This document shows positions 1 through 64,000 of a DNA stretch of 64,000 bases, in pieces. A program made the translations under genes and the position numbers. The DNA lies in the NCBI GenBank assembly GCA_946411735.1, contig CAMKFB010000001.1:62001-126000 (forward strand). The letters are read 5' to 3'. This stretch comes from an uncultured Selenomonadales bacterium. Its GTDB lineage: Bacteria > Bacillota > Negativicutes > Selenomonadales > Selenomonadaceae. Position 1 is the first letter of the stretch; every line of letters begins with the position of its first letter. Under the pieces are notes generated by a model that had not been told where the DNA came from, ran no database searches, and worked only from the letters and a program-made list of their open reading frames with translations.

Positions 1-71
1 GTGATGCAGGCGTTGTCGTGCTCGCCGCTCACGCTGAGCACGTACAGACCGTAGCTGATTTTGGTTAGCAT
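1..71 (-). CDS. Flavin reductase-like protein, N-terminus only (cut by window edge)
   Basis: The first 23 codons of a gene leaving the window. They read MLTKISYGLYVLSVSGEHDN followed by ACI, which resembles the start of the FMN-binding split-barrel flavin reductases found alone or in high-molecular-weight rubredoxins of anaerobes, where a SYGLYVLS segment precedes a conserved NxC. A strong GAGGAGG lies just upstream of the ATG at 71. It is the last gene visible in the minus-strand run that follows the secreted protein and the GNAT gene. The family call rests on a short stretch and is tentative. Confidence 0.5.
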   Translation of the reverse strand, partial: MLTKISYGLYVLSVSGEHDNACI

Positions 72-86
72 TGTAAAGCCTCCTCT

Positions 87-734
87 TTATTTTTTCTTGT
101 CCTTTTTGGACTTGGAATCTTTCTTGTCGTTCGGCTCGACTTCTTTGAAGGTCGACAGCGCCGCGCGGAATTTTTCAATCGACGGCTCGCTCACATCGCT
201 GTCGAGCAACGTGATCGAAGTGCAGCGCCCGAGCGTCGTGCGGAAGAACACCACAGCCTCTTGCCGATCCGCGATCGCCACGCCGTCGATCGTGCCGTCG
301 CCGTCCTCGTCGATCTCGATCTCCTTCGCCGTGATCCCGAGCACGCCCTTGTTGCCCTTCGTCACCTCGATTACCTCAAAGCTGTCAAAGCCCTCATTCG
401 CCTTCTTCGCGTCGATGTACTGCCCAATAAATTTTTTCGAGTCCTTGTTGAAATTCGGCACCATCGTCGTGTCGAAAGCGTCAAACATTATCACCCAACC
501 GCTCTTGACGTCAAAGCCGTCGCTCTCGAACACCAACAGCTCGCCCTGCTTCGACGCGTCGTCGTACATCACTCGAGCCGGCAACACCCGCGGCGCGCTC
601 GGACACATTATGCTGTAATGATATTCCTCGCTAACGTATTCGACGCCCTCATCCTTGGCCGCCTCCGTCGAGCCGACAGTCGATAACAGCAACACCGCCA
701 ACATCATCAGCGCCAACAAAAATTTTTTCATCAT
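87..734 (-). CDS. Exported protein of unknown function with Lys/Asp-rich tail
   Basis: 215 residues. Residues 1-25 form a Sec signal peptide (MMKK, a hydrophobic LLALMMLAVLLL core, likely cleavage near STEA-A); no lipobox cysteine follows, so the mature protein should be soluble in the envelope. The middle part is about 160 residues of mixed alpha/beta character with two cysteines. The last 20 residues are almost all Lys, Asp and Ser. The ATG overlaps the stop of the upstream acetyltransferase (ATGA type), and GGGGAGG lies 7 bases upstream. I do not recognise the family. The two genes are probably co-transcribed. Confidence 0.75.
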   Translation of the reverse strand: MMKKFLLALMMLAVLLLSTVGSTEAAKDEGVEYVSEEYHYSIMCPSAPRVLPARVMYDDASKQGELLVFESDGFDVKSGWVIMFDAFDTTMVPNFNKDSKKFIGQYIDAKKANEGFDSFEVIEVTKGNKGVLGITAKEIEIDEDGDGTIDGVAIADRQEAVVFFRTTLGRCTSITLLDSDVSEPSIEKFRAALSTFKEVEPNDKKDSKSKKDKKK

Positions 735-1246
735 GAATTTGCCTCCCCGTACTCTCGACGCAACATCGCGAAGATCACCAAATCCTTATATTCGCCGTCG
801 ATGATCACCGACTCTCGAAACAGCCCCTCGCGTCGAAAACCCTCCGAATCGTAAAGCCGAAGCGCGCGCTCATTGGTCGTCTCGCAATCGATCCACAGTC
901 GATGCCGCTTAAACACATCGAACACCAGCCGTTTCAGCAGACGCAACGCCCCATGCCCGAAGCCGCGTCCCTTTCGACCGATCACCAAGTGCCACAGATA
1001 CATTGATATCTCGTCAAAGTGATCGAGCAAAAGATATCCGCCGCGCTCGCCGTCGCTTGTCTCGAGGATCATCGCCAACTTCGGTTGCGCCCGACCGTCG
1101 AGAATTTCAATCCAACGCTCCCGCTCGAACGGCAGGATAAACGGCGCATTCTCCTCGTCGCTCTGCAGCCCCAAAATGTATTCGAGATCGCTCGGCTCCG
1201 CGCGGAGCAATCGGAGACCGTCGCCCTCTATCAAAATTTCTGCCAT
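731..1246 (-). CDS. GNAT-family N-acetyltransferase (RimJ/RimL-like)
   Basis: 171 residues, usual length for RimJ/RimL-type acetyltransferases. These transfer acetyl from acetyl-CoA to an amino group of a protein or small molecule. The acetyl-CoA pyrophosphate loop is visible as GRKGRGFGHGALRLL (around residue 90-105), followed by the family pattern of a beta strand, TTNERALRLYDSEGFRREG and a C-terminal strand. The substrate cannot be read from the sequence. The gene sits between the flavodoxin terminator and the exported protein, with which it overlaps by four bases. Confidence 0.8.
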   Translation of the reverse strand: MAEILIEGDGLRLLRAEPSDLEYILGLQSDEENAPFILPFERERWIEILDGRAQPKLAMILETSDGERGGYLLLDHFDEISMYLWHLVIGRKGRGFGHGALRLLKRLVFDVFKRHRLWIDCETTNERALRLYDSEGFRREGLFRESVIIDGEYKDLVIFAMLRREYGEANS

Positions 1247-1269
1247 AAATAATCCCGATCCTATAGTCG

Positions 1270-1306
1270 AAAAAAGCTCCGTCCCAAAAAAACATCGGAA
1301 CGGAGC
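1270..1306 (-). terminator. Rho-independent terminator of the flavodoxin gene
   Basis: On the minus strand GCTCCGTTCC pairs with GGGACGGAGC (10 bp, one G-U) around an 11-base loop and is followed directly by six T. It lies 16 bases past the flavodoxin stop. Confidence 0.85.
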
Positions 1307-1321
1307 GACCGTTTTTATATC

Positions 1322-1753
1322 TCAGAGCGACTTTGCAAAGTCCCTTCCGAGCTGTTTGCACTCCTCGAGCACGCCGTCATCGGGAGCATTTTCGGCAATC
1401 AATCCATCGGAGAAGAGTTTCGCGCCCGCGTTCTTCGTGCGCTCAACCCAATCTTCCATCCACTTGCCGCCGCCCCAACCGTAGGAGCCGAACAATGCAA
1501 CCGGCACGCCGTTGAGCTTCGCCTCCGCCTCCGCGAAGAACGGCTCAAACGAATCTTCCTCGAGAACCTCGTCGCCCATCGCGGGGCAACCGAAGATCAC
1601 GCCATCATAACCTTCAATGTCGTCCGCCTTGAAATCCTCGACCTGGATCAGATCGACTTCCACGTCCGTCGTCTTGATCCCTTCGACGATCGCGTTCGCC
1701 ATCGCCTCGGTATTTCCCGTGCCGCTCCAAAAAACGACCGCTATTTTGCTCAT
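1322..1753 (-). CDS. Short-chain flavodoxin
   Basis: 143 residues. Flavodoxins carry one or two electrons on bound FMN and replace ferredoxin in anaerobic metabolism. The FMN phosphate loop is WSGTGNTEAMA (residues 9-19); the loops stacking on the isoalloxazine ring are GCPAMGDEVLEE and GSYGWGGGKWM, with the flavin-stacking tryptophan in the second. Length and motifs match the Megasphaera/Clostridium short-chain class closely. The start at 1753 is chosen because AAGGGGG precedes it; an in-frame extension upstream has no flavodoxin character and runs over the promoter. Its own promoter and terminator flank it, so it is monocistronic. Confidence 0.93.
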   Translation of the reverse strand: MSKIAVVFWSGTGNTEAMANAIVEGIKTTDVEVDLIQVEDFKADDIEGYDGVIFGCPAMGDEVLEEDSFEPFFAEAEAKLNGVPVALFGSYGWGGGKWMEDWVERTKNAGAKLFSDGLIAENAPDDGVLEECKQLGRDFAKSL

Positions 1754-1784
1754 AATCAAACCCCCTTGATCATTTACCGCAATG

Positions 1785-1813
1785 TTTATATCAGCCCCGC
1801 CGTCAAAAGTCAA
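1785..1813 (-). promoter_or_regulatory. Flavodoxin promoter
   Basis: Minus strand TTGACT, 17-base spacer, TATAAA. Transcription should start about 25 bases before the flavodoxin ATG. It stands back to back with the trxB-like promoter. Confidence 0.75.
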
Positions 1814-1826
1814 GCAAATTTTTTGG

Positions 1827-1855
1827 TTGTCAAAGTGCGCGGCGCAATATATAAT
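1827..1855 (+). promoter_or_regulatory. Promoter of the trxB-like operon
   Basis: TTGTCA, 17-base spacer, TATAAT. Predicted start near 1862, then GGGAGGTG and the ATG at 1886. Confidence 0.8.
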
Positions 1856-1885
1856 CACGGCGCGGGAGGTGTGTAAATTATTTTT

Positions 1886-2824
1886 ATGAGTAAGACAGAA
1901 ATTGCGAAGGACGTTGTGATCATCGGCGCGGGCATCGCCGGTCTGACTGCCGGGCTTTACGCCGCGCGCCTCGAGCTCAAGACTTTGATTCTCGAGAACG
2001 CTCTCGTCGGAGGGCAAATTTCTTCCGCCGCCAACATCGAAAATTATCCCGGCATCGCTCACATCGGCGGCAATAAGTTATCGACGGTTGTAATGCAGCA
2101 GGCTCAATCCTTCGGCGCGGAGGTCGACGAGTTTGACGAGATCGAGCGCGTGGAGCTTGACGGCACGGAGAAATTGATCGAGACCGCCAACTATTGTTAT
2201 CGGGCGAAGGCGGTGATCCTCGCTACCGGTCAGCATCGTCGCAAGCTGGGGCTGCAGGAGGAGGCGCGTTTTGCCAATCGCGGCGTGCATTATTGCGAAG
2301 TCTGCGACGGGCATGTGTATCAAGGAAAAATTATTGCGGTGGCGGGCGGAGGCAACTCGGCGGTCGATGCGGCGATTTTCTTGACCAAGTACGGCGCGAA
2401 AGTTTATCTGATCCATCGCTCGGAGCTGCGCGCGGACGAGTCGTCGCAACAGAAGTTGTTCGACAATCCGAAGATCGAAGTGATCCTGCAGACCAAGATC
2501 GCCAAGTTGTTGGGCGATACGAGACTGCGGCAGCTTGAGTTGCTCGATCGCTCGACGGAGGCTTCGCGGCTTTTGGAGGTCGACGGGCTGTTCGTCAACG
2601 TGGGCGTCGAGCCGAACGTGGAGCTGTTCAGAGATCAAATCAAGTTGAATGAGCGCGGCTTCGTGATCGCGGGCGAGGATTGTCGGACGAATCTTGAGGG
2701 CGTGTTTGCGGCGGGTGATGTGCGCGAGAAGGAATTTCGGCAGCTGACGACTGCGGCGGCGGACGGCACCGTCGCGGCGCTCCAAGCCGACAGGTATATA
2801 AGGCAATTAGGAATTAGGAATTAG
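1886..2824 (+). CDS. trxB: Thioredoxin reductase-like FAD/NAD(P)-dependent disulfide oxidoreductase
   Basis: 312 residues, the size of low-molecular-weight thioredoxin reductases. The FAD dinucleotide motif GAGIAG is at 14-19, a redox CEVC pair at 137-140 within YCEVCDGH, the NADPH motif AGGGNSAVDAA from about 153, and the late FAD motif GVFAAGDVR near 277. The enzyme should move electrons from NADPH through FAD to the Cys pair and on to thioredoxin or a glutaredoxin-like partner. CEVC instead of the common CATC suggests a paralogue whose partner may differ. GGGAGGTG lies rather far (about 14 bases) from the ATG. The last codons are made of a 7-bp tandem repeat that continues towards the next gene. 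Confidence 0.85.
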   Translation: MSKTEIAKDVVIIGAGIAGLTAGLYAARLELKTLILENALVGGQISSAANIENYPGIAHIGGNKLSTVVMQQAQSFGAEVDEFDEIERVELDGTEKLIETANYCYRAKAVILATGQHRRKLGLQEEARFANRGVHYCEVCDGHVYQGKIIAVAGGGNSAVDAAIFLTKYGAKVYLIHRSELRADESSQQKLFDNPKIEVILQTKIAKLLGDTRLRQLELLDRSTEASRLLEVDGLFVNVGVEPNVELFRDQIKLNERGFVIAGEDCRTNLEGVFAAGDVREKEFRQLTTAAADGTVAALQADRYIRQLGIRN

Positions 2825-2828
2825 GAAT
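2805..2828 (+). repeat. Tandem heptanucleotide (AATTAGG) x3 at the trxB/folK junction
   Basis: Three perfect AATTAGG units and a partial fourth. They encode the last TrxB residues, contain its TAG stop, and their final AGGA is the only Shine-Dalgarno-like sequence before the folK-folA ATG at 2832. Slippage here would alter the TrxB end and the downstream initiation signal together. Confidence 0.8.
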
Positions 2829-2831
2829 CAT

Positions 2832-3830
2832 ATGAGGTGTTTAATAGGGCTCGGCTCGAATCTCGGGGCACGCCGACATACTCTGCGTCAAGCGCTGACA
2901 CTCATCCACGAAACGGCGGACGCGGAGCTGTTGAGCGTTTCCTTTTTTTATGAAACGGAACCTTGGGGCGTGGTCGACCAGCCGCCGTACATCAACGCCG
3001 TCGCACTGCTCGAAACGTCGCTCGAGCCGACAAAATTGTTGGATCGGTTGCAATCGATCGAGGCGGCGCTCGGGCGGGTACGGACGGAGCATTGGGGAGC
3101 GCGAACGCTCGATCTCGACATTCTTTCGATCGAAGGCGTGACGCTCTCGACGGAGCGATTGACCGCGCCGCATCCTTTGATGAACGAGCGCGCCTTCGTC
3201 CAAGTGCCGTTGCGCGATGTGATCGAATCGACGGAGGCTCCGCGCGGATCGGGAGGAATCATCCGAACGCACGGCAGTCCGCTCGACTTTCGACTACGTT
3301 TGATCGCTTGCGTCGATCGACGGTGGGGATTGGGGCTTGACGGTCGATTGCTGTTTGGGATCGAGGAGGATATGAGCCGCTTTCGATCGATGACGTTGGG
3401 CTCGACAGTCGTGATGGGGCGGCGGACGTTTGAATCGATCGGCGCGCCGCTCGACGGTCGGAGGAACATAGTGATCACGCATCGACCGATTGACGGCGTT
3501 GAGACGGTCGGCGGCATTGATGAGCTTTTCGATCGGTTGTCGACGGACGAAAACATTTTTGTAATCGGCGGCGGAGAAATTTATCGACAGCTGCTGCCTT
3601 ATGTGGTCGAGGCGCATGTGACAATGGTCGATCGGATCGTCGACGCCGACGTTCGCTTGATCGATCTCGACGCTCGCGACGACTTTGCGCTGATCGAGAC
3701 CACTCCGCGCGGAGCTTTCGAGTACAGAACTTACGGGAGGCAACGATGCAGATTTTCAAAAACGATTGGGCGCAGTTCCTCGACGCCGAATTGCAGGAGC
3801 CCTATTATCAACAGTTGCGGCAATTTTTGA
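2832..3830 (+). CDS. folK-folA: Bifunctional FolK-FolA: HPPK fused to dihydrofolate reductase
   Basis: 332 residues. Residues 1-130 are 6-hydroxymethyl-7,8-dihydropterin pyrophosphokinase: GLGSNLG near the start, ETEPWG, and the signature [12 protein letters not shown]. Residues about 157-303 are dihydrofolate reductase: [14 protein letters not shown], the folate-binding acidic residue in [26 protein letters not shown] and [13 protein letters not shown]. The protein therefore joins an early and the final step of tetrahydrofolate synthesis. The linker is about 25 residues and both parts look catalytically intact. The frame runs 85 bases into ung, giving a tail of about 27 residues with no DHFR likeness; either the tail is real or a late frameshift hides an earlier stop. 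Confidence 0.88.
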
Positions 3831-4423
3831 TCGGCGAATATCGGTCGCGGACGATTTTCCCCGACATGTATTCGATTTTCAACGCACTCCACTACACGTC
3901 GTACGAGTCGACGAAGGTCGTGATCCTCGGGCAAGATCCTTATCACGAGCGCGGGCAGGCGCACGGGCTGAGTTTCTCCGTGCAGCCCGGCGTCGAGCCG
4001 CCGCCTTCGCTCGTCAACATCTTCAAAGAACTGCAGAACGATCTGGGTTGTTTCATTCCCGATAACGGTTGCCTCAAGCCGTGGGCGGATCAGGGTGTGC
4101 TGCTGTTGAATGCCGTGCTGACCGTGCGTGAGCATCTGGCCAATTCGCATCAGGGTAAGGGCTGGGAGCATTTCACCGATAAAATCATTCGGCTGCTCAA
4201 CGAGCGCGAGCGCCCGATCGCGTTCATCTTGTGGGGCAATTACGCGCGTCGGAAAAAATTGTTGATCGACAATCCCAAGCATTTGATAATCGAGTCGGCG
4301 CATCCGAGTCCGCTGTCGGCGACGCGCGGATTTTTCGGGAGCCGCCCGTTCTCGAGAGTCAACGAATTTTTAATCGCCAACGACGAGGCGCCGATCGATT
4401 GGCAAATCCCAAATCTGCATTGA
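3746..4423 (+). CDS. ung: Uracil-DNA glycosylase, family 1
   Basis: 225 residues, standard length. It removes uracil from DNA to start base-excision repair. The water-activating motif GQDPYH with its Asp (about residue 63) and the DNA minor-groove loop HPSPLSA with its His (about 189) are both intact, as is the uracil-contact segment LLLNAVLTV. Start chosen at 3746 because GGGAGG lies 6 bases upstream; this places the first 28 codons inside the 3' end of folK-folA in another frame, so translation is probably coupled. Confidence 0.96.
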
Positions 4424-4436
4424 GGAGTGATAGACG

Positions 4437-6122
4437 ATGAGTTTGAGAATAAAGGCGATGCTGGCGCTCGACGCACTGATCGTGTCAGTGTGCGTGGTGA
4501 TGGGCGTGATGAATTATTTCAGCGCGGCGGCGGGCTTCAACGCGGAGCTGCAAGCGAAGGCGGCGTCAAACGTACGGGCAGCGCTGGAGATCATCAACTA
4601 TCATTACCCGGGCGATTGGGAGATTCGCGACGGAAATTTATTCAAGGGCGATCAGAAAATGGACGGCGCGGTTGATGTGGTCGACCACCTGGGCGCGGTG
4701 AGCGGCGGGCATGTGACGATTTTTAAGGACGATACGCGCGTGGCGACGACTGTCAAAAATTCTTCGGGCGAACGCTCTGTCGGATCGAAAGTTTCGGAGG
4801 AAGTCGCGGCGGAGGTGCTTGCGAAAGGTCAAAGCTACACCGGCGTGGCGAATGTGGTCGGCGAGGAATATCACAGCGCCTACGAACCGATCAAAGATCG
4901 CGGCGGCAAGGTGATCGGGATGTTGTTCGTGGGCTTATCGGTGCACGAGCTCGACAGACTCACGCACGACTTCATTGTGAAGATGGTGCTGACGATCGCG
5001 GGCGTGTTGCTCGTGCTGGGCACGATCGCATGGATTGCGCTCGGTCGAGCGATCACGCCGTTGACTGACGTGACGGCGGGGCTGGAGAAAATTTCGCACG
5101 GCGATTTGAGGATTGCGGATTTCCCGGTGACGCGCTCCGATGAAGTCGGACGGCTGGCCGAGGGCGCCAACGAAATGAAGCACGCGCTCAAAACTTTGGT
5201 GGTGGACGTGGCGCGCGGCGCGGAGACGGTCTCGGCGGCGAGCGAGGAGTTGACGGCGAACACTCAACAGGCTTCGGATTCGGTGCAGGAGGCGGCGAAG
5301 AACACGGTTCTCTTGAGCGAGGGCGCCGAAAAGCAGTCGCAAACGGTGATGGCGCTCGAGGCGCTGATAGACGAGATGCATCAAAAGATGTCGGAGCTGC
5401 ACGACGCGGCGGAGGAAATGAAGGCGTCGATCGAGGAATGCGAACACAAAACGGAGATCGGGCGCGAAAAATCGGATCACGCGGTCAAACAGATCAAGGA
5501 GATCGAGCAGCAGGTACACGCTTCGGCGGATCTGGTCGAGGGGCTGGGCGCGCGGTCGAAGGAGATCGGCTCAATCGTCGAGACGATCGGAGCGATCGCC
5601 GATCAAACAAATCTGTTGGCGTTGAACGCGGCGATCGAGGCGGCGCGCGCGGGCGAGCACGGTCGGGGCTTCGCAGTCGTCGCCGACGAAGTACGGAAAT
5701 TGGCAACGGCTTCGCAAGAGGCGGCCTCATCGATAACGACGCTGATCGGTCACATTCAAGAAGATACGGAGAAGGCGGTGCAATCGATTCGCCAAGGCAA
5801 TCAGAGCGTGGGCGAAGGAGCGGCGTCGGTGCTCGAGACGGGCACGGCGTTCGAGGGCATTGACGAGCAGATCAAGAAATTGAGCGTCAACATCTCCGCG
5901 TCGATCAGTCGGATTGATGTGGTCAGCGACGCGAGCCAGATGATCCAGGTTTCGATGGAGGAAATCGGCGAGCTGAGCAAGGCGGCTGAGGAAGAGGCGC
6001 AAAGCGTATCGGCGGCGGCGGAAGAACAGTCGACGGTGATGCACGAAATGACCGAGGCCAGCAGCAAGTTGGCGGACCTTGCGCAAGAACTTCAAGGCGA
6101 AATCAACCGATTCAAAATCTAA
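4437..6122 (+). CDS. Methyl-accepting chemotaxis protein with single Cache sensor
   Basis: 561 residues. Order: TM1 about 8-30, a periplasmic single-Cache domain about 31-178 (with the typical [16 protein letters not shown] block and a closing [11 protein letters not shown] strand), TM2 about 183-205, HAMP 206-258, then the cytoplasmic signalling coiled coil. The kinase-contact tip reads [20 protein letters not shown] and is well conserved. It should bind a small ligand outside the membrane and control CheA. AGGAG lies before the ATG. The gene ends at a hairpin shared with the convergent glycosyltransferase gene. No che genes are in the window. Confidence 0.93.
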
Positions 6123-6142
6123 AAAAATAAGGGCTTTCGCCC
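6121..6142 (-). terminator. Terminator of the fab-rnc-glycosyltransferase operon
   Basis: Minus strand GGGC-GAAA-GCCC followed by TTATTTTTTT, immediately after the TGA of the glycosyltransferase. The same hairpin faces the chemoreceptor transcript but lacks a good T run in that direction. Confidence 0.8.
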
Positions 6143-7753
6143 TCACAAAATATTTTTTAGGATCGCCTCGAAATTTTTCATGTAGATTGTTTGATCCATC
6201 AGCGGCGATTCCTCCGTCGACCTTCGGAGCGTCGCTCGATAATCTTTAAGCCGATCGATCTCAACGGCGAGCTCGACGGCTTTTTTGATGTAATCGTCCT
6301 CCGTCGCTGCGATCAGTTCGTCCCGCCGCGCGGAGTGCAGGATCGACGCCGCAATCCGATCGCCATGCCCGCGTCCATCGAGCGCGATCACCGGCACGCC
6401 CATATACAGCGCCTCGCACGTCGTCAGTCCGCCGTTGTACGGGAACGTGTCAAGCGCGATATCGATGTCGGCGTATTGCTCGAGATAATCGGGGCTGAAC
6501 GGGCGCAACTCGACCCGCGCGGGCTCGATCCCGACATCGCTCAACCGTCGCTCGACGATCGTTCGACCCGAGGGAATGCTGCACGTCTTTGCTTTGATGA
6601 TCAAACGCGCGCCTTCAACGCCGTCGAGGATTTTCTTCCAAGTCTCGAGCACTCGATCGCTGACCTTCGCAAAGTTGTTGAACGAGCCGAATGTGATGTG
6701 AGCGCGGCTCTTGTCGATCACATCAGGCATCGCCCGAACGACCGTCGGCGCGTAGCACAGATGACAATCGGGCATGCGAACAATTTTTTCGGTGAAGGCG
6801 TCGGCGGGCGGCGCGCAATGTTCGTCGCTCAAAAAATAATCGACCGCGTCAAGCCCCGTCGATGCCACATAGCCGATCGCCGTCATTTGAATCGGCGCAG
6901 GCTTATAAGCAAGGATCGGCAGGCACGAATTTTGACTGTGACCGCTCAAATCAATCAGAATGTCGATGCCGTCATCGGCGATCATCCGCGCGGAATCGAA
7001 CGGATTTTTATCGATCAGCGCGCGCCAACGGATTTTATTTTTCTTGAGCCGTCGCGTAACGGCATCGCCCTTTGTCGTCTGATAGCACGTCACTTGAAAC
7101 CGATCGGCGTCAAATTTTTTGAGGAACGGCTCGACGAAATTGGCAACGGCGTGCTGACGGAAGTCGGGTGAAATATATCCGACGCGAATTTTTTTGCGGC
7201 GCTCGATCGGACGCTCGAGCGGAGTGATGCCGTCGAAGAAGGATTGATACTTCGACGAAGTTTCGCGCGACGGCGCTCGACGGTAATTTCGATAGAACAA
7301 GTATTTTCCGTAGAGCTCAACCGCGCGCGCGGGCTTTAATGTGCTCGCCTCGAGAAGGCAATCGGCGGCGCCCTCGGGATCGCCCGCCAGATATAATCCG
7401 TTCGACAGCCACGCCAGCGCCTTGAATAAAATATTTTTGTCGGCTTGACGGCGGGCATCGTCGGCGACGGAGCGGAGTGTCGGAAGCTCCACGTCGAGCT
7501 CAAAACGCTCCGCCGCGATCCCTCCGAGCACCAATCGCGCACGCAAAAAATTCTCGTCGAGCGCCAAAACTTTTTCCGCCGACCGTTGAGCCTCGTCGAG
7601 CGCGCCCAAATATAACTCAGCCTCCGCGCGGATCGATAAGCCGTCGAGCGATGTCGGCTCGAGAGCCAAGATCTCATCCGCGCATGCACGGGCGCCGCGC
7701 GGATCGCCGTCGTCGATAAACCGATCCGCCGTCGCTATCCAATCCTTAATCAT
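6143..7753 (-). CDS. OGT-like GT41 glycosyltransferase with N-terminal TPR repeats
   Basis: 536 residues. Residues 1-170 are tetratricopeptide-like helices; residues about 185-536 match the GT41 catalytic core of O-linked N-acetylglucosamine transferases: RVGYISPDFRQHAV, DILIDLSGHS, KPAPIQMTAIGYVASTG, a TFGSFNNFAKV strand and the nucleotide-sugar block DIALDTFPYNGGLTTCEAL. Bacterial members modify Ser/Thr of surface proteins such as flagellin, using UDP-GlcNAc or a related sugar. The His in the SPDFRQH segment corresponds to a conserved active-site position in family members. It overlaps rnc by 8 bases and is the last gene of the long fatty-acid operon, so its expression is probably tied to envelope growth. 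Acceptor unknown. Confidence 0.87.
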   Translation of the reverse strand: MIKDWIATADRFIDDGDPRGARACADEILALEPTSLDGLSIRAEAELYLGALDEAQRSAEKVLALDENFLRARLVLGGIAAERFELDVELPTLRSVADDARRQADKNILFKALAWLSNGLYLAGDPEGAADCLLEASTLKPARAVELYGKYLFYRNYRRAPSRETSSKYQSFFDGITPLERPIERRKKIRVGYISPDFRQHAVANFVEPFLKKFDADRFQVTCYQTTKGDAVTRRLKKNKIRWRALIDKNPFDSARMIADDGIDILIDLSGHSQNSCLPILAYKPAPIQMTAIGYVASTGLDAVDYFLSDEHCAPPADAFTEKIVRMPDCHLCYAPTVVRAMPDVIDKSRAHITFGSFNNFAKVSDRVLETWKKILDGVEGARLIIKAKTCSIPSGRTIVERRLSDVGIEPARVELRPFSPDYLEQYADIDIALDTFPYNGGLTTCEALYMGVPVIALDGRGHGDRIAASILHSARRDELIAATEDDYIKKAVELAVEIDRLKDYRATLRRSTEESPLMDQTIYMKNFEAILKNIL

Positions 7754-8468
7754 GCGACGGCTCCAATTTCTTCAGCGCCTGTTGAGCCGCCGCCTGCTCC
7801 GCCATCTTTTTGCTCTTGCCGATGCCCTTGCCGCGAATCCTGCCGTCGATCTTCACCGCGCACTCGAACGTCTTGTTGTGATCCGGTCCGTAATTCTTCA
7901 GCTCGATGTACTCGATCTTATGCCCCTGCTCAGTTTGGATCAGCTCCTGCAGATGCGATTTGAAGTCCGAAATCAGATGCCCCTGCTCGATTTGTGCGAA
8001 ACCCGCCTTGAATTTTTCCTCCACGAATTTTTTCGCCGCCAGCCAGCCGCGATCCAGATACAGCGCGCCAACGAACGCTTCAAACGCATCCTCGAGCGTC
8101 GACGGTCGCGAACGCCCGATCCGATTGTCCTCCGAATAGCCGACGATCAGCATCCGCCCGAATCCGAGCTCCTCCGCGATTTTCGACAGCGAATCTTGAC
8201 ATACCAGCGCCGCGCGCGCCTTCGTCAGTTCGCCCTCCGACATATTTTTGAACCGCTTATAAAGATAAGAACTCGTCGTCAGCTCGATCACCGCGTCGCC
8301 GAGAAATTCCAGCTTTTCATTGTTGAGCGCCGTCTCGTCCTCGAGTTTCGTGTACGAAGAATGCGTCAGCGCCTGATTGAGCAGCTCGAGATGTTTGAAT
8401 CGCACGCCGAGCGCCTCCGCGAAGTCGAGCAACTGCCGCCGACGTTCTTCGCCAATTTCGATCGGCAT
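7746..8468 (-). CDS. rnc: Ribonuclease III
   Basis: 240 residues, normal length. It cleaves double-stranded RNA, including rRNA precursors. The catalytic signature NEKLEFLGDAVIE (about 46-58) and the second metal-binding block LEDAFEAFVGALYLD (about 122-136) are intact; the C-terminal double-stranded RNA-binding domain (about 165-235) contains the GIGKSKKMAEQAAAQQAL helix. It follows fabF by 12 bases in the fab operon, a common Firmicute arrangement. Confidence 0.97.
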   Translation of the reverse strand: MPIEIGEERRRQLLDFAEALGVRFKHLELLNQALTHSSYTKLEDETALNNEKLEFLGDAVIELTTSSYLYKRFKNMSEGELTKARAALVCQDSLSKIAEELGFGRMLIVGYSEDNRIGRSRPSTLEDAFEAFVGALYLDRGWLAAKKFVEEKFKAGFAQIEQGHLISDFKSHLQELIQTEQGHKIEYIELKNYGPDHNKTFECAVKIDGRIRGKGIGKSKKMAEQAAAQQALKKLEPSHD

Positions 8469-8480
8469 TGCTTCACCGCC

Positions 8481-9725
8481 TCAATCGACAAACCGCTCGA
8501 GCGCGATGCACGCGTTTTGCCCGCCGAATCCGAACGAATTCGACAGCGCCTTGTCGACTTTCGCCTCGCGCGCCTTATTGGGAACGTAATCGAGATCAAG
8601 CCCCTCGTCCTGCGTCTCGTAATTGATCGTCGGAGGAATGATGCCGCGCTCGATCGTCAGCGCCGTCGATATGCACTCGATGCCGCCCGCCGCTCCGAGC
8701 AGATGCCCCGTCATCGACTTGATCGACGAGACCGCCAACTTGTAAGCGTGATCGCCGAAAACGGTCTTGATCGCCTCCGTCTCGCAAGCGTCGTTGAGAT
8801 GTGTCGAGGTGCCGTGCGCGTTGATGTAATCGATCAACTCGGGCGTGAGGTTGGCGTCGTCGAGCGCGCGCTGCATGCACATCCCTTGGAACTCGCCGTG
8901 CGGAGCGGGGCTGGTAATGTGATAGGCGTCGGCAACCCGCGCGTAGCCGCTAAGCTCGGCATAAATGTGAGCGCCGCGCTGTTGAGCATGCTCGAGATTT
9001 TCAAGAATGACAAGCCCCGCGCCCTCGCCCATCACGAAGCCGGAGCGGTTTTTGTCGAACGGTCGCGAAGCATGCGTCGGATCGTCGTTGTGGTCGAAGC
9101 ACAGCGCCTTCATCGTGGCGAAGCCCGCAACGCCGGCGGGACTGATCGCCGCCTCCGCGCCGCCCGCGATCATGATATCGGCGTCGCCGCGCTGCACGAC
9201 TCGAAGCGCATCTCCAATGCAGTCGGTGCCGCTCGCGCAAGCCGTGACGATGCACGACGACGGACCGTGAACTTTAAAGTCGATCGCGACTTGCCCCGCC
9301 GCCATATTGGCGATCATCATCGGGATGAAGAACGGGCTGATGCGCGTCGGTCCCTTCTCGAACAGCCGTTGATACTGATTGTGGAGAGTGTCCATGCCGC
9401 CGATGCCGGCGCCGATAAACACGCCCACGCGGTTGCGATCGACGGCATCCATGTCGAGCGCGGCGTCGTCGACGGCAAGGTGCGCGGCTGCCACCGCCAT
9501 CTGAGTGTAGCGATCCATGCGCTTGGATTCTTTCTTGTCAATGAAGTCGTCGGGATTGAAGTCGTTGACCTCGCCGGCGATTTGACAGGGATGTTCGGCG
9601 GGGTCGAAGCGCGTGATGCGCCCGATGCCGCTCTTGCCGGCAATCAGCGCCGACCAAAAATTTTCCTTGCCGATGCCGATCGGGCTGATGACGCCCAGAC
9701 CGGTGATTACTACTCGATTTTCCAA
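8481..9725 (-). CDS. fabF: Beta-ketoacyl-ACP synthase II
   Basis: 414 residues from a TTG at 9725, matching the family length. It condenses malonyl-ACP with a growing acyl-ACP. The nucleophile is in VTACASGTDCIGDAL; the two catalytic histidines are in NAHGTSTHLND and SMTGHLLGAAGG; SFGFGGQNACI closes the fold. The TTG is chosen because GGAG lies 8 bases upstream and the protein then begins ENRVVITGLGVISP; a longer open frame upstream only translates the repeat at 9775-9851. An ATG seven bases further up is in another frame. Confidence 0.95.
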   Translation of the reverse strand: MENRVVITGLGVISPIGIGKENFWSALIAGKSGIGRITRFDPAEHPCQIAGEVNDFNPDDFIDKKESKRMDRYTQMAVAAAHLAVDDAALDMDAVDRNRVGVFIGAGIGGMDTLHNQYQRLFEKGPTRISPFFIPMMIANMAAGQVAIDFKVHGPSSCIVTACASGTDCIGDALRVVQRGDADIMIAGGAEAAISPAGVAGFATMKALCFDHNDDPTHASRPFDKNRSGFVMGEGAGLVILENLEHAQQRGAHIYAELSGYARVADAYHITSPAPHGEFQGMCMQRALDDANLTPELIDYINAHGTSTHLNDACETEAIKTVFGDHAYKLAVSSIKSMTGHLLGAAGGIECISTALTIERGIIPPTINYETQDEGLDLDYVPNKAREAKVDKALSNSFGFGGQNACIALERFVD

Positions 9726-9774
9726 AGCATTAACTCCTTCCAAAAACTTTTTCCCGCCCGCCCGCCATAAAAGA

Positions 9775-9851
9775 GGGCGCCGCCGGCGCGGGGTGGGCAT
9801 GCTGTCAAAGGTTGGGCGCCGCGCTCGGGGGTGGGAGCGTCGGCGGCGCCC
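9775..9851 (+). repeat. 77-bp GC-rich dispersed repeat, copy A
   Basis: Starts GGGCGCCGCCGGCGC and ends GCGTCGGCGGCGCCC, near-perfect 15-base inverted ends. Inside are GGGTGGGCATGCTGTC, then TTGGGCGCCGCGCTCG, then GGGTGGGAGC. It lies between fabK2 and fabF and is preceded by a T run and CCCGCCCGCCCGCC. The other copies are at 21645-21721, 31232-31308 and, inverted, 50688-50765. Confidence 0.9.
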
Positions 9852-9892
9852 ACAAAACAACAGAGCCTCCGCGCGGAACAGTAAGCGCAATC

Positions 9893-10870
9893 TCAGTTTG
9901 ACGCCGCCGGCAACGTCTCGCCGTGCATCGCCTCTTCGACTTCCGCCATCAAATTTTTGAATATCTCTTTGACCGACAGGATTTTTTGAATGCGCGGCAT
10001 GTACTCGCCCGTGAATACCAGCCCCGTCTCGAGATCGCCCTGTTGTGCTCGGATCAGCGCTCGAATGATGCAGAAATTATGCTTGCACGCCTTCAGACAG
10101 TTGTCGCACGTCTTCGGCGGGACGTTACCCTCCATCACCCGTTTCGAGAACGGCGTTCGCACCGCCCGCCCCGGCAGCCCGACGGGGCTGTGAATCACCA
10201 CAATATCGTCGGGCTTCGACTTCAAATAATATTCCTTGAGCGAAGGCGCCGCGTTCGACTCCTCGCTCGCCGCAAATCGCGAGCCCATCTGCACTCCGTT
10301 CGCGCCCTTTTTGAGCATCTCGAGAATGTCCCGACCGCTCAGCACGCCGCCCGCCGCTATCACGGGAATTTTTACCGCCGCGCGGATCGGCTCGATCAGA
10401 TCGCGCACCGAGATGTCCGTACCCAAATGACCGCCGGCCTCTTTGCCCTCGACCACGATCGCTGACGCCCCCAGCCGCTCTGATATCTTCGCCAGCTTCA
10501 CCGACGACACGATCGGCACAATCGGCGTGCCCGAATCCTTCCCGTAGCCGAACACGTCTCGCGAAAAGCCCGCGCCCGCCACGATCAGATCGATTTTCTC
10601 TTGGATCGCCGTCTTGACGATGCCTGCAAAATCCCGCGCCGCCACCATGATGTTGATGCCGATTACGCCCTTAGACAGCGCCCGCGCCAATTTTATTTCA
10701 TATCGGAGCTCGTCGTGTGACATTCCGGAGGCGGCGATTAGTCCGATTCCGCCTTCATTCGCCACCGCCGCCGCAAGCCGCGCCGTCGAAAGTCGAATCG
10801 CCATTCCTCCCTGCACTATCGGCAGTTTCGCGATCTTGTCTCCGATTTTCAACTCCGGAAGTTTCAACAA
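9893..10870 (-). CDS. FabK/nitronate monooxygenase-family flavoprotein with C-terminal Cys motif
   Basis: 325 residues from TTG at 10870 (AGGAGG 6 bases upstream). It is a TIM-barrel FMN enzyme of the 2-nitropropane dioxygenase/FabK superfamily: LPIVQGGMAIRLS at the start, VVEGKEAGGHLG in the middle, PVIAAGGVLSGRDILEML and GVQMGSRF near the phosphate site. It differs from the FabK at 12963-13919: after residue 260 it carries C-x2-C-x3-C-x4-C (CDNCLKACKHNFC), which could bind a metal or Fe-S cluster. Such proteins often accompany fab operons in Clostridia, but their substrate is uncertain; a second enoyl-ACP reductase, a nitronate oxidase or another flavin oxidoreductase are all possible. Confidence 0.8.
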   Translation of the reverse strand: MLKLPELKIGDKIAKLPIVQGGMAIRLSTARLAAAVANEGGIGLIAASGMSHDELRYEIKLARALSKGVIGINIMVAARDFAGIVKTAIQEKIDLIVAGAGFSRDVFGYGKDSGTPIVPIVSSVKLAKISERLGASAIVVEGKEAGGHLGTDISVRDLIEPIRAAVKIPVIAAGGVLSGRDILEMLKKGANGVQMGSRFAASEESNAAPSLKEYYLKSKPDDIVVIHSPVGLPGRAVRTPFSKRVMEGNVPPKTCDNCLKACKHNFCIIRALIRAQQGDLETGLVFTGEYMPRIQKILSVKEIFKNLMAEVEEAMHGETLPAASN

Positions 10871-10937
10871 CCTTCTCCTCCTCAATCTTAAAAAAAAACC
10901 GCGCTAAGCGGCGATTTTATTTGAATGCTAATCGGTG

Positions 10938-11177
10938 TCAGTCCTCGTTGGCGGTGCCGTCGATGTACTTGACAACGTCGCTGACGGTCTTAATCTTCTC
11001 CGCTTTCTCGTCGGGAATCTCAATGCCAAACTCGTCCTCGAATCTCATAATCAGCTCGACAATGTCGAGAGAATCGGCACCGAGATCGTCGACGAAGGTC
11101 GAATTGGGCGTGACATTATCGGCGTCCTGTTGGAGCTGGTCGACGACAATCGCTTTGACTTTTTCAAACGTGGACAA
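10938..11177 (-). CDS. acpP: Acyl carrier protein
   Basis: 79 residues, acidic. Carries growing acyl chains on phosphopantetheine attached to the Ser of the [12 protein letters not shown] motif (about residue 37). Start is TTG at 11177 preceded by GGAGGTG. It sits between fabG and fabK2 in the fatty-acid operon. Confidence 0.97.
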
Positions 11178-11213
11178 TCCGGAGCACCTCCTTTCACTTC
11201 GCTTGATTTTAAA

Positions 11214-11957
11214 TTACATGGACAGCCCGCCGTCGATGGCGATAATCTGTCCGGTAATGTAGGATGCTTGCTCGGATGCAAGAAACGCGACGGCGTTGGC
11301 GATATCTTCGGGGGAGCCGACGCGTCCGAGGGGGATGCGCTCGATTGTCGCCTGCCGAGCGTCGTCGGTCATTGCGCTGGTCATATCGGTGTCGATAAAG
11401 CCGGGCGCGATTGCATTGACGGTGATTCCGCGCGGAGCGAGCTCACGAGCGACGGATTTGGTAAAGCCGATGATGCCCGCCTTGGCCGCCGCGTAATTCG
11501 CCTGACCGCCGTTGCCGTTTAGCGCGACGACCGACGACATATTTATAATCCGACCACTCCGCTGCTTGATCATCAGCTTCGACGCCAGCTTGGTGCAATT
11601 GAACACGCCCTTGAGATTGGTGTCGATGACGGCGTCAAAGTCCTCGGGCTTCATTCGCAGCAGAAGGTTATCGCGCGTGATGCCGGCGTTGTTGACGAGC
11701 ACATCAATTGACTGCCACTCGCCGACGACCGTCTTGATCATCTGCTCGACGGCATTGAAATCGGCGACATTGCATTGGACGAGCATCGCCTGCCCGCCGT
11801 TGCCTTCGATGATCGATTGAACTTCGCGCGCCTTTTCGAGATTGCCGGCAAAATTGATCGCAACGCGCGCGCCCTCGGCGGCAAGTCTTATCGCAACCGC
11901 ACGACCGATCCCGCGCGAGGCGCCCGTTACCAGCGCCGTCTTACCGTTCAAAGCCAT
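11214..11957 (-). CDS. fabG: 3-oxoacyl-ACP reductase
   Basis: 247 residues from ATG at 11957 (GAGG just upstream). It reduces 3-ketoacyl-ACP with NADPH. The Rossmann motif [12 protein letters not shown], the NNAG motif (VNNAGITRD), the catalytic Ser in INMSSVVAL and the YAAAKAG Tyr-Lys pair are all present; the end IAIDGGLSM is typical. Three extra in-frame codons upstream would need a TTG lying in the ribosome binding site. Confidence 0.96.
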
Positions 11958-12027
11958 AAACCTCAATCCCCACGCAAATTTTTAACGGTTGAAAATATAT
12001 CACAAAGATTTTTCGTTGTCTACAGTT

Positions 12028-12966
12028 TTATTTGCGGAGCTCCTCGAGCGTCTGATTGAGGCTGTCGACGTTCTCGACGTTGAGGCTGACGATCGAGCGG
12101 TCGATCCGCCGATTGAAACCGCACAAAGTTTTGCCCGGTCCGACCTCCACAAAAATCTCCGCTCCGAACTCCCGCATCGCGTTGACGCACTCGATCCACT
12201 TGACGGGATGCGCCGCCTGCTCGATCAGATTTTGTTTGATCGTCGCCGCATCCGTCTCGAGCTTGCCGTTGACGTTGGCGGCAATCGGGAACGCCGCATC
12301 GTTGAATTTTACCTTCTCGAGCTCGACCGCCAATTTCTCCGCCGCCGGTTGCATCAGCCGACTATGAAACGGCGCGCTCACCGGCAGGATCACCGACCGC
12401 TTTGCGCCCAGCTCCTTAAGCTGCTCGACGGCGTCCTCGACTGCTTTCGTTTGACCCGCGATCACCGTTTGACCCGGGCAATTGAAATTGACCGCCTCGA
12501 CGACCGCGCCCGATTGCGTGATCCGCTCGCACACGTCGATGATCTTTTGATCGTCGAGCCCGATGATCGCCGCCATCGCGCCCTCACCGACGGGAACCGC
12601 CTCCTGCATGAATTGACCGCGCTTGTGCACGAGCACGACCGCATCTTTGAAATCGATCACGCCCGCACTGACGAGCGCGGAGTATTCGCCCAGACTGTGA
12701 CCGCCCGCAATCGACGGCTCAACGCCTTCGGATTTGAGAATTTCGCTGACGATCACGCTCACAACCAAGATCGCCGGTTGAGTATTCGCCGTCAAGCGAA
12801 GCTCGCCCTCGGGACCGTCGAAACACATATCCTTGATCGAATAGCCGAGCGCCTCGTCGGCCTTATCGAAAAGTTTCTTCGCGACATCAAATTTGTCGTA
12901 GAGATCGCGCCCCATGCCGACCGCTTGAGCGCCCTGACCGGGGCATATGAACGCCAACTTCTTCAA
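12028..12966 (-). CDS. fabD: Malonyl-CoA:ACP transacylase
   Basis: 312 residues. It transfers malonyl from CoA to ACP. The entry motif FICPGQGAQAVGMG, the nucleophile elbow GGHSLGEYSALV and the second-His segment SAPFHSRLMQPA are intact. TTG at 12966 overlaps the stop of fabK, indicating coupled translation. Confidence 0.96.
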   Translation of the reverse strand: MKKLAFICPGQGAQAVGMGRDLYDKFDVAKKLFDKADEALGYSIKDMCFDGPEGELRLTANTQPAILVVSVIVSEILKSEGVEPSIAGGHSLGEYSALVSAGVIDFKDAVVLVHKRGQFMQEAVPVGEGAMAAIIGLDDQKIIDVCERITQSGAVVEAVNFNCPGQTVIAGQTKAVEDAVEQLKELGAKRSVILPVSAPFHSRLMQPAAEKLAVELEKVKFNDAAFPIAANVNGKLETDAATIKQNLIEQAAHPVKWIECVNAMREFGAEIFVEVGPGKTLCGFNRRIDRSIVSLNVENVDSLNQTLEELRK

Positions 12967-13919
12967 AGCGATCCCCCCATCTTGCCGCGCATGCTCTCAA
13001 GAACCGCCGGCAGCCCGTTGACCATGTCTTCGATAATCTGTTTGACGGGCTTGATATCGTCGAGCATGCCCGAGATTTGTCCGATCATCACCGAGCCGTT
13101 CTCGACATCACCGAGATGCGTCGCCTTGTGCAGACTCCCGACGCCCAATTGCTCAAGCTCCTCCGTCGAGGCGCCGTTGGCTTCCATCTCGAGATATGTC
13201 CGCGTCAATTTATTTGCCAGCACCCGCGCGGGATGCCCCAGCGTCCGCCCCGTGACCACCGTCGAGCGATCCTTCGCCTTGAGCACCATATTCTTATAAT
13301 TGGGGTGCGCGATGCACTCTTCGGACAGGACGAAGCGCGTCCCCATCTGCACGCCGCTTGCGCCCAGCGCGAACGCCGCCGCCATTCCTCTCGAGTCGCC
13401 GATGCCGCCCGCCGCGATCACCGGCACGTCGATCGCATCAACCGCTTGCGGGATCAACGGCATCGTCGCGATCTCTCCGATGTGACCGCCGCTCTCGAGC
13501 CCCTCGGCGATTACCGCGTCCGCGCCGCCCTTGACAAGCCGTCGCGCCAACGCCACCGACGCGATCACCGGGATAACTTTCGTGCCGATCTCTTTGAGCG
13601 CCGGCATGTATTCGCCCGGATTGCCCGCGCCCGTCGTCACCACAGGAACCCGCTCGTCGACCACGACTTGCATCACTTCTTTGACGAACGGCGACATCAG
13701 CATGATGTTGACGCCGAACGGTTTTTCCGTCCAACCCTTGCACTTTTGAATTTCCTTGCGAAGGACATCCGGCGGCATATGCCCCGCGCCTATCAGACCG
13801 AGACCGCCCGCGTTCGATACCGCCGACGCCAATTCCGCCGTTCCTATCCACGCCATGCCGCCTTGGAATATCGGATACTTGATCCCGAGCAGCTTGCAGA
13901 CGGCGTTATTCTCAAACAT
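12963..13919 (-). CDS. fabK: FMN-dependent enoyl-ACP reductase II
   Basis: 318 residues. It catalyses the last reduction of each fatty-acid elongation cycle. YPIFQGGMAWIGTAELA at the N-terminus, GLGLIGAGHMPPD, AEGLESGGHIGE with the catalytic His, and VIAAGGIGDSRGMAAAF with GVQMGTRFVLSEEC match FabK of streptococci and Clostridia. No FabI or FabL is in the window, so this is the likely main enoyl reductase, which would predict low sensitivity to triclosan. GGGGGAG precedes the ATG. Confidence 0.93.
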   Translation of the reverse strand: MFENNAVCKLLGIKYPIFQGGMAWIGTAELASAVSNAGGLGLIGAGHMPPDVLRKEIQKCKGWTEKPFGVNIMLMSPFVKEVMQVVVDERVPVVTTGAGNPGEYMPALKEIGTKVIPVIASVALARRLVKGGADAVIAEGLESGGHIGEIATMPLIPQAVDAIDVPVIAAGGIGDSRGMAAAFALGASGVQMGTRFVLSEECIAHPNYKNMVLKAKDRSTVVTGRTLGHPARVLANKLTRTYLEMEANGASTEELEQLGVGSLHKATHLGDVENGSVMIGQISGMLDDIKPVKQIIEDMVNGLPAVLESMRGKMGGSL

Positions 13920-13977
13920 CTAATCAGTCTCCCCCTCTGAATTTCACAGCCTCAACTGCTTTTCGGAAATTTTACAG

Positions 13978-14985
13978 TCAAAGGCTTGAATTGTCAATGA
14001 TTGCTTTTTCGAGCGCCGCCTTGATATGCCCGAGCACATTGCTGTTGACGTAATCGCACGAGGCGCCGATGGCACTGCAGATCGCCTTGGCGTTCGACGA
14101 GCCGTGGCTTATCACGCAGCAGCCGTTGACGCCCAAAAGCGGCGCGCCGCCGTATTCGCTTGCGTCGAGCCGCTTGCCGAGCTGTTTCAACGTCGGAGTC
14201 AAAAGGAGCGCGCCGACCTTCGCCGTCACACCGCCCTCGACGATCGCCTCTTTGATCAAGCCCATGATCATTTTCGCAAGCCCCTCGGCGAATTTCAGGA
14301 CGACGTTGCCGACAAAGCCGTCGCAGATCACCACATCGACCTTGCCGGCGGGAATGTCGCGCCCCTCGACGTTGCCGATAAAATTGAGCGTCGTCATGCC
14401 CTTCAACAGTTGATAAGCCGCGCGAACCTGCTCATTGCCTTTGGAATCCTCCTCGCCGATATTCAACAGCCCGACCGTCGGATTGCTCTTGCCGAAGACG
14501 TGCTCGACGTAAACCGAAGCCATCATCCCGCTCTGCACCAGATGCTCGGGCTTGCTGTCGACGTTGGCGCCGCTGTCGAGCATCAACGTCACTCCGCGCG
14601 GAGTGGGAATAGGAGTGGCGATCGCCGGTCGACCGATGCCTTGAATCCGACGCAGGATCAATTGAGCCGCCGCCGCCGCCGCTCCGGTATTGCCCGCCGA
14701 CAACACCGCGTCGCACTCGCCGCTCTTTATAAGCTCCGTCGCCACCACGATCGAAGAATCTTTCTTCGTTCGAACCGCCTCCGACGGGTGCTCGCCCATC
14801 TCGATCACTTCCGTCGCGTGCTTGATCGAAATTTTTTCCGACGGTCGATCGAGACATTCCCTGATCCGATCTTGATCGCCGACCAATACAATCTCGCACG
14901 GAAATTTTTGCGCCGCCTCGAGCGCGCCCTTGACGATTTCCTCAGGCGCGTGATCGCCGCCCATTGCGTCGACTGCAATTTTCAT
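13978..14985 (-). CDS. plsX: Phosphate acyltransferase
   Basis: 335 residues, usual length. It converts acyl-ACP to acyl-phosphate, the donor used by PlsY in phospholipid synthesis, so it links this operon to membrane assembly. IAVDAMGGDHAPEEIVKGA at the start, VLSAGNTGAAAAA, RPAIATPIPTPRG and CDGFVGNVVLKFAEG are diagnostic. GGGAGCGGAG precedes the ATG. A fabH gene, often next to plsX, is absent here. Confidence 0.96.
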   Translation of the reverse strand: MKIAVDAMGGDHAPEEIVKGALEAAQKFPCEIVLVGDQDRIRECLDRPSEKISIKHATEVIEMGEHPSEAVRTKKDSSIVVATELIKSGECDAVLSAGNTGAAAAAAQLILRRIQGIGRPAIATPIPTPRGVTLMLDSGANVDSKPEHLVQSGMMASVYVEHVFGKSNPTVGLLNIGEEDSKGNEQVRAAYQLLKGMTTLNFIGNVEGRDIPAGKVDVVICDGFVGNVVLKFAEGLAKMIMGLIKEAIVEGGVTAKVGALLLTPTLKQLGKRLDASEYGGAPLLGVNGCCVISHGSSNAKAICSAIGASCDYVNSNVLGHIKAALEKAIIDNSSL

Positions 14986-15003
14986 TGACTCCGCTCCCTA
15001 CAC

Positions 15004-15035
15004 AAAAAATGAGCAGGTCGACCAACCGTGCCTGC
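15004..15035 (-). terminator. Weak terminator or attenuator between rpmF and plsX
   Basis: Minus strand GCAGG...CCTGC with a central GGTCGACC palindrome in the loop, followed by TCATTTTTTG. The stem is short, so it probably stops only part of the transcripts and lets ribosomal protein L32 be made in excess over the fab enzymes. Confidence 0.5.
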
Positions 15036-15059
15036 CCAAAAAAATTTTTTCGCTCGTTG

Positions 15060-15236
15060 TTATGCAGTCTCGATAACTTCTCTACCGTTATAATAACCGC
15101 ACTCGAGGCACACATGATGAGGAAGTTTCGGCTCGCGGCATCTGGGGCATTTGACGTAATGCGGAACTTCCAATTTCCAATTGGCGCGACGACGATCGCG
15201 GCGGGATTTCGACAATTTTCTTTTCGGTGCTGCCAT
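15060..15236 (-). CDS. rpmF: 50S ribosomal protein L32
   Basis: 58 residues. MAAPKRKLSKSRRDRRRANW start and a zinc ribbon made of CPRC and CLEC, so this is the C+ zinc-binding form. GGGAGGTG lies 8 bases before the ATG at 15236; a longer in-frame reading upstream crosses the promoter. It heads the fatty-acid operon, as in many Gram-positive bacteria, but the YceD-type gene that usually precedes it is missing. Confidence 0.96.
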   Translation of the reverse strand: MAAPKRKLSKSRRDRRRANWKLEVPHYVKCPRCREPKLPHHVCLECGYYNGREVIETA

Positions 15237-15279
15237 GCACTGACACCTCCCTCGATTGACCTTACAAAAATACTGTAGC

Positions 15280-15309
15280 ATTGTACACTAACCGCTTTTC
15301 GATTGTCAA
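15280..15309 (-). promoter_or_regulatory. Promoter of the rpmF-fab operon
   Basis: Minus strand TTGACA, 18-base spacer, TACAAT. About 37 bases of leader precede the rpmF ATG. I see no FapR-like operator. Confidence 0.75.
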
Positions 15310-15317
15310 GATTAACC

Positions 15318-15346
15318 TTGCAAACCGTTTTGCAATCAATTATAAT
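15318..15346 (+). promoter_or_regulatory. Promoter and candidate operator of the amino-acid ABC transporter
   Basis: TTGCAA, 17-base spacer, TATAAT. The -35 lies inside the inverted repeat TTGCAAA-CCGT-TTTGCAA (15318-15335), well placed for a repressor. Leader to the ATG at 15398 is about 45 bases. Confidence 0.75.
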
Positions 15347-15397
15347 CACATCGTTGTTTTTTTTGTTTCAACGATTTTTGAGAAGGAGAGATTCTCG

Positions 15398-16219
15398 ATG
15401 AAATTGAAGAAGATGTTGATGGCGGCGATGCTCGCGGCGTGCACGATTTTCACCGGCTGCGGAGGCGGCGGCGATCAACCGGCGGCGGATGCTCCCAAGG
15501 ACGAGGCGGCGAAAAAGATTGTCGTCGGGCTCGACGACGAATATCCGCCGATGGGCTTCAAAGACGAGAACAATCAAATCGTCGGCTTCGACGTCGATCT
15601 TGCGAAGGAAGCGGCGTCGCGCCTGGGTCGTCCGGTCGAGTTCAAAGGGATCGATTGGGCGTCGAAGGAGGCCGAGCTCAAGAGCGGGCGCGTTGACATT
15701 CTTTGGAACGGACTCGACATCACACCCGAGCGGCAAGAGAATATGCTCTTCTCCGATCCGTACATGGACAATCGGCAGATCATTTTCGTTCGCAAGAGCG
15801 AGGAGCCGAGCATGATCGCCGAGGAAGCGGACCTTGCGAATTTGACGGTCGGCACGCAAGCGGCGTCGACGGCGGAGGATTATTTTGCGTCGAAACCGGA
15901 GCTGACGGCGAGCCTGAAGGAATTGAAGACTTACGGCGATTACATCAGCGCGTTCATGGATCTCGAGAACGAGCGGCTTGACGCGATCGTTTGCGACGAG
16001 ATCGTCGGGCGCTATTATATGAGCAAGCATCCCGATAAGATTGATGCGCTTGATGTGATGGTCGGTCCGACGAGTCAATTCGGGATTGCCTTCCGCAAAG
16101 ACGATACCGGCTTGCGCGACGAGGTGCAGAAGGCGTTCGATGACATGGTCAAAGACGGCACGGCGAAGAAAATTTCCGAGCAATGGTTCGGCGCCGATCT
16201 CATCAAGGCGAAGAAATAA
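15398..16219 (+). CDS. Amino-acid ABC transporter, solute-binding lipoprotein
   Basis: 273 residues. Residues 1-21 are a lipoprotein signal peptide (MKLKKMLMAAMLAACTIF then TGC) with the acylated Cys at about 21, followed by a Gly-rich tether. The rest is the family-3 periplasmic binding fold: VVGLDDEYPPMGF at the start of lobe 1, GFDVDLAKEAASRLG, DILWNGLDITPER and a C-terminal EQWFGADL. It binds a polar amino acid or cystine outside the membrane. An upstream extension to 15281 is rejected because AGAAGGAGAG sits right before the ATG at 15398. Confidence 0.9.
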   Translation: MKLKKMLMAAMLAACTIFTGCGGGGDQPAADAPKDEAAKKIVVGLDDEYPPMGFKDENNQIVGFDVDLAKEAASRLGRPVEFKGIDWASKEAELKSGRVDILWNGLDITPERQENMLFSDPYMDNRQIIFVRKSEEPSMIAEEADLANLTVGTQAASTAEDYFASKPELTASLKELKTYGDYISAFMDLENERLDAIVCDEIVGRYYMSKHPDKIDALDVMVGPTSQFGIAFRKDDTGLRDEVQKAFDDMVKDGTAKKISEQWFGADLIKAKK

Positions 16220-16293
16220 TCCGAGATTATCAGCGGAAAGGATTCCGCCAACACCGACGTCATTTTTGATGGGAGTTAGGGAGTTGTAATTCA

Positions 16294-16938
16294 TTGGAAA
16301 AACTCTTTGACATGGCGCTGCTGATAATGCAAGGCGCCGCCGTTACACTCGAAATCTTTGTGATCACGTTGGCGTTATCGCTGCCGCTCGGAGGGCTTGC
16401 CGCGCTCGGGCGACTCTCCTCGATCAGACCGCTCCGATATCTGATGGAGTTCTACGTCTGGATCATGCGCGGCACGCCGCTGATGCTCCAACTGTTGTTC
16501 GTCTACTTCGCGCTGCCGATGGTCGGGCTGATGCTGCCGGATATCGCCGCCGCGCTTTTGGCTTTCACTCTCAACTACGCCGCCTACTTCGCGGAAATTT
16601 TTCGAGCCGGCATACAAGCAATCCCACGCGGACAATTCGAAGCCGCTCGAGTGCTCGGGCTGCCGCATTGGCACACGATAAAGCGCATCGTTTTTCCTCA
16701 AGTGCTGCGAATCGTCCTGCCGCCAATCTCCAACGAGACGATCAACCTGGTCAAGGACACGTCGCTGATATACATATTGGCGATGAACGATCTGTTGAGG
16801 GTGGCGCGCACGATCGTCCAACGCGAGTTCGATATGACGCCGTTCATAATCGCCGGCGCGTTCTATCTGGCGATGACGGCGGTGCTGACGTGGGGATTCA
16901 AGCGATTGGAGGCGTATTATGGCAAGTACGATGCTTGA
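16294..16938 (+). CDS. Amino-acid ABC transporter permease
   Basis: 214 residues, HisM/GlnP family. Several membrane helices; the EAA loop that contacts the ATPase is visible as [20 protein letters not shown] (about 110-129), and [16 protein letters not shown] is the typical early periplasmic-side segment. Start is TTG at 16294 with GGGAG upstream. It forms the channel with the binding protein upstream and the ATPase downstream, which it overlaps by 20 bases. Confidence 0.92.
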
Positions 16939-17668
16939 GCTGACCAACATCCATAAGGCGTTCGGCGACAATCAGGTCTTGCGCGGGATCGATCTGGTCG
17001 TCGACAAGGGCGAAGTGCTTGCCGTGCTGGGACCTTCGGGCTCGGGCAAATCGACGATGCTCCGTTGCATCAACCATCTCGAGACGATCGACAAGGGCAC
17101 AATCGATATCAAAGGGCGGCGCCTGGTCGAGGACGGCGTCTACGTCGACGAGAAAACGCAGCACGAAATTCTTGCGGCGACGGGCATGGTGTTTCAGCAG
17201 TTCAATTTATTTCCGCATATGACCGTGCTCGAAAATCTGATCGAGGCGCCGACGTACGTCAAGGGTCTGTCGAGAGACGAGGCGGTCGCGATCGCCGTCG
17301 ATCTGCTGAAGAAGGTCGGGCTTGCCGATCGACAAGACAGTTATCCCGCGCGATTATCGGGCGGACAACAACAGCGGGTGGCGATCGCCCGGGCGCTGGC
17401 GATGCAACCGGACATAATGTTGTTCGACGAGCCGACGAGCGCGCTCGATCCGGAACTGACGGGCGAAGTTTTGAAAACGATGCGCGAACTTGCCGAAGAG
17501 CATATGACGATGGTGGTCGTCACACACGAAATGGCGTTCGCGCGGGAGGCGTCGAGCCGCGTGATATTCATGGCGGGCGGCGTCATCGTCGAGGAGAACG
17601 AGCCGCAGGAGTTCTTCAACAATCCGAAGGAGGAGCGCACGCGCGCGTTTTTGCGCAACATGCTCTGA
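16919..17668 (+). CDS. Amino-acid ABC transporter ATPase
   Basis: 249 residues, GlnQ family. Walker [10 protein letters not shown] (about 38-46), Q-loop [12 protein letters not shown], signature [15 protein letters not shown], Walker [15 protein letters not shown] and switch His in VVTHEMAFA are all intact. It drives uptake together with the two preceding genes. Confidence 0.96.
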
Positions 17669-17707
17669 AAACTTTCGCGAGTCGAGATAAAATGAAGGGG
17701 GAGTTTG

Positions 17708-19231
17708 ATGGTAAAGAGAGTGCTGTCAGCCCTCTTTATTTTTTTGATGATGTTGACGGCAGTGGGGACGGCGTCGGCGGCAAAGGACGACGACAAATCC
17801 GATAAAAAATCCTTCGCCGAGCGCATGAGCGGCATGGCGCAGATAAGCGACGTGCGCTACTCGCAAGGGCGCGGCACCGTTCGCGTCGTCTTGGACATCA
17901 CCAAAAGCGTGGAGTATAAGGTGATGCATCTCGACAATCCCGCGCGGATGGTCATCGACATTCAAGATGCGTGGCTCAACAGCAGCGTGAGGAAAGCGGT
18001 CGATATCGATTCGAGCGTTGCCTCATCGCTCCGCGTCGGTCAGTTCGACGATAAGACCGTTCGGATTGTGATCAACACTTCGGCGGAGAGTAATATTTTT
18101 GAGCTTGAGGGCGGTGCGGCAGGTCGACGGTTGGTGATCGATCTCGGCACGGCGACTCCCGAGCCGGTCAAGCCGAGTGAATCGCCGTCAACGAACGATC
18201 CGCCTTGGTTCGACAAGCCGACGCGCGACGCTCCGATCGATGAGTCGACGGTTGACCGACCGTTTGAGGAACCGACGACCGAGGAGCCGACGATTGAAGT
18301 CGACGAACCGTTTCGGCTTCCGCAGGAATTGAACGAAAAAGAGCGCGAAAAGGAGCTTGAGCGCGAACGCAAAGAACGGGAGCGGCGCGAAAAGCGCGAG
18401 CGCAAAGAGCAAGAGCGTCTTGAAAAAGAACGGGCGAAGGAGCAGGAGCGTCTCGAGCGGGAGCGCGAAAAAGAGCAGGAGCGTCTCGAAAAGGAGCGCG
18501 AGAAGGAGCGCAAGGCTCAAGAGAAGCGCGACAAAAACAAGAACAAGAAGGATAAGAATAAGGACAAGTCTGCGGAAAAAGAGCTTGAGCCGGACGACAG
18601 CGACGGACCGTATTCGGAGGAGGAGCTCAACCGTCGGTTGCAGCGCGTGACGGATCTCAGCGGCAGGAAGATTGCGATCGATCCGGGGCATGGCGGCAAC
18701 GATTCGGGCGCGATCGGACCAACGGGCGTGATGGAAAAAACCGTGACGCTCCGCGTGGCGTTGGTGCTCGAGAAAATGCTCAAGGACGAAGGCGCGGAAG
18801 TCATCATGACGCGGCGCGAGGACGTGGAGGTATCGCCGAAGGGCAAAGCGGCGACGGCGGTCGAGGAGTTGAAGGCGCGATGCGAGGTCGCCAACGAAGC
18901 GGAGGTCGACATATTCATCTCGATACACGCCGACAGCTTTACTAATCCGAACGCGCGCGGCACGACGGGATATTATTATTCGCTCGGCTCGTCGAACTCT
19001 CGACGGTTGGCGGATTTGATCAGGACGGCGCTGATCGAGCAGATCAAGACGCCGAGCCGCGGGACTCAGCCGTGCAATTTCTACGTCGTTCGCAACACGG
19101 ACATGCCGGCGACGCTGGTCGAGCTGGCGTTCATCTCGAATCCCGACGAGGAGAAGCTGCTCAACTCGAAAGAGGGCATTCAAAAAGCGGCGCAGGGCAT
19201 TCTCGACGGCATTGAAGATTATTTCGGATAA
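17708..19231 (+). CDS. N-acetylmuramoyl-L-alanine amidase with AMIN domain
   Basis: 507 residues from ATG at 17708 (AAGGGGGAG upstream). A Sec signal peptide covers about 1-24, an AMIN domain about 45-150 (ISDVRYSQGRGTVRVVLDI, then LVIDLGT), then a Pro/Glu region and a highly charged, probably helical linker rich in KER repeats (about 205-300). Residues about 320-507 are the zinc amidase domain: IAIDPGHGGNDSGAIGP with the first zinc His, the catalytic-site ISIHADSF and a final LVELAFISNPDEE. It cleaves the amide between muramic acid and the stem peptide; the AMIN part directs it to wall or membrane sites. Confidence 0.92.
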   Translation: MVKRVLSALFIFLMMLTAVGTASAAKDDDKSDKKSFAERMSGMAQISDVRYSQGRGTVRVVLDITKSVEYKVMHLDNPARMVIDIQDAWLNSSVRKAVDIDSSVASSLRVGQFDDKTVRIVINTSAESNIFELEGGAAGRRLVIDLGTATPEPVKPSESPSTNDPPWFDKPTRDAPIDESTVDRPFEEPTTEEPTIEVDEPFRLPQELNEKEREKELERERKERERREKRERKEQERLEKERAKEQERLEREREKEQERLEKEREKERKAQEKRDKNKNKKDKNKDKSAEKELEPDDSDGPYSEEELNRRLQRVTDLSGRKIAIDPGHGGNDSGAIGPTGVMEKTVTLRVALVLEKMLKDEGAEVIMTRREDVEVSPKGKAATAVEELKARCEVANEAEVDIFISIHADSFTNPNARGTTGYYYSLGSSNSRRLADLIRTALIEQIKTPSRGTQPCNFYVVRNTDMPATLVELAFISNPDEEKLLNSKEGIQKAAQGILDGIEDYFG

Positions 19232-20275
<1,044 letters not shown>

Positions 20276-20283
20276 GATCGACG

Positions 20284-20324
20284 ACGGCGGCAAAAAAATT
20301 TTTAAGCGGCAGCCGCCGTTTTTT
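20284..20324 (+). terminator. Terminator after trpS
   Basis: ACGGCGGC pairs with GCCGCCGT across a 20-base loop, followed by six T. A TATAAT at 20331-20336 sits right behind it and may serve the next gene, though I see no good -35. Confidence 0.8.
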
Positions 20325-20351
20325 ATTATAATATCGCTCGGAGGGATTTTT

Positions 20352-21458
20352 TTGGACAGAAGATCGTTTATACTCGGCGGGCTTGGAGCGCTCGGACTTG
20401 TCGTCGGAGGCGGCGCGCTTTTCGTCAATACGCCCAAATTCGGTCGCCTTCCGCGCGGAGATCGCCTTGAGCGTATAAAAGCCTCGCCGCATTTCATCAA
20501 CGGTCGCTTTGAATGTCTCGAGCCCGTCGAGGTGCTCGCCGATCCCAAAGAGAATCGCATCATCACCACCGTCAAATTCTTCCTGCAAGACAAATCGGCG
20601 CTCTTCCCTGCTCAGTCCATTCCCTCGAGCAAAACCGATCTCCGCGCGCTCGATCCGTCCGAAGACGCGCTCGTTTGGATGGGGCATTCGACATTTTACA
20701 TGCAGCTCAACGGCAAAAAAATTTTGATCGACCCCGTCTTCTCGTCGTACGGCTCGCCGGTGTTCTTCGTCAACAAAGCCTTCCCGGGCTCGAATATTTA
20801 CACCGCCGACGACATTCCCGAACTCGACGTGTTGGCGATCACGCACGACCATTGGGATCATCTCGATTACGCGACCGTCGTCGATCTTAAGCCGAAGATC
20901 AAAAACATCGTCGTGCCGCTCGGCGTCGGTGAGTACTTTGAGCAATGGAATTTCGATCACGCTCAACTGCACGAGGAGGATTGGGACTCGACGGTTGAGC
21001 TTGACGGCTTAAGGATTCATATCCTGCCTTCGCAACATTTCTCGGGGCGATTTTTGACCACCAATCCGACGTTGTGGTGTGCGTTTGCGTTCGAGACGCC
21101 GTCGAAAAAAATATTCGTCAGCGGCGACGGCGGTTACGGCAAGCATTTCAAGGCGATCGGACAAAAATTCGGCGGCTTCGATCTGGCGTTGATGGAGAAC
21201 GGGCAATATAATATCAGGTGGCACGCGATTCATCTGCTGCCGGAGGAGACGGCGCAGGCGGCGGTCGACCTCGGGGCGCGGCAGGTGATCACTTCGCACA
21301 ACGGGAAATTTGCTCTGGCGATGCATCCGTGGCAGGAGCCGTTCCTCGAAATGACGAAACACAGTCAGGGAAAAAATTATGAGCGCTTGACGCCGATGAT
21401 CGGAGAAAAAGTGTTGATCGGACAAAGCGGTCAGCAATTCGAGCATTGGTGGGAATAA
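20352..21458 (+). CDS. Exported metallo-beta-lactamase-fold hydrolase (NAPE-PLD/UlaG-like)
   Basis: 368 residues from TTG at 20352 with GGAGGG upstream. The start DRRSFILGGLGALGLVVGGG looks like a twin-arginine or membrane-anchor signal. The metal motif THDHWDHLD (about residue 160), a second His in LPSQHFSGR, an Asp in VSGDGGYG and a late HNGKF His match the lactonase/NAPE phospholipase D branch of the superfamily. Members hydrolyse phosphodiester or lactone bonds; the substrate here is unknown, but the anchor suggests action on the outer face of the membrane. GC-rich repeats follow it. Confidence 0.82.
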   Translation: MDRRSFILGGLGALGLVVGGGALFVNTPKFGRLPRGDRLERIKASPHFINGRFECLEPVEVLADPKENRIITTVKFFLQDKSALFPAQSIPSSKTDLRALDPSEDALVWMGHSTFYMQLNGKKILIDPVFSSYGSPVFFVNKAFPGSNIYTADDIPELDVLAITHDHWDHLDYATVVDLKPKIKNIVVPLGVGEYFEQWNFDHAQLHEEDWDSTVELDGLRIHILPSQHFSGRFLTTNPTLWCAFAFETPSKKIFVSGDGGYGKHFKAIGQKFGGFDLALMENGQYNIRWHAIHLLPEETAQAAVDLGARQVITSHNGKFALAMHPWQEPFLEMTKHSQGKNYERLTPMIGEKVLIGQSGQQFEHWWE

Positions 21459-21773
21459 TCTCCCGCCCGCCCACCCAAAACCCCTACGGGGTTTCACCCC
21501 CTTAAAAAAAATTTTCAATGAGGAGCGCCGCTCCGCCCGAGCGTGGCGGGGGGACGCCGCCGGCGGTTGTCGCACCGTAGCGACGCGGGCTTGGAAAAAA
21601 TATTTTCTCCCGCCCACCCGCCCGAAAAAAATTTTTTCAATAAGGGGCGCCGCCGGCGCAGGGTGGGACCTCGGTCTCTGTTGGGCGCCGCACTCGGGGG
21701 GTGGGAGCGTCGGCGGCGCCCATAAATCCGTTGCCCAATCGGGTGGACTTAAAAAATTTTTGGAGTTGATGTT
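21459..21773. repeat. Composite repeat-rich spacer upstream of dxs
   Basis: 315 bases without a gene. In order: a CTCCCGCCCGCCCACCC block, a small AAACCCC/GGGGTTT hairpin, a run of A and T, a degenerate GC-rich segment with AGGAGCGCCGCTCC and GACGCCGCCGGCGG palindromes (about 21521-21590), a second CTCCCGCCCACCCGCCC block after an A/T run (21602-21624), then repeat copy B (21645-21721), and finally the dxs ribosome binding site. It looks like several insertions of one element family side by side. Confidence 0.7.
21645..21721 (+). repeat. 77-bp GC-rich dispersed repeat, copy B
   Basis: Same length, inverted ends and internal GGGTGGG blocks as copy A; the variable middle reads ACCTCGGTCTCTG instead of CATGCTGTCAAAG. 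An A/T run and a CTCCCGCCCACCCGCCC block lie to the left, as with copies A and D. Confidence 0.9.
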
Positions 21774-23663
21774 TTGCTTGAGAATATAATTTCGCCGATC
21801 GAGCTCCACAAATTTACCGTTACCGAACTTGAGCAGCTTGCCGCCGAAATTCGCCAGATGATCCTCTCGACCGTTTCAAAGACCGGCGGACATCTCGCGC
21901 CCAGCCTCGGCACCGTCGAGCTCACTCTGGCTTTGTTCAGCGTCTTCGATCTCGAGCACGACAAACTCGTTTGGGACGTCGGTCATCAAGCCTATACTCA
22001 TAAAATCCTCACCAACCGTCGAGAGAAGTTCCGCACGCTCCGTACGCTCGGCGGCATCAGCGGCTTCCCCAAACGATCGGAATCGAAGTATGACGCCTTC
22101 GGAGTCGGGCATGCCTCCACGTCGATCTCCGCCGCGCTCGGGCTTTTGATTGCCTCCGAACTCGGCGGCGAACATCGCAACGTCATCGCGGTGATCGGCG
22201 ACGGCGCCTTGACGGGCGGCGAATCTTTTGAGGCGCTCAATCACGCCGGTCAACTCAAAAAAAATCTCATCGTCATCCTCAACGACAACGAGATGTCCAT
22301 CGACAAAAACGTCGGCGCGCTCAGCGAATACCTTTCGCAAATTCGTCTCACGCCGCGCTACCGTCAGGCCAAGAAGGATTTCGAGACTTTTGTCAAGCGC
22401 ATCCCCATCCCGTCCATCAGTGACAGGATTTTGCACACCGCCAACAGCATCAAATACGGCGTCAAGTCGGCCATCAGCGCCGGCGGCATTTTCGAGGCGC
22501 TCGGCTTCGTCTACATCGGTCCGGTCGACGGGCACGATATCAAGGCGATGCAGGAGACTTTCACGCGTGTGCGCGAGCTCAACGAGCCCGTTCTCGTCCA
22601 CGTCCACACCGTCAAGGGCAAGGGCTATGCGCCCGCCGAGGAGTCGCCCGATAAATTTCACGGCGTCGGTCGTTTCGACATCGAAAGCGGCGAGCTCGAA
22701 AAGAAAATGTCGCCGCCCACGTACACTTCGATCTTCAGCCGCGCGGTGATCGATTGCGCCAAGGTCGATGAAAAAATCGTCGCGATTACCGCCGCAATGC
22801 CTTCCGGCACGGGCTTGAAAACGTTCAGCGAGATGTTCCCCGAGCGGTTTTTCGATGTGGGCATCGCCGAGGAGCATGCTTTGACGTTGGCGGCGGGCAT
22901 GGCGGCGGGCGGCTTGCATCCGATCGTGGCACTGTATTCGACGTTTGCTCAACGCGGCTACGATCAACTGCTGCACGATATCTGTCTGCAGAATCTGCCG
23001 CTGACGTTGTGTCTTGATCGCGCGGGGCTGGTCGGCGAGGACGGACCGACGCATCACGGCGTGTTCGATCTGTCGTACCTTCGACCCATGCCGAATATGT
23101 CGGTGTTGGCGCCGAAGGACGAGAACGAATTGCGACAGATGATCTTCGCCGCCGTCAAGCGCGAGGCGCCGATTGCCATTCGATATCCGCGCGGAGCAGG
23201 CGTGGGCGCGACGGTGCTCAAAAAGCCGGCGCCGCTGCCTTGGGGGCGGTCGGAGCTGATCTCGAAATTTCGAGGGGAGGCGGACGCGGCGGTCTTTGCG
23301 GTCGGCTCGATGGTCGAGAAGTCGCTCAAGGCGGCGGAAATTCTCAAATACGAGCGCATCTACGTCAACGTGGTCAACGTTCGATTCGTCAAGCCGCTCG
23401 ATCGAGAGATGATAATCGAGCAGGCGAAGGCGGCGCGCATACTCGTGACGGTCGAGGAGAATGTGCTGAGCGGCGGGTTCGGGTCGGCGGTGGCGGAGGT
23501 CTTGACGGACGAAAATCTCCCGAAAAAATTATTGCGGCTCGGGATCGCCGATCGGTTCGTCGAACACGGCGCGCGGAGCGAACTGCTCAAGCTGTGCGGG
23601 CTGTCGCCGGAGGCGATCGCTCAATCGATCCGAGAAAATATACCGCCGAAAAAAGACATATAA
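21774..23663 (+). CDS. dxs: 1-deoxy-D-xylulose-5-phosphate synthase
   Basis: 629 residues. Condenses pyruvate and glyceraldehyde 3-phosphate, the first step of the MEP isoprenoid pathway, using thiamine diphosphate. WDVGHQAYTHKILT, the ThDP motif from GDGALTGG to LNDNEMSIDKNVG, and GIAEEHALTLAAGMA with the catalytic Glu are intact; the transketolase C domain ends with a typical VTVEENVLSGGFGSAV. Start is TTG at 21774 with GGAG 8 bases upstream; an overlapping ATG at 21769 is out of frame. Confidence 0.96.
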   Translation: MLENIISPIELHKFTVTELEQLAAEIRQMILSTVSKTGGHLAPSLGTVELTLALFSVFDLEHDKLVWDVGHQAYTHKILTNRREKFRTLRTLGGISGFPKRSESKYDAFGVGHASTSISAALGLLIASELGGEHRNVIAVIGDGALTGGESFEALNHAGQLKKNLIVILNDNEMSIDKNVGALSEYLSQIRLTPRYRQAKKDFETFVKRIPIPSISDRILHTANSIKYGVKSAISAGGIFEALGFVYIGPVDGHDIKAMQETFTRVRELNEPVLVHVHTVKGKGYAPAEESPDKFHGVGRFDIESGELEKKMSPPTYTSIFSRAVIDCAKVDEKIVAITAAMPSGTGLKTFSEMFPERFFDVGIAEEHALTLAAGMAAGGLHPIVALYSTFAQRGYDQLLHDICLQNLPLTLCLDRAGLVGEDGPTHHGVFDLSYLRPMPNMSVLAPKDENELRQMIFAAVKREAPIAIRYPRGAGVGATVLKKPAPLPWGRSELISKFRGEADAAVFAVGSMVEKSLKAAEILKYERIYVNVVNVRFVKPLDREMIIEQAKAARILVTVEENVLSGGFGSAVAEVLTDENLPKKLLRLGIADRFVEHGARSELLKLCGLSPEAIAQSIRENIPPKKDI

Positions 23664-23693
23664 AAAATAGCCCCGCGGGGCTAAATTTTTTTT
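23662..23693. terminator. Bidirectional terminator between dxs and lepB
   Basis: A-run, TAGCCCC paired with GGGGCTA, then T-run; works for both convergent genes. Confidence 0.88.
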
Positions 23694-24237
23694 ACAAGGT
23701 CTGTATTTTGTCGAGCGGCCAGAAAACCATCAGCGCCTTGCCCTTGATCAGATCGAACGGCACAAAGCCCACGTCCGCAAAGCGGCTGTCATCGGAATTG
23801 TTTCGATTGTCGCCCATCACGAACACCGTCCCCTCGGGGATCGTCACCTTCGGATATTCCGTCCGCGTTTTTTCGAGGATGTAATCCTCCGTCTGCATTT
23901 GCCCGTTGACGTACACGCGCCCGTCTTTGATCTCGAGCGTGTCGCCGCCGACGGCGATCACCCGCTTGATGAAATCCCGACTCGGATCGCGCGGATATCG
24001 GAAAATCAAAACCTCCCCGCGCTCGGGCGCGCGCAACTTATAAATGAATTTGCTTACGACCAAACGTTCTTCGTGCTGGAGGGTCGGGCGCATCGACGGT
24101 CCGTCGACGATGTAGAGCTCCACCACGAATGTCCGTATGATCAAGGCCATCACGACTGCCGCCGCGATTGATATGATCCAATCCTTCGCTTCTTCGCCCA
24201 ACGAACGTCTTCCACCGCCGATCCTTTCTTCGCTCAT
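23692..24237 (-). CDS. lepB: Signal peptidase I
   Basis: 181 residues from ATG at 24237. One N-terminal membrane helix (about 18-38), then the catalytic domain: nucleophile Ser in GPSMRPTL, general-base Lys in RDFIKRVIAVGGD, and the closing MGDNRNNSDDSR block. It cleaves Sec signal peptides on the outer side of the membrane. It follows rplS directly and is probably translated from the same message. Confidence 0.95.
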   Translation of the reverse strand: MSEERIGGGRRSLGEEAKDWIISIAAAVVMALIIRTFVVELYIVDGPSMRPTLQHEERLVVSKFIYKLRAPERGEVLIFRYPRDPSRDFIKRVIAVGGDTLEIKDGRVYVNGQMQTEDYILEKTRTEYPKVTIPEGTVFVMGDNRNNSDDSRFADVGFVPFDLIKGKALMVFWPLDKIQTL

Positions 24238-24240
24238 CAA

Positions 24241-24585
24241 TCAGGCTTTTCTTTCTTTGATGCGAGCCGCCTTGCCGGTCAGTTTGCGCAGATAGAACAG
24301 TTTCGCGCGACGAACTTTACCGAGGCGCACGACTTCGATCTTCTCGACGCGCGGCGAGTGGATGGGGAACATTCTCTCGACGCCGACGCCGTAGGAAATG
24401 CGACGGACGGTGAACATTTCGCGCACGCCCGTCCCTTGGCGCGCAATCACCACGCCCTCAAAAATCTGAATACGCTCGCGAGTGCCCTCGACGATCTTGG
24501 CGTGCACCTTGACGGTATCGCCCGGACGAAATGCCGGCACGTCCTTTTTGAGCTGCTCCTTCTCGAGCATTTCAATGATGTTCAA
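24241..24585 (-). CDS. rplS: 50S ribosomal protein L19
   Basis: 114 residues from TTG at 24585 with GGGAG 8 bases upstream. [30 protein letters not shown] and [13 protein letters not shown] are L19 signatures. It sits with lepB; the usual upstream rpsP-rimM-trmD genes are not here. Confidence 0.97.
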
Positions 24586-24654
24586 ATTAAAAACTCCCTT
24601 CTGCGACGTTCATGCCGGCGCGCGACAGCGGAACGTCCGATTGACGCGAAAGAG

Positions 24655-24682
24655 TTTATCACATGCTTTCGCCGACTGTCAA
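24655..24682 (-). promoter_or_regulatory. Promoter of rplS-lepB
   Basis: Minus strand TTGACA, 16-base spacer, GATAAA. The leader to rplS is about 65 bases and contains GC-rich inverted sequence. Confidence 0.6.
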
Positions 24683-24745
24683 CATTCGCCCGCTCAAAAA
24701 ATTTTCTCCCGCCCGAGGATTGCGCTCGACTGACGGACTCAAAAA

Positions 24746-24773
24746 TTAAAGTTTGATTAAAAATTGGTTAAGA
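24746..24773 (+). promoter_or_regulatory. Three TTAA direct repeats at 11-bp period: candidate response-regulator box
   Basis: TTAAAG, TTAAAA and TTAAGA start at 24746, 24757 and 24768, exactly one helix turn apart, 60-90 bases before the first regulator gene. OmpR/PhoB-type regulators bind such direct repeats, so autoregulation is likely. Confidence 0.55.
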
Positions 24774-24831
24774 TCGTTTATTTTGGCGCGGCTTTGTTAT
24801 ATCATAAGAAAAAATTCGTTCGGAGGTGCTT

Positions 24832-25209
24832 ATGTCCGACAGGCGTAAGATTTTAATCGTCGAGGACGAGGCGCGCATCGCCCGATTCGTCCAGCTTGAG
24901 CTCCGACATGAAGGTTTCGAGACCGCCATCGAAAGCAACGGCAGGGTCGCCCTCGATAAAATTCTCCATGAAAAATTCGATCTCGTGCTGCTCGACGTCA
25001 TGCTCCCCGAGCTCGACGGCATGCAGATTTGTAAGCAGGTGCGTCGGACTTCCAAGGTGCCGATTATCATGCTCACCGCCAAAGACGAGATTTCCGATAA
25101 GGTCAACGGGCTCGACATCGGCGCCAACGATTATATGACCAAGCCCTTTGCCATGCCCGAGCTGCTTGCCAGGATTCGCGCCACGCTGCGCGATGCCATT
25201 CAAAACTGA
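24832..25209 (+). CDS. Receiver-only response regulator
   Basis: 125 residues. A complete receiver domain: acidic pocket in IVEDEARIA, phospho-acceptor Asp in LLDVMLPELDG, Thr in IMLTAKDE and Lys in TKPFAMPELLARI. The chain stops right after the receiver, with no DNA-binding domain. It closely resembles the receiver of the next gene (shared GFETAIE-x-NG), so it looks like a tandem duplicate that lost or never had the output domain. GGAGGTG precedes the ATG. It may act as a phosphate sink or compete for the kinase encoded two genes downstream. Confidence 0.87.
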   Translation: MSDRRKILIVEDEARIARFVQLELRHEGFETAIESNGRVALDKILHEKFDLVLLDVMLPELDGMQICKQVRRTSKVPIIMLTAKDEISDKVNGLDIGANDYMTKPFAMPELLARIRATLRDAIQN

Positions 25210-25221
25210 GGAGGACGGATT

Positions 25222-25947
25222 GTGTCTGACAAACAAAAGATTCTTATCGTCGAAGATAAAAAGGAAATCGCCCGTTTCATTCAAATGGATTTGACTCACT
25301 CCGGTTTCGAGACCGCCATCGAGGGCAACGGTCAACGCGCTTTCGAGCGCATTATTCAAGAGGATTACGATCTGGTGTTGCTCGACGTGATGCTGCCGGA
25401 GCTCAACGGTTTTGAAATTTGTCGCAAGGTGCGCGAACTGCAATCGAATATCCCGATCATCATGTTGACGGCAAAAGACGCGCTCGAGGATAAGATCGAC
25501 GGGCTCAACATCGGCGCGGACGATTACATCACCAAGCCTTTCGAGTTCAAAGAGCTGCTCGCTCGCATCAACGCCGCGCTCCGAAAGGTCGCCAAGCGCC
25601 CCGAGGACAATTTCGAGCGCCGTTACATCGTCAAGGATTTGGTGCTTTATCCCGAGCGCTACGAGGTGCAGCTCAAGGGCAAGCCGGTCGATTTGACCAG
25701 AAAGGAGTATAAACTGCTCGAGTACTTGGTCGAGAATAAGCGCAGTGTGCTCACGCGCGATCAGATTTTGCAGCACGTGTGGGGCTATGATTATCCCGGC
25801 GACACGAATGTGGTCGACGTGTACATCAGATATTTGCGCGCGAAGATCGATGTGCCGTCGAATGAGAAGTACATTCAGACGATGCGCGGCGTCGGCTACA
25901 AGATCAAGGAACAAGTCAGTCCGCTGAAAGATGGAAAAGAAAAATAA
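25222..25947 (+). CDS. OmpR/PhoB-family response regulator
   Basis: 241 residues from GTG at 25222 (GAGGAGG upstream). Receiver about 1-120 with the phospho-acceptor in LLDVMLPELNG; winged-helix DNA-binding domain about 130-225 with DLTRKEYKLLEYL, ILQHVWGYDYPGDTNVVDV and TMRGVGYKI. Its stop overlaps the kinase start by 17 bases, so the pair is co-translated. The 11-bp TTAA repeats upstream are a plausible own binding site. Confidence 0.93.
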   Translation: MSDKQKILIVEDKKEIARFIQMDLTHSGFETAIEGNGQRAFERIIQEDYDLVLLDVMLPELNGFEICRKVRELQSNIPIIMLTAKDALEDKIDGLNIGADDYITKPFEFKELLARINAALRKVAKRPEDNFERRYIVKDLVLYPERYEVQLKGKPVDLTRKEYKLLEYLVENKRSVLTRDQILQHVWGYDYPGDTNVVDVYIRYLRAKIDVPSNEKYIQTMRGVGYKIKEQVSPLKDGKEK

Positions 25948-27502
25948 TCTGCTCGCTCGATTGCGGCTGTTGTTGAGCGCGGCGCGATTTCGGACGTTCG
26001 CGCTCGAGCGGCTCCGCGCGCAAAAACTGTCGGTAAAGATCACGCTGATCTACGCGGCGATGTTGATCGTGGTGCTGGGCTTGACGAGTCTGCTGACGAC
26101 GATGGGGGTGTACATCTCGTTTTATCACCAGGCGCAACAGGCGATGGAAAGTTCGATCCGACATACGATGGAAAAACTCCGACGCGGCGATCAGCTCGAC
26201 AGCAGTTTTTGGTCGGGCGATCCGATGACGCAGGGCGTGGTGCTCCGCGTGACGGATATCAAAGGCGGCACGATCATCGAAAATGATCCGCAATTTCCGC
26301 CAATCGACGAGATGAAGCGCAACATACGTCGGCATCCGCCGTTTTGGGCGGGGCGGGAGTTCGCGTTGATCGAGACGCACGACGCGATGACGTATTACAA
26401 GCGGCTGACGCTGGAGCGCGGCGGTCAGATTTTCTATCTGCATTTCTTTCGGACGATCACATTCGAGAAACAATTTTTGAGATATATGCTGCTGATTTTG
26501 ACGGCGGTGAACTTTGTCGGGCTTATCGTGGCGCTGTTGGCGGCTTACATCGTGAGCAGCCGAATCCTCAAGCCGATAAGAGACGTGACGGCGGCGGCGC
26601 AAACGATCGAGGCTCAAAAGATGGACGAGCGGCTCTCGATCGGCTCGGCGAAGGACGAAGTGACGGAGCTGGCCGACACGTTCAATCGCATGCTCGATCG
26701 ACTGCAGGACAGTTTCAAGCGACAGCAGCAATTTGTGTCGGACGCGTCGCATGAGCTTCGGACGCCGGTGACGGTGATAATGGGCTACGCGGACATGCTC
26801 AAGCGTTGGGGAGCGGAGGACAAAGAGCTGCTCGACGAGGGCATCACGGCGATTCACGCGGAGTCGCAAAACATGCACACGTTGATTGAGGAGCTGCTGT
26901 TTTTGGCGCGGGCGGATCAAAACGAGCAGCTGTTGATCAAGGCGCCGGTGGAGCTGTCGGAGCTGATCGAAGAGGCGGCGGCGAAAGCGGCGCGTGCGGA
27001 TCGCTCGATCGACGTGCTGATCAACGATTTCGGAGAGATATTCGCCGACAAGGACGCGATCGCAAAGATGCTGTCGATATTCATTGACAACGCGATCAAA
27101 TTCAGTGACAGCACGGTACGGATTTTGTCTCGACGGGAGCGCTCGGCGATGCGGGTCTCGATCGAGGATGACGGGATTGGGATCGCGAAGGAGCATCACG
27201 AAAAAATATTTGAGCGGTTCTATCGGGTGGACGCGTCGCGGACGAAGTTGGAGGACGAAAAAACGACCGCCGGCTTGGGGTTGGCGATCGCGAAGTGGAT
27301 AGCGGATCAGCACGAGATCAAGATTGAGATCGACAGCGCGCCGAACGAGGGCACGCGGATCACGCTCGTAATACCGTTGGCTCTGATCAGATTGACGGGG
27401 AATCCGGATTTGACCGACGAGGAAGAATTTGTCGAGGAGAAGGAGCTCCGCGCGGAACCGGAAAAAGTTTTTTCAAGCGTCGTCGTAAATCGAAGCCAGT
27501 AG
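25931..27502 (+). CDS. Membrane sensor histidine kinase with HAMP
   Basis: 523 residues. TM1 about 36-60, an extracytoplasmic region of about 115 residues, TM2 about 181-205, HAMP 205-260, HisKA with the phospho-His in DASHELRTPVTVIMGY at residue 274, and HATPase with NAIKFS, DDGIGIAKEHHEKIFERFYR and GLGLAIAKW. It should phosphorylate the regulator upstream, possibly also the receiver-only one. The last 30 bases overlap the 3' end of the convergent hemZ gene; the C-terminal 40 residues past the ATPase domain are acidic. Confidence 0.92.
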   Translation: MEKKNNLLARLRLLLSAARFRTFALERLRAQKLSVKITLIYAAMLIVVLGLTSLLTTMGVYISFYHQAQQAMESSIRHTMEKLRRGDQLDSSFWSGDPMTQGVVLRVTDIKGGTIIENDPQFPPIDEMKRNIRRHPPFWAGREFALIETHDAMTYYKRLTLERGGQIFYLHFFRTITFEKQFLRYMLLILTAVNFVGLIVALLAAYIVSSRILKPIRDVTAAAQTIEAQKMDERLSIGSAKDEVTELADTFNRMLDRLQDSFKRQQQFVSDASHELRTPVTVIMGYADMLKRWGAEDKELLDEGITAIHAESQNMHTLIEELLFLARADQNEQLLIKAPVELSELIEEAAAKAARADRSIDVLINDFGEIFADKDAIAKMLSIFIDNAIKFSDSTVRILSRRERSAMRVSIEDDGIGIAKEHHEKIFERFYRVDASRTKLEDEKTTAGLGLAIAKWIADQHEIKIEIDSAPNEGTRITLVIPLALIRLTGNPDLTDEEEFVEEKELRAEPEKVFSSVVVNRSQ

Positions 27503-28912
27503 CGCCGCCCGCTTTTCGATGTAATGATCGATGTCGCGAAGGTAGGTCGTCAAATCCTTCGGATGAAAGCTCGACTGCAGTCGGGCATTTTTTTTGTCGG
27601 CAACCTTCGTCGATGCCGCCCCGCCGATGCCGATAATCGTCTGCTGCTCGTCCATAATCTGTACGTTGTAAATGCCCTCGGCGCCCGCCCGACACCAGCC
27701 GACATTCTCAATTTGCCCGCTCATATAGCCCTGCCGGTACAAATAATACGGCTCGTAATTCGCCGCCCGCAAGCGCGCCTCCGACTCCTCCGCCATTCGA
27801 CGAACTTCCGCGTCCGAAGGCAGATCGAAATCCGCAGGCGAGCGAACCTCATCGTCCAGCTCCATCTGCATGCGCGAGCCGCGCTTGAGCGCCAGAGCGT
27901 GGAGCGTCACATCATCAGGCTCGAGCGCCAAAACTTTTTCGAGGCTGTCAATCACATCGTCGAGCCGCTCCCCCGGCAGTCCGAGGATCATATCCATGTT
28001 GATCGACCAATCGCTTGCCCGTCGCAACTCGTTGAAGGCGCGGATGATATCCGAAGGCGAATGTCGCCGCCCGATCCGATCGAGCGTCCTCTGTTGCATC
28101 GATTGCGGATTGACGCTCACTCGATCGACGCCGAATCGTTTCATCAGCTCGATTTTCGACGGCGTGATCGTATCGGGGCGCCCGCACTCGACCGTGAATT
28201 CCTCAAGCCCGCTCCCGACGAATGCTCCGACCGTCCAAGCCAACAGTCGCTCAAAATGATCATCGGGTAAACTCGTCGGAGTGCCTCCGCCGACGTAGAT
28301 CGATTGCACTCGAAAACCGTAGCGCTCGACGAGGCTCCGCGCGGAATCGATATCGCGCTCGAGTGCCGACATGAACTCGGCGATCTTTGTTTCGCTCGGC
28401 AGCACATTCGACGGGAACGAACAGTAAAGGCATCGCGTGACGCAAAACGGAATGCCGATATAAATCCCGATCGTCCGCTCGTCCGACGAAGCAAGGATCG
28501 GCAGTTGGCGCGCGGCGACCTCCGTCAACAGCCGCGCCTTCCGATCGCTCACGAGATATTCATCGCTCAACCGCCGCTCGACCGTCGCTCGATCAAAACC
28601 CGCGCGGAACCATCGATGCACAATCTTTGTCGGTCGAACGCCGTGCATGATTCCGTACGGCGCCGGCTTTTTCCCAAGCTCCTCGACGAAAATCGAGTAC
28701 AAATTTTTTTTGATCAGTCGATGAATCTCCGCGCGGCGATTTTCGGTCGGGATGATCGACCCCGCTCGCTCAAAAATTTTATCGCCGACTTGCAGCCGAG
28801 ATCGAATTATATCGCCCTCGAGATCGTGTTCGGCGATAATTTCCTCGATGTTGAACAGCGTTTTGAGCTCGTGCTCGATTTTGCGGATTACTTCGGTCGT
28901 TTCGATTTTCAT
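27473..28912 (-). CDS. hemZ: HemZ-type coproporphyrinogen III dehydrogenase (radical SAM)
   Basis: 479 residues. About 150 N-terminal residues with YGIMHGVRPTKIVHRWF, typical of HemZ, then a radical SAM core: CVTRCLYC supplies the C-x3-C-x2-C iron-sulfur ligands (about residue 155), followed by YVGGGTPTSLPDDHF and LPGERLDDVI. HemZ proteins of Clostridia and Negativicutes belong to the oxygen-independent coproporphyrinogen oxidase/HutW superfamily; their exact reaction in anaerobes is debated. YLYRQGYMSGQIENVGWC near the end is also characteristic. Convergent with and overlapping the kinase by 30 bases. Confidence 0.87.
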   Translation of the reverse strand: MKIETTEVIRKIEHELKTLFNIEEIIAEHDLEGDIIRSRLQVGDKIFERAGSIIPTENRRAEIHRLIKKNLYSIFVEELGKKPAPYGIMHGVRPTKIVHRWFRAGFDRATVERRLSDEYLVSDRKARLLTEVAARQLPILASSDERTIGIYIGIPFCVTRCLYCSFPSNVLPSETKIAEFMSALERDIDSARSLVERYGFRVQSIYVGGGTPTSLPDDHFERLLAWTVGAFVGSGLEEFTVECGRPDTITPSKIELMKRFGVDRVSVNPQSMQQRTLDRIGRRHSPSDIIRAFNELRRASDWSINMDMILGLPGERLDDVIDSLEKVLALEPDDVTLHALALKRGSRMQMELDDEVRSPADFDLPSDAEVRRMAEESEARLRAANYEPYYLYRQGYMSGQIENVGWCRAGAEGIYNVQIMDEQQTIIGIGGAASTKVADKKNARLQSSFHPKDLTTYLRDIDHYIEKRAALLASIYDDA

Positions 28913-28925
28913 CGGCAGCCTCCCG

Positions 28926-28934
28926 TGCTATAAT
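28926..28934 (+). promoter_or_regulatory. Extended -10 promoter of the phzF-like gene
   Basis: TGC-TATAAT, an extended -10, with only a weak -35 (TTTTCA) 17 bases upstream. Predicted start about 25 bases before the ATG. Confidence 0.55.
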
Positions 28935-28964
28935 GTCGGCAGTAATTTTTTTGAGGTGATTTGA

Positions 28965-29768
28965 ATGAAGCAATTTATTGTCGACGCGTTCACCGACCAA
29001 CTTTTTGCGGGTAATCAGGCGGCGGTGTGCATCGTCGAGGAATTTCCGTGCGACAGTCTGATGAAGCGCATCGCGCGCGAGAATAATTTTTCCGAGACCG
29101 CTTTCGTGCTAAGGGACGGCGACATTTTTCTGCTGCGGTGGTTCACGCCCGCCGGCGAGATCGATCTGTGCGGGCATGCGACGTTGGCGACGGCATATGT
29201 GATCCTCGAGCACATCGATATAAATCTCCCGTCGGTCGAATTTGAAACGCTAAGCGGGCGCTTGACGGTGCGACGGCGCGATGACTTTTTCGAGATGGAT
29301 TTTCCGACGTACGAATACAAGCACGTGCCTGTGACGGAGGAAATGACGGCGGCGCTGGGCGTTCGACCGATCGACGCGGTGTTGAGCCGCGACCTGTTGA
29401 TGGTGCTCGAGCGCGAAGAGGACGTAAAAAAATTGGCGCCCGACCTCAACAGACTCGCCGGGCTCGACGGGGTGGTGCAGGCGGTGACGGCGCGCGGGAC
29501 GGATTTCGATTGCGTGTCGCGGGTATTCGCGCCGAAGCTCGATCTGGTCGAGGACCCGGTGACGGGCTCGACACACTGTCTGATCGCGCCGTATTGGTCG
29601 AAACAACTGGGCAAGACGACGCTGAACGCGTTTCAAGCGTCGGAGCGGACGGGGCTGTTGAAATGCATCGTCGAGGGCGCACGCGTGAAACTGCTCGGCA
29701 AAGCGGTGCTGTATTCGATATCAGAGCTGATGCTGCCGCACCAACAGACGGTCGATCCGCGCGGATAA
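28965..29768 (+). CDS. PhzF-family isomerase/epimerase
   Basis: 267 residues. FIVDAFTDQLFAGNQAAVC with an N-x-A-x-V segment, SETAFVL holding the family's catalytic Glu, FTPAGEIDLCGHATLA and EDPVTGSTHC match the PhzF/diaminopimelate-epimerase-like fold, which isomerises small acids by moving a proton. The substrate is unknown in most non-phenazine members. GAGGTG lies before the ATG. Its 3' end overlaps the convergent HlyD-like gene by 48 bases. Confidence 0.87.
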   Translation: MKQFIVDAFTDQLFAGNQAAVCIVEEFPCDSLMKRIARENNFSETAFVLRDGDIFLLRWFTPAGEIDLCGHATLATAYVILEHIDINLPSVEFETLSGRLTVRRRDDFFEMDFPTYEYKHVPVTEEMTAALGVRPIDAVLSRDLLMVLEREEDVKKLAPDLNRLAGLDGVVQAVTARGTDFDCVSRVFAPKLDLVEDPVTGSTHCLIAPYWSKQLGKTTLNAFQASERTGLLKCIVEGARVKLLGKAVLYSISELMLPHQQTVDPRG

Positions 29769-30998
29769 ATCTCGATAGAGCGGCTTGATCCAGCGCCAAC
29801 TGATGAGCGGGTCGTGGACGGTGACGTCGGTCGACACATTCGGGCGATACTCGAACGAGCGATCGGACGGCAGCGAAAATCGAACGATAAATTTTTGAAC
29901 GGGCTCGGGCTCGTGGAGCGACGACTCGTCGAGCTTGGAAGTATCGAAAGGCGCATCGACAACCTGAGTATAATCCTGAGTATTTTGAGTGTCCTGCGGA
30001 CCGCCGACGCCGTTGTAAGCGTTCGGCGTAATTTTTTCGATGACGGTGCCGTTGAACTGATGCCCGTCGATGTTGTAGGTGACGAGCTTGCCGAGGGCGA
30101 TGCGATAAAACTGATCCTCGGTGACCTCTGCCTCGAGCCAAAGGTTGGTGCCGTCGCCGACCTTGGCAACGGGCTCGCCGGCGACGACGTCCTGATTGGC
30201 GGCGACGTTATAGTAGATGGTGCCGCTGATGGGCGCGTAGACTTGGGTTTGAAGCGCCTCCTGTCGGGCGGTGTTGAGCGACATTTCGGCTTGCTTGATT
30301 GCAAGCTGAGCGCCCTCCAAAATTTCGGGGGGCGTGGGCTGAAACTGCTCGACATATTCCGTAACGTACTCCATTTCGGTCTCGACGACGGGCTCGGGCG
30401 TATACTCTTCGACGGTCGTGGTCGAATATGAATCGGCGCGCGCCGCCTCGTATTCGGCGACCGCCGCATCGCGCTGCACTCGACTGATCGCGCCCATCTC
30501 GTAAAGTTTTTCCATACGATTTTTGCGTTCCTCGAGCGCGGCTAAATTTCCTCCGCCGCCTCCGCCGTTTGATGTGACGCGGCGTTGCGGGGCTTGCGAG
30601 CGGACGACGGTTTTGGGGACGGCTTTTTGGACGGCGACCTTGACCATTTGCCCCTGCTCGAGCGTTGCGTAATTATCCTTGGCGGCTTGGACGGCTTGCT
30701 CGAGTTGCGCCAGCTGTTCTTCGGTGACGGCGACCTCGAGATTGGCGACGGCATCACCGGCGTCAACATTATCGCCGTCGGCGCGCGTGAGCTGTTTGAC
30801 CTTGCCGTTGGTGAGCACACGGATCGAAACGAGCGTGCCGGAAATTTTGGCGTCGCGAATGAGGAGCGTGTCCTCGACGTGCTGAACGTAGAAAGCGGCG
30901 GCTCCGAGCGCGGCGGCAATAATCAGCACGGCGACGAGACTGAACTTTATACAGCGGGCGATCTTTTTGGAGATGTCAACGGATTGCGTTTGAATCAC
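29721..30998 (-). CDS. HlyD-like membrane fusion/adaptor protein
   Basis: 425 residues from GTG at 30998. One membrane helix about 17-40 (FSLVAVLIIAAALGAAAFYV), a split lipoyl/barrel-sandwich domain (SGTLVSIRVLTNGKVKQLTRADGD early, VYAPISGTIYYNVAANQDVVAGE late) and between them a long helical region of about 170 residues interrupted by a run of Gly and a Glu/Pro/Tyr-rich section. Such adaptors bridge an inner-membrane transporter to the outer envelope; no transporter or outer-membrane channel is adjacent. Its GTGA overlap with the decarboxylase stop suggests coupled translation, an unusual pairing. Confidence 0.85.
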   Translation of the reverse strand: MIQTQSVDISKKIARCIKFSLVAVLIIAAALGAAAFYVQHVEDTLLIRDAKISGTLVSIRVLTNGKVKQLTRADGDNVDAGDAVANLEVAVTEEQLAQLEQAVQAAKDNYATLEQGQMVKVAVQKAVPKTVVRSQAPQRRVTSNGGGGGGNLAALEERKNRMEKLYEMGAISRVQRDAAVAEYEAARADSYSTTTVEEYTPEPVVETEMEYVTEYVEQFQPTPPEILEGAQLAIKQAEMSLNTARQEALQTQVYAPISGTIYYNVAANQDVVAGEPVAKVGDGTNLWLEAEVTEDQFYRIALGKLVTYNIDGHQFNGTVIEKITPNAYNGVGGPQDTQNTQDYTQVVDAPFDTSKLDESSLHEPEPVQKFIVRFSLPSDRSFEYRPNVSTDVTVHDPLISWRWIKPLYRDLSARIDRLLVRQHQL

Positions 30999-32428
30999 TC
31001 CTCTATGATTTTGACGGTTAGCAGTGAAGGATCGGCGGCGCCGACGAGGCGACGTCCGACGGCTAAATTTTCCTCGATTGACGCGATGAGCTCTGATGTG
31101 ATCTCTTCACCGGGGCATATCAACGGGATGCCGGGCGGGTAAAAAGTGATCTCTTCGGCGCTGATTTTTCCGATCGCTTGGCGGCGCTCGACGGTGGTCG
31201 TTGGTGCGTAAAATGCTTGCCGCGGACTCATGGGCGCCGCCGACGCGGGTGGGTATGCTGTCCTCAGTTGGGCGCTGTCGTTCGTGGGTGGGAGCGTCGA
31301 CGGCGCCCCATATTTCAACCCTTGGAGCGCGTTGATCAATCGGTCGGCGACGGTTTGATCGTCGGCGTATGTGATGAGGAATAAAACGTTGGCGGGATCG
31401 GACAGTTCGCATTGGATTTTCAAGCGATGCCGCAACACTTTTTCCGCCTCGAGCCCCGTCAGCCCGAGCCCGCGCACGTTGACGGTGATCTTGGTCGGAT
31501 CGAGCGACGGGCATTCAAAAAGTCGGAGCCCGCCGATTTTTTTTATTTCCGTTCTCAACTGTTGAGCGAGATCGACCGCGCGCCCGATCAATTTCGAGCC
31601 GCCTTCTTCCATTTGAAGTCGAGCGATATCGAGCGACGCCAACAGCAGATAATTGGGGCTGGTCGATTGCAGCATCGACGACACTCGACGGACGCGATCG
31701 AAGTCGATCTGCGCGGAGCGGATCATCAGCATCGAAGTTTGCGTGAGCGAGCCGAGCAGCTTGTGTGTCGACTGCGCGGACATGTCGGCGCCGGAGTCCA
31801 TTGCCGAAGGCGGGAGTCGATCGTCGAATTGCAAATGAGCGCCGTGCGCTTCGTCGATCAACAGCAGCATATTATGACGGTGCACGAGTTTTGCGATTGA
31901 CGGGAGATCGGCGGCGACACCGTAGTAATTCGGGGACGTAAGGATCAGCGCTCGAGCGTGGGGATATTTTTCGACGGCGCGCTCGACGGTCGAGAATGAG
32001 ACGTTGAGCGCGACATTGAAATCGGGATCGAAATCGGGCGCGAGATAAATCGGTCTGGCGCCGCTCAAAACGAGCGCGGAGTTGACGCATCGATGGGCGT
32101 TGCGCGGGACGAGGATTGTATCGCCTTCGCCGACGGTCGAGAGGATCATGGTTTGGACGGCGGCGGTGGTGCCGTTGATAAAAAAAATCGTATGATCGGC
32201 GTGCCACAGTCCGGCGGCAAGCCGTTGAGCCTCGTCGATGCATCCGCGCGGGTCGTGGAGGTCGTCGAGCTCATCCATCAAAGAGACTTCGCGTCGGAGT
32301 CCTTCGCTTGTGATCAAATCCTTCAGCAGTTGGTGAGCGCCGAGCCCTTGCTTATGCCCGGGCGTATGGAAGGCGAGCGCTCGATCGGCGGAATAAAATT
32401 TCATGGCGTCGGCGATTGGAGCGCTCAA
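30995..32428 (-). CDS. Orn/Lys/Arg decarboxylase-family PLP enzyme, carrying an in-frame repeat
   Basis: 477 residues from TTG at 32428 with GGAGGTG upstream. PLP-dependent, fold type I: FHTPGHKQG at the start, FFINGTTAAVQTMIL, the cofactor-contact DEAHGAHLQF, and the Schiff-base Lys in QSTHKLLGSLTQTSML. The C-terminal domain carries PRQAFYAPTTTVERRQAIG and ISAEEITFYPPGIPLICPGE. It decarboxylates a basic amino acid to a polyamine (cadaverine, putrescine or agmatine; the specificity is not readable). Residues about 374-399 (APSTLPPTNDSAQLRT and flanks) are encoded by repeat copy C and form an added Pro/Ser/Thr-rich linker just before the C-terminal domain; the frame is kept. Confidence 0.9.
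   Translation of the reverse strand: MSAPIADAMKFYSADRALAFHTPGHKQGLGAHQLLKDLITSEGLRREVSLMDELDDLHDPRGCIDEAQRLAAGLWHADHTIFFINGTTAAVQTMILSTVGEGDTILVPRNAHRCVNSALVLSGARPIYLAPDFDPDFNVALNVSFSTVERAVEKYPHARALILTSPNYYGVAADLPSIAKLVHRHNMLLLIDEAHGAHLQFDDRLPPSAMDSGADMSAQSTHKLLGSLTQTSMLMIRSAQIDFDRVRRVSSMLQSTSPNYLLLASLDIARLQMEEGGSKLIGRAVDLAQQLRTEIKKIGGLRLFECPSLDPTKITVNVRGLGLTGLEAEKVLRHRLKIQCELSDPANVLFLITYADDQTVADRLINALQGLKYGAPSTLPPTNDSAQLRTAYPPASAAPMSPRQAFYAPTTTVERRQAIGKISAEEITFYPPGIPLICPGEEITSELIASIEENLAVGRRLVGAADPSLLTVKIIEE
31232..31308 (+). repeat. 77-bp GC-rich dispersed repeat, copy C, inside a coding region
   Basis: Same length and layout as copies A and B, starting GGGCGCCGCCGACGC and ending GCGTCGACGGCGCCC. 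It lies within the decarboxylase gene, read on its minus strand without a stop codon, at the junction between the large PLP domain and the C-terminal domain. Confidence 0.9.
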
Positions 32429-32444
32429 TATATTTCACCTCCGA

Positions 32445-32474
32445 TTGACACGAAAGCCCCGCGTGTGCTAAAAT
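32445..32474 (+). promoter_or_regulatory. Promoter of the GIY-YIG endonuclease gene
   Basis: TTGACA, 18-base spacer, TAAAAT. It faces the decarboxylase promoter at 32522-32550, so the two leaders overlap in antisense. Confidence 0.65.
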
Positions 32475-32521
32475 CTGATCGACAAAAATCAACAAAGCAC
32501 GAGGCGGAGCCTTCGATCATG

Positions 32522-32550
32522 ATTATATGTATTCGTCTCGGGCTTGTCAA
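32522..32550 (-). promoter_or_regulatory. Consensus promoter of the decarboxylase operon
   Basis: Minus strand TTGACA, 17-base spacer, TATAAT: a perfect match. Predicted start near 32515, giving a leader of about 85 bases before the TTG at 32428. Confidence 0.8.
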
Positions 32551-32572
32551 TGAAAAAGCGGAGGCGGATAAC

Positions 32573-33532
32573 ATGACCGAAGACATTATGAGCAAGGCGA
32601 TGGTGATCTACGCGATCACGAATCGGCTCAACGGCAAGAAGTATGTCGGGCAGACGGCTCGACCGCTCGCGCGGCGCATCAATGAACATACGAACTCCGA
32701 TTATCCGATCGGGCACGCGATCAGAAAGTACGGCATCAACAATTTTGACGTTGAAGTCCTTGCCGAAGGCGCGACGATCGAAGAACTCTGCGAACTTGAG
32801 CGCCTGTACATTGCCGCGTTCCAAAGCAACGATCCCGAGCACGGTTACAATCTCACCGAGGGCGGCGAACACATTGCGGGCTGGAATCACACCGAGCAAG
32901 GGCGCGCAAACATTTCGGCGGCGCTCTCCGGCAAGCCCTTCACCGAAGAACACAAGGAGGCGCTTCGGCAGGCGAATCTCGGCGCCAACAATCCGATGTA
33001 CGGCAAGCATCTCACCGAGGAGCACAAAGCAAAACTCAGCGCCGCGCTCTCTGGATCGAATAACCCGCTCTACGGAATCCCGAGAACCGACGAAGTGAAG
33101 GCAAAAATATCGGCGACCAAGAAAAATAATCCGATCCGCGAGGAATCGATGGCAAAAATCAGAGCCGCCACAAGCATTCCTGTTCTTTGTGAGCAAACCG
33201 GCGTCATTTATCCGTCGGTCACCGAAGCGGCGAAGGCGATCGGCGTCAGTCGTCCGGCGGTTGCCTATGTTTGTCACGGCAAGACGAAGTCGATCAAAGG
33301 ATTGACTTTCAAGTTCGTCGATCCCGACAGGGCTCAAATGATTGGTGATCGGCTCAATGAAAATCGAGAATCCATGAATAATACTGCCGTCGTTTGCATC
33401 GAGACCGGCGTGGTTTATCCGTCGATGATCGCTGCCGCCGAGAGCATAGGATTGAAGCCGTCGAATATCAGTTCAGTTTGCACGGGGCGCTCAAAAACAG
33501 CGGGAGGCTATCACTGGCGGCGCCTCAAATAA
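32573..33532 (+). CDS. Free-standing GIY-YIG homing-type endonuclease with NUMOD repeats
   Basis: 319 residues from ATG at 32573 (GGAGG 8 bases upstream). GIY-YIG nuclease about 7-95: MVIYAITNRLNGKKYVGQT, the catalytic Arg in RPLARRINEH and LERLYIAAF. Then NUMOD3-type DNA-binding motifs (NHTEQGRANISAALSGKPF, LTEEHKAKLSAALSGSNNP and a third) and two NUMOD1-type helix-turn-helix units (GVIYPSVTEAAKAIGVSRPA and GVVYPSMIAAAESIGLKPSN). Proteins of this kind spread group I introns or themselves by cutting intronless or empty sites. No intron surrounds it; it sits between two intact genes. An open frame reaching back to 32093 is only antisense to the decarboxylase gene. Confidence 0.9.
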   Translation: MTEDIMSKAMVIYAITNRLNGKKYVGQTARPLARRINEHTNSDYPIGHAIRKYGINNFDVEVLAEGATIEELCELERLYIAAFQSNDPEHGYNLTEGGEHIAGWNHTEQGRANISAALSGKPFTEEHKEALRQANLGANNPMYGKHLTEEHKAKLSAALSGSNNPLYGIPRTDEVKAKISATKKNNPIREESMAKIRAATSIPVLCEQTGVIYPSVTEAAKAIGVSRPAVAYVCHGKTKSIKGLTFKFVDPDRAQMIGDRLNENRESMNNTAVVCIETGVVYPSMIAAAESIGLKPSNISSVCTGRSKTAGGYHWRRLK

Positions 33533-33534
33533 AA

Positions 33535-35334
33535 TCATTTAAGGTCTTCGTCGTCGATCTTTAGTACAGCCATGAATGCGTCTTGCGGTATCGACACGCG
33601 CCCGATTGATTTCATGCGCTTCTTTCCGCGCTTTTGGGCTTCAATGAGCTTCCGACGCCTGGTTGCGTCGCCGCCATAACATTTAGCTGTAACGTCTTTC
33701 ATAAACTGCTTAACTGTCTCGCGCGCGATGATGCGTCCTCCGAGCGCTGCTTGGATCACCACATCAAACATTTGCCGATCGATTGTCCGCTTGAGTTTGA
33801 GCGCCAGCGCCCGCCCCACGCGCGCCGCCCGACTTTTATGCACGATCGTCGACAGCGCATCCACGATCTCTCCGTTCAATAAAATGTCCAGCTTCGCCAT
33901 GTCCGATTCCGCGTACCGCTCGAATGCATAATCCAGCGACGCATACCCCCGCGTCATCGACTTGAGCCGATCGAAAAAGTCATAGAGTATCTCCGACAGC
34001 GGCAGCTCGTACGTCAACATCACACGCGTCTTGTCCACATAGTCCATGCTCACGTACGTCCCGCGCCGCTCTCGACAGATGTCCATCACCGCTCCGATGT
34101 AGTCGCTCGGCACAATTACCGTCGCTTTCACCAGCGGCTCCTCGATCATCGCGATCTTCGTCTGCAGCGGCAACTTCGCCGGATTGTCGATCATTAACAC
34201 CGCCCCGTCCGTCTGCGTCACGCGATACACCACCGACGGCGCCGTCATTACCAAATTCAAGCCGTATTCGCGCTCCAGCCGTTCTTGGATCACGTCCAAA
34301 TGCAGCAGCCCCAGGAACCCGCATCGAAATCCGAATCCCAACGCCGCCGAAGTCTCCGGCTCGTATACCAACGCCGCATCATTCAACTGCAACTTCTCGA
34401 GCGCGTCCTTCAGATTTTCGTAGTCGACGTTGTCCGTCGGATATAAACCCGCGTACACCATCGGCATCGGCGCTCGATAGCCCGGCAGCGCCTCCGACGG
34501 TCGCTCGACCTCCGTCACCGTGTCGCCGACTCGCACGTCGCGCACGTCCTTCAGCGACCCGCAGATATAGCCCACGTCGCCCGCCGATAATTCCTCCGTC
34601 TCCATCATCGACGGTGAAAAATAGCCAAGCTCCGTCGCCTCGAACTCCTTCCCCGTCGCCAACAGCTTCAATCGATCGCCCTTCCGTACCGTGCCGTCGA
34701 ACACCCGCACGTGCGCGACTGCGCCCTTATACGAGTCGAATTGTGAATCGAATATCAGCGCCTTCAACGGCTTCATCCGATCTCCGCGCGGAGCCGGTAT
34801 CAAGTCGACGATCGCCTCGAGTATTTCATCAACGCCCTCGCCCGTCTTCGCCGAGCACAGGATCGCTCCGCTTGCGTCCAGCCCGATCGCGTCCTCGATC
34901 TCGTGCCGCGCTCGATCCGCGTCCGCCGACGGCAAATCGATTTTGTTAATCACCGGAATTATTTCCAAGTCGTGGTCGAGCGCCAAATACACGTTCGACA
35001 ACGTTTGCGCTTCAACGCCTTGCGTCGCGTCCACCACTAACAGCGCGCCCTCGCACGCCGCCAACGACCGCGACACTTCGTAATTGAAGTCGACGTGACC
35101 CGGCGTGTCGATCAAATTCAATCGATACTCCCGCCCGTCCTTCGCCGTGTATTTCAATCGAACCGTTTGTGCCTTGATCGTGATCCCGCGCTCCCGCTCA
35201 AGCTCCATGTTGTCGAGCACCTGCTCCGACATCTCCCGCTTGGCGATCGTCCCCGTCATTTCTATCAGCCGATCCGCCAACGTCGATTTGCCGTGGTCGA
35301 TGTGCGCGATGATCGAAAAATTTCTGATCTCCAA
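33535..35334 (-). CDS. lepA: Elongation factor 4
   Basis: 599 residues from TTG at 35334, the canonical LepA length. GTPase motifs [34 protein letters not shown] and NKIDLPSAD; the C-terminal LepA-specific segment ends in [18 protein letters not shown]. It acts on stalled or mis-translocated ribosomes. An upstream ATG at 35361 is rejected because its A and T belong to the TATAAT of the promoter at 35360-35387; the TTG has GGGAG 9 bases upstream. Confidence 0.94.
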
Positions 35335-35359
35335 TGCCTTCGCTCCCCGTTTTTGATCC

Positions 35360-35387
35360 ATTATACCAAATCCCGTCAACCGTGCAA
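35360..35387 (-). promoter_or_regulatory. lepA promoter
   Basis: Minus strand TTGCAC, 16-base spacer, TATAAT. It overlaps a would-be ATG and supports the downstream TTG start. Confidence 0.65.
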
Positions 35388-35393
35388 TCGCCG

Positions 35394-35422
35394 TTGACTT
35401 GCCGCACGCATTTTTTTACAAT
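35394..35422 (+). promoter_or_regulatory. Promoter of the restriction-modification gene, probably leaderless
   Basis: TTGACT, 17-base spacer, TACAAT. The predicted first transcribed base falls on or next to the ATG at 35429, and no Shine-Dalgarno sequence is present. Confidence 0.7.
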
Positions 35423-35428
35423 ATTATT

Positions 35429-38179
35429 ATGAATAACATCAGAGATTTTATCGCTGCTTGGAGCGGGCGCGGCTCCGAAAAATCTCACGCGCAAGCCTTT
35501 TGGCTCGACCTTCTCGCCGCTCTCGGCGTCGACCGCCCCTCGAACTTCATTCAATTTGAGGTTCCTGTCGAGGTCGACGGGCATCCCTGTTCCATCGACG
35601 GCTTCATTCCCGCGACTAAAGTTCTCGTCGAGAATAAAAGCCGCGGCATTGATCTCGATAAGCCCGCTAAACAGTCCGACGGAAAATTGTTTACGCCCTT
35701 CGAGCAAGCCAAGCGTTATGCCGATGCGCTCCCTTATTCCCGTCGCCCGCGTTGGATCGTCGTTTGCAACTTCGACGAGTTTCGCATCTGCGATCTTGAT
35801 CGCCTGCCGACTCTCCTCGACGACGACCGCGCGCGTTTTCAGACCGTCAAGCTCGCGCATCTCGTGCCGCAATTCAAGCGCTTGAAATTTCTCGTCGACC
35901 CCAATGACGACGACATTGAGGAAGTCAAAATTTCCGCCGACGCCGCCGACATCATCAGCCGCATACGCGATTCCTTCGCTCGAAAGATGCTCCACCCGCG
36001 CCGCGTCAAGGATGATCCCGTCGATTTTTTGAGCGTCAAGCAGAAAAATATGCTCAATCGGTTTTGCGTCCGTCTCGTTTTCTGCCTTTACGCTCAAGAC
36101 GCCGCCGTTTTCGAGCCCGAGCAATTCTCCGCTTATCTCAAAAATTCTTTCGATCGGCGCGAGGCATTCTTCGATCTTTTTGACGTGCTCAACACTCCGC
36201 CCGACCGTCGCGATCCAAATCTCCGCACGGAACTAAAACAATTCCCCTATGTCAACGGCGGGCTCTTCGCCGGCGCCGCGCTTGAACTGCCGCCCTTCGA
36301 TGAGACCATCGCCGCCGGCATCACTCTCGAGAATTTCAATTGGTTCGCCATCAACCCCACCATCTTCGGCGCCATTTTCGAGTCAAACTTGACGGGCGAC
36401 AGACGCCGCGCCGGCGGCATGCATTACACTTCCCGCGCCAACATTCATAAGATCATCGACCCGTTGTTTCTCGACGACCTCCACGACGAGTTTGCCGCCA
36501 TCAAGCGCAAGCGAAAAAATAAGCGCCGCGATTTGGAGGCGCTTCAAACAAAAATTTCCGAGCTGACTTTTTTCGATCCCGCTTGCGGCTCAGGCAATTT
36601 CCTCACCGAGACTTTCATCAGCCTCCGTCAATTGGAAAATAAAATTCTCGACGCGCTCATTGACCTCGGCGCGCCCTGCACCGTCAAGGTTTCCATCGAC
36701 CGATTTTTCGGCGTCGAGATTAACGATTTTGCCGTCGCCATCGCTCAAACCGCGCTGCTGATTTCCGAGCACAAGATGCTCTACGATACCGACATCGGCA
36801 TTCGCGAGCGCGTTCAATACCTTCCTCTTAAGCACTCCGCGCGGATCGTTTGCGCCAACGCTCTTGCGCTCGATTGGAATGAAGTCGTGCCGGACGGCGT
36901 CGATTACATCATCGGCAATCCGCCCTTCGTCGGGCATCAGTGGCGCACCCCCGCCCAAGTCGCCGATATGGTTCACGCCTTCCGCGACCTCGATAAGCAC
37001 GGCAAGCTCGATTACGTTTGCGCTTGGTTCAACAAAGCCGCCGATTTTATGAGTAACAATTTGACGCGCGCCGCCTTCGTCGCCACCAACAGCATCTGTC
37101 AGGGCGAGAGCGTCGGCATTTTGTGGCGTCATCTTTTCGACAAGGGCGTTCACATCGATTTTGCGCACAGGACTTTTCGTTGGACGAGCGAATCGGAGAA
37201 TGTGGCGGCGGTGCATTGCGTGATCGTGGGCTTTAGCGTGGCGCCGAGCGATCGTCCGAGGATCATTTTCGACGGCGATCAAAAAATAGTTGCGACCAAC
37301 ATCAACGGTCGGCTGCTCGACGCGCCCAATGTTTTTATACAGAATCGCGGCAAGCCCCTGACGCCGAACTTGCCGATTATGACCAAGGGCAGTCAACCGA
37401 CGGACGGCGGGCATTTGCTTTTGACGCCCGAGGAGCGGGACGAATTGGTTAGACTGGAGCCGCGCGCGGAGAAATTCATTCGGCGGTATATCGGCGCGGA
37501 GGAGTTTATCAACGGCAAGGATCGATATTGCCTGTGGTTGGTGCACGCGACCGAGGACGATTTGAGGATGCCTTTGATCGCCGAGCGACTGATGTTGGTG
37601 GCGGCGGCGCGTCGTCGTAGCGCAACGAAATCGGTGCGGAAGCAGGCGGCGACGCCTCATCTTTTCACGCAAATTCGTCAGCCCGACACAGATTATCTGG
37701 TCGTCCCCGAGGTTACGTCGAGCCAGCGAAAATACATTCCGATCGGATTTTTGCCGTCGACGACGATCGTCAGCAACAAGATTTATGTCGTCGCCGAAGA
37801 TGATTTATATTTTTTCGGAGTGTTGACGTCGATCGTTCATATGGCGTGGATGAGAATCGTCTGCGGACGGTTGGGGAACGGTTACAGCTATTCGCCGTCA
37901 GTGTACAATAATTTTCCGTGGTGCGGGCGGTCGCCTGTGATCGAGCAAACGGCGCGCGCCATTCTCGACGCTCGGGCGCAATATCCTTCGTGGACTTTGG
38001 CGGCGCTCTACGACCAACAAAAAATGCCGCCCGAGCTCCGCGCGGCGCATGAGGCGAACGATGAGGCGGTGCTGGACGCCTACTGTTTCGCTCGGTCGAT
38101 GTCGGAGGCGGAGATCGTTTCGCGCCTGATGGAAATTTATCAGCGCTTGACAGCGGGCGCCCCGACTGATAAAATTTGA
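35429..38179 (+). CDS. MmeI-like single-chain type II restriction-modification protein
   Basis: 916 residues. It joins an N-terminal nuclease (a PD-(D/E)xK-like pattern: Asp in SIDGFIP, then ENK in VLVENKSRG), a helical spacer, and a gamma-class adenine methyltransferase core: motif I FFDPACGSGNFLTE and motif IV IIGNPPFVGH. A target-recognition region follows (about 640-880; IPIGFLPSTTIVSNKIYVV and NGYSYSPSVYNNFPW are typical of this family). Such enzymes methylate one strand of a short asymmetric site and cut at a fixed distance when unmethylated. The start MNNIRDFIAAWSGRGSEKSH fits family N-termini. No separate methyltransferase or specificity gene is present. Confidence 0.88.
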   Translation: MNNIRDFIAAWSGRGSEKSHAQAFWLDLLAALGVDRPSNFIQFEVPVEVDGHPCSIDGFIPATKVLVENKSRGIDLDKPAKQSDGKLFTPFEQAKRYADALPYSRRPRWIVVCNFDEFRICDLDRLPTLLDDDRARFQTVKLAHLVPQFKRLKFLVDPNDDDIEEVKISADAADIISRIRDSFARKMLHPRRVKDDPVDFLSVKQKNMLNRFCVRLVFCLYAQDAAVFEPEQFSAYLKNSFDRREAFFDLFDVLNTPPDRRDPNLRTELKQFPYVNGGLFAGAALELPPFDETIAAGITLENFNWFAINPTIFGAIFESNLTGDRRRAGGMHYTSRANIHKIIDPLFLDDLHDEFAAIKRKRKNKRRDLEALQTKISELTFFDPACGSGNFLTETFISLRQLENKILDALIDLGAPCTVKVSIDRFFGVEINDFAVAIAQTALLISEHKMLYDTDIGIRERVQYLPLKHSARIVCANALALDWNEVVPDGVDYIIGNPPFVGHQWRTPAQVADMVHAFRDLDKHGKLDYVCAWFNKAADFMSNNLTRAAFVATNSICQGESVGILWRHLFDKGVHIDFAHRTFRWTSESENVAAVHCVIVGFSVAPSDRPRIIFDGDQKIVATNINGRLLDAPNVFIQNRGKPLTPNLPIMTKGSQPTDGGHLLLTPEERDELVRLEPRAEKFIRRYIGAEEFINGKDRYCLWLVHATEDDLRMPLIAERLMLVAAARRRSATKSVRKQAATPHLFTQIRQPDTDYLVVPEVTSSQRKYIPIGFLPSTTIVSNKIYVVAEDDLYFFGVLTSIVHMAWMRIVCGRLGNGYSYSPSVYNNFPWCGRSPVIEQTARAILDARAQYPSWTLAALYDQQKMPPELRAAHEANDEAVLDAYCFARSMSEAEIVSRLMEIYQRLTAGAPTDKI

Positions 38180-38263
38180 GACAAGAAAACGGCAGCGATC
38201 GGTGCGGGTGTCGATTTCTTCTCCGAGATTTCCGGTGTAGTGTCTGTTTCTAAAGTTTTTGGA

Positions 38264-38290
38264 AGCCGATTAACCGTGAATTAACCGGCT
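38264..38290 (-). terminator. Hairpin just past the 31-residue peptide gene
   Basis: AGCCGGTTAA pairs with TTAATCGGCT (10 bp, one G-U) around a 7-base loop, 8 bases after the peptide stop on the minus strand. Only a weak T-containing tail follows (TTCCAAAAACTTT), so it may be a poor terminator or an RNA-protecting stem. Confidence 0.5.
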
Positions 38291-38298
38291 TTCCGTGA

Positions 38299-38394
38299 TC
38301 AACCAAAGATGAAATCGAGGATGGCGCTCACGATATCGCCAATCAGGCGGGCGGCACCGATCATGAAAGACCATTTGCCGTAGTTCCGCTTCAT
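38299..38394 (-). CDS. 31-residue cationic amphipathic peptide, unknown function
   Basis: Starts MKRNYGKWSFMIGAARLIG and ends with a hydrophobic DIVSAILDFIFG. Residues 10-31 could form one amphipathic or membrane helix; the N-terminus is basic. GGGAGGTG lies 5 bases before the ATG, an excellent ribosome binding site, but GGGAGG pairs with CCTCCC seven to twelve bases upstream, so it is masked in a 6-bp GC stem. An extended -10 promoter, a structured leader of about 50 bases and a trailing hairpin complete the unit. It resembles small membrane toxins or leaderless peptides in general build only; I recognise no family. It lies between the restriction-modification gene (opposite strand) and the end of the signalling operon. 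Confidence 0.7.
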   Translation of the reverse strand: MKRNYGKWSFMIGAARLIGDIVSAILDFIFG

Positions 38395-38402
38395 GGTAAC
38401 AC

Positions 38403-38420
38403 CTCCCTTCGCGGGGAGGA
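38403..38420 (-). promoter_or_regulatory. Hairpin masking the peptide's Shine-Dalgarno sequence
   Basis: Minus strand CCTCCC-CGCGAA-GGGAGG. The right arm is the ribosome binding site itself. An AAGCCGGCTT palindrome stands directly upstream. Confidence 0.65.
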
Positions 38421-38450
38421 AGCCGGCTTTCGATCGTTGCCGACACAGAA

Positions 38451-38459
38451 ATTATATCA
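38451..38459 (-). promoter_or_regulatory. Extended -10 promoter of the peptide gene
   Basis: Minus strand TGA-TATAAT; no good -35. Predicted start near 38444. Confidence 0.55.
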
Positions 38460-38491
38460 AAGTCGATTTGATTTGTTCATAAATTTTTCAT

Positions 38492-38514
38492 GCGCGACGG
38501 GCGCGCTTTTTTTT
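38492..38514 (+). terminator. Plus-strand terminator beyond the peptide gene
   Basis: GCGCG-ACGGG-CGCGC followed by eight T. The only plus-strand gene upstream is the restriction-modification gene ending at 38179, so its message would carry a 3' tail of about 330 bases that is antisense to the entire peptide gene. Confidence 0.75.
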
Positions 38515-38518
38515 CGGT

Positions 38519-39787
38519 TCAACCGCCGCTGACGCTTTCGATGTCGCAATCGACCGCGCAACGTTCCGCCCAATTCGTCAGCACACGCTCCTTCACCAAT
38601 TCGCCGTCCGTCGAGGTCGCCTCCATCAACAGCACGAAGAATTGATTGCGCCCATGTTGCGTGACGCAATCGCTCCGACGCAAGGCATGCGCCAACACCT
38701 CAAGAAACGCCTCCGACTCCGACTCGTTCTCGAGCGTGAAGCGCATGAATTGAATGCCCTTCTGATAGTTGTCGACCAGCCGCGCCGCCAACCGATAGAT
38801 CACTTTAAAGCGGTCGAAGTCGACCACATACGCCCCCGCCGACTTGTTGCGCTCGCCCAAAATCATCTGCATGCCCGACAGGCTCCGCGCGGAGTCGGGC
38901 TCGACGCGATCGTGCTCATGATAGAAGGCGCAACCATGCTTGCCGTTTTGCTTGACGGTGTAAAGCGCCTTATCCGCCTTGCGACCAAGCTGCTCAAAAT
39001 TATTGCCCTCGTCAGGAACAAAGATCGCGCCGATCGACACTCCCAACGGAATGTTCATGTCGGCACCCATCAGACGGCGCGCCTCCTCAAGCAACATTCG
39101 ATTGATCTGCTCGACTTTATGAGCGATCTCGTTCTCGTCGCGCAGCCCCGTGCAGAAGGCAATGAACTCGTCGCCGCCAACCCGCCCGACTACATCATTC
39201 GAGCGCAGCACGCGGCGGAGGATATCGGCGAAGGCAATCAAAATCTTATCGCCCATGTTGTGACCGTAGAGATCGTTGACCAGCTTGAAACTGTCGAGAT
39301 CGATCATCAACAGCGCGCCCGAAGCGGTCGAACACAATTTTGTGAGCTCACGTTGTGAGGCGGATTTGTTGAGCAGCCCCGTCATCGGATCGAGCGTCGC
39401 CGCTTGACGCAAGCCCGTTATCTTGTCGAGATTTTCAATGATGTTGTCGACCCGCCGTCGAAGGAGATCGGGCTTGAGCGGCTTGCGAATGTAATCCGCC
39501 GCGCCGATCTCGAAACCGCGGCTCTCGCTCTCATCAGACTCGTCGGCAGTCATGAACATTATCGGGACGGGCTCGTCGCTGAGCTCCTGCAGCCGTCGAT
39601 GCAGAGTGTAACCGTCCATCTCCGGCATCAGCAGATCGGACAAAACCATGTCGGGGCGCTCCGCGCGGAACAATTCGATCGCCTCCGCGCCCGAGGTCGC
39701 GCCGATGATCTCATACGTCTTTGAAAGGATGCGCGTCGCCATCTTGAGCATCATCTTTTCGTCGTCAACGATCAATATCTTTTTCAT
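38519..39787 (-). CDS. Response regulator with REC, GGDEF and a degenerate second GGDEF domain
   Basis: 422 residues from ATG at 39787 (GGAGGTG upstream). Receiver about 1-118 with phospho-acceptor in LSDLLMPEMDG; diguanylate cyclase domain about 135-295 with an exact GGDEF at about 204-208 and an inhibitory RxxD site (RSND) five residues before it, so it should make cyclic di-GMP with product inhibition. Residues about 315-415 look like a second GGDEF fold in which GGDEF became GRNQF while RRSD is kept at the same spacing, a candidate c-di-GMP-binding output domain. It is the last gene of the signalling operon; ATGA overlap with the kinase upstream. Confidence 0.88.
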   Translation of the reverse strand: MKKILIVDDEKMMLKMATRILSKTYEIIGATSGAEAIELFRAERPDMVLSDLLMPEMDGYTLHRRLQELSDEPVPIMFMTADESDESESRGFEIGAADYIRKPLKPDLLRRRVDNIIENLDKITGLRQAATLDPMTGLLNKSASQRELTKLCSTASGALLMIDLDSFKLVNDLYGHNMGDKILIAFADILRRVLRSNDVVGRVGGDEFIAFCTGLRDENEIAHKVEQINRMLLEEARRLMGADMNIPLGVSIGAIFVPDEGNNFEQLGRKADKALYTVKQNGKHGCAFYHEHDRVEPDSARSLSGMQMILGERNKSAGAYVVDFDRFKVIYRLAARLVDNYQKGIQFMRFTLENESESEAFLEVLAHALRRSDCVTQHGRNQFFVLLMEATSTDGELVKERVLTNWAERCAVDCDIESVSGG

Positions 39788-42700
39788 GATGTCACCTCCA
39801 ACCATTTTGCTATATCCGATCGAACCGCCGCGTAGTTCTCGAGCAGCGCGCCGTGATTGTTTTTGATCGTTTCGAGATCGCCGTCCTTGGCCGCCGCCTC
39901 CAGCGCCTTCGCCTTCTCACTCAGTTCGGTCGCCCCGACGATCAACGATGTCGACTTGAGCCCGTGCACCGATACTTTATAAGCGTTCACGTCGCCGTCC
40001 GACAAGAATTTCGTCAGCTCCTCCGACTTGTCATCGTCGATGAAATCATTCAACATCTCGATAAAAAATTCCTTGCTGTCCATGCAAGAGTTGAGCGCCA
40101 CCTCGAGATCGAGCCACGGACACAGCTCCGCCAATAAATTTTTCTCCGCCTCCGAAAAGCTGTCGTCATCAACCGTCGCCTCCGCCGGCGCTTCTTTATT
40201 TTCCATCGACGGTTCCTCCTTCGGCAAGTATTTTTCGAGAATCGCCTCAAGTTCGTCGGTGATAATCGGCTTTGATAGATAATCTGAAAACGATGCTTTC
40301 ATGTAATACTCTCGCGCGCCCGAGACCGCGTTCGCCGTCAGCGCGATTACCGTTGTCGACTCGTCGATCAAATGCTCCGCGCGGAGTGTTTTGAGCGTCT
40401 CGATCCCATCCGGCGCCGGCATCATGTGGTCGAGGAAGATTATATCATATTTTTTCTTCCGAACCAGCTTCAAACACTCGAGCCCGCTCTGCGCCAAATC
40501 CGGCACGATTTCATTCGCCTTCAACAGCCCGCGCATCACCTTCAAATTCATGCCGTTGTCGTCGACCACCATCACACGCGCGCGCGGCGCCTTGAGATAT
40601 TGCCGCGCCAAATTCATTTGCGCCCGCTCAAAATGATGTTCGCCGTAATTTCCGATCGGCATCTGATCGATGATGCGCTGATCGAGCGCGAATGAGAACG
40701 TCGAGCCCTCACCGTATACGCTCGAGACCTGCAGCTCCGAGCCCATCATCGTCAACAATCGCTGTACGATCGAGATGCCCAGCCCCGTGCCTTCGATGTT
40801 GCGATTTTTCTCCTCGTCGATGCGCTGAAAGGACTGAAACAGTTTGTCCATATCCTCCGGCTTGATGCCGATGCCCGTGTCGCGCACCGAGATTCGCAGC
40901 TTGATCGTGTCGGCGTCGTGCTTTTCGGTGTTGATCAGCAGCGCCACCGACCCTTCGCGCGTGTATTTGACGGCATTGGTGAGGATGTTCGTCACCACCT
41001 GCTTGATTCGAACGTCGTCGCCGAACAGACTTTTCGGCAGCGTCGGATCGATCTCCGTCTTGAATTCCAAGCCCTTCTTTCGAGCGCGCCCCGAAATCAT
41101 GTTGACAAGGTCGTCGATCATCATCGTGGTGTCGTAGCGCACCGGCACGATTTTCATTTTCCCTTCCTCGAGTTTCGAGAAGTCGAGGATGCTGTTTATG
41201 AGCGTCAGCAGCGTATGACCCGCGCTTTGAATGTTGAGCGCGTAATCCCTGATATCCCGATCGTCGCTCTCGCGCAAGATCATTTCGTTCATGCCGAGCA
41301 CGGCGTTGAGCGGCGTTCTGATCTCGTGAGACATTTGAGCGAAGAATTGAGACTTCGCTTGACCCGCCGCAACCGCCGTCGCCGCTGACTCGCGCAGTTG
41401 ATGATTGACGTCCTGCTGCCAACCGAGAAGCCGATTGATCAGAATGTTGACGATGAAAATGCCCACGAGCAGGAAAATCGAGAAGGCAATCCCGAGCGTA
41501 AAGATGTTGCCGTAGATGTTCCACCAATTGTTGGCGACGATGACGGTGAATTGCGAGGCGGCGTTCTTTTTGGCAAGGCAAGCGACGCGCGTGCCGGTGT
41601 AATCGGTGGTGCGGATGACCTCATCATCGGCGTAGGCGCGCTGATATTCGGTGCCGTTGACGTCGGTCATTCGCTCGACGGACATCTCGTAATCCTTGTT
41701 CGGATGGTTGATGATGATGCCGTTGCGGTCGACCAGGAAGGCGTAGCCGTTTCGACTGTAGCTTTCGCCGAGCACGGTGATGAGCCGATCGAGATAGAAA
41801 TCGATGCCGAAAATCCCGAGGAACTCGTCGTTGGGACCGTAGATGACCTGCGATATCGTCACGCAATAGACGCCGGTCTGGTCGTCGTAATACGGCGCCG
41901 ATACGCTGAAGCCGTGCTCGGAGCGCTCGGTTTCGATGTACCACGGGCGCTGCTCGACGCGCCAGCCCGGAGGACCCTCCCAACCGCTGTTCATAATTAG
42001 CGGATGTTCTTTATAAGGATTGGCCATGTAGCAGGCGGATATCTCGGGATAATTCTTCGCAAGGTCGTTGAGGAGCTTGACGGCGGATTCGTAATCGTCC
42101 ATGATCCGCGGGCGCTCGGCGATCAGGCTGGTGAACATGCTCAAGATGCTCCGCTGCTTTTCTATCCAATTCGACAGTTGATATTCGTAGGTGTCGACTT
42201 CGCGATTCATCTTCGTGTCGCCCCAATTGATGGTCGTGTTGATGCACAGCCACATGCTCACGACCATCGAAAAAGTCAGCACCAGGATGATGTAGGTGCG
42301 CGTCGAGCGGCTGATTTGAGAGACTTCGACGCCGCCGCTTTTTTGGTCGTCGCGCGCGGAGCTTTTATCGAAGGCGTTGATGCTCGACATCGAAAACAGA
42401 TTGTAGAGCATCTCGGAGAGTTTGCGGGCGGAGTCGTGGACTTGAGCGGCGTTCTCGATCGGATCGACATCATGAGAGAACACTTCGGCGTTCGACAGTT
42501 TCAAGATGCGATTGAGCGGATCGCGCAACTCCCTCGACATGTTGGAGAGGAAATTGTCTTTGACTTTAAGCGCCTCTTCGGCCTTGAGGCGGTTCTTGAC
42601 GCCGTTGAGATAAAAGCCGACGATGGTCACGAGCATCAACAGGCTGATGAAGGTCGTAATGAACAGATGAACGTAGCTGTCCTTATAAAGCGCGCGGTCG

Positions 42701-43536
42701 TCGACGCTGAGGATCATATACCAACCGTTCTCCGTCCGACTGCTGAAGATGGTGTGGTCGGCGCCGTCGATCTCGGCGACAAAGCTGTCGTGATTGGTTT
42801 TATTGAGGACGCGCTCGAGAATGGGCTCGTACTCGGGGAGCTTGCGCGAAACCTTTTCGCCGACCAGCGACATATCGGAGTAGCCGATGATCATGCCGTA
42901 TTTGTTGACGATTAGGGCGGTGCGATCGCTGTCGGAGTTCATTCGGAGGATCGACTCCTGCACGTCGGAGAAGTTGAAGTCGAGCCCGACGACGGTTCTG
43001 CGATCGGGCAAAACCATCGACATCGTAAAGCACATCTCGCCGGAGGCGGCATCAATATACGGCTCGGTGGTAAAAACTTCGTTGGGATTTTCGAGCGCGC
43101 CGCGGAACCAACTGCGCTCGGTGGCGTGATAGTCATCGGGCATGTTGAAATCGGGGATGATAGACCAATCGGGCGTGGCGCTGTAGACGTTGAAGCAGGT
43201 ACCGTTGGTGAGCAGCTTTTGATCGTGTTTGCGCTGATGGATGAACTCGACCAGCTGTTGATGCGGCGCGCCGGAGGTCAATATTTTTTGGACGTCCTCG
43301 GCGGTCTGCGTGGTGGCGTCCTCGGCTTTCGAAAGCACGTCTTGAAAATCCGCGCGGATCGATTCCAGTTGCATTCGACCGATCTCCTCGGTCTGATTGG
43401 AAGTCATTTGGAAGATTAATTTGACGTTGAGCCCGATGACGAGCAGAAACATGGCGGCGATAACGATGATGATGGTGAAGTCGTCGGATTTGCTGTTGCG
43501 GAGAATTTTCCATTCCGCCATAACTTTGTTTTGCAT
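39784..43536 (-). CDS. Giant hybrid histidine kinase: two dCache sensors, pseudo-HisKA, HisKA-HATPase-REC-HPt
   Basis: 1250 residues. TM1 about 20-42; first dCache about 48-295 with DYHATERSWFRGALENP and EPYIDAASGEM; TM2 about 300-323; a HisKA-like helix pair (about 325-390) reading NFLSNMSRELRDPLNRIL with Arg at about 335 where a kinase has His; TM3 about 425-447; second dCache about 450-690 with GPPGWRVEQRPWYIE; TM4; true HisKA with FFAQMSHEIRTPLNAVLG (His about 737); HATPase with DTGIGI and GTGLGISIV; receiver with the Asp in IIFLDHMMPAPDG (about 1037); HPt with VHGLKSTS (His about 1191). It could run a full phosphorelay by itself to the REC-GGDEF protein downstream. Its start overlaps the stop of the upstream paralogue by one base. 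Confidence 0.9.
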   Translation of the reverse strand: MQNKVMAEWKILRNSKSDDFTIIIVIAAMFLLVIGLNVKLIFQMTSNQTEEIGRMQLESIRADFQDVLSKAEDATTQTAEDVQKILTSGAPHQQLVEFIHQRKHDQKLLTNGTCFNVYSATPDWSIIPDFNMPDDYHATERSWFRGALENPNEVFTTEPYIDAASGEMCFTMSMVLPDRRTVVGLDFNFSDVQESILRMNSDSDRTALIVNKYGMIIGYSDMSLVGEKVSRKLPEYEPILERVLNKTNHDSFVAEIDGADHTIFSSRTENGWYMILSVDDRALYKDSYVHLFITTFISLLMLVTIVGFYLNGVKNRLKAEEALKVKDNFLSNMSRELRDPLNRILKLSNAEVFSHDVDPIENAAQVHDSARKLSEMLYNLFSMSSINAFDKSSARDDQKSGGVEVSQISRSTRTYIILVLTFSMVVSMWLCINTTINWGDTKMNREVDTYEYQLSNWIEKQRSILSMFTSLIAERPRIMDDYESAVKLLNDLAKNYPEISACYMANPYKEHPLIMNSGWEGPPGWRVEQRPWYIETERSEHGFSVSAPYYDDQTGVYCVTISQVIYGPNDEFLGIFGIDFYLDRLITVLGESYSRNGYAFLVDRNGIIINHPNKDYEMSVERMTDVNGTEYQRAYADDEVIRTTDYTGTRVACLAKKNAASQFTVIVANNWWNIYGNIFTLGIAFSIFLLVGIFIVNILINRLLGWQQDVNHQLRESAATAVAAGQAKSQFFAQMSHEIRTPLNAVLGMNEMILRESDDRDIRDYALNIQSAGHTLLTLINSILDFSKLEEGKMKIVPVRYDTTMMIDDLVNMISGRARKKGLEFKTEIDPTLPKSLFGDDVRIKQVVTNILTNAVKYTREGSVALLINTEKHDADTIKLRISVRDTGIGIKPEDMDKLFQSFQRIDEEKNRNIEGTGLGISIVQRLLTMMGSELQVSSVYGEGSTFSFALDQRIIDQMPIGNYGEHHFERAQMNLARQYLKAPRARVMVVDDNGMNLKVMRGLLKANEIVPDLAQSGLECLKLVRKKKYDIIFLDHMMPAPDGIETLKTLRAEHLIDESTTVIALTANAVSGAREYYMKASFSDYLSKPIITDELEAILEKYLPKEEPSMENKEAPAEATVDDDSFSEAEKNLLAELCPWLDLEVALNSCMDSKEFFIEMLNDFIDDDKSEELTKFLSDGDVNAYKVSVHGLKSTSLIVGATELSEKAKALEAAAKDGDLETIKNNHGALLENYAAVRSDIAKWLEVTS

Positions 43537-46500
43537 CAAACGCCCTCCTCCGAAATATTTTTTCTCCGTTTGTCCTTCAGTAAATATTTTTCGAGGATCG
43601 CCTCAAGCGCCGCGGTGATAATCGGCTTTGGCAAATAATCGGAAAATGATGCTGCCAAATATTGTTCGCGTGCGCCGCTGATTGCATTCGCCGTCAGTGC
43701 GATCACCGCCGTCGACTCGTCGATCAAATGCTCCGCGCGGAGGATTCTGAGCGTCTCGAGCCCGTCCGGCGCCGGCATCATGTGATCGAGGAAGATTATA
43801 TCATATTTTTTTTGTCGCACGAGTTCCAAACACTTCGCCCCGCTGTCGACCAAGTCCGGCACAATCTCATTGACCTTCAACAGCCCGCGCATCACCTTTA
43901 AATTCATTTCGTTGTCGTCGACCACCATCACGCGAGCATGCGGCGCCTTCAAATATTTTTGCTCCGCGTACATCTGCGACCGCTCGAAATGATTTTCGCC
44001 GTAATTTCCGATCGGCTCCCGATCAAGAACGTCCTGCTCGATCGAAAATGAGAACGTCGATCCTTCGCCGTATGTCGACGACACTTCCAACTCCGAGCCC
44101 ATCATCGCCAACAATTTTTGCACGATCGGAATCCCCAGCCCCGTCCCCTCGATCGAACGGTTACGTTGCTCGTCAAGTCGTTCGAACGCGCCCGACAGTC
44201 GCGGAATATCCTCCGCCTTGATCCCGATGCCCGTGTCGTGCACCTCGAACCGCAGACGGATTTTGTTCCCCGAAGTCTTGTTGAAAGTGACGGTGAGTTT
44301 GACGGCGCCGCGCTCTGTGTACTTGGCCGCGTTCGACAGCAGATTCGTCACGATCTGTTTGATGCGGACGTCGTCGCCGAACAGACTTTTCGGCAGCGTC
44401 GGATCGATCTCCGTTTGAAATTCCAAACCCTTCTTCCGCGCGCGCGCCGAGATCATATTTATCAGATCGTCGATCATCAGTATCGTGTCGTAGCGCACCG
44501 GCACGATCCTCATCTTGCCCTCTTCGATCTTGGAAAAATCGAGGATGCTGTTGATGAGCGTCAGCAGCGTGTGACCCGCGCTTTGAATGTTGAGCGCGTA
44601 GTCCCTGATGTCGAGCTCATCGCTCTCGCGCAAGATCATTTCGTTCATACCGAGCACGGCATTTAGCGGCGTTCTGATCTCGTGAGACATCTGCGCGAAG
44701 AATTGAGATTTCGCCTCCAATGCGGAGCTTGCCGCGTTCACCGCCTCCTGCAATTGGTGATTGACGTCCTGCTGCCACCTCAACAGCCGATTGATCAGCA
44801 TCCTGATGGCGATGATGCAGACGAGCAGAAGCAGTCCGAACATAGCGCCGAGCGAGATGATGCTGCCGTAGATGTTCCACCAATCGTTGGTGACCATAAC
44901 GGTGAATTGCGACACCTCATTCTTTTTGGCAAGGCAAGCAATCAGATTGCCGGTGTAATCGCGCGTGCTCACCACTTCCTTATCGCGGTACGCATTTTTG
45001 TATTCGGTGCTGAGAACATTCGTCGAGCGCTTGACGGTCAGCTCGTAATTTTTATTCGGATGATTGATGATGACGCCGTTGCGATCGACCAGGAAGGCGT
45101 AACCGTTCCGACTGTAGCTCTCGCCGAGCAAGGCGATGAGCCGATCGATGTAAAAGTCGATGCCGAAAATCCCGAGAAACTCGTTATTTCTGCCGTAGAC
45201 GACCTGCGACATCGTCACGCAATACAGCCCCGTCTGCGCGTCGTAATACGGCGCCGACACGTTGAACCCGTCGAGCGCCCGCGAAGTCTCCAGATACCAT
45301 TCGCGCTTCTCGACCCTCCAGCCCGGCGGTCCCTCCCAACCGTTGTTCATTATGACGGTGTGCTTTTTATAAGGATTCGCCATATAGCAGACGGATATCT
45401 CGGGGTAATTGGCGGCGATGTCGTCGAGAAATCTGACGGCGCTGTCGTAATCCGCCATTATCTCGGGGCGCTCGGCGATCAGATTCGCGAACATGCTCAA
45501 GATGCTCCGCTGCTTCGCGATCCAATACGACAGTTTCTGTTCGTACAGGTCGACCTCGCGGTGCATCTTCGTGTCGCCCCAACTGATGGTCGTGTTGATG
45601 CACAGCCCCATGCTCGCGGTCATTGTGACGATCAGCACCATGATGATCCCGACGCGCGTGAAGTGACTTGCTTTCGACAAGCCGACGCCGCGTTTTGCTT
45701 TCGCTGCTGTCGCGACCTGTTTATCGGCGGCAGTGATGGTCGAGAATGAAAACAGGTTGTCGAGCATATCCGAAAGGAGCAACGCCGACTCGCGTACTTG
45801 AGCGGCGACCTCTGCCGGATCGGCGTCCCGCTTGCTCGACTCGATGTGCGACAACTTCAGAATGCGATTGAGCGGCTCGCGCAATTCTCTCGACAGATTT
45901 GACAAGAATGTATCTTTGACGCGGAGCGCCTTTTCGGCTCGGAGACGATTTTTGACGCCGTTGAGATAAAAGCCGACGATGACCACGAGCATCAACAAAC
46001 TGATGAGCGTCGTCAAAAAAAGATGCGCGTAGCTGTCCTTATAAAGCGCGCGGTCGTCGACGCTGAGGATCATATACCAGCCGTTTTTTGTTCGACTGCT
46101 GAAGATCGTGTGGTCGGCGCCGTCGATCTCGGCGACGAAACTGTTTTTATCGTTTTGATTGATGACGCGCTCGAGAATCGGCTTGTACTCGGGGAGCTTG
46201 CCGGAAACTGTTTCGCCGACCAGCGACATATCGGAGTGACCGATGATCATGCCGAGCTTGTTGACGATTAGAGCGGTGTGATCGTTGTCGGCGCTCATTC
46301 GGAGGATTGAGGTCTGCACGTCGGCAAAATTAAAATCGAGTCCGACCACGGTCTCGCGATCGGGCAACGCCACCGACATACTGAAGCACATATTGCCGGA
46401 GGCGGCGTCGATATACGGCTCGGTGATGAAAACCTCGTCGGGGTTTTCGAGCGCGCCCTTATACCAATTGCGCTCGGGCGCGTGATAATCGTTGGGCATA

Positions 46501-46892
46501 TCGAAATCAGGGATGATGGTCCAGCGCTTGTCGGAGCCGTAGACGTTGATGCAGGTGCCGTTGGTCGACAGCTTTTGATCGTGTTTGCGCCGGTTGAAGA
46601 AGGCGACGAGCTCTTGTTGAGAAGCGCCGGAGCGGATCATTCGATTGACGTCGTCGGCGGTTTGAAGGGTCGTCTCTTCGGCTCTCGTGATGACATTTTG
46701 AAAATCCGCGCGGATCGATTCCAGTTGCATTCGACCGATCTCCTCGGTTCGAGCGGCAGTCATTTGAAAGATCAGCTCGACGTTGAGCCCGATGACGAAC
46801 AGAAACAGGATAGCGATGACGATGATGATGTTGAAGTCGCCGGCTCTGCCGCTTTTCAGTAATTGCCACTCCGCTGCAATTTTGCCACGCAT
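43536..46892 (-). CDS. Giant hybrid histidine kinase, paralogue without HPt
   Basis: 1118 residues from ATG at 46892 (AAGGTGGG 6 bases upstream; the ATG at 46898 is too close to it). Same order as the downstream gene: TM, dCache, TM, HisKA-like segment with FLSNLSRELREPLNRIL (Arg at about 334), TM, dCache, TM, HisKA (MSHEIRTPLNAVLG, His about 737), HATPase, receiver (IIFLDHMMPAPDG). The chain ends after the receiver, with a basic KDKRRKN tail and no HPt domain. It probably uses the HPt of its neighbour in trans. The two proteins align nearly without gaps, so this is a tandem duplication. Confidence 0.9.
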   Translation of the reverse strand: MRGKIAAEWQLLKSGRAGDFNIIIVIAILFLFVIGLNVELIFQMTAARTEEIGRMQLESIRADFQNVITRAEETTLQTADDVNRMIRSGASQQELVAFFNRRKHDQKLSTNGTCINVYGSDKRWTIIPDFDMPNDYHAPERNWYKGALENPDEVFITEPYIDAASGNMCFSMSVALPDRETVVGLDFNFADVQTSILRMSADNDHTALIVNKLGMIIGHSDMSLVGETVSGKLPEYKPILERVINQNDKNSFVAEIDGADHTIFSSRTKNGWYMILSVDDRALYKDSYAHLFLTTLISLLMLVVIVGFYLNGVKNRLRAEKALRVKDTFLSNLSRELREPLNRILKLSHIESSKRDADPAEVAAQVRESALLLSDMLDNLFSFSTITAADKQVATAAKAKRGVGLSKASHFTRVGIIMVLIVTMTASMGLCINTTISWGDTKMHREVDLYEQKLSYWIAKQRSILSMFANLIAERPEIMADYDSAVRFLDDIAANYPEISVCYMANPYKKHTVIMNNGWEGPPGWRVEKREWYLETSRALDGFNVSAPYYDAQTGLYCVTMSQVVYGRNNEFLGIFGIDFYIDRLIALLGESYSRNGYAFLVDRNGVIINHPNKNYELTVKRSTNVLSTEYKNAYRDKEVVSTRDYTGNLIACLAKKNEVSQFTVMVTNDWWNIYGSIISLGAMFGLLLLVCIIAIRMLINRLLRWQQDVNHQLQEAVNAASSALEAKSQFFAQMSHEIRTPLNAVLGMNEMILRESDELDIRDYALNIQSAGHTLLTLINSILDFSKIEEGKMRIVPVRYDTILMIDDLINMISARARKKGLEFQTEIDPTLPKSLFGDDVRIKQIVTNLLSNAAKYTERGAVKLTVTFNKTSGNKIRLRFEVHDTGIGIKAEDIPRLSGAFERLDEQRNRSIEGTGLGIPIVQKLLAMMGSELEVSSTYGEGSTFSFSIEQDVLDREPIGNYGENHFERSQMYAEQKYLKAPHARVMVVDDNEMNLKVMRGLLKVNEIVPDLVDSGAKCLELVRQKKYDIIFLDHMMPAPDGLETLRILRAEHLIDESTAVIALTANAISGAREQYLAASFSDYLPKPIITAALEAILEKYLLKDKRRKNISEEGV

Positions 46893-46912
46893 CAACATCC
46901 CACCTTGTGTGA

Positions 46913-48880
46913 TCAGATATTAAATTTCTCGGTTTCGTTCTGAAGGTTGGCGGCCACATCAGACAGCGCGCGAGAGCCCGCCGCAATCTCTTCCGTCGAC
47001 GACGACTGCTCCGCAATCAGCCCTTCGATCGCCTGCATCGTTTCCTTCGTTTCACGAGCGATCCTCTCGATCGTCTCGACCAATTTTACCATGTAGTTGG
47101 CGCCGATATAAACCTCTTGCATCGAAATATTTATGTCATTCATATCCGTTTTGTTGACGCGAACCATATCGATGATTTTCGTGAACTGATCGCCCACGCG
47201 GCGGATCGACTCCGCGCCCGCCTTGACTTCTTCGGAGCCGCCCTCGATCGCCTCGACCGCGCTTTGAGTGTCCTCGAGAATGTTTTTGATTCGCTCCTTG
47301 ATCCGATCGACCGCTTCTTGAGAGCTCGTCGCCAGCTTGCGAACTTCGCTTGCCACAACCGCAAAGCCTTTGCCGCTTTCGCCCGCGCGCTCCGCTTCGA
47401 TCGCCGCATTCAGCGCCAACAAATTCGTTTGATCGGCGATCGCGGCAATCGTCTCGACGATCTGATTGATCTGTTGAGAGTTATGCCCGAGCTTTTCGAC
47501 CACCGCTGCGGATTTCGTCACGCTCTTTTCGATATTGCTCATCATCTCGACCGCGCGGATCATCATCTCGGCGCCCTCTTGAGCGGCGGCGGCGGTGTCG
47601 AGAGTATTTTCGGCGACCCTCTGAGATTTTTCAAGGATCATCGTCACATCTGAGTGCACGGCGTTGACATCGCGCTTTGCCTCCCCGATTTCGGTACACT
47701 GATTTTCCATGTCGCCGGTCACCTTGACGGCGTTGTCGGCGATATTGTTGGCGGCCTCGGCGGATTGTTGAGCGGCGGCGGTCAGCTCTTCGCTCGAGGC
47801 GGCAACCTGCTCGGCGTTGGACGAAACTTTTTGGACGAGAATTTTAATGTCGTGCATCATCTTATTGAACGCTTGAGCCAGCTCGCCGAACTCGTCGGCG
47901 CCGTCGACGGGCAAATCGGCGACGCGGAAGTTACCGCGTGCCAGCTCATTCGCGTGTTTCTTAATGTCGTTGATATTGCGGACGATCCGATTCGCAAAGA
48001 CCAGGCTGAAGGCGACCATCAAAAAGATGCCGACGATCATCACGGCGGTCAAGGCGGTGTAAACGACGCGAAGGTGATCGAGCGACGCGAAGACGATCTC
48101 ATTCGGAACGAGGATGCCGACAATCCAGCCGGTGCTCTCGACGGTGGTATAGGCGAAAATATCTTGGTCGATCGAAAAAAATCCTTCGGGGCTCTCGACA
48201 ATCGCCTGAAAGTGATCGCGGAGCACGGGATTTTGAGCGACGGGCTGAAGATTCTCGGCGGGATTGGCGGAGGCGATGATCGTGCCGCTCGAGTCGATGA
48301 TCATGCCCTTGCCCGCGCCGCGATAGTTGATCGTCGAGGCGACGCGATCAAGCGTTTCGATGTCGATGTCGCTGCAGACGGCGCCGCGGAATTTGCCGTC
48401 GACGTAATAAGGCGCGGCGGCGCTGACGACGAGCTTGCCGTTGGTGGCATCTTTATAAACTTCGGTGAAAATCAATTTGCCCTCGGCTTTGACGCGTTTG
48501 TACCAATCGCGCGTCCTGATCTCGAGCTTGCCGGAGTGGTCGGCGGTGTTTGAAACGACGGCGCCGTCCTCGTCGCAATTAGTGAGCGCCATGATATCCC
48601 GGTCGTCGTCGGTGAGCTGCATCATCGACTGCATTGTACGATGATCGAGCGCGCCGGTGTTGAAGCGCGCCATGAGGTTGGCGGCGGCGACGGCGTTGAC
48701 GGCTTTCGCTTGCATCCAACCGTCGATGGATTGTCTTTGAGCTTCGACGGTGGAGAGGATTTCGTTTTTGATGCTGTCGTCGAGATTGGAGTGCGCGGTG
48801 GTATAGCCGACGAGCGAAACGCCGGCAAGGATGACGCTCACAACTGCGGCGAGCAAAAGAAATTTTACTTTGATACTCAT
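46913..48880 (-). CDS. Methyl-accepting chemotaxis protein with dCache sensor
   Basis: 655 residues from ATG at 48880 (GAGGACG upstream). TM1 about 6-28, a double-Cache ligand domain about 30-270 ([20 protein letters not shown] and [20 protein letters not shown] are typical), TM2 about 273-297, HAMP 298-350, then the signalling coiled coil with the tip [20 protein letters not shown]. First gene of a four-gene minus-strand operon with the two hybrid kinases and the REC-GGDEF protein, so ligand sensing here may feed both chemotaxis and c-di-GMP output. Confidence 0.93.
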
Positions 48881-48947
48881 GACAATCGTCCTCGAAAAAA
48901 ATTTTTTGCTGATCATAGAATTATAAATCTATCGGGCGCGCCGATAT

Positions 48948-48979
48948 GCGATCGATTTTGGAGGAAAGCGATCGATTTT
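48948..48979 (-). promoter_or_regulatory. 12-bp direct repeat upstream of the signalling operon
   Basis: GCGATCGATTTT occurs at 48948-48959 and 48968-48979, 20 bases apart. A TATAAT on the minus strand lies about 25 bases downstream (near 48920). Candidate activator site; the -35 is poor, as expected for an activated promoter. Confidence 0.45.
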
Positions 48980-48996
48980 CGGCGTCAAAAAAGTGA

Positions 48997-49025
48997 TTGA
49001 CAAGCGGCGGGCGGTTTGATAAAAT
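48997..49025 (+). promoter_or_regulatory. tRNA-Asn promoter
   Basis: TTGACA, 17-base spacer, TAAAAT, starting transcription about 15 bases before the tRNA. Confidence 0.8.
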
Positions 49026-49046
49026 TCCTTGCGTCGAAAGACACAT

Positions 49047-49122
49047 TCCTCGGTAGCTCAGTCGGTAGAGCACCTGACTGTTAATCAGGGAGTCACTGGT
49101 TCGAGTCCAGTCCGGGGAGCCA
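49047..49122 (+). tRNA. tRNA-Asn (GTT)
   Basis: 76 bases with encoded CCA. Acceptor TCCTCGG pairs with CCGGGGA, D arm GCTC...GAGC, anticodon stem CCTGA/TCAGG with loop CTGTTAA (anticodon GTT), T arm CTGG-TTCGAGT-CCAG. Confidence 0.97.
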
Positions 49123-49205
49123 CTACCGGAAATAATTTTTTTGAGATACAGATTGTGAGGCTCGACGGCGGTCGGGCTTTTCTTATTACGGGAGAGTGAT
49201 GCGCC

Positions 49206-50645
49206 TTGGATTACGAAGCGGTAATCGGCTTGGAGATTCACAGCGAACTCAAAACCAATACGAAAATTTTTTGCGGTTGCGCCACGACCTTCGGCGCCGA
49301 GCAAAATACGCATGTTTGTCCCGTTTGTCTGGGCTTGCCGGGCGTGCTGCCGACGATCAATCGGCGCGTCGTCGAGTTTGCGATCAAAGCGGGGCTTGCC
49401 ACCAACTGCACCATCAATCAATACAGCAAATTCGATCGGAAGAATTATTATTACCCCGACCTGCCCAAGAATTGGCAGACGTCGCAGTACGAGTTGCCGA
49501 TTGCCGAGCACGGGTGGGTCGACATCGATGTTGACGGGCAAAAGAAGCGCGTCCGACTCACGCGCATTCATATGGAGGAGGATGCCGGCAAGCTCGTCCA
49601 CTCGGGCGCCACGATCAAAGACTCCGCCACGTCCAACGTCGATTACAATCGGACGGGCGTGCCGCTGATTGAGATCGTGTCGGAGCCGGATATGAGCTCC
49701 GCCGCCGAGGCGCGCGCCTACATGGAGAAGATTAAATCGATCCTCGAGTACATTGACGTGTCCAACTGTCGAATGGAGGAGGGCAATCTCCGTGCGGATA
49801 TCAACGTGTCGCTGCGTCCCGTCGGCTCGACGAAGCTGGGCACGCGGACGGAAATGAAGAATATCAACTCGTTCAAGGCGCTCGAGGACGCGATCAATTA
49901 CGAGATTGAGCGGCAAGCAGAAGTTCTCGACGACGGCGGCAAGATCGTCCAAGAGACGCGGACGTGGAATCCCGAGCGCGGGATCACTCAATCGATGCGG
50001 TCGAAAGAGGAGGCGCATGATTATCGGTACATGCCCGAGCCCGATCTGCCGCCGATCATCACATCCGCGGAGGAGATTGAGGAATTTCGGCGGTCGCTGC
50101 CGGAGCTGCCGGACGCTCGTCGTGCGCGCCTGACGACGGAGTACGGGCTGTCGGATTACGACGCGGGGATCATCACATCGTCGCGGGCGATGGCGGAGTA
50201 CTTTGATGAGGTCGTCCGCGCGGGCGCCGATCCGAAAATCGCAGCGAATTGGATCATGGGGGATTTGTCGAAGAATCTCAACGCGGACGGTTTGACGATC
50301 GAGCAATCGCCGGTCGAAGCGAAACGGTTGGCGCAAATGATCGCGTTGATCGACAAGGGCACGATCAGCGGCAAGATCGCAAAGGCGGTGTTCGTCGAGA
50401 TGTGGAAGTCGAGCGATCCGCCGGAGAAAATCGTCGCCGACAAGGGGCTGGTGCAAATCACGGACACGTCGGCGATCGAGGGCGTGGTCGATGAGGTGAT
50501 CGCGAAAAATCCGAAGGCAGTCGCGGAATATAAATCGGGCAAGAAGAAGGCGATCGGGGCGCTGGTCGGTCAGATCATGAAGGCGACGAAGGGCAAGGCG
50601 AATCCGCAACTCGTCAATCAGATGCTCGCTCAAAAGCTAGACTAA
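49206..50645 (+). CDS. gatB: Asp/Glu-tRNA amidotransferase subunit B
   Basis: 479 residues from TTG at 49206 (GGGAG upstream; an overlapping ATG at 49199 is out of frame). With GatA and GatC it turns Asp-tRNA-Asn and Glu-tRNA-Gln into the amides. [26 protein letters not shown], the kinase-site block [14 protein letters not shown] and [15 protein letters not shown] are family signatures, and the YqeY-like tail domain ends the chain. gatC and gatA are not adjacent; a tRNA-Asn gene is. Confidence 0.96.
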
Positions 50646-50687
50646 AAATTTGTCCCACCCACTCGGCGGCTTAGCCGCTTTATAAGG

Positions 50688-50765
50688 GGGCGCCGCCGAC
50701 GCTCCCACCCATCGAGCGCGGCGCCCAACGAAGGACAGCATGCCCACCCTGCGTCGGCAGCGCCC
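50688..50765 (-). repeat. 78-bp GC-rich dispersed repeat, copy D (inverted)
   Basis: On the minus strand it starts GGGCGCTGCCGACGC and ends GCGTCGGCGGCGCCC, with GGGTGGGCATGCTGTCC in the middle. It occupies the gatB-rph spacer. A CTCCCGCCCGCCCTCCC block and a T run lie on its left side in its own orientation (50795-50820), and a GCGGC-TTA-GCCGC hairpin on the other side. Confidence 0.9.
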
Positions 50766-50821
50766 CTTTCGGGTTTTAAGGGCGTAGCTCTTGGAGGGAG
50801 GGCGGGCGGGAGAAAAAATTT

Positions 50822-50850
50822 TTGCAGCTCGGTATTTATTATAGTATAAT
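50822..50850 (+). promoter_or_regulatory. rph promoter
   Basis: TTGCAG, 17-base spacer, TATAAT, immediately after the repeat block. Confidence 0.75.
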
Positions 50851-50888
50851 AATCGCCGATAATGCTTTAACGATACGAGGTTTTTCAT

Positions 50889-51629
50889 TTGAACAGAACT
50901 CACGGACGCCGCTCCGATCAGTTGCGCCCGACTTTCATCATTCCTCATTGCCAACATCATCCGCCGGGCTCCGCCCTGATCGAGGTCGGCAATACCCGCG
51001 TCATATGCTCCGCCACCATCGATGACCGCGTCCCGCCCTTCCTCAAGGGCACCGGTCAAGGTTGGCTCACCGCCGAATATTCCATGCTCCCGAGCGCCAC
51101 GCGCGAACGCGTCTCGCGCGAACGCAACAAACTCTCGGGACGCACTCAAGAAATACAACGCTTGATCGGTCGGGCGCTCCGCTCGGTCGTCGATCTCAAT
51201 TCGATCGGCGAACGCACCATCACCATCGATTGCGACGTGATCCAGGCCGACGGCGGTACGCGTTGCGCCTCGATCACCGGCGCTTTCATCGCACTCGTCG
51301 AGGCCTGCGACACTCTATATAAGGAGGGCGCGACCTTCCCCGTCACGGATTTTGTGGCGGCGGTGTCGGTCGGGCTCGACGCCGAGGGCAACGTGCTGCT
51401 CGATCTCGATTACAACGAGGACTCGACGGCGGTCGTCGATTGCAATGTCGTGATGAGCGGCATCGGTCAGTTCATCGAAATTCAATCGACGGGCGAAGGG
51501 CATCCCTTCTCGCGGCGCGATTTCGATAAGATGATCGACTTTGCAACCGCCGGCATCGACGAGTTGATCTCAATACAAAAGGACGCGCTCGGTCACCAAC
51601 TCATTTGGCGCGTCGGCAGGATCGGATAA
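50889..51629 (+). CDS. rph: Ribonuclease PH
   Basis: 246 residues from TTG at 50889 (ACGAGG upstream). Phosphorolytic 3' trimming of tRNA precursors. GSALIEVGNTRVICSATI near the start, LTAEYSMLPSAT with the phosphate loop, SGRTQEIQRLIGRALR, DCDVIQADGGTR and DLDYNEDSTAVVDCNVV are family motifs. It leads an rph-rdgB-yfcE cluster, a common arrangement in Firmicutes. Confidence 0.96.
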   Translation: MNRTHGRRSDQLRPTFIIPHCQHHPPGSALIEVGNTRVICSATIDDRVPPFLKGTGQGWLTAEYSMLPSATRERVSRERNKLSGRTQEIQRLIGRALRSVVDLNSIGERTITIDCDVIQADGGTRCASITGAFIALVEACDTLYKEGATFPVTDFVAAVSVGLDAEGNVLLDLDYNEDSTAVVDCNVVMSGIGQFIEIQSTGEGHPFSRRDFDKMIDFATAGIDELISIQKDALGHQLIWRVGRIG

Positions 51630-51690
51630 GTTTTCCCCGCTCACCCACCCTTTAAAGGTTTCACCTTTAGAACCTGAAGGGAGAAAAACC

Positions 51691-52320
51691 ATGAAAGAGT
51701 TAATCATCGCTACGAAGAATAAAAATAAATTTCGAGAGATGCGCACGGCATTCAAGGCGTTCCCGTTCGATATCAAATCGCTCGACGAGTTCAAAGAACT
51801 TCCCGACGCGGTCGAGGACGGCAAAACCTTCGCCGACAACGCGCTGATCAAGGCGCGCTTCTTCAGTAGACTGCTCAATCGCGCGTGCCTTGCCGACGAC
51901 TCGGGGCTCTGCGTTGATGCGCTTGAGGGCATGCCCGGCGTTTACTCCGCCCGATATGCCGTCCTTCGCGCGGGCGCCGATCCCGAGCGCGCTCACGATT
52001 CTCCCGACGACGCCAACAATCGGGCGCTCGTTGCGGAACTCGATCGGCTCAAGATCGATCAATCGAACGCCGCTTACAAATGCGCGCTCGCGCTCGTCGC
52101 TCTCGACGGCTCCGTCCTTCAAACCGAAGGCATTTGTCGGGGCGTGATCAAAAAAATTCCGCGCGGCTCGGGAGGCTTCGGCTACGATCCGTATTTCTAC
52201 GTCAGCGATGATAAAACGATGGCAGAGCTCACACTCGAGCAGAAAGATAAAATCAGCCACCGAGGTGATGCACTGCGCAAAATGGTTGAGGCTGTGTCCG
52301 ATTGGGGTGTTGAGCGGTGA
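51691..52320 (+). CDS. rdgB: XTP/dITP diphosphatase (RdgB/HAM1)
   Basis: 209 residues. Removes deaminated purine nucleotides (XTP, dITP, ITP) from the pool. IIATKNKNKFREM at the start, KTFADNALIKA, ADDSGLCVDALEGMPGVYSA and GFGYDPYF are diagnostic, and the SHRGDALRKM end is standard. The TGA overlaps the GTG of yfcE. Confidence 0.95.
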   Translation: MKELIIATKNKNKFREMRTAFKAFPFDIKSLDEFKELPDAVEDGKTFADNALIKARFFSRLLNRACLADDSGLCVDALEGMPGVYSARYAVLRAGADPERAHDSPDDANNRALVAELDRLKIDQSNAAYKCALALVALDGSVLQTEGICRGVIKKIPRGSGGFGYDPYFYVSDDKTMAELTLEQKDKISHRGDALRKMVEAVSDWGVER

Positions 52321-52805
52321 AGATAGGAATAATGAGCGACACGCACGGCAATTGGGCGGCGGTCGACGAGGCGCTCTCGATCGCCGACGACATGGATTTG
52401 TGGTTGCACTTGGGCGATTGCGTTCCCGACGCCGAGTATTTGTCGGTGACTTACAACGTGCCGGTCTACAGCGTGGCGGGCAATTGCGATTGGCCCACGG
52501 GCGAAACGTGCTACGAGCGCATAGTCGACGTGGCGGGGCATCGAATTTTCATGACTCACGGTCATAACTACGGCGTGCGCTACACTCAAGAGTACGTCAT
52601 GGAGGCGGCGGAGTCGCAGAACGCGGACATCGCCATCTTCGGTCATACTCACATCGTCGAGTATTTGTCGGGACCGCCCGTGCTGTTGAATCCCGGCAGC
52701 GCCTCGCGCCCGCGCGATGACGAGCGCGCCTCCTTCATGATCATGCAGCTCGAGCCGATGCGCGCGCCGAAGATCACCATCGTCCGCATGAAACGCGTTC
52801 GATAA
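52317..52805 (+). CDS. yfcE: YfcE/MJ0936-type metallophosphodiesterase
   Basis: 162 residues from GTG at 52317 (GTGA overlap). Calcineurin-like fold: [10 protein letters not shown] supplies the first Asp and His, HLGDCVP the bridging Asp, AGNCDWP the Asn, FMTHGHNYG and IFGHTHI the remaining metal ligands. These enzymes hydrolyse phosphodiesters; the natural substrate is unknown. Usually follows rdgB in Firmicutes, as here. Confidence 0.92.
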
Positions 52806-52819
52806 TTTGACTTTTTTAC

Positions 52820-52848
52820 TTGACTTATTCCCTTTAAGAGATTATCAT
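52820..52848 (+). promoter_or_regulatory. groES-groEL promoter
   Basis: TTGACT, 17-base spacer, TATCAT. I find no CIRCE inverted repeat (TTAGCACTC/GAGTGCTAA) near it. Confidence 0.75.
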
Positions 52849-52853
52849 ATGAG

Positions 52854-52891
52854 CCGTTGGCGGTTGAAGCCGCCGCACGGTATATTTTTTT
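52854..52891 (+). promoter_or_regulatory. Terminator-like hairpin at the 5' end of the groES message
   Basis: CCGT-T-GGCGG, loop TTGAAG, CCGCC-GC-ACGG, then TATATTTTTTT. It starts at about the predicted first base of the groES transcript. It may end the rdgB-yfcE message, protect or regulate the groE message, or both. Confidence 0.65.
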
Positions 52892-52908
52892 GTAGGAGGT
52901 TCTTTCGT

Positions 52909-53190
52909 ATGATCAAACCATTGGCTGACAGAATCGTAATCGAAGTCGCCGAGGTCGAGCGCGCCACCAAGAGCGGCATCGTCATCCCCGACACGTCCAA
53001 AGAGAAGCCGCAAAAAGGCAAGGTTATCGCGATCGGCTCCGGCAAGCTCCTCGACAACGGCGAGCGCGCCAAGTCCGAAGTTGCCGTCGGCGATCTCGTC
53101 CTCTTCAATAAGTACGCCGGCACCGAAGTGAAGGTCGACGAAGTCGATTACCTCGTCATCCGTGAGTCCGATATTCTTGCAGTCCTTTAA
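52909..53190 (+). CDS. groES: Co-chaperonin GroES
   Basis: 93 residues from ATG at 52909 (AGGAGGT upstream). [21 protein letters not shown], the mobile loop [16 protein letters not shown], and [18 protein letters not shown] are standard. It caps GroEL. An in-frame start further upstream is rejected because it would begin before the promoter. Confidence 0.97.
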
Positions 53191-54870
<1,680 letters not shown>

Positions 54871-54896
54871 GCGCCGACAGCCGATAAAATTTTAAA

Positions 54897-54942
54897 TTGA
54901 TATAAAGAGACTCCTGTTGTATAATCGCAGCAGGAGTTTTTT
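54897..54942 (+). promoter_or_regulatory. Nested terminator-promoter behind groEL
   Basis: TTGATA (54897-54902), 17-base spacer, TATAAT (54920-54925). Left arm ACTCCTGTTG (54910-54919) lies in the spacer and pairs with CAGCAGGAGT (54928-54937), followed by six T, so the -10 hexamer begins exactly at the loop. The structure should end groEL transcripts and start a new one. Confidence 0.75.
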
Positions 54943-54965
54943 GTTGGAGGCGATTTTTCAAGGCG

Positions 54966-55268
54966 ATGGTCAAAGATTATCTGCACAACAGTTTCAAGCA
55001 CGGCATTGAGGCGGGCGAGTTGCAATTCGGCGTGGGCATGGAGACGACTTCGCCGGACGTGGCGGAGGTACTTGCCACGACCCCGGGCATGGGCGGCGTT
55101 TTTCTCGGACCGATCGATTTGGCGGTCGACATGGGCTACGGGCTCAACATCTTCCATCCCGACGTTGATCTCGGAGTCAGCTTCCCGGCGGTCGGCGGCG
55201 ACACCGGCTTTTTGGTCGAGGCGGCGGATCGGACGCTGAGCACCTACAAGAAAGCCGTCGGCAAATAA
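54966..55268 (+). CDS. Shrunken HpcH/HpaI aldolase relic
   Basis: 100 residues, against about 250 for the family. Three stretches of HpaI-type aldolases follow one another with the parts between them missing: an N-terminal block (HNSFKHGIEAGELQFGVGM, SPDVAEVLA), a metal-site-region block (GGVFLGPIDLAVDMGY) and a C-terminal block (GVSFPAVGGDTGFLVEAADR). The frame stays open through both joints. Most of the TIM barrel, including the catalytic His region, is absent, so aldolase activity is not expected. GGAGGCG lies 12 bases upstream of the ATG. It could be a decaying gene kept open by chance or a small protein with a new role. Confidence 0.6.
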   Translation: MVKDYLHNSFKHGIEAGELQFGVGMETTSPDVAEVLATTPGMGGVFLGPIDLAVDMGYGLNIFHPDVDLGVSFPAVGGDTGFLVEAADRTLSTYKKAVGK

Positions 55269-55286
55269 TTTTTTGGAGGTAACCTG

Positions 55287-55847
55287 ATGAAGAATGTGTT
55301 GATCGTGTCGGGGCATCCCGACTTGAAAATTTCGGTGTCGAACAAAACGATTCTGGACGAGTTGGAGGCGCGGCTGCCGCAAGCTGAAATTCGCAAGCTC
55401 GACGAGCTCTATCCGACGTATCAATTCGATATCGAGGCGGAGCATGCGGCGCTCGAGAAGGCTGACATTGTTATCTTCCAATATCCGATGCATTGGTACA
55501 GCGTGCCGGGGCTGATGAAGCTCTACATCGACAAGGTGATGGCGCACGGTTGGGCGTACGGGTCGAAGGGCAAGGCGCTCGCGGGCAAAGCGCTGATCGT
55601 TTCGTTGACGACGGGCGCTCCGGCGGCGGCGTATTCGGATCACGGGATCATGGAGCATTCGGTTGAGGAGTTCGGATATTTCCTCGAGAAGTTTGCGGTT
55701 TTGTGCAAGATGAATTTCAAAAAGATGTTTTACAGCTGCGGCATGCTCTACGTCCCGGGCGTTACGACCGACGAGCAGAAGTTTGCGCTCATCGACAAGG
55801 CGCGCAAGCAAGCGGCGGATCTCGTCGAATACGTCAAAACTTTGTAA
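55287..55847 (+). CDS. NAD(P)H-dependent FMN oxidoreductase (flavodoxin-like fold, NQO/KefF type)
   Basis: 186 residues. VLIVSGHPDLKISVSNKTIL at the start binds the FMN phosphate; FQYPMHWYSVPGLMKLYIDK is the family signature; VSLTTGAPAAAY is the flavin-ring loop. These enzymes reduce quinones or related electrophiles by two electrons. GGAGGT precedes the ATG. It follows the aldolase relic by 18 bases. Confidence 0.88.
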   Translation: MKNVLIVSGHPDLKISVSNKTILDELEARLPQAEIRKLDELYPTYQFDIEAEHAALEKADIVIFQYPMHWYSVPGLMKLYIDKVMAHGWAYGSKGKALAGKALIVSLTTGAPAAAYSDHGIMEHSVEEFGYFLEKFAVLCKMNFKKMFYSCGMLYVPGVTTDEQKFALIDKARKQAADLVEYVKTL

Positions 55848-55870
55848 TCGATCGTGATGAGCGATTAGGA

Positions 55871-55919
55871 TTGCGCAAAAAGACCTCCCGTTGTAGAATT
55901 GCTCGACGGGAGGTTTTTT
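55871..55919 (+). promoter_or_regulatory. Nested terminator-promoter-Shine-Dalgarno element before the ybaK-like gene
   Basis: TTGCGC (55871-55876), 17-base spacer, TAGAAT (55894-55899). Left arm ACCTCCCGTTG (55883-55893) pairs with CGACGGGAGGT (55904-55914), 11 bp with one G-U, then six T. The -10 starts the loop, and GGGAGG of the right arm is the ribosome binding site of the TTG at 55922. Confidence 0.78.
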
Positions 55920-55921
55920 GA

Positions 55922-56434
55922 TTGAAAAAAACACATAAGACGAACGCCGCGCGGATTCTCGATCGGCTGTCGATCGCCTACGAGATCAAGACTTATGAGG
56001 TCGACGAAAGCGATCTGTCGGCGGAGCATGTCGCGGTGACGGCGGGGCTGGACATCAAAACGATATTTAAGACTCTGGTCGGGCGGGGCGATCGGACGGG
56101 GATCATCATGGCGGTGATCAACGGCGCCGACGAGCTTGATCTCAAAGCGTTGGCTCGAGCGTCGGGAAATAAATCGGTCGAGATGATCGCGCTCAAAGAA
56201 CTGCTTCCGACGACGGGCTATGTCAGAGGCGGCTGCAGTCCGCTCGGCGCAAAAAAAAATTTCCCCGTGTACGTCGATCGGAAGGCGACCACGCTCGAGA
56301 AAATCTCAATCAGCGCGGGCATGCGCGGGCAACAACTCATCCTTGCGCCCGCCGATCTCATCAGAGCCGCCAACGCTGTCGTCGCCGATATAATTACCGA
56401 GCGATGCGTTGAGCAGAATCAGCCAACGCTTTGA
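55922..56434 (+). CDS. ybaK: YbaK/EbsC-type aminoacyl-tRNA deacylase
   Basis: 170 residues from TTG at 55922. Family that hydrolyses Cys-tRNA-Pro formed by prolyl-tRNA synthetase. TNAARILDRLSIAYEIKTYE at the start, KTLVGRGDRTGIIMAVI, the conserved Lys-containing segment SGNKSVEMIALKEL, GYVRGGCSPLGAKK and the C-terminal ISAGMRGQQLILAPADLI match well. Its last 41 bases overlap the convergent DUF1566-like gene. Transcription should start inside the terminator-like element upstream. Confidence 0.93.
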   Translation: MKKTHKTNAARILDRLSIAYEIKTYEVDESDLSAEHVAVTAGLDIKTIFKTLVGRGDRTGIIMAVINGADELDLKALARASGNKSVEMIALKELLPTTGYVRGGCSPLGAKKNFPVYVDRKATTLEKISISAGMRGQQLILAPADLIRAANAVVADIITERCVEQNQPTL

Positions 56435-57770
56435 ATTGAGCGATCTGATCCTCGAGGTCGGTGATATACGCCAGCAGATCGGTTTTTTGGAAAAAGCTGA
56501 TTGGCGACGGAACAGGTCGTCTGATGGTAGGATACAGCGGCGGATCATACAAGCGACGATACAATTCGCCGATCTCATAATCATCGAAGATCGGATCAAG
56601 TTGGTTGTCGATGAAAATGTCCAACGTCGACTTCGGAGTGCTCGGTACATATGCGTGACTGCAAGGGATCACGAACGCATCCTCATTGCTGACGGCACCG
56701 TCGGTCTGATCCAAATCAATGCAGCCCGATTGCGTGCACCAGTGGCGCTTCCATCTGATCCTCCGACTTCCGCGGAGGAGAGGAAAGGTTCCATCCTCAA
56801 CCAACGTCAAAATCTCCTCGACGGTCGGCAACGTCCAATCCAGACAGTTTCCTAACCAGTGCGCATTCTTCATATCCAGCATTTCTTTGACTTCGGCATA
56901 GTTGTCGGCAGAGGAATACGGAACCTTATTGCTGTTCTTGCCGTACGGAAAAGATTTGAGGTCGATCCAAAGCAGGTTTGTATTTCTATCGAAGATCACA
57001 GTCCGCGTATTATTGAATTGGAACCAACGTTGGTGTTTTATCGCGTCGAGAATTCTGTCTTTGTTGGCGGCGATGAGCGCGAGATGCTTCTTCAACTTGT
57101 CATGCCGACGGATCAAATCGTCATCGATTTCGTACTTGTCAAGGCTCGGACGGTATTCGGGTTCGGCAATCTCGACAGGCATCGAATTAACCGGTTTGCC
57201 GGGAACAAGCGACGGAGGGGAAGCCGTCGGGGGATTATACATGCGACGGTAAAGGTTGTTAATCTCGTAATCATCGAAGATGGGATCGAGCTGATTGTCG
57301 ATAAAAATATCCAGCGTCGACTTCGGAGCGCTCGGCACATACGCGTGACTGCACGGGATCGCAAACGCATCGTCTTTACTGACGGCACCGTCGGTCTGCT
57401 CCAAATCGATGCAGCCCGATTGCGTGCACCAGTTGTTCTTCCATCTGATCCGTCGACTCTCGCCCTTGAGGAGCGGAAATGTTTTATCGTCGACCAATTT
57501 CAGAAGCTCGTCGACGGTCGGCAGACTCCAATCCAAACAGTTGCCGAACCAGTGCGCATTCTTTACGCGTAACATTTTTTTGACTTCGGCGTAATTCTCG
57601 GCGGCAGAATAAGGCATCGTATTGGCGTTCTTGCCGTAGGGGAATGTCGAGGAATCCGCCCACAGCAGATTAGTATCGCGGTCGAAGATCACGTTCTTCT
57701 TATTCTTGAATCGAAACCAACGCTGTCGTCCGATCGCCTCGAGAATTTTCTTGTTGTCGTCGATGGTCAT
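56394..57770 (-). CDS. Cytoplasmic protein with two tandem Lcl/DUF1566-like repeats
   Basis: 458 residues from ATG at 57770 (GGAGGAG upstream). Two copies of a unit of about 180 residues (about 10-190 and 250-430) separated by a Pro-rich linker and a charged helix. Each unit shows VIFDR-x-TNLLW, FPYGKN, NAHW-x-GNCLDW, LPTV-x-E, RRIRWK, WCTQSGCIDL, QTDGAVS, IPCSHAYVPS and KSTLDIFIDNQLDPIFDDYE. The W, LPT and late repeat pattern is that of DUF1566 (Legionella collagen-like protein C-terminal type), a lectin-like fold. Each unit has three Cys. There is no signal peptide and the C-terminus is a short coiled coil. Function unknown. Divergent from pyrK; overlaps the ybaK-like gene by 41 bases. Confidence 0.78.
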   Translation of the reverse strand: MTIDDNKKILEAIGRQRWFRFKNKKNVIFDRDTNLLWADSSTFPYGKNANTMPYSAAENYAEVKKMLRVKNAHWFGNCLDWSLPTVDELLKLVDDKTFPLLKGESRRIRWKNNWCTQSGCIDLEQTDGAVSKDDAFAIPCSHAYVPSAPKSTLDIFIDNQLDPIFDDYEINNLYRRMYNPPTASPPSLVPGKPVNSMPVEIAEPEYRPSLDKYEIDDDLIRRHDKLKKHLALIAANKDRILDAIKHQRWFQFNNTRTVIFDRNTNLLWIDLKSFPYGKNSNKVPYSSADNYAEVKEMLDMKNAHWLGNCLDWTLPTVEEILTLVEDGTFPLLRGSRRIRWKRHWCTQSGCIDLDQTDGAVSNEDAFVIPCSHAYVPSTPKSTLDIFIDNQLDPIFDDYEIGELYRRLYDPPLYPTIRRPVPSPISFFQKTDLLAYITDLEDQIAQFKALADSAQRIAR

Positions 57771-57894
57771 TGAATCACTCCTCCGATTGATGATGTTGAA
57801 ACTTTCGACGGCGCCGCGCATTTTCCTGCCGCCATTGACATTGCCGCCGTCAACCTTTAACATATCATCACCGGCAAGATTGGGAGGCGTTGCG

Positions 57895-58644
57895 ATGAAA
57901 AAAATTTTTGAGGCACACATCATATCAAACGAGTGCGCTGTCGATGACGTTTATAAACTGACGGTCGGGTTCGACGGTCGTCTCGAGGCTCGACCGGGGC
58001 AATTCGTCCAGTTGAGATTGCCCTCGAATGAATTTACTTTGCGCCGTCCGCTCGGGATCGCCGCTCTCGACGGCGTTCGATTGACGATGTTCTATCGGCT
58101 CATCGGGCGCGGCACGAAATTTCTTGCGACCGTCGGCAGCGGCACGAAGATCGATCTGATCGCCCCGCTCGGCAACGGTTTCAATGTGAGCGACGGCGAA
58201 AAAATTTTATTGGTCGGCGGCGGAGTCGGACTGGCGCCGTTGCTTTTCTCCGCGCGGAGCTTCAACGATGTCGATGTGCTGATCGGAGGCAAAACGGCGT
58301 CGGAAGCGGAGCTTTGGAGTCGGGAGTTTAACGGCGCGGTCGATGAAATGTTCATCACTACCGACGACGGCTCGGCAGGAGTCAAGGGCTTCGTGAGTGA
58401 TCTCCTGCCCGAGGTGCTCTCGAAAAAAAATTACGACGCGGTACTCGTGTGCGGTCCGCCGATCATGATGAAGAATGTCGCCGCGCTCGTGCTCGAAAAG
58501 AATATTCGTTGCGAAGTGTCGATGGAAGGGCGAATGGCGTGCGGATTGGGCGCGTGTCTGTCGTGCTCGCTCGAGACCGTCGACGGTCGCCGCAAGGTTT
58601 GTAAGGACGGACCGATCTTTGACGCTCGAAAAATTATTTGGTAG
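57895..58644 (+). CDS. pyrK: Dihydroorotate dehydrogenase electron-transfer subunit
   Basis: 249 residues from ATG at 57895 (GGGAGG upstream). It carries electrons from PyrD to NAD using FAD and a [2Fe-2S] cluster. FAD domain with LRRPLGIAA, nucleotide domain with LLVGGGVGLAPLLF, and the cluster ligands in CGLGACLSCSLE plus a final Cys in RKVCKDGPIF. pyrD follows, but a toxin-antitoxin pair lies between the two. Confidence 0.95.
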   Translation: MKKIFEAHIISNECAVDDVYKLTVGFDGRLEARPGQFVQLRLPSNEFTLRRPLGIAALDGVRLTMFYRLIGRGTKFLATVGSGTKIDLIAPLGNGFNVSDGEKILLVGGGVGLAPLLFSARSFNDVDVLIGGKTASEAELWSREFNGAVDEMFITTDDGSAGVKGFVSDLLPEVLSKKNYDAVLVCGPPIMMKNVAALVLEKNIRCEVSMEGRMACGLGACLSCSLETVDGRRKVCKDGPIFDARKIIW

Positions 58645-58656
58645 GAGGGGTCAATC

Positions 58657-58851
58657 GTGGTTACAGGCGAATTTGACGTGGAGATTTTGAGGGATCTCAT
58701 CAACGAAGGTTACGAAGGGCAGGAGCTTCTTGAAAAGTTCGTTGCCGTCCGCGCGGAAGTGCCCGACGCTCTCGAAAAAATGTTTGCCGATTTGATCGAG
58801 AAGTACAAAGGACAAACGTACACCATGGAGGATGTGTTCGACGATGAATGA
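58657..58851 (+). CDS. Small acidic antitoxin-like protein
   Basis: 64 residues from GTG at 58657 (GTAGGAGGGG upstream). Acidic and mostly helical, with no clear DNA-binding domain; FDVEILRDLINEGYEGQELL at the start and [13 protein letters not shown] at the end, the latter a probable toxin-wrapping tail. The end overlaps the toxin start by 8 bases, the usual type II order. Placed between pyrK and pyrD. Confidence 0.75.
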   Translation: MVTGEFDVEILRDLINEGYEGQELLEKFVAVRAEVPDALEKMFADLIEKYKGQTYTMEDVFDDE

Positions 58852-59146
58852 AATTAAATTGATGCCACCGGTCGAACGATACATAAAAAAACTCAAGGAC
58901 AAAAAACTCGTCCAACGGTTTCGCGAGGAGATCGAAATGATTAGAGACAATCCTGAGATCGGGCAGGTGAAGAGGGGAGATCTGAACGGCGTCTATGTTC
59001 GTGGTTTTCGCTATCAGAGAGTTGAATATCGCATCGCGTATCGCATTAGAGTTGAAGCCGACGGTTCGCTGACCATCGTCATAATGATCGGTGTTCATGA
59101 AAACTTTTATGAGGAGCTGAAAAATTATATCCGTGGACAAAAATAA
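58844..59146 (+). CDS. RelE/ParE-superfamily toxin
   Basis: 100 residues from ATG at 58844. Basic, with the compact RelE/ParE pattern: two N-terminal helices ([20 protein letters not shown]), then strands [26 protein letters not shown] and [17 protein letters not shown]. Family members cut mRNA in the ribosome or inhibit gyrase; which applies cannot be told. The stop lies inside the first codons of pyrD (14-base overlap), so toxin and PyrD synthesis are tied. Confidence 0.85.
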
Positions 59147-60053
59147 TATTCTTTCGACGGAACTGTGCGGGATCAAAATGCCTTCGCCGATCCTCGCCGC
59201 CTCCGGCACGTTCGGTTTCGGCGAAGAATTTGCGGACTTCGTCGACCTTAAGCGGCTCGGCGCCGTCACCGTCAAATGCATCACCCCCAACCCCCGACGC
59301 GGCAATCGTGGCGTCCGCATCGCCGAAACGCCATCGGGCATGCTTAACGCCATCGGGCTCGAAAATCCCGGCGTCGAGACTTTTCTCAATCACATCCTCC
59401 CGCGCATCGCTCGACAGAATTTCAACATCATCGTCAACATCAGCGGCTCGAGCGTCGAGGAGTTTGCGCAAGTCGCCGCCGCGCTCGACGTCAACGGCAT
59501 CTCCGCGCTCGAGCTCAACATTTCTTGTCCGAACGTCAAAGACGGCGGCATCATCTTCGGCACCGATCCGAAAGCCGCCGCTGCCGTCACCGCCGCCGCA
59601 AAGCGCGCCACGTCAAAGCCGGTGATCGTCAAGCTCTCGCCCAATGTCACCGATATTACTCTGATCGCGCGCGCCGTGGTCGACGCCGGCGCCGATGCCC
59701 TTTCGTTGATCAACACGCTGATGGGCATGCAGATCGACGTCAACACTTGGCAGCCCACGCTCGGCAACATCACCGGCGGACTCAGCGGCGCCGCCGTCAA
59801 GCCCGTCGCCGTGCGCATGGTTTGGCAGGTCGCTCAAGCCGTCGACGTGCCGATTATCGGCATGGGCGGGATTCGCTCGGTCGAGGACGCCGTTGAATTT
59901 TTCCTCGCCGGCGCCGACGCCGTTGCGATCGGAACCGCCAACTTCGCCGATCCGTCGATCACAATGAAAATCGCCGACGGGCTCGAGCGCTACCTTCAAT
60001 CGCGCGGGCTGAAAAATGTCTCTGAACTTGTCGGCAAAGTGAGGATCGAATGA
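59133..60053 (+). CDS. pyrD: Dihydroorotate dehydrogenase, class 1B
   Basis: 306 residues from GTG at 59133. Oxidises dihydroorotate to orotate with FMN, passing electrons to Pyr[49 protein letters not shown] with the catalytic Cys, [10 protein letters not shown] and [19 protein letters not shown] are typical. GAGGAG lies 16 bases upstream, further than usual because of the inserted toxin gene. Its stop overlaps the next gene (ATGA). Confidence 0.96.
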
Positions 60054-60481
60054 TGAACGCTTGGAAAAAATATGCCGCGTCGCTCGACGAATATGAGTCG
60101 ATGCGCGACGATATGATTGCGAACGCCGAAAGCGCCGCCGTGCCCGACGCGCTGATGATGAAGCTCGAGGTCGGTTTCGAGGAGGCGGTCGTCAACGTAA
60201 TAAATTACTCCGGCTCCGAAAATATTTGGATCAAAACCGCCGCCGACAATGATTTTTTTATGATCGAGTTGATCGACCGCGGCGCGCCGTTCAATCCGCT
60301 TTTGGTCAACGATCCGCGCGCCTTCGACGATTCTCCGATCGAGGATCGCGAGCCGGGCGGCTTCGGCATTTTTTTAATCCGCGAGACTTTTGACAAGCTC
60401 GAGTATGCGTTCGAGGACTTTGACGGTCAGCCCTCAAATCACCTGTCGCTCTCGTTGAGACTCGACCGCGATGAAAGTTAA
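60050..60481 (+). CDS. RsbW-like anti-sigma factor/serine kinase
   Basis: 143 residues. GHKL ATPase fold: N-box in [16 protein letters not shown]1 box in [11 protein letters not shown]2 box in [13 protein letters not shown]. Such kinases bind a sigma factor or other partner and phosphorylate an RsbV-like antagonist. ATGA overlap with pyrD and 11-base overlap with the phosphatase gene downstream. No sigma factor gene is visible here, so the target may lie elsewhere or be a different protein. Confidence 0.87.
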
Positions 60482-62612
60482 GCTCGACATTCGTCGGCGC
60501 CTGACGCTCGTCGTTCTTTCGACGGGGCTGATTGCCTTGATCGTGCTCGGCGGCGTGGCGTTTTACGGCATCAACGGCGTGCGCAATCTCGCGCTCAAAT
60601 CCGCAGAGGAGCTGGGCGTGCGCTCCGCGCTCAACAGCTCCACCACAATCGAGATGCAACAGAAGAAGGAGCTGAGTCTGCTCGCGGGCGATAAGGCGAC
60701 CGTCATCAACCAGCAACTGAGCACTCTGGCGCTCGAGGTCAAGAAAATCGCCGACCAGATGACTTACATTCAATCCAATCCGAATCTGTTCATACTGCAG
60801 GACGTTGAAGGGAGTGGCAGCGCCGGCGCGGCTTTTTACGTGCAGCGCTCCGCCGATGCCTTCTTCGGGCGCGCTCAGCTCGGCTTGACCGCCAATATTC
60901 GAGACTTTTTGATCCGCGCGGTCGAGACGAACGAAATGATGATTTCGATGAGCGTTGCCTCTCGACAGAAATTCACGCTCACCGCCGCAAAGCGTTCGAC
61001 GCAATCCGATAATCCGCCGATTTTTTTCGACGCGCTCAACGCCGATTGGTATCGACGGGCTGTCAAAGAGCGCACGCTGATTTTCACCGACGTCAAAGCC
61101 GACGGTAAGGCGCTCGAGATTTTTTGCGCCGCGCCGTATTTCGACGACGAAGGGGAATTGGCGGGCGTGGTGAGCGCGCGGGGTTCGCTCGAAAAAATTG
61201 CCGGCATCGTCACGGAGGTTACTTTGCGCGATGCGGGCTTTTGTTTTCTGCTCGATAATCGCGCGCGGGCGATCATCACTACCGATCGGAAAATGCCTTC
61301 CGACGAACAATCGGAGCTTGCCGCAGGAAGCAACGTCGACTTGCGCTCGAGCGACAACCTTGCGCTTGCCGATATTGCCTCGCAGATGGTTGACGGATTC
61401 AAAGGCATTCGCTCCGCGCGGATCGATGGCAAGACGTATCTGATAGCATACGCGCCGGTCGAGCGGACGGATTGGAGTTTTGCGGTGGCGTTCGACGAGT
61501 CGGAGGTACTCGATCCGATCGTCGAGAACGCGGAGCTGATCAAGTCGCTGACGCAAAAAAGCATCGCCGTGCTCGACGACCACATTCGGACGACGATGAT
61601 ATTTTTCGGCGCGTTCATCATCATTCAGCTGCTGGCGACGGCGTACGTTGGGCGGCGGCTGGCGGATCACTTCGTCGAGCCGATCGAACAATTGTCGGAC
61701 GGGGTGCGGGAGATATCGCGCGGTGCTCTCAACAGAAAGTTGTCAATCAAAACCGGCGACGAGATAGAAAGTCTGGCGATCACATTCAACGTGATGACGG
61801 ATCGGCTGCGGTCGTACGTCGAGAATCTGAAGAGGTCGACGGCGGAGCGCGAGCACATCGAGACGGAGCTGAGCGTGGCGTCGAACATACAGCAATCGAT
61901 GTTGCCGTGGGAGTTCGATCTGGGGCGGTCGGAGGTCGAGCTGAGCGCGTCGATGAAGGCGGCGAAGGAAGTGGGCGGCGATTTCTATGATTTTTATCTG
62001 CTTGAGGGCGATCGATTGATGATGACGATCGCGGACGTGAGCGGCAAAGGCGTGCCGGCGGCGCTGTTCATGGTGGTGTCGAAGACGGTGCTGAAAAATT
62101 TCGCGCTGACGACGAACGATTTGGCAGCGGCGGTGGAGCAGGCGAATTATCGGCTGTCGCAAAACAACGACGAGCTGATGTTCGTGACGGTGTTCGCGGC
62201 GGTATTGGAGCTTCGGACGGGGCGGCTGGTGTACGTCAACGCGGGGCATAATCCGCCGTTGGTGCGGCGCGCGGGGCGATTCGAGTATTTGAGGTCGGAG
62301 GAGGGCGTCGCGCTGGGCATCGACGAGGATCAAACTTTTCGACAGTCGAGCATCACGTTGGAGTCGGGCGATGCGATATTCCTGTACACGGACGGCGTGA
62401 CGGAAGCGATGAACTTTGACGGCGATCAGTATTCGGAGGGGCGGCTGCTCGCGCGGTTGAATGCGATCGACGATCGAGCGACGGCGGAGGAGATATTGAA
62501 GGCGGTCGGCGATGATGTGAAGGTGCACGTCGACGGGGCGGAGCAATCGGACGACATCACGATGTTGGCGGTGAAGTTCAATCCGCTTGACGGCGGCGCC
62601 GATAAAATGTAA
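60471..62612 (+). CDS. Membrane sensor PP2C/SpoIIE-type phosphatase (RsbU-like)
   Basis: 713 residues. TM1 about 13-36, a Cache-type extracytoplasmic sensor about 45-360, TM2 about 364-387, HAMP 390-442, a short coiled coil, then the SpoIIE phosphatase domain about 475-710: AKEVGGDFYDFYLL (about 497) and TIADVSGKGVPAALFM hold metal-binding Asp residues, and IFLYTDGVTEAMN and QSDDITMLAVKF the later ones. It should remove phosphate from the STAS protein encoded next when its ligand is bound. Confidence 0.92.
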   Translation: MKVKLDIRRRLTLVVLSTGLIALIVLGGVAFYGINGVRNLALKSAEELGVRSALNSSTTIEMQQKKELSLLAGDKATVINQQLSTLALEVKKIADQMTYIQSNPNLFILQDVEGSGSAGAAFYVQRSADAFFGRAQLGLTANIRDFLIRAVETNEMMISMSVASRQKFTLTAAKRSTQSDNPPIFFDALNADWYRRAVKERTLIFTDVKADGKALEIFCAAPYFDDEGELAGVVSARGSLEKIAGIVTEVTLRDAGFCFLLDNRARAIITTDRKMPSDEQSELAAGSNVDLRSSDNLALADIASQMVDGFKGIRSARIDGKTYLIAYAPVERTDWSFAVAFDESEVLDPIVENAELIKSLTQKSIAVLDDHIRTTMIFFGAFIIIQLLATAYVGRRLADHFVEPIEQLSDGVREISRGALNRKLSIKTGDEIESLAITFNVMTDRLRSYVENLKRSTAEREHIETELSVASNIQQSMLPWEFDLGRSEVELSASMKAAKEVGGDFYDFYLLEGDRLMMTIADVSGKGVPAALFMVVSKTVLKNFALTTNDLAAAVEQANYRLSQNNDELMFVTVFAAVLELRTGRLVYVNAGHNPPLVRRAGRFEYLRSEEGVALGIDEDQTFRQSSITLESGDAIFLYTDGVTEAMNFDGDQYSEGRLLARLNAIDDRATAEEILKAVGDDVKVHVDGAEQSDDITMLAVKFNPLDGGADKM

Positions 62613-62645
62613 GATTTTATGTCAGTATCGAAAGGAGAAGATATC

Positions 62646-62975
62646 ATGGAAATTATTAAAGAGGCGGACGGCTCGAATTTGACGGTGAAACTGGTCGGCA
62701 GGCTCGACGCGGCGACGGCAATGCAGCTCGACAAAGATTTCGCGACATCGCTCAAGGGCGTCAGCAATCTCGCGCTCGATCTGGCGCAACTGGACTACGT
62801 GGCGTCGGCGGGGCTGAGAATTTTGTTGAAGACGCAAAAGAAAATGGATCGGCAAGGGTCGATGGTGATCAAAAACGTGCAGGACTCGGTGCGCGAGGTG
62901 CTCGACATGACCGGCTTCTCGAATTTCCTCACGCTCGAGGAGAATGCAAAGAAGAAACTGCAAATCAATTTTTGA
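62646..62975 (+). CDS. STAS-domain anti-sigma factor antagonist (RsbV-like)
   Basis: 109 residues from ATG at 62646 (AAAGGAG upstream). GSNLTVKLVGRLDAATAMQL start and the phospho-acceptor region LDYVASAGLRILL, with Ser at the usual place. In the dephosphorylated state it should bind the RsbW-like kinase and release its target. Completes a kinase-phosphatase-antagonist set with the two genes upstream. Confidence 0.92.
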   Translation: MEIIKEADGSNLTVKLVGRLDAATAMQLDKDFATSLKGVSNLALDLAQLDYVASAGLRILLKTQKKMDRQGSMVIKNVQDSVREVLDMTGFSNFLTLEENAKKKLQINF

Positions 62976-62990
62976 TGGGAGGCTATCGCT

Positions 62991-63332
62991 TTGATTAACG
63001 CGTTGGAGTTTGAAGGGCTGCGGCTCCGCTCGAAAGTGCCGGTGCCGTTCGTCGAGGAGAATACGTTTTTGCCCGAGAAAGTTTTCGTCGAGGGCTATTT
63101 TCCGATCGGGACGGTCGTCACCTTCGACCACACCGTCTGTGCAAAAAAAATGAACGCCTTCGATGAGCAGGTCAACGATTACTGCCACGCGGCGGCGTTA
63201 CTCTATTCAAATAAACTGAACGGCGCCGAGTCCGACGAGGACGAGTACACCGTGATGTTTCACGTCGATTTGTCGGCGCTGTTTTTGATGTTCGATCCGA
63301 TCGACGACGACGGCAATCCGATCCGACTCTAA
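62991..63332 (+). CDS. Unknown protein downstream of the partner-switch genes
   Basis: 113 residues from TTG at 62991 (GGGAGG upstream). Acidic and soluble. Recognisable only as predicted beta-strand segments (KVFVEGYFPIGTVVTFDHTV, YTVMFHVDLSALFLMFDPID). No family recognised. It follows the STAS gene by 15 bases and so probably belongs to the same operon; its stop overlaps the end of the convergent radical-SAM gene by 4 bases. Confidence 0.65.
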   Translation: MINALEFEGLRLRSKVPVPFVEENTFLPEKVFVEGYFPIGTVVTFDHTVCAKKMNAFDEQVNDYCHAAALLYSNKLNGAESDEDEYTVMFHVDLSALFLMFDPIDDDGNPIRL

Positions 63333-64000
63333 GAATCCTTCGACCGATCGAGCAGATAATATTCGAGCACTCGAGCGATCTCTTCGTCCTCCGTCAGCGA
63401 TCGAATGTCGGAGAAATCATTCACCTCGACGATCGCGCGGAGCCGCGCCCGACGATCTTCCGTCAAGCCCTCGACCGCCGCCCGCCATTCTTCGGCGAGC
63501 CCGTTGTCGATGTAATACCGGCGCCAAATGATCATGTCCTCCGGCATGTACAATAGCCTCTCGAACTCCCGCTCGTCTCGACCGAACGCCGCCTCGAAAA
63601 AGCTCACGCTCCGACCGAGTTTGCCCTTGGTCGAGTTCATCACCGACTGCACCGCGCGGATGAATTTTCGATTCCAATGCCGCCCGATATAATCTCGATT
63701 GCGAAAGTACGTCGGGTCGCTGACGGGATGATACTTCATAGGAAACGAATAAATATCGATGTCGAGCTCCTCGCACAGCCGCACATTGAGCGCCAGCCGC
63801 CGATACAACTCGATCGGGCGATCCTCGTAATTGTACAGCAGATAATTCGACAGATGCGTGATGCCATGCGCCGCGGCAATCCGCACCGCCTTTTCATACG
63901 TTTCGCGCAGGCGCCAATGGTCGAACGCGATCCTCAACGGGCGGATCGGGATTTCCGACAGCCGGCTCATTTTTTCGTCCGTCACCAGCCGCGCATCGAT
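63329..64000 (-). CDS. B12-binding/radical SAM-type protein, C-terminal part (cut by window edge)
   Basis: 223 codons to the window edge; the reading frame is still open there (IDARLVTDEKMSRLSEIP), so the ATG- or GTG-like codons inside are not the true start. LRIAFDHWRLRETYEKAVRI, GITHLSNYLLYNYEDRP and IYSFPMKYHPV, with RDYIGRHWNRKFIRAVQ, resemble the C-terminal half of large radical SAM proteins of anaerobes that carry an N-terminal cobalamin-binding domain. The cluster Cys motif lies outside the window, so the call is by overall likeness. Confidence 0.7.
   Translation of the reverse strand: MDARLVTDEKMSRLSEIPIRPLRIAFDHWRLRETYEKAVRIAAAHGITHLSNYLLYNYEDRPIELYRRLALNVRLCEELDIDIYSFPMKYHPVSDPTYFRNRDYIGRHWNRKFIRAVQSVMNSTKGKLGRSVSFFEAAFGRDEREFERLLYMPEDMIIWRRYYIDNGLAEEWRAAVEGLTEDRRARLRAIVEVNDFSDIRSLTEDEEIARVLEYYLLDRSKDS

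Follow-up and report, generated by a model that had tools for sequence, protein, structure and literature searches.

Among short repeats of bacterial genomes, the MITEs (Correia/NEMIS, RUP, ERIC and similar) are 70-300 nt long, often lie beside genes and have no coding capacity of their own. Palindromic elements of Rickettsia (RPEs) and Wolbachia are known to lie in frame inside genes; they are short, dispersed and lineage-specific, and their in-frame copies occur in unrelated metabolic genes (PMC10969869, PMC3733652). REPs within ORFs have been reported from several other bacteria as well, and the GTAG- and CGTC-tagged REP/BIME families are palindromic and found mostly in co-directional or convergent gaps, sometimes in ORFs (PMC3733652).

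The repeat family described here, from an uncultured Selenomonadales bacterium, resembles each of these kinds in part. Its 77-nt element with 15-nt inverted ends falls within the MITE criteria of 70-300 nt and 15-30 nt, and it shares with MITEs the lack of its own coding capacity and the frequent position beside genes. As with RPEs, in-frame copies are found in several unrelated genes (an Orn/Lys/Arg decarboxylase, carB and an FAD dehydrogenase), and as with REP/BIMEs, a 40-nt hairpin form of the element occurs alone. Sequence and size probably set it apart from RPEs, and nearly half of RPEs are genic vs. 3 of the 93 copies here. The genic copies also use two frames, one per element strand, and one of the events was a replacement and not a gain. 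Unlike REP/BIMEs, the core measures 77 nt, and its ends carry neither a GTAG nor a CGTC tag. A search with Y1_Tnp (PF01797), the only model used, found no RAYT transposase in the 93% complete assembly, whereas control genomes were positive; the enzyme could be missing from a draft of 135 contigs. Not every REP family needs a RAYT in the same genome. Of the other marks of MITEs, no parent insertion sequence was identified in the PF01797 search, and no clear target-site duplication was seen, the empty sites in the closest relative being too diverged for comparison. Because the REP end tags and a RAYT are absent and the genic share is far below that of RPEs, we filed the repeat as a new family of the REP/RPE/MITE-like kind, neither RPE nor REP.

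The window, that is, the whole 64-kb stretch of DNA analyzed, contains four copies of the 77-78-nt repeat. Copies at 9775..9851 (minus strand, upstream of fabF), 21645..21721 (minus) and 50688..50765 (plus) are intergenic, as indicated by repeat matches, the covariance model and coding calls. The copy at 31232..31308 (minus) lies in a decarboxylase-family gene (30995..32428, minus) and was identified from repeat matches, the ORF reading, the covariance model and an inverted repeat read directly. An outer A/T-rich plus CCCGCCC arm, of the kind also carried into carB, is exemplified at 21603..21640 (strand not assigned) beside an intergenic copy. An Rfam search of the window matched a single tRNA and returned no family for the repeat.

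Other features of the window were recorded alongside. A GIY-YIG/NUMOD3 gene with a group I intron endonuclease family match (32465-33532, plus) stands head to head with the decarboxylase gene. Two neighboring large genes (39784-43539 and 43536-46898, both minus) are tandem duplicates by appearance, with about 80% DNA identity and a spacing of 3356 nt; the former is a hybrid sensor histidine kinase (NCBIfam). A 509-residue ORF (56394-57923, minus), for which NCBIfam gave no match, is internally duplicated over about 690 nt. The palindrome TCCGCGCGGA was counted 436 times in 603 kb vs. 12 in simulated sequence (both strands counted, each site twice), a behavior reminiscent of cyanobacterial HIP1. 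It occupies 24 places in the window (e.g., 9868, 27447 and 38884), 20 of them coding.

We built a covariance model on 30 copies and searched it against the 2.4 Mb genome, a draft of 135 contigs, 93% complete, in which no 16S rRNA gene was detected. At a threshold of E<1e-6, we identified 93 matches, most of them full length. The core is 77 nt long with 15-nt inverted ends (GGGCGCCGCCGACGC...GCGTCGGCGGCGCCC), and nearly all of the copies begin with GGGCGCC and end with GGCGCCC. With a G+C content of 68-82%, the element has a predicted fold of -43 kcal/mol (z -4.1), in which a long end-to-end stem competes with a 5' hairpin, GGGCGCC(G/A)C...G(C/T)GGCGCCC. At position 10 of the hairpin, G-C changes to A-T together with its partner in 22 copies, and the end-to-end pair there is broken in 23; this covariation may reflect one inherited subfamily change. 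The hairpin alone, about 40 nt long, had two occurrences in the part of the genome examined and one in the closest relative (G060). An AT-rich, nearly C-free box at -7 to -1 stands before most copies, and A/T-rich plus CCCGCCC arms flank many of the intergenic ones. Partial copies form local arrays in the genome (G000; contigs C18:31716-32026, C26:20240-20416 and C49:6069-6411), which look as if they grew between genes by tandem duplication of element halves. One exact-pattern match in public genomes, in a Rubritepida MAG (L061), lacked the 3' inverted end and was rejected as chance.

Copies are concentrated between genes. According to a codon-usage HMM, coding sequence makes up about 88% of the window and 91% of eight further 19-25 kb stretches, yet the HMM placed 89 of the 93 copies in mostly non-coding sequence. 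The gaps that hold copies are co-directional in 57 cases, convergent in 19 and divergent in 4. The HMM missed the copy in the FAD dehydrogenase, a case that rests on homology, and so undercounts in-frame genic copies. Reading long open frames through the copies added two real genes to the decarboxylase, carB and the FAD-dependent dehydrogenase; frames through C75, C29, C18, C4, C13 and others were judged from their sequences to be shadow frames or upstream extensions. The preliminary description had asked whether other copies lie in genes and in which frame: the three genic copies are all in frame. About 97% of copies are intergenic in a genome whose DNA is about 90% coding, and the genic count falls far short of what random placement would give (P about 1e-90). 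We infer from this deficit that genic copies are rare as most insertions in genes are harmful and lost by selection.

The gain in carB is clean, the G000 protein having 62 additional residues (186 nt). The stretch measures 117 residues vs. 55 in all 19 aligned genus orthologues, including G060, whose site is clean and empty; E. coli CarB has no counterpart to the segment either. The insert includes both the core, here translated from its other strand, and a tail, TTTGATCCCGCCCACCCACCC, with matches in the tails of intergenic copies, so a larger unit moved. At carB, an imperfect AAACTT(T)CTTC pair is all that was seen of a target-site duplication. The FAD-dependent dehydrogenase (PF21688) is matched over its whole length by its G060 counterpart, and its insert, a core with an additional 3' half, sits in a variable linker of 74 aa vs. 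52 in G060, a net +22 aa. The net changes in the three genic cases (186, 66 and 9 nt) are each divisible by three, as expected of survivors. Judged by these alignments, the element is able to add new protein segments, since the 62 residues gained by carB include a copy. The proposal that it does so, made originally for the decarboxylase, holds for carB, with its copy-bearing gain, and fails for the decarboxylase itself, where a linker was replaced with a net gain of 9 nt.

The family is essentially restricted to this lineage. Within a genus set of 66 genomes, this one included, none of the 65 others gave a DNA match to the core, and a covariance-model search of seven relatives found no full element, the sole match being the 40-nt half in G060. 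In the part of G060 examined, most alignable orthologous sites hold 10-41 nt vs. 150-360 nt with a copy in G000; at one exception, C7:7967, the G060 site is the longer of the two and is occupied by another repeat family. G060 carries an intergenic repeat family of its own (GGGCGAGCCGCC...GGGAGGCGGGCGCCC; L205 5081-6079) where G000 has the 77-nt element. The empty sites show that the family expanded, to about 93 copies, after the split from the closest sampled relative, and they support both a mobile family and the original statement that the element moves. With neither a REP-type transposase nor a clear target-site duplication at hand, it is from dispersal and empty sites that transposition was deduced.

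Transposition might not have been involved, the family spreading between genes by recombination and template switching between repeats, as other intergenic mosaic repeats do, and genic copies arising as by-products. The absence of a Y1/RAYT transposase, the half-copies in tandem and the local arrays seen at several sites, and the replacement-like event in the decarboxylase, with ATGGGG or GGGTTG shared at its left edge, would all suit such a process. However, clean gains where G060 has no repeat, above all in carB, require a step that creates new insertion sites, and we regard spread by recombination as possible but rather unlikely.

The preliminary description had read 31232-31308 as a repeat copy set in frame in the decarboxylase gene, and the copy is indeed a 77-nt member of the dispersed family, scoring 85.6 bits against the covariance model. 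A DNA search of its own genome found dozens of other places about 79-90% identical to it (1e-10 to 1e-25), the best off-site match reaching 90% identity. It ends in a 15-nt terminal inverted repeat (GGGCGCCGTCGACGC / GCGTCGGCGGCGCCC). Judged by base frequencies at -1 to -8, its 5' flank (31309..31321, minus; GGGTTGAAATATG on the element strand) is similar to the AT-rich box found ahead of most copies; it also resembles the flank of C26:20340, the closest copy (88% over 90 nt). As described, about 26 residues are read across the copy on the gene's strand with no stop: ORF 30995-32428 is translated as ...NALQGLKY-GAPSTLPPTNDSAQLRTAYPPASAAP-MSPRQAFY... (TAYPPASAAPMSPR is an example of the peptide predicted across the element in element-carrying proteins). 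The catalytic STHK motif is invariant and the downstream YPPGIP segment intact, so the gene is whole and in frame. Pfam places OKR_DC_1 at residues 4-306 and the C-terminal domain at 390-446, which bears out the position of the copy between the PLP and C-terminal domains. The parallel with RPEs also holds, as a lineage-specific palindrome sits in frame at an interdomain linker and two more copies are genic and in frame.

Homologues had been expected to run straight from this linker into the SPREAF-like segment, and this did not prove correct. The element supplies 26 of the 28 linker residues in this decarboxylase, and every aligned orthologue from the genus has a variable linker, about 21-25 residues long, at the same point. 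The G060 protein, 73% identical, has 25 (SSMGKATGGRAINRRSTAPLIIEPI), most other relatives have about 21-24, and residues are present at this position in the structurally characterized S. aureus homologue (2x3l) too. A clean insertion that added about 26 residues where homologues have none would explain the sharp repeat edges and the kept frame. It is highly improbable given the linker in every aligned orthologue and a net change of only +3 aa (+9 nt) relative to G060, and 77 nt alone would disrupt the reading frame. Similarity between the G060 linker and the element was not detectable (p = 0.42 and 0.26 relative to shuffles), and an older insertion shared by both was rejected, as alignment scores were no better than those of shuffles. 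The same 26 residues are found in no aligned relative, so the refuting observation named in the preliminary description was not made. At the level of sequence, the alignments show that the element now joins the PLP domain to the C-terminal domain, where an older linker, poorly conserved and of nearly equal length, once stood.

The reverse origin, an ancestral linker from which the gene seeded the repeat family, could draw on the good score of the decarboxylase copy against the family model, but is very improbable: the element is absent from the linker of G060 and other orthologues, about 90 copies with subfamilies are intergenic, and the half-form in G060 lies outside the gene. Chance similarity or low-complexity sequence, suggested by a G+C of 68-82%, can practically be dismissed in view of 1e-10 to 1e-25 matches at dozens of places and 52 occurrences of GGGCGCCGCCGACGC in 603 kb vs. 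none in simulated sequence.

Replacement of the old linker by the element, the reading that we prefer, could have followed two courses. No intermediate with both the old linker and the element was seen among the aligned orthologues, the nearest of which is only 73% identical. We lean slightly toward an insertion after which the old linker would have been deleted under selection for length and frame. Replacement in a single event, whether through template switching or through ectopic gene conversion with another copy as the donor, is a real though lesser possibility; C26:20340 shares 90 nt with the decarboxylase copy, including a GGGTTG-like left flank, which hints at microhomology. In an AlphaFold model made from 39 orthologues, mean pLDDT is 62 for residues 371-380 and 50 for 381-390, and the domains around are better predicted. 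These low values, which may reflect disorder or a lack of data and are no proof of a spacer, are consistent with a flexible linker, and the encoded residues most likely act solely as a neutral flexible spacer.

Taken as a whole, we consider it highly probable that a lineage-specific family of mobile palindromes, mostly intergenic, has left surviving in-frame copies in linkers and loops and has replaced the decarboxylase linker. The element is a short mobile palindrome with a 77-nt core, 15-nt inverted ends, a roughly 40-nt 5' hairpin and frequent A/T-rich plus CCCGCCC-type flanks, and would have been transposed or copied by some enzyme that the PF01797 search did not find. Most landings in genes would be lost by selection, leaving copies almost only between genes. 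Landings in frame within interdomain or loop segments, as in the decarboxylase, carB and the FAD dehydrogenase, survived, the insert being tolerated since it presumably encodes a flexible spacer. In the decarboxylase, the element has taken over from the old linker, probably by insertion and deletion or by one-step template switching or gene conversion. A further idea, which we hold to be rather doubtful, is that the palindrome invades genes with a translation-permissive sequence and is able to add to or substitute protein linkers, whose sequences mobile DNA would thereby overwrite. All six frames are open in 39 of the 93 copies vs. about 17 in shuffles. Frame -1, in which two of the three genic insertions are read, is free of stops in 92 of the 93; such an excess may be mere inheritance from one ancestral sequence.

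In this lineage, mobile non-coding DNA has turned into protein sequence in metabolic enzymes, with a sister genome that shows the empty sites. Two outcomes occur in one genome, a gain of 62 residues in CarB vs. a linker swap of nearly the same length in the decarboxylase, and with both side by side the tolerance of such inserts is directly testable.

Follow-up and report, generated by a model that had tools for sequence, protein, structure and literature searches.

Some plant ethylene receptors (subfamily 2, ERS1) carry a degenerate HisKA phospho-site and keep the dimer helices. These receptors have a single transmembrane sensor, and their HisKA-like part is found at the output end of the chain. 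TodS-type double kinases are soluble and contain two HisKA units per chain, each accompanied by a HATPase. Hybrid kinases with a dCache sensor are known from rumen bacteria, where, according to the main text of PMC9540692, the residue set R126/W128/Y144/D146/D173 defines the CahR AI-2 type of sensor. Both PMC10104139 and PMC11245519 discuss an amino-acid motif with which this five-residue set overlaps. The main text of PMC9540692 counts 638 such domains in 589 proteins, which means that some of the proteins have two, and does not describe the order reported here, in which a HisKA-like segment lies between two complete dCache sensors of one chain.

Two hybrid kinases with this order are encoded in tandem in the window, the whole 64,000-nucleotide stretch of DNA analyzed from an uncultured Selenomonadales bacterium; window coordinates below refer to the minus strand except where noted. 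Hybrid kinase 1 (P0002, 1120 aa, 43536..46898) reads TM-dCache-TM, pseudo-HisKA, TM-dCache-TM and HisKA-HATPase-REC and is without an HPt domain. Hybrid kinase 2 (P0001, 1251 aa from TTG, 39784..43539) has the P0002 architecture with an HPt added, and its real start is likely the ATG at 43536, one codon inside the listed ORF, which overlaps the P0002 stop as TGATG. The two proteins align without gaps over 1109 residues at 72% identity. For each kinase, Pfam returned two dCache_1, two HisKA, one HATPase_c, and one REC (Response_reg) domain, with a weak Hpt in addition for P0001, and hydropathy placed exactly four TM segments at matching positions (residues 24-42, 293-311, 416-434, and 680-698 of P0002 and the equivalent residues of P0001). 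The original prediction that both proteins set a TM-dCache-TM unit and a HisKA-like helix pair ahead of a second TM-dCache-TM unit and the true kinase core was borne out by both methods.

The outer core has the parts of a hybrid kinase: a HisKA with a phospho-His, a HATPase with N and G boxes, and a REC domain with the DD/D/T/K residues. By Pfam, this catalytic part spans 43593..44714 in P0002 (HisKA 729-794 with His739, HATPase 841-954, REC 990-1102) and 40237..41358 in P0001 (HisKA 728-793 with His738, HATPase 840-954, REC 989-1101). Across 45 aligned homologues, H739, N852, N856, D888, G890, G892, G918-G922, D994, D995, D1038, T1069, and K1091 (P0002 numbering) are invariant. The HPt domain of P0001 (residues 1172-1240, 39820..40026, with His1192 in HGLKSTS) was matched by Pfam Hpt with an E of 6.7e-5, slightly below the curated cut-off. 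An HPt is carried by 56 of 59 tabulated homologues; Pfam found none in P0002, which stops after its REC domain.

The inner segment of P0002 (residues 314-391, 45726..45959) matches HisKA with an E of 3.1e-7, and its counterpart in P0001 (residues 313-390, 42370..42603) aligns to it without gaps. Compared with Pfam HisKA as an isolated segment, P0002 passes the curated cut-off (E 3e-7) and P0001 falls marginally below it (E 7e-5). The match goes beyond chance, since HisKA is also hit by 50 of the 59 homologous inner segments when each is taken alone. A profile of the inner segment matched solved DHp domains across both helices with E values of 8e-8 to 1e-3, namely 7z8n, ERS1 (4mt8), CpxA, the pseudokinase DivL, HK853, RetS, and EnvZ. 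In the AlphaFold models, which are of monomers, TM2 continues into helix 1 (287-350), which is followed by a turn and by helix 2 (from 361) that continues to TM3. The leading structural matches are DHp hairpins, HK853 and DivL, at about 2 A across 70-77 residues; such matches carry little weight for a hairpin of two helices (the Foldseek E was never below 0.3, and for helical bundles a Z of about 9 does not settle the matter), and the Foldseek/VIA matches were used as support only. Pfam, the profile matches, and the predicted helical hairpin thus agree with the earlier claim that this segment is HisKA-like.

The position of the H-box phospho-His is occupied by Arg337 in P0002 (codon 45888-45890) and Arg336 in P0001 (codon 42532-42534), as opposed to the true His739/738 of the outer core. 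The surrounding motif reads LSRELREPLNRILKL in P0002; in P0001 it is MSRELRDPLNRILKL, with Met in the first position in place of the Leu originally given for both proteins. Only about 101 residues separate TM2 from TM3 in both kinases, which leaves no room for an ATPase domain, and Pfam detected no HATPase there in either protein, so the predicted Arg substitution and missing ATPase were both recovered. These results support the assignment of the inner segment as a HisKA/DHp descendant that sits between two sensors without a phospho-acceptor or an ATPase.

What this segment has kept and what it has lost can be read from its homologues. The inner His column holds 12 residue types in 83 sequences (H16 R13 K13 A12 G6 S5 L5 D4 N3 V3 T2 I1), and the true His is invariant in 77 of 77 homologues. 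When the tree is built with the inner segment left out, the inner column requires at least nine His/non-His switches and 39 residue changes. Among the 48 Quinella-type sequences, it is the second most variable of 23 helix 1 positions, and F331, S336, L339, P342, I346, A372, L375, L382, and S386 are fixed in all 48. Helix 2 of the hairpin is nearly unchanged in this clade (VRESALxLSDMLDNLFSFS), and conservation along inner helix 1 is periodic at 3.4-3.7 residues (p 0.0005), as in a packed helix. The dN/dS of the inner segment is about 0.14, similar to the sensors, and that of the true HisKA is lower at 0.05, values that can only be compared with each other because synonymous sites are near saturation. 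Together, these patterns support purifying selection on the packing residues of the inner segment. Because the His column drifts while Pro342 and the packing residues stay fixed, the Arg itself does not appear special and the hairpin is what is kept. The emphasis that had been placed on Arg as a specific functional replacement is rejected: family members show no constraint at this position, and 16 of 83 sequences still have His. As judged from the alignments, the catalytic chemistry has been dropped and the hairpin shape retained across the family. In Clostridial relatives, the inner sequence has decayed further, with the helix pair, the spacing, and Pro342 (29/35) kept. The hairpin is barely recognizable as HisKA in several of them, where its role may be no more than that of a spacer.

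How the inner unit arose can be addressed in part. Its profile gives 42 bits for other HisKA domains encoded in the same genome (L003, L004) and a lower 32-38 bits for the true HisKA of the family, so a recent duplication of the protein's own HisKA is unsupported. Deletion of a core between two fused kinases is a plausible route. Among all homologues, none was an intermediate that still has an ATPase in its inner unit, and the nearest candidate for an ancestral unit is L141, a truncated single-sensor kinase with a dCache that resembles the first sensor at about 30% identity.

Both sensors of P0002 are Pfam dCache_1 domains. The first (residues 44-290, 46029..46769) was aligned by phmmer to the amino-acid receptors PctA/PctC, and its pocket residues R143, W145, Y162, D164, and D188 correspond to R126, W128, Y144, D146, and D173 of PctA. 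The pocket of the second (residues 438-678, 44865..45587) consists of R532, W534, Y551, D553, and D581. All five PctA-equivalent residues are thus present in both sensors, and they are near-invariant in 83 homologues. These pocket residues suggest that both sensors bind ligands of the amino-acid/AI-2 class. The two probably differ in specificity, since the position of PctA Y121 is Tyr or Phe in the first sensor and mostly Trp in the second. In two Quinella-type genomes (L029:3082-3084 of G005, and likewise L028 of G014), the second dCache has one in-frame TAG in place of the pocket Trp that is otherwise near-invariant.

Directly after P0001 lies a REC-GGDEF protein with a degenerate second, C-terminal GGDEF (38519..39787, Pfam), which overlaps P0001 as ATGA. 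This junction and the TGATG between P0002 and P0001 each lie 3' of a Shine-Dalgarno-like GGAGG, and the overlaps show translational coupling of P0002, P0001, and the REC-GGDEF gene. Five residues ahead of the GGDEF is an RSND, the c-di-GMP inhibitory I-site pattern. The second GGDEF domain reads RNQFF in place of GGDEF (38519-38929), so each of the two partners, kinase and REC-GGDEF protein, has a dead second version of its catalytic fold. Of 26 related Selenomonadaceae loci that extend far enough downstream, 21 have a REC-GGDEF protein, 49-77% identical, directly after the kinase; among Clostridial loci, it is complete in two and begins in a third (L092), where the contig end cuts it. Upstream, 14 nt before P0002, is a chemoreceptor (MCP, 46913..48916) whose dCache has the same motif as the kinase sensors. 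P0001 and P0002 look like a tandem duplication because the closest relative, L049, has a single kinase between the MCP and the REC-GGDEF gene, in that order, and the upstream copy P0002 looks to have lost its HPt. Farther away, on the plus strand at 35399-38179, a 926 aa ORF resembles by eye a stand-alone DNA methyltransferase/type II restriction-modification protein.

The architecture is shared by at least 60 full-length homologues, and homologous loci come from Quinella, Selenomonadaceae, Ruminococcus albus, Lachnospiraceae, and Saccharofermentans, mostly from ruminant sources. Matches were counted as full length when they covered the N-terminal half with both sensors and the hairpin. Within the same rumen Selenomonadaceae (Quinella-like) genus, 55 genomes including the window's own have matches, mostly full length, and 11 are listed without one; one further genus of the family has full-length N-terminal halves as well. 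Full-length matches were obtained in 10 of 198 genomes sampled from the Ruminococcus albus 8 family and, for a Lachnospiraceae family, in about 17 of 348, so that the architecture is present in about 5% of genomes in these two sampled Clostridia families. It is nearly absent from an even sample of the phylum. Several relatives elaborate on the scheme. One of 1639 aa (L144:3859-8775, G003:C27) has four tandem HPt domains after its REC (four Pfam stretches), and directly after it comes a second family kinase with one HPt. A Clostridial subclade (L082:6326-11053, L084, L085, L109, L112) carries about 300 additional residues ahead of the first sensor and is preceded by a further HisKA/REC protein of 686 aa and, where the locus is long enough, by a REC-GGDEF homologue (802 aa) that contains two REC stretches. 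A kinase homologue in a GC-rich rumen Clostridiales genome (L100:5959-9267) has two in-frame TAG codons at otherwise intact sites, one of which is Gln in the sibling L115. The tRNAs scanned in the L100 genome included none with a CUA anticodon, so stop-codon reassignment is unsupported there and decay or an assembly consensus is likelier than recoding.

The explanation that we favor, and hold to be reasonably probable, is that of a dual-input hybrid kinase in which a dimerizing hairpin derived from a DHp domain couples sensor 1 to sensor 2 and the output is c-di-GMP. Two extracytoplasmic dCache sensors would be joined by a cytoplasmic HisKA-derived hairpin that, having neither phospho-acceptor nor ATPase partner, would now serve a structural role in dimerization. 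It would also redirect the chain to the membrane, which allows sensor 2 to be threaded to the outside. The DHp hairpin is suited to this exit and re-entry because its helices begin and end on the membrane side. The ligand state of sensor 1 would pass through TM2 to the hairpin bundle and from there to the TM3/TM4 bundle of sensor 2, and the single core (His739/738, HATPase, and REC) would read the combined signal. Phosphate would then move from REC to the HPt of P0001 and on to the REC of the coupled REC-GGDEF protein, setting c-di-GMP; P0002 would need to borrow an HPt. We infer from this arrangement that one kinase probably weighs two signals before the c-di-GMP level is set.

A stronger form of this proposal makes the dead hairpin a membrane-to-membrane relay, in which sensor 1 would drive helix 1 down and helix 2 would return the change to TM3 and sensor 2. 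We regard such active transmission as less likely than not. If it is true, these proteins would be serial two-sensor receptors, suited to coincidence detection or gain control and recurrent in rumen and gut Firmicutes, and an example of a kinase dimer domain turned into a pure signal transmitter. The linker between helix 2 and TM3 (P0002 residues 392-414, 45657..45725) bears on this point, with 35% identity between P0001 and P0002, the highest entropy of all regions, and a pLDDT among the lowest in the model. These features make rigid helix-to-helix transmission into TM3 doubtful and keep alive a passive spacer or anchor, in which the hairpin would only return the chain to the membrane and hold sensor 1 near the dimer; any coupling between the sensors would come from TM helices or periplasmic domains that pack side by side. 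The retention of the architecture in Clostridial relatives with strongly decayed hairpins also fits. However, the nine fixed core positions and almost constant helix 2 of the Quinella-type clade exceed what a spacer needs, and the TM2-TM3 spacing is tightly held (88-107 residues, one sequence excepted), so we judge a purely passive role to be rather unlikely.

The inner pseudo-DHp could bind a receiver, an HPt, or its own HATPase and regulate the kinase while unphosphorylated, much as DivL reads DivK~P, and the presence of DivL among the profile and fold neighbors and of REC proteins in the same operon at many loci would agree with such docking. Yet residues 351-364 (the membrane-distal part, the loop, and the start of helix 2), the receiver-docking region of a DHp, are hypervariable even between P0001 and P0002, and the conserved part of the inner segment is the packing core, which makes docking improbable. 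It is more improbable still that the inner HisKA remains a phospho-acceptor for the downstream HATPase in the relatives that keep His, with the Arg forms as recent losses. The retained SHELRDPL of those 16 sequences and the repeated state changes on the tree speak for this possibility; against it, close relatives switch among H, R, K, and G (L104 H, L033 K, L067 G), the Thr/Asn of the H+4 position is mostly Asp/Glu, no ATPase is attached, and His is absent from all deep clades. An artefact, considered because the unit repeats and two genes might have been joined by an assembly or frame error, has next to no probability. Both it and chance are ruled out by the recurrence of the order, which the two tandem genes share with at least 60 further loci of several families and which lies in an open frame in nearly all of them.

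Every domain in these proteins is known. Their order is a conserved variant, and other genomes have it too. The original prediction recognized no standard family with this order and took many annotated proteins sharing it as a count against that view. Many proteins do share it, the architecture being common in rumen and gut Firmicutes; in the literature searched, which included PMC9540692 in its main text, no description of the order dCache-pseudoHisKA-dCache-HisKA-HATPase-REC-HPt was found. Serial dual-sensor kinases offer a natural test of signal summation before one catalytic core, here in an architecture that is common among rumen bacteria and encoded immediately before a c-di-GMP enzyme. 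With dozens of homologues in which the phospho-site drifts and the packing is kept, they also provide a clean split between the structural and catalytic roles of a DHp.

Each of the known systems shares part of this design. Like the CahR-type kinases in the main text of PMC9540692, P0001 and P0002 have the equivalents of the dCache_1 pocket residues and a HisKA-HATPase-REC-HPt type of core; unlike them, they contain a dead HisKA hairpin that separates two serially arranged dCaches. Caulobacter DivL (PMC4211667) likewise has a HisKA fold that lost its phospho-His (Tyr in DivL) and was kept for a noncatalytic task. DivL, however, is a separate regulator that keeps its CA domain, whereas here the DHp hairpin stands alone within an otherwise active kinase: the stand-alone arrangement of a degenerate DHp followed by a CA domain is absent, with no HATPase between TM2 and TM3 and an active core of the protein's own. 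In contrast to the ethylene receptors, P0001 and P0002 carry their HisKA-like part between two sensors, and in contrast to TodS, their first HisKA unit has neither His nor HATPase and is set between TM segments.
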